Shown: piece after piece, positions 1 through 34,931 of the stretch | Position numbering within the stretch: position 1 is the first letter of the stretch | Layout of the letters: every line of letters starts with the position of its first letter | Assembly: GCA_022425945.1 (NCBI GenBank) | Contig: JAKMEK010000003.1 | Span: 1-34,931 of the forward strand | DNA from: Flavobacteriaceae bacterium | Lineage (GTDB): Bacteria; Bacteroidota; Bacteroidia; Flavobacteriales; Flavobacteriaceae | Length of the DNA: 34,931 nt | Direction: 5' to 3' | Notes under the pieces: generated by a model | Databases searched by the model: none | The model's input: only the letters and a program-made list of their open reading frames with translations | What the model was told of the DNA's origin: nothing | Translations under genes and position numbers: made by a program

Positions 1-1839
1 GGAGACAAGGATCGCTATAAAATAGGAGGTGTCGACAAAAAAAGAAGCAGTATTGACAGTGCAAATAGTTTTCCAAAAAACACTGAAATTCTTCACACCT
101 TAACGTTTAGCGTTAATAAGCCTCCACGTGCCAACAGGTCCAAAACGTTTAGCTTTCAAATCAATCATTCCTTTGTTGCTTTGCCCGAAAACCCAATGCC
201 CATTCGCTACAAAGACGAACGTGTGGGATGGTTTAGCATAAATAAAATCAATTATAGTTCTGATGCGCTGAAATCAGATGAATATGCCATCATAAGACGT
301 TGGCGTTTGGAACCCAAAGACAAAAATGCTTATGCAACTGGGGAATTGGTAGAACCTGTTAAACCTATTGTTTACTATCTCGATCCTGCTACACCCTTGA
401 AGTGGCGCAAGTACTTTAAAATGGGTATTGAAGATTGGAATACGGCCTTTGCAAAAGCGGGTTTTAAAAATGCTATTTTGGCTAAAGATCCTCCGTCGAA
501 AGAAGAAGATCCCGATTTTAGCCCAGAGGACATTCGTTATTCAACGGTTCGTTACGTCGCTTCAACTACCCGAAACGCTACCGGCCCAAGCGTATCCGAT
601 CCACGTACAGGTGAAATTTTGGAAAGTGATATAATATGGTACCACAACCACCTCCGCTCCTATCGTAACCGATATTTACTGGAAACGGCAGCAGCCAATC
701 CCAAGGCAAGAACACTAAACACTCCCGAAGAAGAGATTGGAGAAATGATGCGCAGGGTCATATCACATGAAATAGGCCATGCCCTTGGACTCCCCCACAA
801 TATGAAAGCGAGTAGTGCTTACCCGGTAGATTCCTTACGGTCGGGCAAATTCACTCAAAAATATGGGATAGCCACCACCATCATGGATTATGCTCGCTAC
901 AACTACATTGCCCAGCCAGGAGATGAAAACATTCGCTTCGTACGACAATTGGGCCCTTATGATGATTATGCCATTGAATGGGGCTATCGCTTCTATGATC
1001 AATCGCCAGAAGAAGAAAAAAAACTACTCGACCAAATGGTTGACGTAAAATCATTGGATCCTATGTACATGTTTGGTGGTCGTGGAAATGACCCCGATGC
1101 GCAAACAGAAAATATAGGAGATGATCCCGTTAAAGCGAGTACATATGGTCTGAAAAACTTAAAAATTGTTGCCAAAAACTTAGTGAAATGGGCCCTTCAG
1201 CCCAATGACGATTATACCGATTTAAATGAATTATACGGAGAACTAACAGGGGTTTACAGAAGATATATAAATCATGTACACAGCATCATTGGTGGGGTGA
1301 ACAAAACTCAACATACCACTAATCAACAAGAAGCAATTACCTACAAGAATGTCAATAAAACGAAACAATTGGAAGCCTTGACTTTTTTAAATGATCATGT
1401 TTGGGAAACCCAAGAATGGCTTATGAAGCCACAACTTATTTCAGAAATTAGAGGAGAAGGTGTTTTGTTAAACATTCAAAATCTACAACGTTCTGCCTTG
1501 ACACGTTTGCTGGATACCAAGAAATTGAATCGCTTACTTTCTACACAAAACACCCTAGTCGGCAATGGATTAACTGTGAACGAATTACTCGATCGATTGT
1601 TCGATGACCTTGTTAAAAATGTCGATAAACCAGATGTTTCGCGGCAAAGCTTACAAATTCACTTTGCACACCAACTACAACTTTTACAAAAAGATGAAAA
1701 GCTAAATCCGACGATTAAGGCCAGTTTAGTTGATTTACAATGTCGTTTACACAAAATAAGTAAGCGAAAATCAAGAACAAGCGCTGGATTAGTCAAAAAA
1801 CACTATGCATATTTGGTCAATCAAACCGATACTGACTAA
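1..1839 (+). CDS. Zinc-dependent metalloprotease (DUF5117/DUF4953 type), 3' part
   Basis: This is the C-terminal part of a large, probably exported, zinc metalloprotease. The reading frame is open from base 1 with no stop, so the gene begins outside the window; the TTG near base 181 is internal. The zinc-binding signature HExxHxxGxxH is read from base 766 (HEIGHALGLPHN), followed by the Met-turn-like segment TTIMDYARYNY about 35 residues later. Both are typical of metzincin-like proteases, and the long helical tail fits the DUF5117/DUF4953 family of Bacteroidota, usually about 800-900 residues. About 612 residues are visible, so a signal peptide and part of the N-terminal domain are missing. 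The stop codon overlaps that of the convergent arginase gene by 4 bases. Substrate is unknown. Family call is firm, function beyond proteolysis is inference. Confidence 0.9.
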   Translation, partial: GDKDRYKIGGVDKKRSSIDSANSFPKNTEILHTLTFSVNKPPRANRSKTFSFQINHSFVALPENPMPIRYKDERVGWFSINKINYSSDALKSDEYAIIRRWRLEPKDKNAYATGELVEPVKPIVYYLDPATPLKWRKYFKMGIEDWNTAFAKAGFKNAILAKDPPSKEEDPDFSPEDIRYSTVRYVASTTRNATGPSVSDPRTGEILESDIIWYHNHLRSYRNRYLLETAAANPKARTLNTPEEEIGEMMRRVISHEIGHALGLPHNMKASSAYPVDSLRSGKFTQKYGIATTIMDYARYNYIAQPGDENIRFVRQLGPYDDYAIEWGYRFYDQSPEEEKKLLDQMVDVKSLDPMYMFGGRGNDPDAQTENIGDDPVKASTYGLKNLKIVAKNLVKWALQPNDDYTDLNELYGELTGVYRRYINHVHSIIGGVNKTQHTTNQQEAITYKNVNKTKQLEALTFLNDHVWETQEWLMKPQLISEIRGEGVLLNIQNLQRSALTRLLDTKKLNRLLSTQNTLVGNGLTVNELLDRLFDDLVKNVDKPDVSRQSLQIHFAHQLQLLQKDEKLNPTIKASLVDLQCRLHKISKRKSRTSAGLVKKHYAYLVNQTDTD

Positions 1840-2783
1840 TTGGTCTTTCCAAAAATCGAATCAATGATATCAAATGCTGTCTCAGCCATTTTATTCCCTT
1901 TCTCATCCAAAAGAGGATTAATCTCGCATACTTCTAGACAAACCACTTTACCGGTGGAAATGAATCCTTGAATCAATGCTATAATTTCTGATGGATCGAA
2001 ACCCTTAGAAACTGGGGTGCCAGTTCCTCTAGAGATTAAATCACAGTCTAAACTATCAACATCGAAGGTGATGTAGATCATATCAACATCATTTAATCGA
2101 TCAATGGCTTCTTGAATACAAACCGCTAGTTTACGGTAACGGGTTTCATGCACAGTATAGGAATGTATACCCAAATCTTCAATAACCTTATCTTCTACTT
2201 CTTCAGTAGAACGTAAGCCAAAATAAATGAGATGCTCTGGTTTAATTTTTGGTTGATCCACTCCCATGGCTTTTATTTTATTCCAACTAGCGGTTGTGGC
2301 TTCACTAATTGTGTTAACCCCATATGCTACATTATCTAAACCCAAAGCTGCAGCTAAAGGCATTCCGTGAATATTTCCCGAAGGAGAACTCAAGGGGGCA
2401 TGTAAGTCTGCATGGGCATCTATCCAAATAGCTGCAAGGGTTTTAGTTGGATAGGTCTGCTTAATGCCTGCCATAGTTCCTAAAGCAGAAGAGTGGTCAC
2501 CAGAAATAACCAATGGGAAATGCTGCTGATTCAAAACCATTGATGTAACCTCGCATAAACGTTCACACTGTTCTTCAACAAAATTAATTCGCTTGGCAAA
2601 AGTATTGTTCACCTTGTCGTATATAGATTCGTTATGCGTTGGAACATCTATAAAAGGATGACGATTAAAAAAATCGTTCTCCGCATTAATTGCTGCTATT
2701 TCTAATGCATCAATTCCCATGTCAGATCCTCTCGTGCCCGCACCTATATCAGATCGGTTTTTAATTACTTTAAGTGGTTTCAT
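1836..2783 (-). CDS. Arginase family ureohydrolase
   Basis: Predicted manganese enzyme hydrolysing arginine to ornithine and urea in the cytoplasm. The 315-residue product carries the ureohydrolase metal ligands in order: GDHS (His97), DAHAD (Asp122, His124, Asp126) and FDVDSLD (Asp241, Asp243). The segment SGNIHGMP is characteristic of arginase rather than agmatinase or formimidoylglutamase. I chose the ATG at 2783 instead of the in-frame start 30 bases upstream because a -7-like box (TACATTTC, 2803-2810) lies between them, and the conserved part begins directly after this Met. It is divergent from the TerB-like gene and converges with the protease gene. No urease or ornithine genes are nearby, so the pathway context is not visible. 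Agmatinase activity cannot be excluded. Confidence 0.9.
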   Translation of the reverse strand: MKPLKVIKNRSDIGAGTRGSDMGIDALEIAAINAENDFFNRHPFIDVPTHNESIYDKVNNTFAKRINFVEEQCERLCEVTSMVLNQQHFPLVISGDHSSALGTMAGIKQTYPTKTLAAIWIDAHADLHAPLSSPSGNIHGMPLAAALGLDNVAYGVNTISEATTASWNKIKAMGVDQPKIKPEHLIYFGLRSTEEVEDKVIEDLGIHSYTVHETRYRKLAVCIQEAIDRLNDVDMIYITFDVDSLDCDLISRGTGTPVSKGFDPSEIIALIQGFISTGKVVCLEVCEINPLLDEKGNKMAETAFDIIDSIFGKTN

Positions 2784-2802
2784 AGAAATTAGTTTTGAAC
2801 AT

Positions 2803-2810
2803 GAAATGTA
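2803..2810 (-). promoter_or_regulatory. Candidate -7 box for arginase gene
   Basis: On the minus strand this reads TACATTTC, one mismatch from the Bacteroidota -7 consensus TAnnTTTG, 20 bases before the chosen ATG. A TTGG lies about 22 bases further upstream as a weak -33. It supports the shorter arginase start. Confidence 0.4.
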
Positions 2811-2863
2811 CATATTTCTTTAAAATGTGTGCCAATATCGCTTCACTATTTTAGCTGATTTTC

Positions 2864-2871
2864 TATCTTTG
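2864..2871 (+). promoter_or_regulatory. -7 box (TATCTTTG) of TerB-like gene
   Basis: TATCTTTG matches the Bacteroidota TAnnTTTG box exactly and ends 15 bases before the ATG at 2887. No good -33 is visible at the expected distance. Its position rules out the longer in-frame start at 2827, which would lie upstream of the transcript start. Confidence 0.55.
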
Positions 2872-2886
2872 AGCAAAACTAAATTT

Positions 2887-3303
2887 ATGTCATTCTCAGC
2901 GCTCTTTACCCCAGGTTTCAAACAACGTAATCGTGATCATTTCGCAGCCATTGTTCGTGTTGCACTTTCAGACGGGATTATTACTGACGAAGAAAAAGCT
3001 TTCATCAATAGAACAGCAATCAATCTTGAAATCGAAGACAGTGAAGTGGCCGAAATTATGGCAAATCCTGACAATTATCCGATCAACCCACCTGCCAATG
3101 AAAAACGTCGTTTAGAACGTTTATTCGATTTAACCCGCATGGTATTCGCTGACAACATAGCCGATGAAGAAGAAGTGCTATTGCTTAATCGTTTGGTTGT
3201 AGGACTTGGGTTCAATACCGAAGAGTCAAATAATATCTCAGCCAAAGCACTTAAATTGGTGTCTGATGGATTGGACGAGGACGAATTTGTTGCTGCTTTC
3301 TAA
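2887..3303 (+). CDS. TerB-family (tellurite resistance-like) protein
   Basis: A 138-residue acidic, all-helical cytosolic protein resembling the TerB/DjlA-N fold. It has two related halves, each with a helix followed by an acidic D-G/N-I-x-D/A-x-E-E turn (SDGIITDEEKAF near residue 35 and ADNIADEEEVLLL near residue 97). This duplicated acidic-turn pattern is the TerB hallmark and may bind divalent metal. No other ter genes are present, so a role in tellurite resistance should not be assumed; lone TerB proteins are common in Bacteroidota and uncharacterised. The start at 2887 is set by the -7 box at 2864-2871. It stands alone between divergent arginase and the convergent membrane protein gene, whose stop is one base away. 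Confidence 0.75.
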   Translation: MSFSALFTPGFKQRNRDHFAAIVRVALSDGIITDEEKAFINRTAINLEIEDSEVAEIMANPDNYPINPPANEKRRLERLFDLTRMVFADNIADEEEVLLLNRLVVGLGFNTEESNNISAKALKLVSDGLDEDEFVAAF

Positions 3304-3304
3304 A

Positions 3305-3511
3305 TCAGTCTCCTTTTATCTTCTCGATGATTGCTTGGCCAAACAAGCACAAGCCACTATTGGTGACCACTAACGCAATCGTCCCTAAGCATACCCAATA
3401 GTTGCTGTCCTTATATTTTGCAAGAATTGCCTCTCCCAACAGGGAAAGACCAAAACCGAACAAGAGTAGTCCGCTTATAGCATAAAGCAGCCATTTCATT
3501 TTTGCTGACAT
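3305..3511 (-). CDS. Small two-helix membrane protein
   Basis: Unrecognised 68-residue protein with two predicted membrane helices (about residues 6-28 and 36-60) and a basic C-terminus (EKIKGD). The frame is open further upstream, but that extension would run through the 3' end of the DUF6174 gene; the internal ATG at 3511 lies 28 bases after that gene's stop and gives a compact product beginning MSAKMKWLL. It is probably the last gene of the minus-strand group headed by the cytochrome c synthase gene. No catalytic motif is visible. Function unknown. Confidence 0.6.
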   Translation of the reverse strand: MSAKMKWLLYAISGLLLFGFGLSLLGEAILAKYKDSNYWVCLGTIALVVTNSGLCLFGQAIIEKIKGD

Positions 3512-3539
3512 ATCTTTTTTACGGAAAGGTAATGAGAAA

Positions 3540-3983
3540 TTACTCACTGATATAAAAGTCGGAAAAGCTATATCCAATTTCCTCATCAGCCAGCCTAAAG
3601 TCCATGTCAAAGTAAAAGGAATACGGAAAACCGAAGGTACCATCATAAAAGATTCTAGCGCTAGCTGGTTGCTGCAATAATCGATCTTCTATAAAATCAA
3701 AGGCTTCATCTATGGTTAGAAACTCATAGGAAAATTGCTCTTCAAATGGACCACCGTTGACCGCAACAAGTCGTTTGTTTTCGATACTAAGCCTTTTCGG
3801 TACGGTGAAATCTGTCGTACAATAGCAGCTTACTTCTTGGACCATTTCATAACTATCTATGTCTTGTGCTTCCCACAAATTCCGGAAAGTCGCTAAACGG
3901 TCTAGCTCACTATCCAATTCAACCCTATCCTTCTCACAAGACAGAAGAAAAAAAACGGACAGAAGTAGTAGTATGTTTTTCAT
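3540..3983 (-). CDS. DUF6174-like lipoprotein
   Basis: A 147-residue lipoprotein. The N-terminus is a lipoprotein signal peptide with lipobox LLSC, lipidated Cys at residue 16. The mature part has a Trp followed by D-I-D-S-Y-E-M and a Cys-x-Cys pair (SCYCTTDF). A segment of the form ...VNGGPF...FLTIDEAFDFIEDRL... follows, which is the arrangement seen in DUF6174 proteins of the bacterial envelope. I chose the ATG at 3983 over a TTG three codons upstream because it starts the signal peptide cleanly. It lies 28 bases after the stop of the cytochrome c synthase gene and may be cotranscribed with it. Molecular role unknown; the family assignment is by pattern only. Confidence 0.7.
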   Translation of the reverse strand: MKNILLLLSVFFLLSCEKDRVELDSELDRLATFRNLWEAQDIDSYEMVQEVSCYCTTDFTVPKRLSIENKRLVAVNGGPFEEQFSYEFLTIDEAFDFIEDRLLQQPASARIFYDGTFGFPYSFYFDMDFRLADEEIGYSFSDFYISE

Positions 3984-4011
3984 ACTATACAAATATCAAA
4001 TACTATACCAA

Positions 4012-7000
4012 CTATTTGCGGTAGTGCTTTTTAAAAGGAAAGTAAGATACTAGGCCCAAGAGGGCTACAAATACAATCGAATAGTACACAAAATTAGGCG
4101 TAATTATTTTATCACCACTTGCATAGGAATGCAAACCAGAAAGATAAAAGTTAACACCAAAGTAGGTCATCAATATACTTGCAAAGGCAATAATACTGGC
4201 GAGGTTAAACAGCCATCTACTGCGCAAACCAGGAATCAAACGCATGTGGATCACAAAGGCATAAATCATGATGCTTATTAACGCCCAGGTTTCCTTTGGG
4301 TCCCAGCCCCAATAGCGTCCCCAACTTTCGTTAGCCCACATCCCCCCTAAAAAGTTCCCAATGGTCAACATAATGAGTCCAACGGTGAGCGATAGTTCGT
4401 TGATTATGGTCAGTTCTTTGATGTTTAAATCCATACGGGATTTGTTTTTGGTAGTAGTCATCAAGATTAAAAACAAGGCAACAATACCAATGATCATGCT
4501 CAAGGCAAAAGGGCCATAGCTACCCACTATAACAGCTACGTGGATCATCAACCAATAACTATCTAAAACGGGCTGCAAATTTGCAATGGCAGGATCCATC
4601 CAATTCCAATGTGCAATCATCAAAATCATGGAAGCAACAAAGGTTGTTGCTGCAAAGGTTAAATTCGATTTTCGTCCGAAGAGAATTCCAAACAATACTG
4701 TAGCCCAAGCTACATAAATCATCGATTCATAGGCATCACTCCAAGGAGCGTGTCCCGAAATGAACCAACGGGCAGCCAAGCCAGCAGTGTGAAGGGCAAA
4801 CAAGAGAAAAGCTGTCCCTTTAAAAAACAAAATAGCAGATCGTATGGTTTTACTATCCTTAAATATCTGTATAATTAATAGCACAAAGAAAAAGAAACCA
4901 ACATAGAGGTACCAACTGAATAGCTTCTTGAAAATATCGTATTTATTGTAGGTAATTTCTGCTGCTACCCTATCCTTACTTGGGATAACTTCACTCCCAA
5001 AACGCTGCTGAAAACCCTTAAGGCTCTCTAAAAGTTCGTCTGCTTCTCGATAATCTTGGGTTGTTTTCCCTAGACGCATGGATCGAAAGTAAAGGGGTAA
5101 AACATTGTTCACATACAAGGAATCTGTTCCTTTAAAATTGGCTTCTGCTAACTCTGGAAAAGACACCCACTTGTTGTTTTCATCTGCTGGGATAGGAAAT
5201 ACACGCAGCACTTTACCTTCTAAAGCCGAATACAGAAGATTGATTCGTTTATCAACTTCGATAAAATCTTTATTAAATTGGTTGGGAATGGCCGCACGAT
5301 AAGCCTCTTCCATTTGCTTGGCTATTTTATAGTTTCCTTCCTCATCAAAAAATGAAATAAGGGGAGCATACTTTGCTTTTTTATCCACACCAGCAATGGA
5401 ACGAATCGAATCATTTCCACGCTTTAGGTAGATGATAGGGATATTGTACCAAATGGCTGGGCCATTGAGAATCGACAATAAGACCTGATCAGAGTTTAAA
5501 CCGTTATAAGTATCACTTTTACTTACTTTCCGCAATAACTCAGAAGAAAATGTATTTGCTGGCTTCATCCTTCCACCTAAATCCTGAATGATCAAAGAAC
5601 CAAATTTTGCTGCTTGCGCTTTTGGAAAAGCATCGGCAACAACGATCGAATCAAAATTTACCTTTGAACGATTATGGTTTACATGATCTTGCCCATTGAC
5701 AGTTGCAACGCTAAAAAGTAGAAACAGGCTTAAGGCTGCTTTTTGGGTTTTAATTTTATCAAGTGCTTTGGCCAAATCTTTAAAACGTGTTTTGCCGATA
5801 AAGAAAATCCCCATCATGCTCAGATAAAGTAGTATATATCCTGCGTAAGTAATGTAAGTACCCCACCAATCGTGATTAACAGACAAGACAGTACCCTTTT
5901 CATCCGGATCAAACGAAGACTGAAAGAAACGATAACCTTGATGATCCAAAACATGGTTCATATAGATATCATAATCAAATTCGTCCTTTCCTAAAACAGT
6001 AACTTCACTTTCAAATGAAGCATAACTCTTTTCAGTACCGGGATATTTTTCTGCTATAAAGTCGTTTAATCGTATCTTAAAAGGTAACTCTAACGGAAGA
6101 GACCCATAGGTCAAATAGAATTCTAGTCCATTTACACTTACTTTTTTGGGATCATTGGCGTAGCCTTTTCCTCCCAGTAAGGAAACGATTTGGCTTTCTT
6201 CTCCGGAGATAATTTCTAAACGAAGAGCATCTTGGCGTGCATTGCCTTGGGCTTCTTCGGCTTCAACGATATCAAATTTCCCTCTCAAGACGGGCTCAGG
6301 GATGACAAACTGAAAATTGGGTAGCGAATAAAGGGAACGCAATTGCAAGCTTTGTTTTTCTTCTGCTGGGAGATTACCCTGAAACTGATCGGCCATGCGC
6401 ATGAATGACCCCTCAAAAGGACTAGTAACAAAATACTCTCCCTCGACAACCTCAATATTGATCGCTCCTTTTACTGGATTGTCTAGGGTAAATAAGAGAT
6501 TGTGAATATTCGCAATATCGCCTGCTTTGAGGTAGTGATCGTGACGATTTCCGTCGCTGGCTTCGACAATTTTAAGGTAACGCTCGCCCTCGGGATCCAG
6601 AACAAGACCCTCGGTGGCGTTTTCCATAAAATCAACAAATTCAATCGAGAAATCATTCCCTTTAAAATCGTCTCTAATGGCAAAATCATTGTTTACATGC
6701 TGAGAAAGCAGCAGCTGTTTTTGCAATTCTTTTCGAAGGGCTTGCCCTTCAAACTCTCCATCCACCTTTATGGTTAAATACGTTTTTTCTGACAAAAATT
6801 TTGAGGACGCCTCTCCTTCTCGAATGGGCATTACTCCTTCAAAACCAATGTATCGTGTAACAAAGGCACCAACCAAAATCAAAATAAAGGATAAATGGAT
6901 GGCTAAAACGGCCAACTTTTCTTTACGGAGCAGTCGATACTTAAAGATGTTTCCAATGAAATTCAACACAAACAAGCCCATGATGAGTTCAAACCACCAG

Positions 7001-7146
7001 GCGTTGTAGATCCATATTTTAGCAGTATCAGTGGAATACCAACTTTCGATGAAAGTTCCCAAGCCCATGGCTGCAGGAAAAACGAAAAAAAGCACCGTCA
7101 TTAAACGATTAGAGGCGAGGTATTTTAAAAAAAAATCTTTCATCAA
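4012..7146 (-). CDS. ccsA: Fused cytochrome c synthase CcsBA (ResB-CcsA)
   Basis: A 1044-residue membrane protein joining CcsB/ResB and CcsA, the system II machinery that exports haem and attaches it to apocytochrome c outside the membrane. The N-terminal part has ResB-like membrane helices (residues about 15-35, 47-65 and 70-95) and a large outer loop. A transmembrane segment near 440-460 and a second long loop follow. The C-terminal third is CcsA, with many helices and the tryptophan-rich WWD haem-handling motif (WGRYWGWDPKETWAL, about 942-956). Candidate haem-ligand His residues sit in HTAGLAARWFISGHAPW and SGLHSYASG. The length matches Bacteroidota fusions. A TATCTTTG box at 7167-7174 suggests its own promoter. 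No cytochrome genes are in the window. Confidence 0.93.
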   Translation of the reverse strand: MMKDFFLKYLASNRLMTVLFFVFPAAMGLGTFIESWYSTDTAKIWIYNAWWFELIMGLFVLNFIGNIFKYRLLRKEKLAVLAIHLSFILILVGAFVTRYIGFEGVMPIREGEASSKFLSEKTYLTIKVDGEFEGQALRKELQKQLLLSQHVNNDFAIRDDFKGNDFSIEFVDFMENATEGLVLDPEGERYLKIVEASDGNRHDHYLKAGDIANIHNLLFTLDNPVKGAINIEVVEGEYFVTSPFEGSFMRMADQFQGNLPAEEKQSLQLRSLYSLPNFQFVIPEPVLRGKFDIVEAEEAQGNARQDALRLEIISGEESQIVSLLGGKGYANDPKKVSVNGLEFYLTYGSLPLELPFKIRLNDFIAEKYPGTEKSYASFESEVTVLGKDEFDYDIYMNHVLDHQGYRFFQSSFDPDEKGTVLSVNHDWWGTYITYAGYILLYLSMMGIFFIGKTRFKDLAKALDKIKTQKAALSLFLLFSVATVNGQDHVNHNRSKVNFDSIVVADAFPKAQAAKFGSLIIQDLGGRMKPANTFSSELLRKVSKSDTYNGLNSDQVLLSILNGPAIWYNIPIIYLKRGNDSIRSIAGVDKKAKYAPLISFFDEEGNYKIAKQMEEAYRAAIPNQFNKDFIEVDKRINLLYSALEGKVLRVFPIPADENNKWVSFPELAEANFKGTDSLYVNNVLPLYFRSMRLGKTTQDYREADELLESLKGFQQRFGSEVIPSKDRVAAEITYNKYDIFKKLFSWYLYVGFFFFVLLIIQIFKDSKTIRSAILFFKGTAFLLFALHTAGLAARWFISGHAPWSDAYESMIYVAWATVLFGILFGRKSNLTFAATTFVASMILMIAHWNWMDPAIANLQPVLDSYWLMIHVAVIVGSYGPFALSMIIGIVALFLILMTTTKNKSRMDLNIKELTIINELSLTVGLIMLTIGNFLGGMWANESWGRYWGWDPKETWALISIMIYAFVIHMRLIPGLRSRWLFNLASIIAFASILMTYFGVNFYLSGLHSYASGDKIITPNFVYYSIVFVALLGLVSYFPFKKHYRK

Positions 7147-7166
7147 ACGATCATCTTCTGTCTTGG

Positions 7167-7174
7167 CAAAGATA
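7167..7174 (-). promoter_or_regulatory. -7 box (TATCTTTG) of ccsBA
   Basis: On the minus strand TATCTTTG is an exact TAnnTTTG match, ending 20 bases before the ATG. The -33 region is not convincing. It lies between the stop of the upstream 93-residue gene and ccsBA, so ccsBA can be transcribed independently. Confidence 0.5.
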
Positions 7175-7209
7175 AAAGTAAAGGAATGAAAATGGCCTAT
7201 AAATACCGA

Positions 7210-7491
7210 TTAATTCAACACCAAAAGAACAAGAACCATTAACTGAATAACAATCCCTGACAAGAAAGATTCAAAGATGCGATTCTTTGGGTATTGCGCG
7301 AGGAAAAATGCTAAGAATCTCATCATTCCTATGGTAAACAATAGGCCTGTCATGCCGAAAAACGTCAGAGGACGCTTGGTGAGAAACAACACATTGACCG
7401 AAACTAAAAAAGCAACCACTATGATGGATGCGGTTGCGGATAAAAGAAAGTATTGAATGTAAATAGCTCGTAGGACATAAAAACATTTCAT
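7210..7491 (-). CDS. Small membrane protein of unknown function
   Basis: Unrecognised 93-residue protein, almost entirely hydrophobic, with three likely membrane helices (about residues 12-36, 42-64 and 72-92). A positively charged stretch (AQYPKNR) precedes the last helix. It starts at an ATG and is followed after 63 bases by ccsBA on the same strand. The family is not known to me. Lack of competing frames and clear membrane segments support a real gene, but no function is evident. It is divergent from the DUF2520 gene across a 187-base gap that holds no other gene. Confidence 0.6.
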   Translation of the reverse strand: MKCFYVLRAIYIQYFLLSATASIIVVAFLVSVNVLFLTKRPLTFFGMTGLLFTIGMMRFLAFFLAQYPKNRIFESFLSGIVIQLMVLVLLVLN

Positions 7492-7623
7492 AATCTAGGA
7501 TTTAGGTTAGTAACAATTTAAGAAAATTAGCGCGAGATGACCAAAAACTTGAAAGAATTGAGTAATCATTGGATCTATGACTAAAATTTAATGGGCTTTT
7601 AAAATGTTAATTAAATCACGGCA

Positions 7624-7631
7624 TAACTTTT
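7624..7631 (+). promoter_or_regulatory. Candidate -7 box ahead of the 7.7-14.6 kb run
   Basis: TAACTTTT is one mismatch from TAnnTTTG, about 47 bases before the chosen ATG at 7679. The -33 is weak. It is the only reasonable promoter-like site in the divergent gap. Confidence 0.35.
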
Positions 7632-7678
7632 ACCTAAAGCATTTAAATTAAATGCAGAATCTTCCTATTTTTAAACTC

Positions 7679-8437
7679 ATGATAAAGGTCAGCATACTAG
7701 GCGCGGGAAATGTAGGTTATCACCTCCATGCTGTTTTAAAGAATATCGAAGATGTTCAAATAGTGCAGTGGTACAATCGAACAAACGCACCTCTAGAAGA
7801 ATATGCTGGGAAAACCTCTACAACAAATCAACTTTCTGAGCTAAAAGAAGCAGACATTTATCTTATCAGTGTTTCAGACGATACGATCGAATCCCTAAGT
7901 TTGCAGTTAGGAGAGCGCAATGGCGTTGTAGCTCACACCGCAGGAAGTGTTGCTCTTTCCGTGCTAAAAACCCACAAAAATCATGGGGTATTTTATCCCC
8001 TTCAAACCTTTTCAACACAAAAATCAGTTGATTTCGCAAACATTCCATTGTGTCTGGAGGCCAACAAACCAGAAGGTTTGGCACTGCTAGAACAATTGGC
8101 AGTAAAAATGGGAGGACCCACACACCTCATAGACTCCGAACAACGCAAAGCTTTGCACATTGCAGCAGTTTTTGTCAACAACTTCACCAATCATTTATAC
8201 GCCATTGGAGAAAGCATATGCCAAGAACATCTGGTTCCCTTCGCTGTTTTACAACCATTGATTGCCGAAACAGCAGATAAAATAAAAAGTCTTTCTCCTC
8301 TTGATGCTCAAACAGGACCGGCCCTGCGAAATGACCGCAATACACTTGACAACCACTTATCGCTTTTAACCCAAGAAGCACAAAAAAAACTTTATACCTC
8401 ACTCACAAAATCGATTCAACAACTTCATGAAAAATAA
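7679..8437 (+). CDS. Rossmann-fold DUF2520 protein
   Basis: A 252-residue protein of the NADP-binding Rossmann-like / DUF2520 family (F420-oxidoreductase-like N-domain plus 6-phosphogluconate-dehydrogenase-like C-domain). The nucleotide-binding loop GAGNVG is at residues 8-13, directly after the first beta strand. Further marks are SVSDD, HTAGSV (where this family has a conserved His/Ser), FYPLQTFS, and a C-terminal GPALRNDRNT. I chose the ATG at 7679 because it places the Rossmann strand at the very N-terminus; the alternative at 7652 adds nine residues. The substrate is unknown for the family. It heads a run of overlapping genes and overlaps the KdsC-like gene by 11 bases, so the two are probably translationally coupled. 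Confidence 0.88.
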   Translation: MIKVSILGAGNVGYHLHAVLKNIEDVQIVQWYNRTNAPLEEYAGKTSTTNQLSELKEADIYLISVSDDTIESLSLQLGERNGVVAHTAGSVALSVLKTHKNHGVFYPLQTFSTQKSVDFANIPLCLEANKPEGLALLEQLAVKMGGPTHLIDSEQRKALHIAAVFVNNFTNHLYAIGESICQEHLVPFAVLQPLIAETADKIKSLSPLDAQTGPALRNDRNTLDNHLSLLTQEAQKKLYTSLTKSIQQLHEK

Positions 8438-8957
8438 AAACTACAAAGAAATTCTTCCACAAATCACCACCTTCATTTTTGATGTGGACGGTGTGCTGAC
8501 AAATGGAAAGGTCATGATTACCTCAGCAGGTGAAATGTACCGCGAAATGGACACCAAAGATGGTTATGCACTGAAATGTGCCTTGGTTCAAGGGTTTAAG
8601 GTTTGCATTATTTCTGGCGGAACAAATGAGGGCGTTCGCAACCGACTAAAAGCATTGGGCATTTTTGACATCTATTTAGGAGCACACCATAAACTAGAGC
8701 CCTACCAAGACTTATTGGATAGTTATGATTTGTCTCCAGATGAAATCTTGTACATGGGAGATGATGTTCCAGATATTCCCGTGATGGAAAAAGTTGCACT
8801 GGGGGTATGCCCCAACGACGCTGTAATCGATGTAAAAAATATGGCTGACTATGTTTCCCACAAAAAAGGTGGTGAAGGGTGTGTTCGCGAAATCATTGAA
8901 CAAACCTTGCGAGTACAGGGAAAATGGATCACAACCATTGGTGCGAAAAACGATTGA
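8427..8957 (+). CDS. KdsC-like HAD phosphatase
   Basis: A 176-residue HAD-superfamily phosphatase of the 3-deoxy-D-manno-octulosonate 8-phosphate phosphatase (KdsC, C0 cap) type, which releases KDO for lipopolysaccharide synthesis in the cytoplasm. HAD motif I is FDVDGVLTNG (nucleophile Asp19, acid/base Asp21). Motif II is IISGG, and motif IV is YMGDDVPDIPVM. The C-terminal GGEGCVREIIE is also typical of KdsC. The size matches KdsC tetramers, which lack a large cap. It overlaps the genes on both sides (11 bases upstream, 34 downstream). In Bacteroidota related proteins may act on other sugar acids, so the exact substrate is inferred. Confidence 0.88.
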   Translation: MKNKNYKEILPQITTFIFDVDGVLTNGKVMITSAGEMYREMDTKDGYALKCALVQGFKVCIISGGTNEGVRNRLKALGIFDIYLGAHHKLEPYQDLLDSYDLSPDEILYMGDDVPDIPVMEKVALGVCPNDAVIDVKNMADYVSHKKGGEGCVREIIEQTLRVQGKWITTIGAKND

Positions 8958-9544
8958 TTTTGACGAGCATATTCCCCACTACTGACATCATTTTGGCCTC
9001 AAATTCTCCTAGAAGGCAACAGTTTTTAACTGACATTGGTCTGCAATATAGAGTTAAAACCCATGACGTTGATGAAGTTTTTCCCTCCGATTTAAAAGGG
9101 GCAGAAATACCAAATTACTTGGTACAACTCAAAGCCAAACCCTTTAACACCCTTGAACCAAATCAATTGGTCATTACAGCCGATACCATTGTTTGGAGTG
9201 AGAACAGCTATCTAGGAAAACCAAAAGACAAGCAAGAAGCACAAGCCATGTTGCATCAATTATCTGGACGTGTTCACCAAGTCATTACCTCCGTCGCTTT
9301 TACACAAGCACACCAACAAACCCTTATTCATGAAACAAGTAAGGTCTATTTCAGAGCACTCGATGCAGCAGAAATTGATCATTACATTGATGCTTACCAA
9401 CCCTATGACAAAGCGGGGGGATACGGAATTCAAGAATGGATTGGCACCGTGGGAATTGAAAAAATTGAAGGCAGTTACAGTAATATTGTTGGCTTGCCTG
9501 TAGCCCAAGTTTTGACTACCTTGAAAAAAATTCTATTGCCATGA
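8924..9544 (+). CDS. maf: Maf-like nucleotide pyrophosphatase
   Basis: A nucleoside triphosphate pyrophosphatase of the Maf/HAM1-like family, cleaving non-canonical or modified NTPs to NMP and pyrophosphate. Visible motifs are LASNSPRRQQFL (substrate loop), the acidic DEVFP, ITADTIVW, and GGYGIQEW followed by IEGSYSNIVGLP. This is the full Maf set over about 206 residues. The ATG at 8924 overlaps the preceding gene by 34 bases; a TTG at 8954 would give a start nearer to the conserved core and is a real alternative. The stop overlaps the next ATG (ATGA at 9541). Whether it prefers dTTP/UTP or other nucleotides cannot be read with confidence. Confidence 0.92.
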   Translation: MDHNHWCEKRLILTSIFPTTDIILASNSPRRQQFLTDIGLQYRVKTHDVDEVFPSDLKGAEIPNYLVQLKAKPFNTLEPNQLVITADTIVWSENSYLGKPKDKQEAQAMLHQLSGRVHQVITSVAFTQAHQQTLIHETSKVYFRALDAAEIDHYIDAYQPYDKAGGYGIQEWIGTVGIEKIEGSYSNIVGLPVAQVLTTLKKILLP

Positions 9545-10383
9545 AAAAGCTCCTTTTCTTAATTTTATTTTGCGGCTCTTGGCTTCAAGCACAACTTTCT
9601 CAACAATTTAAATCGCATTGGTTTGACGGTAGAGCTGAAATCAGTTCGTATGAGTTGACTCAGTCTCGTTATGGTGAACAACGTCAGGGTAAAGCAGTTT
9701 TGATTTTTGTGACAGAAGACTTTTTGAAAGAAGCACAGGTGAAAGCCAACCAAAAATCTAAAACTACCATCCCAGTACTCAAATCCAATCGAACAAAATC
9801 CTACTGGACGGGCATCTACCCCTACTCCATCATGAGTAGTAGCTTTAACTCACTTCGAACAAAACATCCGCTAATCAAAGGGGTCGCATCCATACAAGAA
9901 TGGTGTGGACAAAGCTATCTGCAACTAAACGCAACAAAAGAGGGCTTTTCCTATACCTCTCATTCTTATTTTGAAGGAGAAGCCGATCAACAGCTGACCC
10001 TAGAAATGGCCATCACAGAAGATGACCTCTGGAACCTACTCCGTTTTGATCCGCAACAATTGCCCGTTGGAGAGTATAAATTGTACCCCTCCCTTGAAAG
10101 AGTACGTCTAAATCATATCGAAATGAAAACGGAAGATGTCATTGGGGAATTAAAACCAGATGAATATGTCCTTAAAACACCCGCCACTGGTCGAGAGTTA
10201 CGCATTCAATTCGATCCTGCATTTCCCTATACCATCGAAGGTTGGACGGAGAAATTTACAGATAAAGGAGATGATTTCACCTCAACAGCCAAACGTATTC
10301 ATACCGAACGACGTCAATATTGGGCTGAGAACAATACCCGCTTTAAGTCCCTTAGAGCACCTTTTAAATTAGACCAAGAATGA
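9541..10383 (+). CDS. Secreted protein of unknown function, Maf-linked
   Basis: A 280-residue exported protein. A signal peptide covers residues 1-17 (MKKLLFLILFCGSWLQAQ). The mature part is soluble and beta-rich, without membrane segments or cysteine clusters. Recognisable stretches are SHWFDGRAEISSYEL, the basic SKTTIPVLKSNRTKSYWTGIYPYSIMSS, and QEWCGQSYLQLN. Databases often label such proteins septum formation inhibitor Maf, which I believe comes from the neighbouring gene; this sequence shows no Maf motif. It overlaps maf by 4 bases and the deacetylase gene by 4 bases, so it is part of a coupled cluster. Probable periplasmic or outer-membrane-associated location. Function unknown. Confidence 0.75.
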   Translation: MKKLLFLILFCGSWLQAQLSQQFKSHWFDGRAEISSYELTQSRYGEQRQGKAVLIFVTEDFLKEAQVKANQKSKTTIPVLKSNRTKSYWTGIYPYSIMSSSFNSLRTKHPLIKGVASIQEWCGQSYLQLNATKEGFSYTSHSYFEGEADQQLTLEMAITEDDLWNLLRFDPQQLPVGEYKLYPSLERVRLNHIEMKTEDVIGELKPDEYVLKTPATGRELRIQFDPAFPYTIEGWTEKFTDKGDDFTSTAKRIHTERRQYWAENNTRFKSLRAPFKLDQE

Positions 10384-12830
10384 GAAAATACCTTTTTTGC
10401 ATATGCTTCGGAATTTGTGCTTTGCCATCGCTTCACGCACAAGATGCAGCAACCGTTTACAGAGGATTAGAAAAACTTAATTTTCTTGGGTCCATGCTCT
10501 ATGTTGCCGCGCATCCAGATGATGAGAATACAGCACTCATTTCCCATTTTTCCAACCATGTGCATGCGCATTCTGCCTATCTGTCTATGACCCGAGGTGA
10601 TGGAGGGCAAAATCGTATTGGAACAGAATTGAGAGGATTACTCGGCGTAATTCGTACCAACGAATTGATTCAGGCAAGAAAAATCGATGGAGGGAATCAG
10701 TATTTCACCTCAGCAATTGACTTTGGCTATTCTAAGCATCCCAGAGAAACCCTAAAAATTTGGGACAAAGATCAAATCTTGGGAGAAGTTGTTGGTCGTA
10801 TTCGTGCCTTTCAACCCGATATTATCATTCACCGATTTGACCACAGATCACCCGGTACTACACATGGCCACCATACCTCTTCTGCCCTTTTGAGTCATGA
10901 AGCCTTTTCGTTAAGCAACGACAGCAGTAGTTACCCCCAACAATTGGAGGAACTAAAGCCTTGGAAAGTGAAGCGACAATTTTTCAATACCTCCTGGTGG
11001 TTCTATGGCAGTAGAGAACGTTTTGAAAAGGCCGACAAAACAAATTTACTTTCATTGGAAATTGGAAATTACGATGCACTCCGAGGCATCTCCAACAGTG
11101 AAATCTCTGCAGCAAGTAGGAGTTCGCACAAATCACAAGGTTTTGGTAGCTCTCCATCCTTGGGCAACAGAACCGAATACATCGAACTCATACAGGGAGA
11201 TCGCCCCAAAACGAACAATCCCTTTGATGGAATTGACACCAGTTGGAAGAGAGTCAAAAACGGTGAAATTGTAGGAGACCTAGTTGCTCAGGCAATAGCA
11301 GAATTTGATTTTAGGATTCCTGAGAAAAGTCTTCCTCTACTCATTGAAATACATCAGGCCATTGAGCGCTTGGATAATGGGGTATGGAAAAGCCGCAAAC
11401 TTGCCGAAACAAAAGCGTTGATTAAATCCTGCGCAGGACTTACATTACAACTTAATGCAGAGCGTCCCTATGGTATCGCAGGAGAACGCCTAAAGTACAA
11501 ACTCAATGCTGTTCAACAAAGTGATCTTCCCATCACACTGGTTAGCGTAAGAGACCAATTTATCAATACCCCATTAGGAAAGAACAAAGCATTTTCAACT
11601 CCCCTAAGCATCACATTAGGAAAAGAACTAAGCAGTCCGTATTGGCTCCTTAAGAAAGGTAAACTAGGCGTTTTTACGATCGACAACAAATCGCTAATTG
11701 GTCTTCCAGAAACCCCTGCGCGCAAAGCTGATGTCGTTGTACAAATAGAAGGAATCAACATAAAATTTGAAGAGGAAATCAATTACCGTAAAAATGATCC
11801 AGTGCGCGGTGAGGTAATCACGCCCTTTTATGTACTCCCACAATTGGGTTTAAATTTTGACAAAACTGTTCATCTATTCCCCAATAGCGAGGAACAAACA
11901 ATTCGTCTAGAGCTGACCAACTATGGAGAATCTTTCTCGGGTGAGATAGAATTGTGTTTTCCCAAAGGATGGGAAATTGATGAAGCAAAAAAAGAAGTTG
12001 AATTAGTGGGTCGAGGAAGTAGTCAATTCGTAACCTTCCAACTTCGTCCAACAGACAAATCAGAGAGTGGGTTAATGAGCCCATTAGTCCATCTCAATGG
12101 AACAACACTTGACCATCCCTTCAGCCTGAAAGAAATCAACTATGAACACATTCCAAAACAATATGTGGCTCAGCCAGCTGAAGCAAAATTTGTGCGCCTA
12201 AACCTTAAGCTTCCAAATAAGAAGATTGGTTACATTATGGGAGCAGGAGATTTAGTTCAACAGAATTTAGCGGCCATTGGTTTACCCATAAATTCAATTG
12301 ATATAGAGAGTATCTCCCAAGAAGAACTAAATAGCTTTGACACTATTCTAGTAGGGATTCGTGCGTTCAATGTATTGGAATCGCTTAAATACAAAAATAA
12401 ATTACTCTTCGACTTTGCCGCACAGGGAGGAAACCTTGTGGTACAATACAATACCAGTCGTGGACTAAAAACCAAAGAGATTGCCCCTTATCCCATAGAA
12501 CTTTCACGAAAACGGGTGACCGACGAAGAAAGCAGTGTGCGCATTTTAGAACCTAATCATCCTGCTATGTCTGTTCCCCACAAAATTACTGCAACAGATT
12601 TTGAAGGTTGGATCCAAGAACGCGGCTTGTACTTTGCCGATAATTGGGATCCACGTTTCACCCCCTTATTGGGTATGAACGACAGCGGAGAAGAAGAAAC
12701 CGTAGGTAGTCTTTTGATCGCAAAACACGGGGATGGAACAGTTGTTTACACTGGTTTAAGTTTTTTTAGAGAGCTCCCAGAGGGTGTTCCGGGAGCCTAT
12801 CGTATTTTAATCAATTTACTCTCCTTGTAA
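10380..12830 (+). CDS. Secreted PIG-L family deacetylase
   Basis: An 816-residue exported protein with an N-terminal LmbE/PIG-L zinc deacetylase domain and a long C-terminal part. A signal peptide ends near residue 20 (SLHAQ). The metal motif AHPDDE is at residues 44-49, and the second metal region is HRFDHRSPGTTHGHHTSS. The PIG-L family removes N-acetyl groups from GlcNAc-type sugars. The middle of the protein looks like beta-sandwich (NEW3-like) modules, and the last 200 residues (from about MGAGDLVQQ) resemble a glutamine-amidotransferase-like fold. The family is common in Bacteroidota next to a sodium:solute symporter, as here. This suggests processing of a glycan followed by uptake, but the true substrate is unknown. 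Confidence 0.88.
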   Translation: MRKYLFCICFGICALPSLHAQDAATVYRGLEKLNFLGSMLYVAAHPDDENTALISHFSNHVHAHSAYLSMTRGDGGQNRIGTELRGLLGVIRTNELIQARKIDGGNQYFTSAIDFGYSKHPRETLKIWDKDQILGEVVGRIRAFQPDIIIHRFDHRSPGTTHGHHTSSALLSHEAFSLSNDSSSYPQQLEELKPWKVKRQFFNTSWWFYGSRERFEKADKTNLLSLEIGNYDALRGISNSEISAASRSSHKSQGFGSSPSLGNRTEYIELIQGDRPKTNNPFDGIDTSWKRVKNGEIVGDLVAQAIAEFDFRIPEKSLPLLIEIHQAIERLDNGVWKSRKLAETKALIKSCAGLTLQLNAERPYGIAGERLKYKLNAVQQSDLPITLVSVRDQFINTPLGKNKAFSTPLSITLGKELSSPYWLLKKGKLGVFTIDNKSLIGLPETPARKADVVVQIEGINIKFEEEINYRKNDPVRGEVITPFYVLPQLGLNFDKTVHLFPNSEEQTIRLELTNYGESFSGEIELCFPKGWEIDEAKKEVELVGRGSSQFVTFQLRPTDKSESGLMSPLVHLNGTTLDHPFSLKEINYEHIPKQYVAQPAEAKFVRLNLKLPNKKIGYIMGAGDLVQQNLAAIGLPINSIDIESISQEELNSFDTILVGIRAFNVLESLKYKNKLLFDFAAQGGNLVVQYNTSRGLKTKEIAPYPIELSRKRVTDEESSVRILEPNHPAMSVPHKITATDFEGWIQERGLYFADNWDPRFTPLLGMNDSGEEETVGSLLIAKHGDGTVVYTGLSFFRELPEGVPGAYRILINLLSL

Positions 12831-12831
12831 G

Positions 12832-12930
12832 ATGATGAATAAACGTTATCGTATCTATCTTCTCTTAGCACTACTCAATGTGGGCTATTGGGTATGTTTT
12901 TTTATTTTCATGAAATCATATAGCGCATGA
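12832..12930 (+). CDS. 32-residue single-pass membrane peptide
   Basis: A very short gene between the deacetylase and symporter genes. It starts MMNKRYRIYLLLALLNVGYW and ends KSYSA. The pattern is a basic N-terminus, one membrane helix (about residues 9-27) and a short polar tail. It begins one base after the deacetylase stop, and its TGA overlaps the symporter ATG in an ATGA, the same coupling used by its neighbours. This arrangement is the main argument that it is translated; the second ATG (12835) could be the start instead. It may be a small subunit or stabiliser of the symporter. I do not recognise a family. Confidence 0.55.
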   Translation: MMNKRYRIYLLLALLNVGYWVCFFIFMKSYSA

Positions 12931-14582
12931 ACAGTATAGATTGGATGGTTTTGGTCGGAACCCTAAGTTTCATTGTAGGTTATGGCGCTTGGAAAAATAG
13001 AACGAGTGCTTCCATTAGCGATTACCTTAAGGGAGGGAATAGTGCAAGATGGTGGACCATTGGCCTCTCGGTCATGGCTACCCAAGCCAGTGCCATCACA
13101 TTTTTATCGACTCCCGGGCAAGCCTTCCATGACGGTATGGGCTTTGTGCAATTTTACTTTGGTCTTCCATTTGCTGTAATCATTATCTGCCTTTTCTTCA
13201 TTCCCATTTATCATAAGCTTAAGGTCTTTACAGCCTATGAGTATCTGGAGCAACGATTCGACCAACGTACACGAACACTAACAGCCCTTTTATTTTTGGT
13301 GCAACGTGGCTTAGCCGCCGGAATCACCATATATGCACCGGCTATTATCTTAAGCGTGGCATTGGGTTGGCCATTAAAACCTTTGATTTTACTTATAGGT
13401 TGCATAGTCATCTTCTACACCGTAATTGGTGGAACAGCAGCCGTAAACGTCACGCAAAAACAACAAATGTTCATCATTTTTGCAGGGATGATCATAGCCT
13501 TTGGGTACATCATCAATAGCTTTCCCGAACAAATTGGCTTCACCAAAGCTTTGGAAATTGCTGGACAAACAGGGAAATTAGACATCATTGATTTTAGTTT
13601 TGATCCCAATAGTCGCTACACTTTTTGGAGTGGAATTACGGGGGGCCTCTTCTTAGCCCTGTCATACTTTGGCACCGATCAAAGTCAGGTGCAGCGCTAT
13701 CTCTCAGGGAAATCGATTAAAGAAAGTCAAATGGGACTTATCATGAACGGCTTTTTAAAAGTACCCATGCAGTTTTTTATTCTTTTGGTGGGTGTGATGG
13801 TTTTTGTCTTTTATCAGTTTGAGACCACTCCCCTGCACTTTAATCCTACTGCGGTAGAGACGGTGCGGAATTCTGAGCAAGCCAATGCATATACTTCCTT
13901 AGAAGAACAACATAGGCTGACGCAAAACAAACGGCATGAATTGTTAGATGATCCCATTCTTAATCAAGATGCGCTACAAGCCATCAAGGCATTAGATCGA
14001 GAAGAAAGGGAACAGCGTGCAAAGGCCAAAGAACTTATTTTGGCTGCCGATGCTAACCAAGGAACCAATGACAAGGACTATGTCTTCATATCATTTATTT
14101 TGGGCTATTTACCCGAAGGTTTGATTGGTCTCCTCTTGGCCGTAATTCTTTCTGCTGCGATGAGTTCTACCGCCTCTGAACTCAATGCACTCGCCGCTAC
14201 AACTACGGTCGATTTGTATCAGCGTAACCGAAACGGGAAATCGGAATCGCATTATGTAAACGCATCGAAATTATTTACCCTCCTTTGGGGTGGGATTGCC
14301 ATTCTTTTTGCCAGTTTCGGGAGTTTAGTCGAAAACCTAATTCAATTGGTCAACATCATTGGGTCGATCTTTTATGGAACCATTTTAGGAGTATTTCTGG
14401 TTGGTTTCTTTGCGCATCAGATCAAAGGAAAAGCGGTGTTTTGGGCGGCCGTTATTTCCGAAATACTCATCATTTATATCTTCACTCAAGACTGGGTGGG
14501 CTTCTTATGGCTCAATGCAATTGGAGCTATACTTACTTTTCTTATGGCCTTTGGGCTGCAATATCTTTTTAAAGAGAAATAA
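12927..14582 (+). CDS. Sodium:solute symporter (SSS family)
   Basis: A 551-residue secondary transporter of the SSS family. The N-terminal part carries the family pattern ASISDYLKGGNSARWWTIGLS, followed by MATQASAITFLSTPGQAF, where SSS proteins place sodium-binding residues in a broken helix. About 13-14 membrane helices can be counted. A second signature, AAMSSTASELNALAATTTVDLYQR (about residues 410-433), is the region that contributes to the Na2 site. A charged insertion (about residues 310-375) interrupts the membrane part. It follows the secreted deacetylase and a 32-residue membrane peptide in overlapping order, so the solute could be a sugar or sialic-acid-like product released outside the cell. 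That is inference. Confidence 0.92.
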   Translation: MNSIDWMVLVGTLSFIVGYGAWKNRTSASISDYLKGGNSARWWTIGLSVMATQASAITFLSTPGQAFHDGMGFVQFYFGLPFAVIIICLFFIPIYHKLKVFTAYEYLEQRFDQRTRTLTALLFLVQRGLAAGITIYAPAIILSVALGWPLKPLILLIGCIVIFYTVIGGTAAVNVTQKQQMFIIFAGMIIAFGYIINSFPEQIGFTKALEIAGQTGKLDIIDFSFDPNSRYTFWSGITGGLFLALSYFGTDQSQVQRYLSGKSIKESQMGLIMNGFLKVPMQFFILLVGVMVFVFYQFETTPLHFNPTAVETVRNSEQANAYTSLEEQHRLTQNKRHELLDDPILNQDALQAIKALDREEREQRAKAKELILAADANQGTNDKDYVFISFILGYLPEGLIGLLLAVILSAAMSSTASELNALAATTTVDLYQRNRNGKSESHYVNASKLFTLLWGGIAILFASFGSLVENLIQLVNIIGSIFYGTILGVFLVGFFAHQIKGKAVFWAAVISEILIIYIFTQDWVGFLWLNAIGAILTFLMAFGLQYLFKEK

Positions 14583-14615
14583 AATCTAACAAAACTAATA
14601 GGCTAATAAAATGCG

Positions 14616-14632
14616 AATCGAATTGATCGATT
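14616..14632 (+). terminator. Weak hairpin after the symporter gene
   Basis: AATCGA - 5-base loop - TCGATT, followed by only a few T, 33 bases after the symporter stop. It is a perfect but short and AT-rich inverted repeat, so termination is only possible, not shown. The surrounding gap (14583-14752) holds no gene that I can support. Confidence 0.25.
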
Positions 14633-14752
14633 TTCACCGCAAACAATTGTTATCTAGTCGTCAAGAATTTTTGATTCATTTTTTTTTTGTACATTTAATT
14701 ACTATCCGTTTTCGTTAAGTCGAGAATCGATGGTCACCCAAATTTTTACCTT

Positions 14753-15223
14753 ATGTACTGGATCAACCTACACGACCTTGAAAAAGAAATCGTGGAAAAA
14801 TGATATACCTATCGGCAAGCTTTTGCATACTTTCTAGGTACAGCCATCTTCTACACCCTCACAGATTTTTTACTAATTGAAGAGTACAGTTTTCGTCTAA
14901 AACTCTTGGTAATTCCAGTCTTGTGCATTGCCATTATTGGATTGTTATCTTCATTTAAATTTTACATCAGCCATGGTAGGACGGCCTTTTTCAAGGATTA
15001 TTTGGCCTTGAGTTGGGTGACAGGTTGGCGTGTTAGCTTAATGGTTTTTTCTGTATTTCTAATGATGTTTTTTCTTGGTTTCAGCCACAACTTAGCTGCT
15101 TTCACACCAAAAACAGAGCCCTATTGGACTATTCTTATCTTGGGTTATGAAACACTTTTTTACCTCCTTTTGTACCGCTCCTTCAAAAGAATAGCGCAAG
15201 GGAAACATTATAAAATGAATTAG
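14753..15223 (+). pseudogene. Four-helix membrane protein with in-frame TGA
   Basis: One frame runs from an ATG at 14753 to the TAG at 15221, interrupted only by a TGA at 14801-14803. The part before it (MYWINLHDLEKEIVEK) and the part after it (YTYRQAFAYFLGTAIFYTLT...) join smoothly into a 156-codon membrane protein with four helices and a soluble, charged N-terminus. After the TGA there is no ATG until residue 97; only a TTG at 14906, inside the second helix, would give a shorter product. I therefore read this as a gene broken by a nonsense substitution, or a base-call error. The next gene begins two bases after its stop, so it heads a small operon. Family not recognised. Confidence 0.55.
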
Positions 15224-15224
15224 A

Positions 15225-15746
15225 ATGAAAAAGAAAAAATTATTACTACGTATTTCGCTACTAGCACTCATTTTCACCCTCGGGTTTTTATGGTCAAAAT
15301 ATTATCACCAAAATTTAAAAAAGGAAAAATATCCCTACCGAATCGGTTACATTTACAATTACACCGAACTGGATAGCTTAGATAAACATGCCAAAAAATC
15401 ATTAAAGGGTTATTACAGTAGTGCTGCTCCAGACATCTATAAAGGCAGTAAGCATCAATTTAGAGAAAAAATACTCCATGACTTTCAATCTCAAAAATAC
15501 AATGACAATGGGTATCTCAATCTTCGCTTTTACATCAGTCATACAGGAAAGGTTTTCCTCTATGAGGCCAAAGAAATGAATTTTGAATTTGAACCACTAA
15601 CATTTTCAGATGGGCTTGTAGAAGAATTGATTGATTTGAGTCTTAAGAAGGATAACTGGCATGCCTATTCTGATGAGGACCTCAATTATTATATGCACCT
15701 AACTTACCGAATCGAAAATGGAAAAATTACTGAAATTATCCCTTAG
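15225..15746 (+). CDS. Membrane-anchored protein, TonB-C-like pattern
   Basis: A 173-residue protein with a basic N-terminus and one membrane helix (about residues 7-24), so the rest is probably periplasmic. The C-terminal half has the layout YLNLRFYISHTGKVFLYEAKEM ... LVEELIDLSLKKDNW ... HLTYRIENGKITEIIP. It resembles the beta-alpha-beta pattern of small TonB C-terminal-like domains, where a strand with a Gly turn is followed by a helix and a final strand ending in I-P. This is a pattern match only. It starts two bases after the upstream membrane-protein frame and overlaps the TPR lipoprotein start by 29 bases, so the three form one operon. Function unknown. Confidence 0.65.
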   Translation: MKKKKLLLRISLLALIFTLGFLWSKYYHQNLKKEKYPYRIGYIYNYTELDSLDKHAKKSLKGYYSSAAPDIYKGSKHQFREKILHDFQSQKYNDNGYLNLRFYISHTGKVFLYEAKEMNFEFEPLTFSDGLVEELIDLSLKKDNWHAYSDEDLNYYMHLTYRIENGKITEIIP

Positions 15747-16582
15747 CCTTGTTTTAATTTGTTGCATTAGCTGTGACATAGAATATCTCTCAAAAGAGGA
15801 ACGCATTAAACGCGCTGACTTTAAATGGCAAGAATTTGGATGCACATGGCTACCGTCAAGGGTCTCCTGCAAACATGAAAGCAATTGAAGAGATACTAAC
15901 ACTTAATCCGAATCATTGCGATGCAATTCGAGAACTGTCTATTCCCTATTTGAAAAGGGGCATGCCCGAAGAATGGAAAAGCATCTATGATAGAGCAGAA
16001 GAATGCGATGCGGCTCGCTGGCGGCCTTGGCGAGGTTATTTAAACCTCTTTTTCTACAGAGACTACGAGAAAGCCATTGCTGATTTTAATGCTAGTGATT
16101 CGCTTACCCCCAATCATATCGATTCCCCTCAAGGACATAGTGTAGATTATTGGAGAGGACATGCATATTTAGGGGCAGGAAAATATGAGAAAGCTATTTC
16201 TTACTATCAAAAACATATAGCCCATGTAACCGCTGAATGGGGTGAAGATTGGGTGGAACCTGACGCTTTTCTCAATCTTGCCATTGCTTACTATGAGAGT
16301 AAAGTTTTTGACAAAGTGAGCCAAAATCTTGATAAAGCTCTTGGAGCTTACCAAGACAAAAGTGCCGATAGCAAATATTATTATGCCCTACTTAAACAAG
16401 AAAAAGGTCAGCATGACAAAGCATTGGTTTGGATAGACGCAGCAATAGAAGATTTCCTTTCTGGCAACTACAAGAGAAGGTCCTACAACGAAGAAATAAA
16501 ACAGGTTTATTTAGCGCAATTAATTGAATTAGAAACAGAGTTAAAAAAACCCCGCCAAAAGGCAGGGTTGGTAAATCATTAA
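15718..16582 (+). pseudogene. TPR lipoprotein, frameshifted near codon 40
   Basis: The start (ATG at 15718) encodes a clear lipoprotein signal: MEKLLKLSLSLVLICCISC, with the lipidated Cys at residue 19. This frame runs to about 15835, then meets a stop after unrelated codons. The other frame carries on from 15836 with a tetratricopeptide protein of about 248 residues; visible repeat units include DYEKAIADFNASDSL, KYEKAISYYQKHIAHV and QHDKALVWIDAAIEDF. Removing one T from GAATTTGG (15834-15839) joins the halves into FKWQE-LDAHGYRQG and a protein of about 287 residues. The open part has no good start of its own (a TTG only). Either the gene is broken or the base is an error. Likely role: envelope scaffold in its small operon. 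Confidence 0.65.
16543..16569 (-). terminator. Intrinsic terminator of the DUF2911 gene
   Basis: On the minus strand AACCCTGCC - TTTT - GGCGGGGTT pairs fully (with one U-G wobble) and continues into a run of seven T. On the plus strand the same position is a C-A mismatch and no T run follows, so the signal acts on minus-strand transcripts. It lies 23 bases past the DUF2911 stop and inside the 3' end of the TPR gene. Confidence 0.75.
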
Positions 16583-16592
16583 GGGAAATAAA

Positions 16593-17429
16593 TTATTTAC
16601 TCCATTCAGCAATAGCCGCCTTGTTCATACGAACATAGTCAGGGTTCCCCGCTTTTTCTGCTAAGGCTAAGGACTGCTTTGCAGAAACAATTGCACCAGC
16701 TGTATCGTTTAAACCAGCAAGAATTAGGGATTGCTGACGAAAATACCAGTAAGCATCACCTTTTCCTTCAATGGCTTTAGCGATCCATCCTTTTGCTTTT
16801 TCCAAGTCTTGCCCTTCTTGTAAGTAGTATACTGCAGCGCTGTAGTAATCGCGGTGCTTTGGCTCTTTGCTCAAAGCTTCGTTAATTGATGCTGTTGCCT
16901 TGGCAACTGTAGGTACACCAAAAGGCAAAGCCACACGAGTGGTGTCCCAACCCAAATTAAGGGTAGCGCCGTTATTGTGTAAATCAGAAATCCAAATTGA
17001 AAACGATTCAATGGATTCAGCCTTCAATGCAGCCGTTTCAACAGTTGCAGCAACCTTAGCTGCATCCCAATCAGCTGGAGTACCCCAATTGTCGGTTGCA
17101 GTATAGAAAAACACTTCCCATTGCTGCTCACCTGGACGTGTAAAAATAGCATAACTACCGGCAGCCAATTCTTGATCACCAAAAGTAACGGCATCACTGA
17201 AGCTAATCACGGTGTTTTTGTTGGCTCCTGTTCGCCATACTTCTCCATAAGGGACCAATGCACCCATAATGTCTCTTCCACGCTTTGCTGGGCGGGAGAA
17301 CTCAACACTTACTTCAGTTAAGCCTACCGTTTGATTGAGTTTAGCAGCTGGACTTGGTTGTGGGGTTTGAACTTGTGCCATTGCCACAGTAGAACAACTG
17401 AGCGCTAGCAAGTAGATTAATTTTTTCAT
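16593..17429 (-). CDS. DUF2911 protein with TPR-like tail
   Basis: A 278-residue exported protein. The signal peptide is MKKLIYLLALSCSTVAMAQ. The DUF2911 domain occupies roughly residues 25-165, with SPAAKLNQTVGLTEVSVEFSRP, KRGRDIMGALVPYGEVWRTGAN and YAIFTRPGEQQWEVFF, all typical of the family. The remainder is helical with tetratricopeptide-like pairs (AAVYYLQEGQDLEKAKGWIAKA). I chose the ATG at 17429 because it starts the signal peptide and follows a near-perfect promoter; the longer frame adds 21 unlikely residues. The family is widespread in Bacteroidota and has no established biochemical role. It is monocistronic, with its own promoter and terminator. Confidence 0.9.
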   Translation of the reverse strand: MKKLIYLLALSCSTVAMAQVQTPQPSPAAKLNQTVGLTEVSVEFSRPAKRGRDIMGALVPYGEVWRTGANKNTVISFSDAVTFGDQELAAGSYAIFTRPGEQQWEVFFYTATDNWGTPADWDAAKVAATVETAALKAESIESFSIWISDLHNNGATLNLGWDTTRVALPFGVPTVAKATASINEALSKEPKHRDYYSAAVYYLQEGQDLEKAKGWIAKAIEGKGDAYWYFRQQSLILAGLNDTAGAIVSAKQSLALAEKAGNPDYVRMNKAAIAEWSK

Positions 17430-17450
17430 TGTTTGTGTTTTAAAATTACC

Positions 17451-17481
17451 CAAATGTAGAAAATGTTTCCTTATCCACAAA
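17451..17481 (-). promoter_or_regulatory. Consensus promoter of the DUF2911 gene
   Basis: On the minus strand TTTG (17481-17478), a 19-base spacer and TACATTTG (17458-17451) match the Bacteroidota -33/-7 consensus exactly. The -7 box ends 21 bases before the ATG at 17429. It is the cleanest promoter in the window. Confidence 0.75.
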
Positions 17482-17556
17482 CCCTCAATCAATTAGCCAT
17501 TAAATAAATATTTAAATATTATTGTTTAACTATTAGATTAAATCGTTAAACATTTT

Positions 17557-17564
17557 TATCTTTA
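17557..17564 (+). promoter_or_regulatory. Candidate -7 box of the photolyase operon
   Basis: TATCTTTA differs from TAnnTTTG at the last base and lies 16 bases before the first ATG of the operon. The upstream 100 bases are very AT-rich with no clear TTTG at -33, which would allow an alternative sigma factor or activator. No operator-like palindrome is evident. Confidence 0.4.
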
Positions 17565-17580
17565 ACAAAAAATAAGAAGA

Positions 17581-18045
17581 ATGGTCTACCGATTAAAAAC
17601 GGTTCAAAAATTACCCATCACGGTTGAAAAAGCTTGGGATTTTTTAACAGATCCTGGCAACCTAAAAAACATTACTCCTGACTACATGGGGTTCAAAATT
17701 TTAGAAGGTGCAGACGAGAAAATGTACGCTGGACAAATCATTAAATATACCGTAACCCCGGTATTGGGATTACCCCTTGGATGGGTAACGGAAATCACTC
17801 ATGTGAAAGACAACAAATACTTTGTCGATGAGCAGCGCTTTGGCCCCTATAGTTTATGGCATCATAAACATTTTATAAAGGCCATTCCAGGAGGAGTAGA
17901 AATGATCGATATCGTCGATTATAAATTACCCTTAGGAATTTTGGGGCGAATTGCTCACACCCTATTTGTAAAGAGACAATTAAATCAAATTTTTAACTAT
18001 AGATACAACAAGCTGATCGAGTTGTTCGGCGATTATCGGGATTAA
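17581..18045 (+). CDS. SRPBCC-family protein heading photolyase operon
   Basis: A 154-residue soluble protein of the SRPBCC (START/Bet v1-like) fold. It begins with the family strand YRLKTVQKLPITVEKAWDF and continues with LTDPGNLKNITPDYMGFKI. The helix-grip pattern then follows, with YTVTPVLGLPLGWVTEITHV and a C-terminal helix (LFVKRQLNQIFNYRYNKLIELF). Such proteins bind hydrophobic ligands or cofactors. It is the first gene of a plus-strand operon whose later members are photolyases, and the SDR gene follows after 6 bases. The same SRPBCC-next-to-photolyase arrangement is known in other marine bacteria, where its role is not settled. Ligand unknown. Confidence 0.8.
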   Translation: MVYRLKTVQKLPITVEKAWDFLTDPGNLKNITPDYMGFKILEGADEKMYAGQIIKYTVTPVLGLPLGWVTEITHVKDNKYFVDEQRFGPYSLWHHKHFIKAIPGGVEMIDIVDYKLPLGILGRIAHTLFVKRQLNQIFNYRYNKLIELFGDYRD

Positions 18046-18051
18046 GTAGCT

Positions 18052-18750
18052 ATGAAAAAGAATATTTTAATCATTGGTGGTTCTAGTGGAATAGGCCGAG
18101 CCTTGGTGGATATACTCGCACCTTCGCACAACATTTATGTAGCCTCAAGAAGCAGTGAATCACTCGACAACACAGTTGTCACACACATAAACTTCGATGC
18201 ATTAAGTGATGCATTGGATGTGAGTGCCTTACCCGAACAACTTGATGGCTTTGTTTATTGCCCGGGTTCAATCAATTTGCGTCCATTTAGAGGGCTAAAA
18301 CCAGAAACGTTCCAACAGGACTTTGAAATCAATCTAGTAGGAGCCGTAAAGAGTCTTCAGGCCGTTTTGCCTTTCTTACAGAAAAGCCCAGCAGCGAGTC
18401 TGGTATTCTTTAGTACTGTTGCAGTTCAAACCGGAATGCCTTTCCATGCCTCAGTAGCTGCATCCAAAGGAGCTATTGAAGGTTTGACCCGTTCTTTAGC
18501 TGCAGAATATGCACCGAAATTCAGGGTGAATTGTATTGCTCCCTCATTGACACAAACCCCATTAGCGGATAAGTTTTTAAACAATGAAGCTAAGCTAGAG
18601 AAAGCACAAGCACGCCACCCGCTTCAGCAGGTAGGTAGCGCGAAAAATGTAGCCCAAATGGCCGCTTTCCTTTTGGGAGAGGAAGGCCAATGGATGACAG
18701 GACAAATCCTGCATGTAGATGGAGGTATTGGTGATCTAAAAACAAATTAA
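18052..18750 (+). CDS. SDR-type protein lacking the catalytic Tyr
   Basis: A 232-residue short-chain dehydrogenase/reductase fold. The cofactor motif GGSSGIGR is at residues 9-16, with NxxG-like FVYCPGSINL and a conserved INLVGAV. The catalytic Ser is likely Ser121 (FFSTVA). The usual Tyr-x-x-x-Lys is here Val135-x-x-x-Lys139 (HASVAASK), so the general acid is missing. This substitution is seen in a subfamily often placed beside photolyase genes. Reduced or altered redox chemistry is therefore expected. The C-terminus ends with the normal QWMTGQILHVDGG. It is six bases after the SRPBCC gene and one base before the photolyase start, strongly suggesting a shared message. Confidence 0.85.
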   Translation: MKKNILIIGGSSGIGRALVDILAPSHNIYVASRSSESLDNTVVTHINFDALSDALDVSALPEQLDGFVYCPGSINLRPFRGLKPETFQQDFEINLVGAVKSLQAVLPFLQKSPAASLVFFSTVAVQTGMPFHASVAASKGAIEGLTRSLAAEYAPKFRVNCIAPSLTQTPLADKFLNNEAKLEKAQARHPLQQVGSAKNVAQMAAFLLGEEGQWMTGQILHVDGGIGDLKTN

Positions 18751-18751
18751 G

Positions 18752-20050
18752 GTGGAAAAATACACTGTATTCTGGTTCAGAAGGGATTTACGCATTGACG
18801 ACAATGCTGGTCTTTATGCCGCTTTAAAAGGAGCGCATAAGGTCCTTCCCATCTTTATTTTTGATACAGCAATTATACACAAGCTTCCTCAACAGGATGC
18901 GCGAATAGAAATGATTCATACGGCCTTAGGAAAAATATCTGATGCTATGAAGGAGAACAGATGTACAGTAGGAATGTATCTGGGAAAACCAAAGGCCGTT
19001 TTTGAATCACTATTAAAACACTACCCAATTGCCAAAGTAATCACCAACCATGATTATGAGCCCTATGCACAAGAACGCGACGACAAAATAGCCGCTTTAT
19101 TGGCAGCCAATGGCATTGAATTTGAAACCTACAAAGACCAAGTCATTTTTGAAAAAAGCGAGGTTGTCAAAGATGACGGAACAGCTTACAAAGTGTATAC
19201 TCCTTATTCACGTAAATGGTTAAAGCGTTTTGAACAGGAGGGCATAACGCACTTTCCTTCAGAAAATGAACTGCATAATTTGGCGGAGATCACACAACCA
19301 AATCTTTCAATTAATGAGCTTGGATTTACCCCTTCGGGCATCGATTATCCTAGCTACCAGTTCAACAAAAAAATAATTCAGGAATACGAAGAGACGCGTA
19401 ATTTCCCTGCTGTAGATCAAACCTCACGTACGGGAGCACACCTCCGCTTTGGTACACTAAGTGTTCGAAAAATGGTAGCTAAAGCCGCGAAAGAAGAGAA
19501 CAATATTTTTTTAAAGGAATTGATTTGGCGTGAATTTTTTATGCAGATACTATGGCATTTTCCCCATACACCAACCAAGTGTTTTAAGCCAAAGTATGAA
19601 CGCATTGAATGGCGCAATAACGAAGAAGAATTTAAGCAGTGGTGCGAAGGTAAAACAGGCTACCCTTTTGTAGATGCAGGGATGCGCGAACTAAACGCCA
19701 CTGGATTCATGCATAATCGCGTTCGCATGTTGGTAGGAAGCTTTTTGTGTAAGCACCTCTTGATCGACTGGCGATGGGGTGAAGCTTATTTTGCCGAAAA
19801 ATTATTGGACTATGAGATGTCGAGTAATGTTGGGAATTGGCAATGGGTTGCTGGCTGTGGCGTTGATGCAGCACCTTACTTTCGAATTTTCAACCCCATT
19901 GATCAGATCAAAAAATTTGACAAACAACACCAATACATTCAAAAATGGGTACCCGACTACCAAGAGTTTAGTTACCCTCAACCAATGGTTGATCACAAAT
20001 TTGCAAGAGAACGCTGTTTAACCACATACAAAGCCGCTCTGAATGGCTAA
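18752..20050 (+). CDS. phrB: Deoxyribodipyrimidine photolyase, class I-like
   Basis: A 432-residue flavoprotein predicted to split cyclobutane pyrimidine dimers with blue light. The N-terminal Rossmann (antenna) domain starts [13 protein letters not shown]. The FAD domain has the full class I set: ELIWREFF (Glu256, Trp259), [25 protein letters not shown] (Asn322, Arg323) and [11 protein letters not shown]-terminal segment [21 protein letters not shown] also matches (Asn359, Trp363, Trp365, corresponding to E. coli Asn378, Trp382, Trp384). Trp297, Trp340 and Trp363 fit the electron-transfer triad. The start is a GTG, one base after the SDR stop, and the tail overlaps the DUF2256 start by 8 bases. 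It is the most canonical repair enzyme of the operon. Confidence 0.93.
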
Positions 20051-20201
20051 AAGAGTTTTAAAGGCAAACCTACCGCAGAAGGTTTGTCTACGATGTAATC
20101 GTCCTTTTAGCTGGAGAAAGAAGTGGGAAAAAGACTGGGAAGAAGTTAAATATTGTAGTAAAAGATGCAGAAACGAAAAGGAAAAGCCCTTGTTTGGCTA
20201 A
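20043..20201 (+). CDS. DUF2256 zinc-finger-like protein (52 aa)
   Basis: A very short gene hidden between two photolyase genes. The product ([10 protein letters not shown] start, FG end) has [18 protein letters not shown], then VKYCSKRC: a Cys15-x2-Cys18 pair and a Cys38-x3-Cys42 pair with a Trp- and Lys-rich linker. This is the DUF2256 pattern, a probable zinc-binding treble-clef-like module. It overlaps the photolyase stop by 8 bases and the Cry-DASH start by 37 bases, so it must be translated in tight coupling. DUF2256 is repeatedly found beside or fused to photolyase-type proteins but has no known function. Nucleic-acid binding or metal delivery to the FeS photolyase two genes away are possible. 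Confidence 0.85.
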
Positions 20202-21478
20202 GAAACGATTTACGTGCAACCGATCAGCAATCGCTTTACCAAGCTGCGACCAATCACGAAAAGGTCGTCGCTTATTATGCCTTTGATCCAGCTCATTTTA
20301 CAACCACTAAGTGGGGATTCAAAAAAACAGAAGCCTATCGTGCAAAATTCTTGATTGAAACGGTATTGGCACTTAAAGAAGAATTAGCAGCACACAATAT
20401 AACTTTAATCATTGAACAGCAATCTCCACACCTCGGAATTGCTCAATGGGGGAAAGAATTGAGCATCACGGACCTTTACTTTCAAAAAGAATGGACAAAA
20501 GAAGAACGAGAAGAAGAAGAAAAAGTTAGCGCCGGCCTATTTGCTCAAGTTAACGTGCATAGCTACTACGATCAGTTCCTTTTTCATCCCGACGATATTC
20601 CCATGAACCTTACTGATTTGCCTGAGGTGTTTACTGCTTTTCGAAAGAAATGTGAGAAATACAGCTCTGTTAGGTCATGCCTTCCTCCTCTTCCTGTAAT
20701 GGAAGCTGAAAATCAATTGGAAAAGGAATTCAATCTTCCAAGTCTTACACAACTAGGCTTGTCCCCTGCTGAAAAACACCCACATTCTGCCTTCCCTTTT
20801 GTAGGAGGTAGCAAAGCAGTTCAAGCACGTATTGATCATTATTTCTGGAAAACCGAAAAGCTTTCTTTCTATAAACAAACCCGCAATGGTTTACTTGGGC
20901 TTGATTATAGCGCCAAGCTCTCTGCTTGGTTAGCAAACGGATCCATATCGGCTAGAGAAATTTATTGGGAGGTCATGGATTATGAAAAACAAGTACAAAA
21001 AAATCAATCGACCTACTGGCTCGTTTTTGAACTTCTGTGGCGTGACTACTTCAAATTCATTTCTTTAAAACACCAAGACAAAATTTTTCTCATTGGAGGC
21101 ATTTTAGAGCGCGAATATGAATGGAAAAATAATCCGAAAATGTTGCAATCGTGGTGCGAAGGAAGCACAAAAGAGCCTTTTGTCAATGCCAACATGATAG
21201 AACTAAACAAAACAGGGTGGATGAGTAATCGAGGGCGACAAAATGTAGCGTCCTACTTTGCAAAAAATTTATTGATGGATTGGCGCATGGGAGCGGCATA
21301 TTTTGAATCCCTTCTAATTGACTATGACGTACACAGCAATTATGGGAATTGGCTCTATGTGGCTGGTGTTGGAAATGATCCGAGAGATCGAAAATTCAAT
21401 GTCCGCCTTCAAGCCGAACGCTATGACGAACAAGGGAAATTTCAACGTCGCTGGAACCAAAAAAGCTTATTCGAATGA
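20165..21478 (+). CDS. Cryptochrome DASH
   Basis: A 437-residue Cry-DASH flavoprotein. These repair dimers in single-stranded or looped DNA and may signal. Diagnostic segments are [40 protein letters not shown], and [13 protein letters not shown]. The DASH signature [20 protein letters not shown] (from residue 354) and [20 protein letters not shown] are also present. Compared with the CPD photolyase of the same operon it has SNRGR in place of MHNRVR, and Leu397 follows the Trp396 (WLYVAG), where most DASH proteins have WQYVAG. Antenna binding is plausible but not proven. The ATG overlaps DUF2256 by 37 bases; the stop overlaps the next ATG (ATGA at 21475). Confidence 0.92.
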
Positions 21479-23007
21479 AACTACGTTTAATTTTAGGTGA
21501 TCAACTCAATCTACACCATCCTTGGCTAGAAAAAGTCAATGCTGAGGTCCTTTATGTAGTAATGGAGATGCGTCAAGAAACCGACTATGCTCCCCATCAC
21601 ATTCAAAAAGTAGTTGCCTTCTTTGGAGCCATGAGAAGTTTTAATAAAGCGTTAAACAATCTTGGACACAAGACCCATTACCTAACTCTTGACGACCCCC
21701 AAAACACACAAGATCTGACAAAAAACCTTCAATGGTTGATCAATGAATACAGCATAGAAACCTTTGAATATCAAGCTCCCGATGAATACCGATTGGATCA
21801 GCAACTTAAGGACTTTTGTGCAAATTTATCCATTGCTACGACAATGGAAGATACCCATCATTTCATGACTACACGAGAAGATTTGGAGGCCTTCTTCTCA
21901 GGGAAAAAACAATTGATTCTAGAATTCTTTTATCGCAACATGCGCAAACAATTCAATCTGCTTATGGAAGCCGGTCAGCCCGAGGGAGGGCAATGGAATT
22001 TCGACAAGAACAATCGCAAAAAATGGAAAGGAGATCCGGGTATACCCGAGCCCTACCTTCCTCAAAAAGAATCCCTAATTGAATTAAAAAAACTATTGGA
22101 AGACCAGGGCGTTAAAACCATTGGTCATTTCGATGATATGACCTTCTATTACCCCCTCAATAGAACCGAAGCCCTTGCACAACTAGACTATTTTTGTAAA
22201 CATCTCTTGGTCCACTTTGGAGATTACCAAGACGCACTTCATACCGACCAAGTAAATCTGTTTCATTCACGCATCTCCTTTGCGCTCAATGTAAAAATGA
22301 TTTCCCCGCTAGAAGTGGTCGAAACCGTCATAAATTACTACCGTCAAAACGAGGGAGAAATTGAACTTTCACAGGTGGAAGGTTTTGTTCGTCAAATTAT
22401 TGGTTGGCGCGAATACATGCGGGGCATCTACTGGAAAGAAATGCCTGCCTATGCACAAAAGAACGCCCTTGACAATCACAATCCACTGCCCGACTTTTAC
22501 TGGACAGGGAACACAAAAATGAATTGTCTACATCAAAGCATTACCAATTCCTTGGATAATGCTTATGCACATCACATTCAACGCTTAATGATTACAGGGA
22601 ATTTTGCTTTACTGGCTCAGGTAGACCCAAGTGCAGTAGACGAATGGTATTTGGGCATTTATGCCGACGCTATTGAATGGGTGCAAATAACCAATACACG
22701 TGGAATGAGTCAATGGGCAGATGGGGGCATTGTAGCCACCAAACCCTATGTGTCTGCGGCGGCTTACATCCACAAAATGAGTAACTACTGCGATTCTTGT
22801 CAGTACGATAAAAAGAAAAGAATTGGAGAAGATGCCTGCCCTTTCAATAGTCTCTATTGGAATTTCTTGGATGATAAAAAACAATTCTTCGCAAAAAACA
22901 ATCGGATGGCCATGATGTTGCGTTTGTTGGAGAAAATCCCTCCGCACGACTTAGCCGAAATAAAAGCGAGAGCAGCTGCCATTTTAACGAATCCCGATGA
23001 CTATTAA
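21475..23007 (+). CDS. FeS-type (6-4) photolyase / CryB-like protein
   Basis: A 510-residue protein of the deoxyribodipyrimidine-photolyase-related (FeS-BCP) family, which repairs (6-4) photoproducts using FAD, a lumazine-type antenna and a [4Fe-4S] cluster. The N-terminus begins [17 protein letters not shown], typical of the family. Four cysteines fit the cluster: Cys351 (MNCLHQ), Cys439, Cys442 (YCDSCQY) and Cys455 (EDACPF). The spacing agrees with Agrobacterium PhrB (350, 438, 441, 454). His366-His367 (AYAHHIQRLMITGNF) match the catalytic His region. Trp391 and WADGGIVATKPYVS also fit. The start overlaps Cry-DASH by 4 bases and the stop overlaps the next gene by 11. The family assignment is firm; (6-4) activity is inferred from relatives. 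Confidence 0.92.
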   Translation: MKLRLILGDQLNLHHPWLEKVNAEVLYVVMEMRQETDYAPHHIQKVVAFFGAMRSFNKALNNLGHKTHYLTLDDPQNTQDLTKNLQWLINEYSIETFEYQAPDEYRLDQQLKDFCANLSIATTMEDTHHFMTTREDLEAFFSGKKQLILEFFYRNMRKQFNLLMEAGQPEGGQWNFDKNNRKKWKGDPGIPEPYLPQKESLIELKKLLEDQGVKTIGHFDDMTFYYPLNRTEALAQLDYFCKHLLVHFGDYQDALHTDQVNLFHSRISFALNVKMISPLEVVETVINYYRQNEGEIELSQVEGFVRQIIGWREYMRGIYWKEMPAYAQKNALDNHNPLPDFYWTGNTKMNCLHQSITNSLDNAYAHHIQRLMITGNFALLAQVDPSAVDEWYLGIYADAIEWVQITNTRGMSQWADGGIVATKPYVSAAAYIHKMSNYCDSCQYDKKKRIGEDACPFNSLYWNFLDDKKQFFAKNNRMAMMLRLLEKIPPHDLAEIKARAAAILTNPDDY

Positions 23008-24484
23008 ACAAGATGACATAGCCGTTGTTTGGTTAAAGCGCGATTTTCGTCTGCGGGATCACGCAGCCATGCACCAAGCCATCAAAAATCATCAGCAAAT
23101 TTTGCTCCTTTATGTATGCGAGAAAAGTTTGCGTGAAGAAGCCCATAGCAGCGAGCGTCACTTTGATTTTATCAAACAATCTATTGAAGATTTAAACCAA
23201 CAGCTAACTCCCTTCAATACACATATTTTGGCTGTAGAAGGTGAAGTGATTCCTGTACTCGAAGAGCTGCGCCATTTGATTCCCTTAAAGGGCATCTATT
23301 CCCACATAGAAACCGGAATTGGACTAACATTTCAACGGGACAAAGAGGTGTTCAAATGGTGTACACAGTACAACATTACTTGGAAAGAAGAACGCCAACA
23401 AGGGGTGTTTCGCGGAATGCAAAATAGAAAAAAATGGATCCAACAATGGTCGGCGCTAATGAACGAGGAACAACTTCCTTATCCAAATAAACAGGCATTC
23501 ATTACCAAGGACCAGTTAAATGATATTGCAAAAGAATTCACATTACTAAACTTAATAACTAGTCGGTCTCATTTGGTTCAACCTGGAGGAGAAAAGAATG
23601 CACATCGCTACATGGATTCCTTTTTTCAAGCACGTTACACCAATTATCAAAAACACATTTCTAAACCTGACTTAGCTCGAAAAAGTTGCAGTAGACTTTC
23701 TCCCTACCTAGCCTTTGGTAACCTCTCTATGCGACAGCTATTGCAGCGAACTGAGGCAGAAAAAGAACAAGGAAAAAGAAGTCAGGGCATTCGAGCATTT
23801 GAATCAAGACTGCGTTGGCAAGCTCATTTTATTCAAAAATTTGAGATGGAGTGTCGAATGGAATTCGAAAGCATCAATCGAGGTTATCATCGCCTAAAGA
23901 AAGAGGTGAACCCCGCCCACATCCAAGCATGGGAAAAAGGATTAACCGGTGTCCCAATGGTCGATGCAGCTATGCGATGTTTGGTCGCAACAGGCTATTT
24001 AAACTTTAGAATGCGCGCCCTTGTCGTCTCTTTTTTTGTACATCAACTGTGGCAGCCTTGGCAGGCATGTTCAGCCTTTTTAGCACAACAATTTCTGGAC
24101 TTTGAACCAGGGATACATTTTCCTCAGTTGCAAATGCAAGCAGGAGAAACAGGTATCAACACCTTACGCATATACAATCCGGTAAAAAATGGCTTAACCC
24201 ATGACCCTAATGGAGTCTTTACCAAAAAGTGGTTACCCGAATTGAATGAATTGCCCGACCAACTGGTGCATACTCCGTGGGATATTACCCCTTTTGAAGA
24301 AGAAATGTATGGCTTTAGGTTGGGTGAAAATTATCCCCATCCTGTGGTCGATATTGATCAAAGAAGAAAAGAAGCCTCAGATCTACTATGGAAAATGCAA
24401 AAAGACCCCTTAGTGTATCAAGAAAGCAAACGAATATTAAGTAGACATACCCTAGCTAGAAGAAAATCAAACCGATCCGCATGA
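22997..24484 (+). CDS. Divergent cryptochrome-like flavoprotein
   Basis: A 495-residue photolyase/cryptochrome homologue that departs from classical members at key places. The antenna-like domain begins VVWLKRDFRLRDH, and the FAD domain is recognisable at SRLSPYLAFGNLSMRQLLQR, RLRWQAHF and TGVPMVDAAMRCLVATGYLNFRMR. The photolyase His-Asn-Arg becomes Asn-Phe-Arg (336-338). In the segment ending TLRIYNP (389-395), the tryptophans equivalent to E. coli Trp382 and Trp384 are replaced (FPQLQMQAG). Canonical photoreduction and dimer binding are therefore doubtful. It starts inside the FeS photolyase gene (11-base overlap) and its stop overlaps the DUF2805 start. It may be a photoreceptor or use different chemistry; its role is unknown. 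Confidence 0.85.
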   Translation: MTIKQDDIAVVWLKRDFRLRDHAAMHQAIKNHQQILLLYVCEKSLREEAHSSERHFDFIKQSIEDLNQQLTPFNTHILAVEGEVIPVLEELRHLIPLKGIYSHIETGIGLTFQRDKEVFKWCTQYNITWKEERQQGVFRGMQNRKKWIQQWSALMNEEQLPYPNKQAFITKDQLNDIAKEFTLLNLITSRSHLVQPGGEKNAHRYMDSFFQARYTNYQKHISKPDLARKSCSRLSPYLAFGNLSMRQLLQRTEAEKEQGKRSQGIRAFESRLRWQAHFIQKFEMECRMEFESINRGYHRLKKEVNPAHIQAWEKGLTGVPMVDAAMRCLVATGYLNFRMRALVVSFFVHQLWQPWQACSAFLAQQFLDFEPGIHFPQLQMQAGETGINTLRIYNPVKNGLTHDPNGVFTKKWLPELNELPDQLVHTPWDITPFEEEMYGFRLGENYPHPVVDIDQRRKEASDLLWKMQKDPLVYQESKRILSRHTLARRKSNRSA

Positions 24485-24765
24485 AAAAAACTGTTGAATT
24501 AACACTAGTCCAAGTAGACCGTATTATAGAAATGGCCTGGGAAGACCGTACTCCCTTTGATGCTATACTTGATCAATTTGGATTAAAAGAACAAGATGTC
24601 ATTACCCTAATGCGACGTGAATTGAAACGTTCAAGCTTTAATCTTTGGAGAGCCAGGGTGCAGGGTAGGAAAACAAAACACCGTAAATCTCGAGGGGAAG
24701 ATGTAGACCGTTTTAGATGTTCTAGGCAGAGAGGAATTAGCAACAATAAGGTATCCAAACGATAA
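24481..24765 (+). CDS. DUF2805 (TIGR03643) protein, HTH-like
   Basis: A 94-residue basic protein of the DUF2805/TIGR03643 family. The family region is DRIIEMAWEDRTPFDAILDQ, FGLKEQDVITLMRREL and KRSSFNLWRARVQGRKTKHRK, all within the first 70 residues. The first 45 residues look like a helix-turn-helix: a helix, a turn at FGLKEQD and a recognition-like helix VITLMRREL. The rest is rich in Arg and Lys. That would suit nucleic-acid binding, which is my inference. The ATGA overlap with the preceding cryptochrome-like gene shows translational coupling. It ends the photolyase operon, since a promoter-like box and a DUF1801 gene follow. The family is known mainly from marine bacteria and cyanobacteria, with no function assigned. 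Confidence 0.82.
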   Translation: MKKTVELTLVQVDRIIEMAWEDRTPFDAILDQFGLKEQDVITLMRRELKRSSFNLWRARVQGRKTKHRKSRGEDVDRFRCSRQRGISNNKVSKR

Positions 24766-24771
24766 ATTTCG

Positions 24772-24779
24772 TATTTTAG
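24772..24779 (+). promoter_or_regulatory. Candidate -7 box of the DUF1801 gene
   Basis: TATTTTAG resembles TAnnTTTG (two changes) and lies 16 bases before the DUF1801 ATG, just after the photolyase operon stop. It suggests separate transcription, though read-through is not excluded since no terminator is visible. Confidence 0.35.
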
Positions 24780-24795
24780 GGAAAAGCCCTTGAGT

Positions 24796-25212
24796 ATGAA
24801 AAGGAATAAAACCCAAAAAACGGACGAGAGTATTGCGCTTTTTTTATCAGCTGTAGAGCATGAACAAAAAAGAAAGGATAGTTATGTACTGCTAGAATTA
24901 ATGCAGGAAATAACCAACACTAAACCTCATTTATGGGGGATAAGTATCATTGGTTTTGGTGAATATCACTACACCTATGCTAGTGGGAGAGAAGGCGATT
25001 GGTTTTTGTGTGGTTTTTCTCCACGTAAACAAGCATTATCAATTTATTTAATGTGTGACCTTGCCCACGATGAATTGGATTTCAATGGGCTAGGAAAACA
25101 TAAGATTGGGCGTGGTTGTTTGTACATTAAACGTTTAAGCGACATTGACCTCAGCGTACTAAAAAAACTGATTGTGGACTCGATAGAAATCATCAAAAAG
25201 AAATACAGTTAA
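24796..25212 (+). CDS. DUF1801 (YdhG-like) protein
   Basis: A 138-residue cytosolic protein of the DUF1801 family. The core reads PHLWGISIIGFGEYHYTYASGREGDWFLCGFSPRKQALSI, with the family's Trp-Gly / Gly-Phe-Gly and SGREGDW marks. The C-terminal half follows with LGKHKIGRGCLYIKRLSDID. The fold is of the YdhG/frataxin-like type, and function is unknown. The ATG at 24796 is used instead of the TTG two codons upstream. Its stop overlaps by four bases with the stop of the intact frame of the opposing CarboxypepD_reg-like gene (25209). It is on the same strand as the photolyase operon but appears not to be part of it. Confidence 0.85.
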   Translation: MKRNKTQKTDESIALFLSAVEHEQKRKDSYVLLELMQEITNTKPHLWGISIIGFGEYHYTYASGREGDWFLCGFSPRKQALSIYLMCDLAHDELDFNGLGKHKIGRGCLYIKRLSDIDLSVLKKLIVDSIEIIKKKYS

Positions 25213-25249
25213 TTCTCCTTTTGTAGTAGCTCTACGCCCATACCAATAC

Positions 25250-26035
25250 TCAACGCTTTTTGACGCACCCATTTGGATTGACTGGTACTTCTTGCATATA
25301 CAGATTCCCAAACACGCCGGCAGAAAACCACAGGTTTTCAATTCCCAAATCTTCTATCCATTCAATAGAAATAAAGAAATTGTCTTCTACATAAATGTCA
25401 TAGGGCGATAGATCAACGATAATGGTTTCAGATCCATTGGGCAAAGAAATATAAACAGCTTCAGCCAAAAGGTTATCCCCAGGAAAACCGTCAACCTCAT
25501 TGTACACATTGAACCGAAGAATCACATCTTGAATATTATTCTCTGCTATGGAGAGCCAAAATTTCTTAAGAAGCGTAGGACTATTTTTCTTGACACGTAT
25601 AAATTGTGCAATCTCGTTACCCAAATGGTTAGAGGTAAATCCACCGACTATACGTTTAGAAGTTGTTTTGTTCCCAACAGTCAGTGGCCGCCATTGAGTA
25701 TCTGTGACAATAACTTCTTTTAATGCAGTAACCTCCGGTTGTAACTTAAGGCTAAGAAGTTTTTCGACACCCTTCTCCAAATAAGCAATTTCTCTTTCGA
25801 CTTTAGCAAAACCAACCATGGAAAAAAGTAAGCTTTCGTTCAATAAATGATCGGGGATTTCAAGTTGGTAGTAACCTTCAGCATCGGTTACTGTACCCAC
25901 TCCTTTACCCGGAATACCAATATTTACATAGGGTAAGGGGGCATCATATTCAGCATCATGAATTTGACCAAAGACCAGTTGTTGTGCCTGAAGACTAAAG
26001 CTCGTAAGTAACAAACAGATAAGTGTAGGTTTCAT
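25250..26035 (-). CDS. CarboxypepD_reg-like exported protein, 3' frameshift
   Basis: A 261-residue exported protein as it stands. The signal peptide is MKPTLICLLLTSFSLQAQ. Residues 20-105 form a CarboxypepD_reg-like beta-sandwich (GQIHDAEYDAPLPYVNIGIP, GKGVGTVTDAEGYYQLEIP) as in many outer-membrane proteins of Bacteroidota. A second beta domain (residues about 130-250) follows. At the end the normal frame degenerates (GNLYMQEVPVNPNGCVKKR), whereas the adjacent frame continues with VWESVYARSTSQSKWVR and reaches a stop at 25209. One missing base in the A-run at 25310-25312 (TTT on this strand) explains this. The gene is 25 bases downstream of murA on the same strand. Function unknown; the ATG at 26035 is set by the signal peptide. 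Confidence 0.8.
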   Translation of the reverse strand: MKPTLICLLLTSFSLQAQQLVFGQIHDAEYDAPLPYVNIGIPGKGVGTVTDAEGYYQLEIPDHLLNESLLFSMVGFAKVEREIAYLEKGVEKLLSLKLQPEVTALKEVIVTDTQWRPLTVGNKTTSKRIVGGFTSNHLGNEIAQFIRVKKNSPTLLKKFWLSIAENNIQDVILRFNVYNEVDGFPGDNLLAEAVYISLPNGSETIIVDLSPYDIYVEDNFFISIEWIEDLGIENLWFSAGVFGNLYMQEVPVNPNGCVKKR

Positions 26036-26060
26036 GAAATAAACTTGGGAGGTTGTCTTT

Positions 26061-27368
26061 TTAGACACGTTGAATTTTAGCACCAATTTTTTGGAGACGT
26101 TCAACTATATATTCATAGCCTCGATCGATTTGCTCTATATTATGTATGGTACTAGTGCCGTTAGCAGAAAGGGCAGCAATCAACAAAGATATCCCTGCTC
26201 GAATATCCGGGGAGGTTAATGTGGCTGCTTTTAGCTGAGACTTGAAATCATGACCAATGATGGATGCTCTGTGTGGGTCACATAAAATAATTTTGGCGCC
26301 CATATCAATTAGCTTATCCACAAAGAACAAACGACTTTCGAACATTTTTTGATGAATGAGGACACTCCCTCTTGCTTGGGTAGCCACCACCAAAACAATA
26401 CTCAAAAGGTCGGGGGTAAAACCTGGCCAAGGAGCATCGGATACAGTTAAAATGGAACCGTCTATATAGTTTTGAATTTCATAACCTTCGGTATGGGCAG
26501 GAATATATATATCATCACCTTTTTGTTCAACCCTAAGTCCTAATTTTCGAAAAACAGATGGAATTTGTCCCAAAAACTCCCATTGAACATTTTTAATGGT
26601 CAATTCGCTTTTTGTCATGGCTGCAAGACCGATCCAACTTCCAATTTCAACCATGTCAGGAAGAACGCGATGACTTGTTCCACCCAAAGCATCTACACCT
26701 TCTATGGTTAACAGGTTAGATCCAACACCTTCTATCTTAGCTCCCATACGGATCAACATCGCACACAGTTGTTGCAGATAGGGCTCACATGCGGCATTGT
26801 AAATTGTTGTTTTACCTTTGGCTAATACTGCGGCCATAAGGATGTTTGCTGTGCCGGTAACAGAAGCTTCATCCAATAACATGTCCGTACCGATAAGTGA
26901 TTTCGCTTCAACAGAATAAAAATAATCTTCACGATTGTAATTAAACTCAGCGCCAAGTTTAATGAGTCCTTCAAAGTGTGTATCGAGTCTTCTTCGTCCA
27001 ATTTTATCTCCCCCGGGACGAGGAATACTTCCACGGCCAAAACGTCCTAAAAGCGGCCCGACCAACATAATGGAACCACGTAGTCCTCTTCCATCTATTT
27101 TGTATTGATCAGAATGTAAATAGTCAAGGTTAACTTCATCTGCTTTAAAGCGGTATTTACCAGGCCCTAATTGGGTGACCTTTACACCAAAATTAATGAG
27201 TAATTGAATGAGTTTATTTACATCAATAATGTCTGGAACGTTTTCGATGGTAATCTCCTCTGGAGTAAGTAAAACAGCACATAATATTTGTAATACTTCA
27301 TTTTTTGCTCCTTGTGGGGTTATTTCCCCTTTTAACTGGTGACCACCTTCAATTATAAATGTACCCAT
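26061..27368 (-). CDS. murA: UDP-GlcNAc 1-carboxyvinyltransferase MurA
   Basis: A 435-residue cytoplasmic enzyme that transfers enolpyruvate from PEP to UDP-GlcNAc, the first committed step of peptidoglycan synthesis. It has the two-domain inside-out alpha/beta pattern. Signature residues are AKNEVLQ (Lys22, Asn23) and the active-site loop GRGSIPRPGGDKIGRRRLD. The catalytic/fosfomycin-target Cys115 of E. coli is Asp121 here, as in mycobacterial and chlamydial MurA. A further conserved segment is SDAPWPGFTPDLLSIVLV. It starts 8 bases after the DUF4290 stop and is followed by the CarboxypepD_reg-like gene, so the three probably share a message. An Asp version usually remains active but is insensitive to fosfomycin; that is inference from relatives. 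Confidence 0.94.
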   Translation of the reverse strand: MGTFIIEGGHQLKGEITPQGAKNEVLQILCAVLLTPEEITIENVPDIIDVNKLIQLLINFGVKVTQLGPGKYRFKADEVNLDYLHSDQYKIDGRGLRGSIMLVGPLLGRFGRGSIPRPGGDKIGRRRLDTHFEGLIKLGAEFNYNREDYFYSVEAKSLIGTDMLLDEASVTGTANILMAAVLAKGKTTIYNAACEPYLQQLCAMLIRMGAKIEGVGSNLLTIEGVDALGGTSHRVLPDMVEIGSWIGLAAMTKSELTIKNVQWEFLGQIPSVFRKLGLRVEQKGDDIYIPAHTEGYEIQNYIDGSILTVSDAPWPGFTPDLLSIVLVVATQARGSVLIHQKMFESRLFFVDKLIDMGAKIILCDPHRASIIGHDFKSQLKAATLTSPDIRAGISLLIAALSANGTSTIHNIEQIDRGYEYIVERLQKIGAKIQRV

Positions 27369-27376
27369 AAAAAAGC

Positions 27377-28024
27377 TTAGTATCGTTTACGATTGTTTCT
27401 GTTTTTTCTCGGTTTTGCCGCACCATTACTTTTTGGTCCGTTTCCGTTTTTAGATTTCATCCGCAATAAGTCTTGCGTGGAGGTCAACGGAAGTAATTCT
27501 TCTTTCAGTGTAAGTTTTCCATCAGAAAACTCCTCTAAATGATTAAAAATAACCTGATCGTCTACTGTGTCTTTGTTCCAATTCAAAAAACACTTTTTCA
27601 TGTGATTTGCAATATTGAAAACCAAAGCATCTTTCATTTCTCCCTCTTCCCAACCTAAAGCAACATCAATCATGCTTTTAATATTATTTCCGTAGAAACG
27701 GTATTTAGGGTTATTCTGTGGGTAAGCCAAGGGTTCTGGTCGTTTTTCAAAAACCTCTTTCTGAGGTTGCTCATAGGGTGAATCAACATCCAATTCAAAA
27801 TTGGACATAATGAATAATTGATCCCAAAGTTTGTGTTGAAAATCAGGGACATCACGCAAATGTGGATTTAAATTACCCATTACACCTATAATGGCTTTTG
27901 CCTTTTTGTTACGCTCCTCTCGCTCAGGAGTAGCAAGCATTTGATCGACCATAATGTGCATGTGACGACCATATTCAGGTATGATTAACGGTTTCCTTTC
28001 GGAGTTATATTGGAGTGCTTCCAT
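27377..28024 (-). CDS. DUF4290 protein
   Basis: A 215-residue soluble protein of the DUF4290 family, found mainly in Bacteroidota next to murA. Marks are YNSERKPLIIPEYGRHMHIMV, MLATPEREERNKKAKAII, MGNLNPHLRDVPDFQHKLWDQ and NPKYRFYGNNIKSMID. The last 30 residues are a basic, low-complexity tail (KSNGAAKPRKNRNNRKRY), which may bind RNA, membranes or peptidoglycan precursors; this is only a guess. It lies 8 bases upstream of murA in the same direction, a constant pairing that points to a role related to cell-wall synthesis, but no biochemical function is established. A weak -7 box at 28059-28066 may drive the pair. Confidence 0.9.
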   Translation of the reverse strand: MEALQYNSERKPLIIPEYGRHMHIMVDQMLATPEREERNKKAKAIIGVMGNLNPHLRDVPDFQHKLWDQLFIMSNFELDVDSPYEQPQKEVFEKRPEPLAYPQNNPKYRFYGNNIKSMIDVALGWEEGEMKDALVFNIANHMKKCFLNWNKDTVDDQVIFNHLEEFSDGKLTLKEELLPLTSTQDLLRMKSKNGNGPKSNGAAKPRKNRNNRKRY

Positions 28025-28058
28025 GAAATGGATTGAAAATTATTGTGAGAATATACTG

Positions 28059-28066
28059 TAAATGTA
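28059..28066 (-). promoter_or_regulatory. Candidate -7 box of DUF4290-murA
   Basis: On the minus strand TACATTTA is one mismatch from TAnnTTTG, 34 bases before the DUF4290 ATG. No clear -33 was found at the right distance. Confidence 0.3.
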
Positions 28067-28090
28067 CTCTTTTTAACAAAGAACTAAAAA

Positions 28091-28381
28091 CTACAGTGTA
28101 ATTACTCCTTTGATGGTTTTTACTTTTTTATAAATCGTAATTATATCAGCTGGGCTTTCCATAGTAACAAGAACAGATAAGCTGACGAAGGTATTCTTTG
28201 AAGACTTTTTACGGCTATAGGTAGCGTCTGTAGACAAGAACAGGTCAGTCAAAATCTTTTCCTCTACTTCGCCTATGCGCAAAATGAATTTGAATAAATA
28301 TTTCCCCGGCCACTCCTGAGAAATCTTTAGTTGTTCGTGAAATCGTGAATAAAATTCTTCGGGATTTTCTTTTGGGAGCAT
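28091..28381 (-). CDS. DUF493 (YbeD-like) protein
   Basis: A 96-residue cytosolic protein of the DUF493/YbeD family, a small ferredoxin-like alpha-beta fold similar to ACT-type regulatory domains. Visible segments are WPGKYLFKFILRIGEVEE and SRKKSSKNTFVSLSVLVTMESP, followed by IITIYKKVKTIKGVITL, giving the expected beta-alpha-beta-beta-alpha-beta order. The start is an ATG at 28381 with a good -7 box 20 bases upstream (28401-28408). It is divergent from the ATPase gene and upstream of DUF4290 on the same strand with a 66-base gap. YbeD proteins are uncharacterised except for suggested links to lipoate metabolism in E. coli; no lip genes are present here. Confidence 0.85.
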   Translation of the reverse strand: MLPKENPEEFYSRFHEQLKISQEWPGKYLFKFILRIGEVEEKILTDLFLSTDATYSRKKSSKNTFVSLSVLVTMESPADIITIYKKVKTIKGVITL

Positions 28382-28412
28382 TTGCTATGCTATTTTTACA
28401 CAAATATAGTTG
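28381..28412 (+). promoter_or_regulatory. Candidate promoter of the ATPase-recQ-fmt run
   Basis: TTTG (28381-28384), a 20-base spacer and TATAGTTG (28405-28412, one mismatch) form a plausible -33/-7 promoter. It overlaps the opposing DUF493 promoter and favours translation of the ATPase from 28430. Confidence 0.45.
28401..28408 (-). promoter_or_regulatory. -7 box (TATATTTG) of DUF493
   Basis: On the minus strand TATATTTG matches TAnnTTTG exactly, with ATTG 18 bases upstream as a -33. It shares bases with the divergent promoter of the ATPase gene, so the two may compete. Confidence 0.5.
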
Positions 28413-28429
28413 AAAAGGAACAGTATCAA

Positions 28430-28981
28430 TTGAAAGTTAAAAAGAAAATTGTCATCTCTGGTGGTCCTGGAAGCGGTAAAACCACCCTCATTAATTTATT
28501 CAAAAAACGTGGATTCCATTGTTTTGATGAAATTTCGCGGAGTTTTATCGAGGAAGGAAAAAAACAAGGGATACACAATGTATTTAATAGCACACCCCTA
28601 GACTTTAGCCGTTTTCTGTGGGAGGGTAGAAAGGCCGATTATATGGCAGCGAACCAAATTGAATTTGGCTCAAATGATCTCCCTTGGGTATTTTATGACC
28701 GAGGTTTACCCGATGTTACTGCCTATCTAAATCAACAAGGAGTTGAAACAAAAGAGTGGGAAAATGAATTGAAACAACACAAATATGATCTCGTCTTTTT
28801 GATTGCGCCAGAAGAGAGTATCTATACAACAGATGGGGAGCGCATGGAAAATTTTGAGCAAGCAAAAGCCCTCCATCAAAGTTTAAAGAATACCTACCTT
28901 GGTTTAGGCAAAATTATTGAAGTACCTTTCCTTACTCCAAATCAACGCCTAAACTTTATCTTGACCCATTGCCATGACTAA
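28430..28981 (+). CDS. AAA-type ATPase / NTPase
   Basis: A 183-residue P-loop protein of the AAA_28 type. The Walker A motif is GGPGSGKTT, near the N-terminus. A possible Walker B or lid region is LVFLIAPEE, and a conserved DRGLPDVTAY sits between them, which resembles nucleoside kinase-like NTPases. The frame opens upstream to a TTG at 28382, but that start would be ahead of a likely promoter (28381-28412); the TTG at 28430 gives a product starting a few residues before the P-loop. I take the latter, with moderate certainty. The last 8 bases overlap the recQ start. The substrate is unknown. Neighbouring recQ and fmt suggest cotranscription rather than shared function. Confidence 0.8.
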   Translation: MKVKKKIVISGGPGSGKTTLINLFKKRGFHCFDEISRSFIEEGKKQGIHNVFNSTPLDFSRFLWEGRKADYMAANQIEFGSNDLPWVFYDRGLPDVTAYLNQQGVETKEWENELKQHKYDLVFLIAPEESIYTTDGERMENFEQAKALHQSLKNTYLGLGKIIEVPFLTPNQRLNFILTHCHD

Positions 28982-30866
28982 ACTGAACGAGCTTTTATTC
29001 AACCATTGGAAAACAAGGGAATTTCGACCCAAACAACTCGAAATTTGTTCTTCCATTTTGGCAAAACAAGACACCCTTGCACTCTTACCCACCGGTGGAG
29101 GAAAGTCGCTCTGCTACCAATTGCCTTCTCTCCTATTTGAAGGATCAACCTTGGTCATTTCTCCCCTTATTGCTTTAATGCAAGATCAAGTGGCACAAGC
29201 CAATGCTAAAGGAATAAAGAGTATGGCATTCAATGCAACTCAGTCCATAGATAAACAACTAGACAATGCAGCCTTTGGCAAATATAAACTTCTCTATTGT
29301 TCTCCAGAAAAAGTTCAAAACCCTCTGTTTTTGGCTCGATTAACCCAACTCAACATTTGCTGTATCGCTGTTGATGAAGCCCATTGTATTTCACAATGGG
29401 GAAATGATTTCCGACCAGCTTTTCGCAAAATTAAAACCCTACGCAAACAAATACCTGAAATCCCCATCATTGCCCTCACAGCATCGGCAACTTCGGCTGT
29501 TTTAAAAGACATCAAAACACAACTCGAATTAAAGGCCCCTAAGGTATTTAGAACATCATTTGCGCGAAAGAACATTGCACTTAAAGTAGAAAATTCAGAA
29601 GATAAATATGGAGAAATTCTACGTACTTTGAACCTAACTCCAACGCCAACTATCATTTACTGCAGCAGTCGAAGGGAAACAGAACAAATCAATCAACTAC
29701 TCAACTCAAACGGAATCAATGCAACCTACTTCCATGGAGGACTTAATTCGAATCAGAAGCAAGATAAGCTGCTGGCGTGGCAGAGCGAGCGCGTTCAAGT
29801 AATGGCAGCAACAAATGCTTTTGGCATGGGTATAGACAAGGGAAATGTAGGATTAATCATTCACCTGACTCCTCCCGCAAGCCTTGAGCATTATTACCAA
29901 GAGATTGGGCGAGCAGGAAGAAATGGCGAAAAAGCAAAGGCGATTGTTTTCTTTGGTGCTGGGGACGAACAACGCTTAACACAACAATACCTTGGACAAC
30001 TACCAACGGTTGAATTCATACAAAAATGTTATAAGTCGCTTTGCAACTTTCTAGAAATTGGCCATGGAGAAGGATTAGCCCAAGAATGGCGGCTTTCGTT
30101 TCAAGATTTTTGTCATACATATAAACTCGCCCCTAAAAAGGTTGATGCCTGTTTAAGTTTGCTCGATCAGGGCAGTATTTTTCATCGGATTAACACCAAC
30201 AAACAAAACGCTAGCTGCCGCATTATTTGCTCTCCAACCCAATTCAAATTGGAATTGGAAAAAGCTCCGCGTTCACATTCTATAGTCTTACAACTGATCG
30301 GGAGAGTCTACGCAGGAATATTTGAACACGAAGTCAATCTTGACTTAGATCTTATTGCACGGAAAAGCAAGCTTCCGTTTGGAACACTGATTGACGTTTT
30401 GGAACACTATAAACAACAAGAACTACTTGTATTCAATTACGCAACAACTGACATTCACCTCATAGGGATTACGGCTAGAGATGATAAGCGAACCTTGAGA
30501 GAGCTGTTGCGAAACACCCAATTAATCCACAATGCAAAAAAAGAAAAATTAGCGCGTATGCTCGCATTTGTGAGGGCAGAAAACCTTTGCAAACAAAAAG
30601 ATCTACTAACTTACTTTGGAGAAGAGATAACGGAATCCTGTGGCCAATGCAGTGCAAAAGAATGCCGCTCGATCAAAGGAAGTATACCTCTTGAATCAAT
30701 TACTGCGCAAATAATGGATAATATCGAACGGAAGCCACTTGCAACTCATGAGCTTAAATTATCTTTGCCACATCTTTCTGTCGAAGAATTAGCAGAGGGA
30801 TTGGAATGGCTTCTGAAGCAAAAAAAAATCAAAAGAAACGCATTCGCGCAAATCACTAAAGTATGA
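28974..30866 (+). CDS. recQ: RecQ-family DNA helicase
   Basis: A 630-residue ATP-dependent 3'-5' DNA helicase for recombination and replication-fork repair. The helicase core has LLPTGGGKSLCYQ (motif I, residues 38-50), DEAHCISQWGNDFRP (DEAH at 134-137, aromatic loop), TASAT and NAFGMGIDK. Motif VI is QEIGRAGRNG. A winged-helix-like region follows, and a four-Cys zinc-binding site lies near the C-terminus (Cys539, Cys556, Cys559, Cys564), rather than directly after the core as in E. coli RecQ. In the aromatic loop Asn144 stands where many RecQ proteins have His. HRDC is absent. The gene overlaps the ATPase gene by 8 bases and fmt by 4, so they are one operon. Confidence 0.92.
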   Translation: MTKLNELLFNHWKTREFRPKQLEICSSILAKQDTLALLPTGGGKSLCYQLPSLLFEGSTLVISPLIALMQDQVAQANAKGIKSMAFNATQSIDKQLDNAAFGKYKLLYCSPEKVQNPLFLARLTQLNICCIAVDEAHCISQWGNDFRPAFRKIKTLRKQIPEIPIIALTASATSAVLKDIKTQLELKAPKVFRTSFARKNIALKVENSEDKYGEILRTLNLTPTPTIIYCSSRRETEQINQLLNSNGINATYFHGGLNSNQKQDKLLAWQSERVQVMAATNAFGMGIDKGNVGLIIHLTPPASLEHYYQEIGRAGRNGEKAKAIVFFGAGDEQRLTQQYLGQLPTVEFIQKCYKSLCNFLEIGHGEGLAQEWRLSFQDFCHTYKLAPKKVDACLSLLDQGSIFHRINTNKQNASCRIICSPTQFKLELEKAPRSHSIVLQLIGRVYAGIFEHEVNLDLDLIARKSKLPFGTLIDVLEHYKQQELLVFNYATTDIHLIGITARDDKRTLRELLRNTQLIHNAKKEKLARMLAFVRAENLCKQKDLLTYFGEEITESCGQCSAKECRSIKGSIPLESITAQIMDNIERKPLATHELKLSLPHLSVEELAEGLEWLLKQKKIKRNAFAQITKV

Positions 30867-31804
30867 GTTTAAAAATTGTTTTCTTGGGCACCCCAGATTT
30901 TGCCGTATCGGTTTTGGCTACTGTAAATGCATCCAAGCATGAGGTTGTTGGTGTAGTTACGAACATAGACAAACCAGCTGGTCGAGGAAAACGCATACAT
31001 GAATCTGCTGTAAAAAAATATGCCCTTGAAAATAAACTATCGCTTTTGCAGCCAGAGAAACTGAAAGGGGATGATTTTATACAATCACTCAAAGCGCTCA
31101 AAGCGGATGTGTTTATTGTTGTTGCTTTCCGCATGTTACCCAAAGAGGTGTGGTCTATTCCGCCCAAAGGAACATTCAATCTTCACGCTTCTCTCCTCCC
31201 CAATTATCGAGGTGCGGCGCCTATTAACTGGGCAGTGATCAATCAGGAAACGAAAACGGGTTTAACCACCTTCATGATCGATGAGAAAATTGACACTGGA
31301 AACCTTCTGTTACAGACCACTGTTTCCATTGACCAGAGAGAAACAGCCGGAAGTTTACACGATTCTTTGGCCACTCTAGGTGGAGATCTTGTGGTGCAAA
31401 CCCTAGATAAAATAGCACACGGAATTACACCCACTCCGCAAAAAACGAATGGATCTGAAAAAGAGGCACCTAAACTGAATAAATTAAATACCCGAATCAA
31501 CTGGTCCAATAGCTTAGACGAAATTGATGCGCTGATCAGAGGACTCTCACCTTATCCTGTAGCATGGACTGAATTCGTACAAGAAGAAAAAATTCTTCCA
31601 ATGAAAATTTATGCAAGTGAGATTGAATTGACTCAACACAATTTTTCCTTGAATCAATTAGTCGTGGAAGGAAAACAACTTAAAGTCGCACATACAAAGG
31701 GATTCCTGTGCATTAAAGAGGTGCAACTTCCCAACAAAAAGCGAATGTTGGCCACAGATTTGCTCAATGGTTTCCAGTTTTCGGCTGATGCTGTGGTGAA
31801 ATAA
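30863..31804 (+). CDS. fmt: Methionyl-tRNA formyltransferase
   Basis: A 313-residue enzyme that formylates the methionine on initiator tRNA using 10-formyltetrahydrofolate. The N-terminal Rossmann domain starts KIVFLGTPDFAV. The catalytic signature FNLHASLLPNYRGAAPINWA holds Asn106 and His108, and Asp144 lies in MIDEKIDTG. A C-terminal OB-like domain follows (INWSNSLDEIDALIRGLSPYPVAWT). The substrate loop DKPAGRGKR (36-44) is also present. The ATG overlaps recQ by 4 bases. No def (peptide deformylase) gene is next to it, unlike in many bacteria. A promoter for hup lies in the 126-base gap downstream, so fmt ends the ATPase-recQ-fmt message. Confidence 0.95.
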   Translation: MSLKIVFLGTPDFAVSVLATVNASKHEVVGVVTNIDKPAGRGKRIHESAVKKYALENKLSLLQPEKLKGDDFIQSLKALKADVFIVVAFRMLPKEVWSIPPKGTFNLHASLLPNYRGAAPINWAVINQETKTGLTTFMIDEKIDTGNLLLQTTVSIDQRETAGSLHDSLATLGGDLVVQTLDKIAHGITPTPQKTNGSEKEAPKLNKLNTRINWSNSLDEIDALIRGLSPYPVAWTEFVQEEKILPMKIYASEIELTQHNFSLNQLVVEGKQLKVAHTKGFLCIKEVQLPNKKRMLATDLLNGFQFSADAVVK

Positions 31805-31867
31805 AGCTATTTTATAAACAATCCGTCGGATTTATTAACAATAAACGGGATTTCTGGCTGAAATCCT

Positions 31868-31896
31868 TTTGTCTTCGGGCAAAGCGTATATATTTG
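31868..31896 (+). promoter_or_regulatory. Promoter of the HU gene
   Basis: TTTG (31868-31871), a 17-base spacer and TATATTTG (31889-31896) match the Bacteroidota consensus, although the spacer is two bases short of the usual 19. The -7 ends 34 bases before the HU ATG. Confidence 0.65.
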
Positions 31897-31930
31897 TGAT
31901 AGTCTAAAAGTTAATTTAAAAAACAATATT

Positions 31931-32203
31931 ATGAACAAAACAGAATTAATTGATGCAATGGCTGCTGACTCAGGTATTTCAAAAGCTGCTGCAAAAAAAG
32001 CATTAGAGTCTTTTTTAGGAAATGTAGGAAAATCACTTAAAGGTGGTGGACGTGTTTCTTTAGTAGGATTTGGTTCTTGGTCAGTTTCTAACAGATCTGC
32101 ACGTGATGGAAGAAACCCACGTACAGGAGAAACAATCAAAATTGCTGCTAAAAATGTTGTAAAATTCAAAGCTGGAGCTGAATTATCTAGTTCAGTAAAC
32201 TAA
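31931..32203 (+). CDS. HU-family DNA-binding protein
   Basis: A 90-residue nucleoid protein of the HU/IHF fold. It starts MNKTELIDAMAADSGISKAAA and keeps LVGFGSWSV, RNPRTGETI (the DNA-intercalating Pro loop) and VKFKAGAEL. These match HU closely over the full length, with no extra domain. It binds DNA non-specifically, bends it and compacts the chromosome. The gene is monocistronic: a promoter precedes it (31868-31896), and a strong hairpin terminator follows 18 bases after the stop. Codons are strongly biased (many GCT, AAA, GGT), as expected of a highly expressed gene. HU or a specific paralogue cannot be told apart from this sequence. Confidence 0.95.
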   Translation: MNKTELIDAMAADSGISKAAAKKALESFLGNVGKSLKGGGRVSLVGFGSWSVSNRSARDGRNPRTGETIKIAAKNVVKFKAGAELSSSVN

Positions 32204-32221
32204 GTTTTTGATCACACAGAT

Positions 32222-32249
32222 AAAAATCTCCTTCGGGAGATTTTTTTTT
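32222..32249 (+). terminator. Strong rho-independent terminator after HU
   Basis: AAAAATCTCC - TTCG - GGAGATTTTT: a ten-base-pair stem with a UUCG tetraloop and a run of nine T. It lies 18 bases after the HU stop. The flanking A run would also let it act on the minus strand. Confidence 0.92.
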
Positions 32250-32252
32250 GCC

Positions 32253-32260
32253 TAATTTTA
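32253..32260 (+). promoter_or_regulatory. Candidate -7 box just before YqgE
   Basis: TAATTTTA is one mismatch from TAnnTTTG and ends only four bases before the YqgE ATG at 32265, so the transcript may be leaderless or nearly so. The terminator directly upstream fills the -33 region. Confidence 0.35.
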
Positions 32261-32264
32261 GGGC

Positions 32265-32822
32265 ATGAACAAACAATTGCACAAAGGCGACTTACTGATT
32301 GCAGAGCCCTCCATCATTGGAGATGCTTCCTTTCATCGTGCGGTTGTACTCATTACAGCCATTCATGATCATGCACCTATGGGTTTTGTTCTCAACAAAC
32401 CCTTTGATTTTAGCTTAGCAGAGGTCGTCCCAGAAGTCAGCAAACCAATTCCCCTTTATTGTGGTGGCCCCGTAGATCCAGATAACTTATTCTTCATTCA
32501 CAGCATACCCCACCATATCGATGGTAGCATTTCAATCAGCCCTACACTGTTTTTTGGGGGGAACATTGATCAAGCTATTGTTGGTATTGAAAAAGGGATT
32601 TTAGATAGTTCAAATAGCCGCTTTTTCCTTGGGTATAGTGGGTGGTCAAAAGGACAGTTAGAGCAAGAAATAGCTTCTAAAAGCTGGTTCACCTCTGCCA
32701 ACACCTTTGAAGAAAAGATTGTTTCACACCCGGCAATGTCCCTGTGGAAAAATCTACTCCTATCCAAAGGAGGAGAATATCGTTTATGGGCGAACGCACC
32801 CAATAATCCTGCGCACAACTAA
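32265..32822 (+). CDS. YqgE/AlgH family protein
   Basis: A 185-residue protein of the YqgE/AlgH (DUF179) family, widespread and structurally known but of uncertain function. It starts with KGDLLIAEPSIIGDASFHRAVVLI, keeps GFVLNKPFD and YCGGPVDPDNLFFIHS, and ends with FFLGYSGWSKGQLEQEI, all family marks. It follows the HU terminator with almost no room for a leader. Its stop abuts that of the opposing aminotransferase gene (32822/32823). In Bacteroidota this gene commonly neighbours the aminotransferase IV and START-like genes, but on the opposite strand as here, so shared function is only suggestive. Confidence 0.93.
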   Translation: MNKQLHKGDLLIAEPSIIGDASFHRAVVLITAIHDHAPMGFVLNKPFDFSLAEVVPEVSKPIPLYCGGPVDPDNLFFIHSIPHHIDGSISISPTLFFGGNIDQAIVGIEKGILDSSNSRFFLGYSGWSKGQLEQEIASKSWFTSANTFEEKIVSHPAMSLWKNLLLSKGGEYRLWANAPNNPAHN

Positions 32823-33659
32823 CTAGGCTAATTTATTGAGCAGAAGCGAAAAAATCTGTTGTGCTTTTTCGCTTTTAAATTTCTTTTTCCTGTACTGACC
32901 AACACTCTTGATTCCTTCAACTCCTTCAAGAACAAACAACTCATCCGCTTTTTGAATAGCAAAGGGTGAAATATCTTCCTCTACTAGTTCAAAGGTTTCA
33001 TTTTCGGACAATAAGGCTGTAAGTAGATTACGGTAAACGGTTTTTCGACAACCCGCAGAAATATGCGGCGTGGAGATGGTATTTCCCTTCACTAAAAAAA
33101 GCGTCCCCCTAAGTGACTCGACCAATTGTTTATCTTCATTTAGGATGATTCCATCAGAGAGGCGATTCTCGTGTACATATACCCAAGCCATATTTCTCCA
33201 TTGAGCGTGAACGCTCTCTAAGGAAGAATACAATCCTTTAGAGAGATAATGGTCTTTATAAAGGTCAATGGGATAGACATCGTGTTTAAATGAAAAACTT
33301 CCGCTACCTTTTTCTGCCGTTATGGAAAATAAGCTCGGCGGAATAGGCAGATTTGCAGTTGGTTTTGCTGCAGCGACAACATGCATTTTCACCAAGCCGT
33401 TAAAGGTTTCAGTATCTTTTGTTACACAGTAATCAAGCAATTGGCTTTCTAGATAAGGAAGAGTAAATGTCAAGGGAATATCCATACGTAAAATACGCAT
33501 CGAGGCCATTAGTCGAAGGTAATGCTCCTCCCAAAAAAGTAAGCTTCCATTACTAACACGAATGGTTTCAGTAAGAACAGTTTGTTCCATAAAAGCCGAA
33601 AGAATTGAGGCTGGAACATCTTGGTAGGAAGCGTAATGCTTCGCTTGAAATGAATACAT
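32823..33659 (-). CDS. Class IV aminotransferase
   Basis: A 278-residue pyridoxal-phosphate enzyme of fold type IV, the class that includes branched-chain aminotransferase and aminodeoxychorismate lyase (PabC). The N-terminal domain begins SFQAKHYASYQD and carries ETIRVSNGSLLFWEEHYLRL, a pattern shared with this class. The likely Schiff-base Lys is in HYLSKGLYSSLE, followed by GIILNEDKQLVESLRGTLFLV and ISTPHISAGCRKTVYR, the cofactor-phosphate region. The exact Lys is inferred from spacing. PabC or a related role is possible; the substrate is unclear. It begins 4 bases after the START-like stop, so the pair is cotranscribed. Confidence 0.85.
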   Translation of the reverse strand: MYSFQAKHYASYQDVPASILSAFMEQTVLTETIRVSNGSLLFWEEHYLRLMASMRILRMDIPLTFTLPYLESQLLDYCVTKDTETFNGLVKMHVVAAAKPTANLPIPPSLFSITAEKGSGSFSFKHDVYPIDLYKDHYLSKGLYSSLESVHAQWRNMAWVYVHENRLSDGIILNEDKQLVESLRGTLFLVKGNTISTPHISAGCRKTVYRNLLTALLSENETFELVEEDISPFAIQKADELFVLEGVEGIKSVGQYRKKKFKSEKAQQIFSLLLNKLA

Positions 33660-33663
33660 AGGA

Positions 33664-34056
33664 CTAGGCTGCTCCGAGGACTTGCTTTAAACTATCAACA
33701 AGGTTTTCCCAAAGCATTTTGGCTTCTTCCAATTCATCTTCGTCAGAAAAATCTGAAATAACCAATGAAACATCTTTGGTGATTTCATCCACTTGAATAT
33801 GGAATTCAAAAAAATAATCGTCTTGATCTTCTTCCTCGGTTATCCAACGGTAACGGACCTTCTCATTTGTTTTTTTCTTGATGAGTTTGGCGTATTCTTC
33901 TGTATCATCCCATATAAAAGTAAAATCCTCACCCCTTGAATTTACATTGTCTGCAAACCATTCTGACAAACCAGATGGTGTAGACAAATATTGGTAAAGA
34001 AGCTGTGGAGAGGCTTGAAAATTGATTTCTAGCGTAAAGGGAACTTTAGCTGACAT
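33664..34056 (-). CDS. START-like domain protein (AHSA1-like)
   Basis: A 130-residue cytosolic protein with the helix-grip fold. The start MSAKVPFTLEINFQASPQLLYQYLSTPSGLSEWFADNV gives the strand-helix pattern of AHSA1/START-like domains; the middle is a run of beta strands (DFTFIWDDTEEYAKLI, KVRYRW) and the end a long helix (AKMLWENLVDSLKQVL). I chose the ATG at 34056 because the longer frame adds 15 residues without a domain role. It is very acidic in the centre. The family is conserved in Bacteroidota beside class IV aminotransferase and YqgE; ligand and function are unknown. Confidence 0.85.
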   Translation of the reverse strand: MSAKVPFTLEINFQASPQLLYQYLSTPSGLSEWFADNVNSRGEDFTFIWDDTEEYAKLIKKKTNEKVRYRWITEEEDQDDYFFEFHIQVDEITKDVSLVISDFSDEDELEEAKMLWENLVDSLKQVLGAA

Positions 34057-34159
34057 AGTAGTTTTTGTTAAGTTGCCAATATATAGAAAAAAAGGAAACA
34101 ACCTAAAACAAATTCACTTTTTTTAGGGCATATTTAATCACGTTTCTAAGCATTTTTTT

Positions 34160-34167
34160 TATATTTG
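34160..34167 (+). promoter_or_regulatory. -7 box (TATATTTG) of the tRNA gene
   Basis: TATATTTG is an exact TAnnTTTG match ending 13 bases before the mature 5' end of the tRNA. The -33 region is weak. Confidence 0.55.
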
Positions 34168-34180
34168 CAACCGTTGAAAT

Positions 34181-34254
34181 GGCGAGGTAGCTCAGCTGGT
34201 TAGAGCGTCGGATTCATAACCCGGAGGTCGGGGGATCGTGCCCCCCTCTCGCTA
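34181..34254 (+). tRNA. tRNA-Met (anticodon CAT)
   Basis: A 74-nucleotide cloverleaf. The acceptor stem GGCGAGG pairs with TCTCGCT (G1-U72 and G7-U66 wobbles), the D arm is GCTC/GAGC, and the anticodon stem TCGGA/CCCGG encloses TTCATAA with anticodon CAT at 34215-34217. The T stem is GGGGG/CCCCC. The T-loop is ATCGTGC, not TTCRANY: A54 and T58 replace T54 and A58. A31 faces C39. No CCA is encoded. The C11-G24 pair and lack of three G-C pairs at 29-31 argue for elongator Met rather than initiator; tRNA-Ile2 with a modified CAT anticodon is also possible. Confidence 0.9.
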
Positions 34255-34261
34255 CAAGATT

Positions 34262-34291
34262 AAACACCTATTATGTAGGTGTTTTTTTTTT
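34262..34291 (+). terminator. Terminator of the tRNA gene
   Basis: AAACACCTA - TTATG - TAGGTGTTT followed by T: nine base pairs and a ten-base T run, eight bases after the tRNA. It is a good intrinsic terminator. Confidence 0.88.
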
Positions 34292-34350
34292 GCGGAAGAT
34301 TCTTATCTGCCAGCGAAGGAAAGGGCAAAGTGCCGCACGCGCAGTAACAT

Positions 34351-34385
34351 AAAAACACCTATTATATCGGTGTGTTTTTATTTTT
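34351..34385 (+). repeat. Second, imperfect copy of the terminator hairpin
   Basis: The first 13 bases of the tRNA terminator hairpin (AAACACCTATTAT) recur exactly at 34353-34365, followed by ATCGGTGTGTTTTTATTTTT. The second arm is imperfect (CGGTGTG instead of TAGGTGT) but the T run remains. It is a weaker second terminator about 90 bases downstream of the first, apparently derived from it. Confidence 0.65.
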
Positions 34386-34589
34386 AAAATTCAACAGGAA
34401 TTTCGCAAATAACTGCTCATTTATAGCAGATTCCATAAAAAACAAAGGTTAAACAAACGAAAATCTGAAAATTTCAAAAATCGGTAGGAAAAATCAATAA
34501 TCTACACAAAAACAAGTGATTAAGGAATCAATCTGATTTTGAAAAACCACCTTTGAAGACCAAAAGTGCATTCAGCCAAGCCGTCATAA
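34386..34589. other. AT-rich gap with no supported gene
   Basis: Between the second hairpin and the last gene I find no reading frame with protein-like composition and no RNA-like structure. It is A-rich on the plus strand. Confidence 0.6.
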
Positions 34590-34617
34590 TTAGCTTAGCT
34601 CTGTCTGAGGCTGAAAG

Positions 34618-34879
34618 CTAACCCCCATGTGTTGATGTGAGAATTTCATATGCAATATCCTCCAAAAGACCTTGGTGCTCCAAATCAAAAACTTCCCCTA
34701 AAAGAAAAAGTCACCTCAAGGCTGTTTAATTGGCCTTGAACCTCTAACAATTCATTTTCATAAGAACTTTTATCTGAAAATTCATTACCCAGATCAAGAA
34801 ACAAATCATTCAGATGAATATAATCCAACAAGAGCAAATCAATGATATGAGATTTTTCCTCACGCTCTTTTTCATTCAT
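34618..34879 (-). pseudogene. Small acidic helical protein, probable frameshift
   Basis: The ATG frame from 34879 encodes 64 residues (MNEKEREEKSHIIDLLLLDY..., acidic, helical) and stops at 34685. Near its end the sense turns poor (TFSFRGSF). In the next frame the sequence continues with LLGEVFDLEHQGLLEDIAYE and a stop at 34618-34620. Removing one T from the five-T run (A-run 34705-34709 on the plus strand) joins the frames into about 86 residues. I do not recognise a family. A stem of TTAGCTT / AAGCTAA (34590-34621) overlaps the proposed stop. It is near the window edge, so neighbours on the right are unknown. Confidence 0.4.
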
Positions 34880-34931
34880 TAAGCCCTATTCATAAAATGA
34901 GTACGAAGTAACTTTTCTCATAATACACTAC

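Follow-up and report, generated by a model that had tools for sequence, protein, structure and literature searches.

The window, which is the whole stretch of 34,931 nucleotides analysed here, carries on its plus strand a run of eight genes (17581-24765) that overlap or are spaced by no more than 6 bases, four of them encoding members of the photolyase/cryptochrome superfamily (Table 1). Taken in order, the junctions are gaps of 6 and 1 bases followed by overlaps of 8, 37, 4 (ATGA), 11 and 4 (ATGA) bases; the coordinates thus confirmed the compact run and the five overlapping junctions, two of them ATGA, described in an earlier sequence-only reading of this DNA. The SRPBCC assignment of the first gene is weak (Polyketide_cyc, 21.7 bits for a Pfam cut-off of 23.4), and the two DUF proteins passed their Pfam cut-offs (DUF2256, 76.1 vs 25 bits; DUF2805, 123.1 vs 22.5 bits). 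The DUF1801 gene, which also comes after DUF2805 in three related loci (L096, L098, and L099), is probably the ninth gene of the operon, and the operon feature should properly start at the operator (17523). Scans for sigma-70 promoters (18 vs 20.7 in shuffles) and for terminator-like sites in 17400-26200 (9 vs a shuffled mean of 9.2) were uninformative, and the single Rfam match at gathering score was a tRNA (34181-34254). The level G+C content (0.376-0.423 across 15000-27000) gave no support to a recently acquired island.

Table 1. Features of the photolyase/cryptochrome operon and its surroundings, with the candidate regulator encoded elsewhere in the genome (positions in the window unless another contig is named).
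Feature	Position	Strand	Basis or remark
DUF2911 protein, divergent neighbour beyond the operator	16593..17429	-	present in several relatives too
Candidate operator: perfect inverted repeat TGTTTAA-N16-TTAAACA (TGTTTAAC-N14-GTTAAACA)	17523..17552	.	repeat scan
TATCTTTA, Bacteroidota -7 element-like	17558..17565	+	starts 5 bases after the repeat
SRPBCC-fold protein (Polyketide_cyc-like)	17581..18045	+	Polyketide_cyc E 2.7e-4, below Pfam cut-off
Short-chain dehydrogenase/reductase (SDR)	18052..18750	+	PF13561 E 7.1e-39
Class I-type CPD photolyase (PHR1), GTG start	18752..20050	+	domain families and residue positions
DUF2256 short protein, invariant Cys15, 18, 38, 42	20043..20201	+	Pfam E 2.2e-21
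Cry-DASH	20165..21478	+	TIGR02765 493.3 bits vs cut-off 317.05
FeS-BCP / CryPro type (6-4) photolyase	21475..23007	+	PF04244, closest solved structures
CRYX, divergent photolyase/cryptochrome-superfamily protein	22997..24484	+	antenna and FAD domains, altered active site
DUF2805 / TIGR03643 small basic protein	24481..24765	+	Pfam, NCBIfam
DUF1801-domain protein	24796..25212	+	alternative TTG start 24790
MerR_1 protein, candidate regulator	L186 8005-8925, own genome C8		phytoene synthase gene alongside; other contig than the operon

The proposal that four distinct photolyase/cryptochrome lineages are combined here held up. In a tree of 102 rows, the class I, DASH and cryptochrome-like proteins formed one group each (SH-aLRT 96, 100, and 100); this tree was obtained with a quick method whose program warned of long branches meeting, and FeS-BCP, which was left out of it, was set apart from the other three lineages by protein family. 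The class I photolyase contains the DNA_photolyase and FAD_binding_7 domains and retains the catalytic Glu, the CPD Trp/Met/Trp, the Asn at flavin N5 and the Trp triad, with residue numbering and roles that we take to be those of the E. coli enzyme, here and for the cryptochrome-like protein. It was given no subtype because it scored below the NCBIfam subtype cut-offs (330.1 of 884.6 bits for TIGR03556; 323.1 of 506 bits for NF007955). FeS-BCP matched a solved CryPro/(6-4) photolyase (E 3e-153), the CryPro/PhrB enzymes being its closest solved relatives, and the spacing of its Cys351, 439, 442, and 455 is presumably that of the PhrB cluster, a comparison of sequence and not of aligned structures.

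The cryptochrome-like protein, for which we coined the name CRYX, belongs to the superfamily, since PF00875 and PF03441 both scored above cut-off. Its active site is altered: the catalytic Glu is replaced by Arg and the Asn facing flavin N5 by His (20/20 each), the CPD Met by Ala (17) or Ser (3) and the CPD Trp by Met (20/20), and of the Trp triad the middle residue is kept in 20/20, the distal one in 1/20 and the proximal one in 0/20. Judged by its fold, CRYX should bind flavin, but canonical repair is probably not its function; we would guess at a role that depends on light or on redox state. It could instead be an active repair enzyme with another lesion or substrate, as the retained antenna and FAD domains, the invariance of Trp274, Arg340, and Asp368 (20/20) and its position immediately 3' of FeS-BCP, found 33 times among the 80 listed loci described below, would suggest. 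With the altered residues and the two missing triad Trp against it, we consider this the less probable reading of CRYX, albeit one to be taken seriously.

The new part of the present analysis is the control element in front of the operon. We compared 80 named loci, those nearest to CRYX among the matches listed, which are no random sample because they were chosen by likeness to CRYX and of which 58 span at least 15 kb. The inverted repeat with a gap of 16 was matched 54 times in these loci vs 0.1 expected from 20 first-order simulations, and other gaps from 4 to 32 gave 0-1 matches each. The gap-16 site was present in 40 of the 80 loci, many of which are shortened stretches, and a repeat of this kind occurred in 3 of 60 stretches from a sample of the class. 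At genome scale, we found 58 sites in 10 named genomes vs 3 for the reversed control, and five in the own genome vs none in the control. An element like the one 3' of the operator, which we liken to a -7 promoter consensus that we take to be TAnnTTTG, begins 4-6 bases 3' of the repeat in 38 of 55 sites. TGTTTAA-N16-TTAAACA was not mentioned in those parts of the literature that the search covered, key Dokdonia, Polaribacter, Pseudomonas putida LitR and actinobacterial light-response papers lying outside it.

The best candidate for a protein reading this repeat is the MerR_1 protein, the only PF13411 match in the own genome. It combines MerR_1 and B12-binding_2 domains. Domain scans of this protein did not pick up the Rossmann B12 domain PF02310, but CarH was its best PDB match, aligned over residues 8-227 with an E-value of about 2e-8. 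W-x9-EH was found in 13 of 14 genomes, own MerR included, and in the own protein EIHELS, ending in S, stands where ExHxxG was expected; we take both to be CarH motifs, and both are visible in the matched CarH chain. The repeat, with 0-2 mismatches, overlaps the MerR start or lies within 50 bases of it in 9/9 genomes examined (no mismatch in one genome, one in two, two in six, among them the own genome), for a chance level of 0.65 matches per 35 kb window (gap 16, at most 2 mismatches, window composition), a value to be read knowing that relatives may be more AT-rich. A few repeats with two or three mismatches were also seen elsewhere, and the MerR site of L287 has a gap of 17. The own MerR gene showed no perfect site: the repeat at its start has two mismatches, and crtB is preceded by no more than a half site.

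A TetR_C_23 protein is a real rival, because 9 of 10 named genomes also carry the repeat about 30 bases 5' of the TetR_C_23 start, and G165 carries it there with one mismatch. It heads the large photolyase cluster in Winogradskyella, Polaribacter, Algibacter and others and was found in 13 of 14 genomes tested, including the own genome (C59, contig end), so that TetR_C_23 and not MerR might read the repeat, the light or oxidative stress signal arriving otherwise and MerR controlling carotenoids separately. The occurrence at every MerR start examined argues against this, as does G134, a single genome listed as 100% complete: TetR_C_23 is missing from it, but a perfect repeat still separates MerR from crtI, and TspO, GPx, SRPBCC, and PHR1 belong to the same cluster (several of these names assigned by eye). 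In Marivirga (G207), no site was seen at the TetR gene in the repeat-site scan. We hold control by TetR_C_23 to be unlikely, at about one chance in four. The own genome is 85.67% complete, and a missing gene is thus no proof of absence.

Pooled over 10 relatives, the repeat stood before photolyase clusters, phytoene desaturase, proteorhodopsin, folE, and msrA. The families flanking it (73 proteins at 63 sites in 11 genomes; 73 of 77 proteins used, four short ones omitted, and L245 dropped as a duplicate of L198) included TetR_C_23 (9), CrtI (4, by NCBIfam), rhodopsin (3), beta-carotene dioxygenase (2), FolE (2), and MsrA (2); the commonest was fasciclin (10/73), without evident tie to light, and MnmA (3) and LolD (2) adjoin sites divergently. 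By eye, CrtI also adjoins a repeat in G198 (L216), outside the count of four. By a loose test, 61 of the 63 sites have, within 150 bases on either side, the start of an open frame of 60 aa or more. Among the five sites of the own genome, one lies before msrA-folE and three before genes for an aldehyde dehydrogenase (GapN-like), a GLPGLI protein and a TonB receptor. That the repeat recurs in relatives ahead of light-linked genes, those for carotenoids and proteorhodopsin among them, suggests a common switch operated by light; a photosensor using vitamin B12 is its probable identity. The operator might respond to oxidative or singlet-oxygen stress instead of light itself: MsrA, glutathione peroxidase (by eye), TspO, and FolE occur in the clusters or at the sites, and a MerR-photolyase operon of Vibrio cholerae is tied to ROS in an excerpt of PMC5241685. 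We find this improbable, slightly more so than control by TetR_C_23, in view of the homology of the candidate regulator to CarH and of an operator common to rhodopsin and carotenoid desaturase.

The same eight-gene order was found in 6 of the 80 listed loci, tightly packed in 5 of these; the eight genes occur in another order in 14, and all four lineages are present in 21. The SDR and PHR1 genes are often neighboured by SRPBCC in these loci. The flanking genes looked alike in L096 when judged by eye, which, like the level G+C content, gives no support to a recently acquired island. The alignments A2 and A3 took in 51 and 37 relatives, 60 being listed for each. In relative G165, SRPBCC-SDR-PHR1-CRYX and DUF2256-DASH-FeS are separated by 10 kb and DUF2805 is found on that contig too, at a distance of about 60 kb, and in other genomes, such as G004, parts of the operon are scattered over different contigs. 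From per-genome counts in 198 genomes of the class, kinship ignored, DUF2805 co-occurred with FeS-BCP in 56/67 and DUF2256 in 60/69, and all carriers of DUF2805, DUF2256 or FeS-BCP had at least one FAD_binding_7 match. We rejected the idea that the operon is a one-off of this genome, the gene set being common to relatives. The earlier reading had counted loss of gene order in relatives as evidence against its module; the same order was recovered in six loci, and outside close kin this objection applies in part, because order varies between families and subsets split. Its further suggestion that the gene products work as a complex or in fixed proportions, in keeping with the five overlapping junctions and the tight order in 5/80 listed loci, found no support and is very improbable, since order and linkage vary widely, yet the genes still co-occur.

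The coordinated light-dependent repair module that had been proposed is backed by gene content, conserved linkage, co-occurrence and an operator common to carotenoid and rhodopsin genes in relatives, from which we infer light control of the operon. Our preferred reading, to which we give a probability of roughly 0.65, is that of a photorepair operon of Flavobacteriaceae, part of a light regulon under candidate MerR control. By analogy with CarH, the CarH/LitR-homologous MerR would occupy the repeat in darkness, acting as a repressor with adenosyl-B12 bound, and would release it in the light, which would then induce the three repair enzymes together with CRYX, DUF2256, and DUF2805. If their specificities are those of the known families, the repair targets would be complementary: CPD lesions of duplex DNA, CPD lesions of single strands and 6-4 products. 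DUF2256, with its four invariant cysteines, and the basic DUF2805 may be small accessory, perhaps nucleic-acid-binding, proteins. A wider reading, on which we are evenly divided, is that of a light regulon in Flavobacteriaceae and some other Bacteroidota, built on a CarH-type B12 photosensor and a single operator of 30 bases and joining photorepair, carotenoid, proteorhodopsin, antioxidant and pterin genes, with CRYX as a new class of non-repair flavoprotein within it.

The operator makes light sensing in non-photosynthetic and proteorhodopsin-bearing Bacteroidota testable: its sequence is defined, one regulator candidate leads over a single rival, and the list of targets is short. CRYX, DUF2256, and DUF2805, whose functions we did not find, also gain a regulatory setting through it.

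The published systems are compared here through excerpts of the cited papers. One correlation study of metagenomes places DUF2805 in a group with translation domains (PMC3597751). In Great Lakes Nitrospira, FeS-BCP adjoins an uncharacterised photolyase-related protein (PMC9239080), an adjacency of FeS-BCP and an unusual family member as observed here; compared by description only, that protein (an FAD domain and an unrecognised C-terminus) fits the antenna-less SPLX of other Bacteroidia better than CRYX, the Pfam scan of SPLX covering the L075 protein only. In Vibrio cholerae, a MerR-like gene and a photolyase are predicted to form one operon, which blue light upregulates (PMC5241685); it is similar in this pairing and different in that the operon holds one photolyase only, with the two Cry-DASH genes at distant locus numbers. 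Closer to our operon, the photolyase clusters of other Flavobacteriaceae, among them Polaribacter, Winogradskyella, Algibacter, and Hyunsoonleella, unite these eight genes in a stretch of about 10 kb, but in another order; TetR, an AarF-type kinase and a flavin reductase stand upstream, and GPx, TspO and in some folE lie between. In Dokdonia MED134, cryptochrome and photolyase genes are named as light-regulated (PMC9040609). CarH/LitR control carotenoids (PMC6739363), and the Pseudomonas class II LitR regulon includes a photolyase, a cryptochrome-like protein and FolE, with an SDR gene nearby (PMC9758184). With these regulons of Thermus, Myxococcus, Bacillus and Pseudomonas, our operon would share a MerR-type regulator with a B12-type domain. 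It differs from them by its operator, TGTTTAA-N16-TTAAACA, where the motif given for PplR1 is T(G/A)TACA/TGTACA, and by its setting in Bacteroidota, with proteorhodopsin in some relatives and SRPBCC, DUF2256, and DUF2805 as partners.

The gene calls and the sequence confirmed the eight genes and the junctions described by the sequence-only reading, and Pfam and NCBIfam profile scans assigned their families (see table). We infer that the operon is transcribed as a single message.

Features of the window and a second operator site in the same genome
Feature	Position	Remark
DUF2911 gene	16593-17429	divergent, on the other side of the operator; likewise in several relatives
Operator	17523-17552	perfect inverted repeat 5' of SRPBCC; same repeat in relatives' upstream regions
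Operon	17581-24765	eight plus-strand genes
DUF1801 gene	24796-25212	probably a further member of the operon unit
tRNA gene	34181-34254	sole Rfam match within the window
msrA-folE site (L177)	C39:28237	own genome; same operator as the operon

In the alignment, the class I-type photolyase PHR1 retained the catalytic and tryptophan-triad positions, for which we assume the E. coli numbering. Cry-DASH scored above the TIGR02765 cut-off of NCBIfam. The (6-4) photolyase FeS-BCP matched the solved CryPro and PhrB enzymes in a sequence search of the structure database, and its four cysteines were present with what is presumably the spacing of PhrB. Four cysteines of DUF2256 were invariant across 38 aligned sequences, as were 16 positions of DUF2805 across 52. 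The divergent cryptochrome-like protein, CRYX, differed from class I and DASH proteins by replacement of the catalytic Glu by Arg, of the CPD Met by Ala or Ser, of the CPD Trp by Met and of the Asn at flavin N5 by His. The proximal Trp of the triad was found in 0/20 CRYX sequences and the distal one in 1/20; the middle Trp, Asp368 and Arg340 were invariant. CRYX formed one fully supported group in a tree for which the program warned that the long branches of DASH and SPLX (see below) meet. On our reading, CRYX would bind FAD without performing canonical repair.

Presence scored by Pfam family in 198 genomes of the class gave 128 carriers of FAD_binding_7, 69 of DUF2256, 67 of DUF2805 and 65 of FeS-BCP. 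DUF2256 was found together with DUF2805 in 60 genomes and with FeS-BCP in 60, and DUF2805 with FeS-BCP in 56; within the 128 FAD_binding_7 genomes the odds ratios, a statistic that ignores kinship, were 49.5 (DUF2805/DUF2256), 72.0 (DUF2256/FeS-BCP) and 29.4 (DUF2805/FeS-BCP). Gene order was variable among 60 stretches from class genomes annotated with the window's proteins as queries, and DUF2256 mostly adjoined a photolyase-family or DUF2805 gene. That these families co-occur without being consistently linked suggests a functional tie between DUF2805, DUF2256 and FeS-BCP; the roles of CRYX and both DUF proteins are putative. Eleven of these stretches (L045, L053, L055, L057, L060, L064, L075, L077, L078, L081, L088) carried an additional, antenna-less type of photolyase-related protein of about 370 aa, SPLX, adjoining DUF2805 in seven; in L075, FAD_binding_7 lies close to its N-terminus and the C-terminus has no assigned family. 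By description, SPLX fits an uncharacterised Nitrospira protein in a passage of PMC9239080.

Among the 80 matches listed when an alignment of 20 CRYX proteins served as the query, all Bacteroidota by record title except L160 (unclassified) and L174 (Halieaceae), we recovered the exact, tight order of all eight genes in L096, L098, L099, L136 and L139, and with one 1.6 kb gap in L123. Fourteen loci, including Winogradskyella, Polaribacter, Algibacter, Psychroserpens and Hyunsoonleella, had the order DUF2256-DASH-FeS-CRYX-DUF2805-SDR-SRPBCC-PHR1, and 21/80 carried all four photolyase/cryptochrome lineages. A longer cluster in Hyunsoonleella (L118) and Polaribacter (L110) adds TetR_C_23, an AarF-type kinase, a flavin reductase, an epimerase with DUF2867, glutathione peroxidase and TspO, with folE additionally in the former (Pfam for four L118 proteins, the remainder named by eye). 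Among the first 15 of 192 records, plasmid entries of Vibrio, Salinivibrio and Pseudoalteromonas carried CRYX relatives with about 40-47% identity, that of Salinivibrio overlapping a DUF2256 gene, and the Acinetobacter plasmid pYUSHP14-1 (L292) has adjacent TIGR03643 (on the opposite strand), DUF2256 and cryptochrome/photolyase genes, a similar light-stress neighbourhood in a different phylum. The gene partnership thus crosses phyla. Lipocalin, desaturase, FAD oxidoreductase, DUF1365 and cyclopropane synthase genes neighbour the Acinetobacter group.

The operator occurred in 40/80 listed loci. When spacing was left free there, gap 16 gave 54 matches and gaps 10, 17 and 29 one each, with no matches at the remaining gaps within 4-32 and about 0.1 expected per gap by simulation. 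The consensus of 55 sites, including that of the window, was TTTTGTTTAA...TTAAACA, followed in 38/55 by a TAnnTTT element starting 4-6 bases 3' of the repeat. The window's own genome had five sites (gap 11-17 allowed) versus none for the reversed control: one each before the operon and msrA-folE, and three before the genes of a GapN-like aldehyde dehydrogenase, a GLPGLI protein and a TonB receptor. Pterin and methionine-sulfoxide repair genes may therefore be co-regulated with the operon. Ten named genomes had 58 sites (gap 16-17) versus three control matches. Families among 73 flanking proteins were fasciclin (10), TetR_C_23 (9), CrtI (4, plus one by eye), rhodopsin (3), MnmA (3), and FolE, MsrA, aldehyde dehydrogenase, LolD and DUF2911 (2 each); MnmA, LolD and DUF2911 are encoded across divergent sites and are not necessarily targets. 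The rhodopsins were those of Kordia, Polaribacter and Marivirga, the site lying in the first two between rhodopsin and a divergent beta-carotene dioxygenase. The fasciclin-domain loci (by eye L188, L195, L196, L203, L207, L211, L218, L224, L235, L239) have no obvious link to light, nor do Kordia L192, L202 and L229, where the operator precedes secreted proteins taken for three Peptidase_S74 matches.

PF13411 matched a single protein of the own genome, a MerR protein with MerR_1 and B12-binding_2 domains whose best solved relatives were the CarH entries 3whp and 5c8d (E about 2e-8, residues 8-227). Its gene adjoins that of phytoene synthase, with no more than a half site at the MerR-crtB junction; it also adjoins a small gene read by eye as crtZ, with no Pfam family matched. 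All 14 genomes tested encode a B12-binding_2 protein of 298-317 aa with the MerR motif, 13 of them with W-x9-EH. In 6/10 named genomes the MerR gene has a site no more than about 1 kb away, which precedes CrtI or, in the case of Marivirga, an ECF-like factor. The repeat was found at the MerR start in 9/9 genomes examined, perfect in L280, with one mismatch in L279 and L287 and two in L186 (own), L282, L285, L286, L288 and L289, the chance expectation for such matches being 0.65 in the 35 kb window. The operator could instead be read by TetR_C_23, present in 13/14 genomes and with a site at its gene start in 9/10 named genomes. The one genome without TetR_C_23 (G134) has a listed completeness of 100%; its MerR and crtI genes are separated by a perfect site and belong to a cluster continuing to TspO, GPx, SRPBCC and PHR1 (names by eye, PHR1 also by profile match). 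This one genome thus favours MerR as the candidate reader of the repeat.

Light control of the operon, which we infer, finds published support in a related genus, since passages of PMC9040609 describe light-responsive regulation of cryptochrome and photolyase genes in Dokdonia MED134. The timing disagrees in the actinobacterium Rhodoluna lacicola, whose photolyase transcripts drop in the light period according to part of PMC8591293. Pseudomonas LitR regulons (PMC9758184, PMC11417400) and the V. cholerae operon (PMC5241685), as excerpted from the respective papers, provide further parallels.
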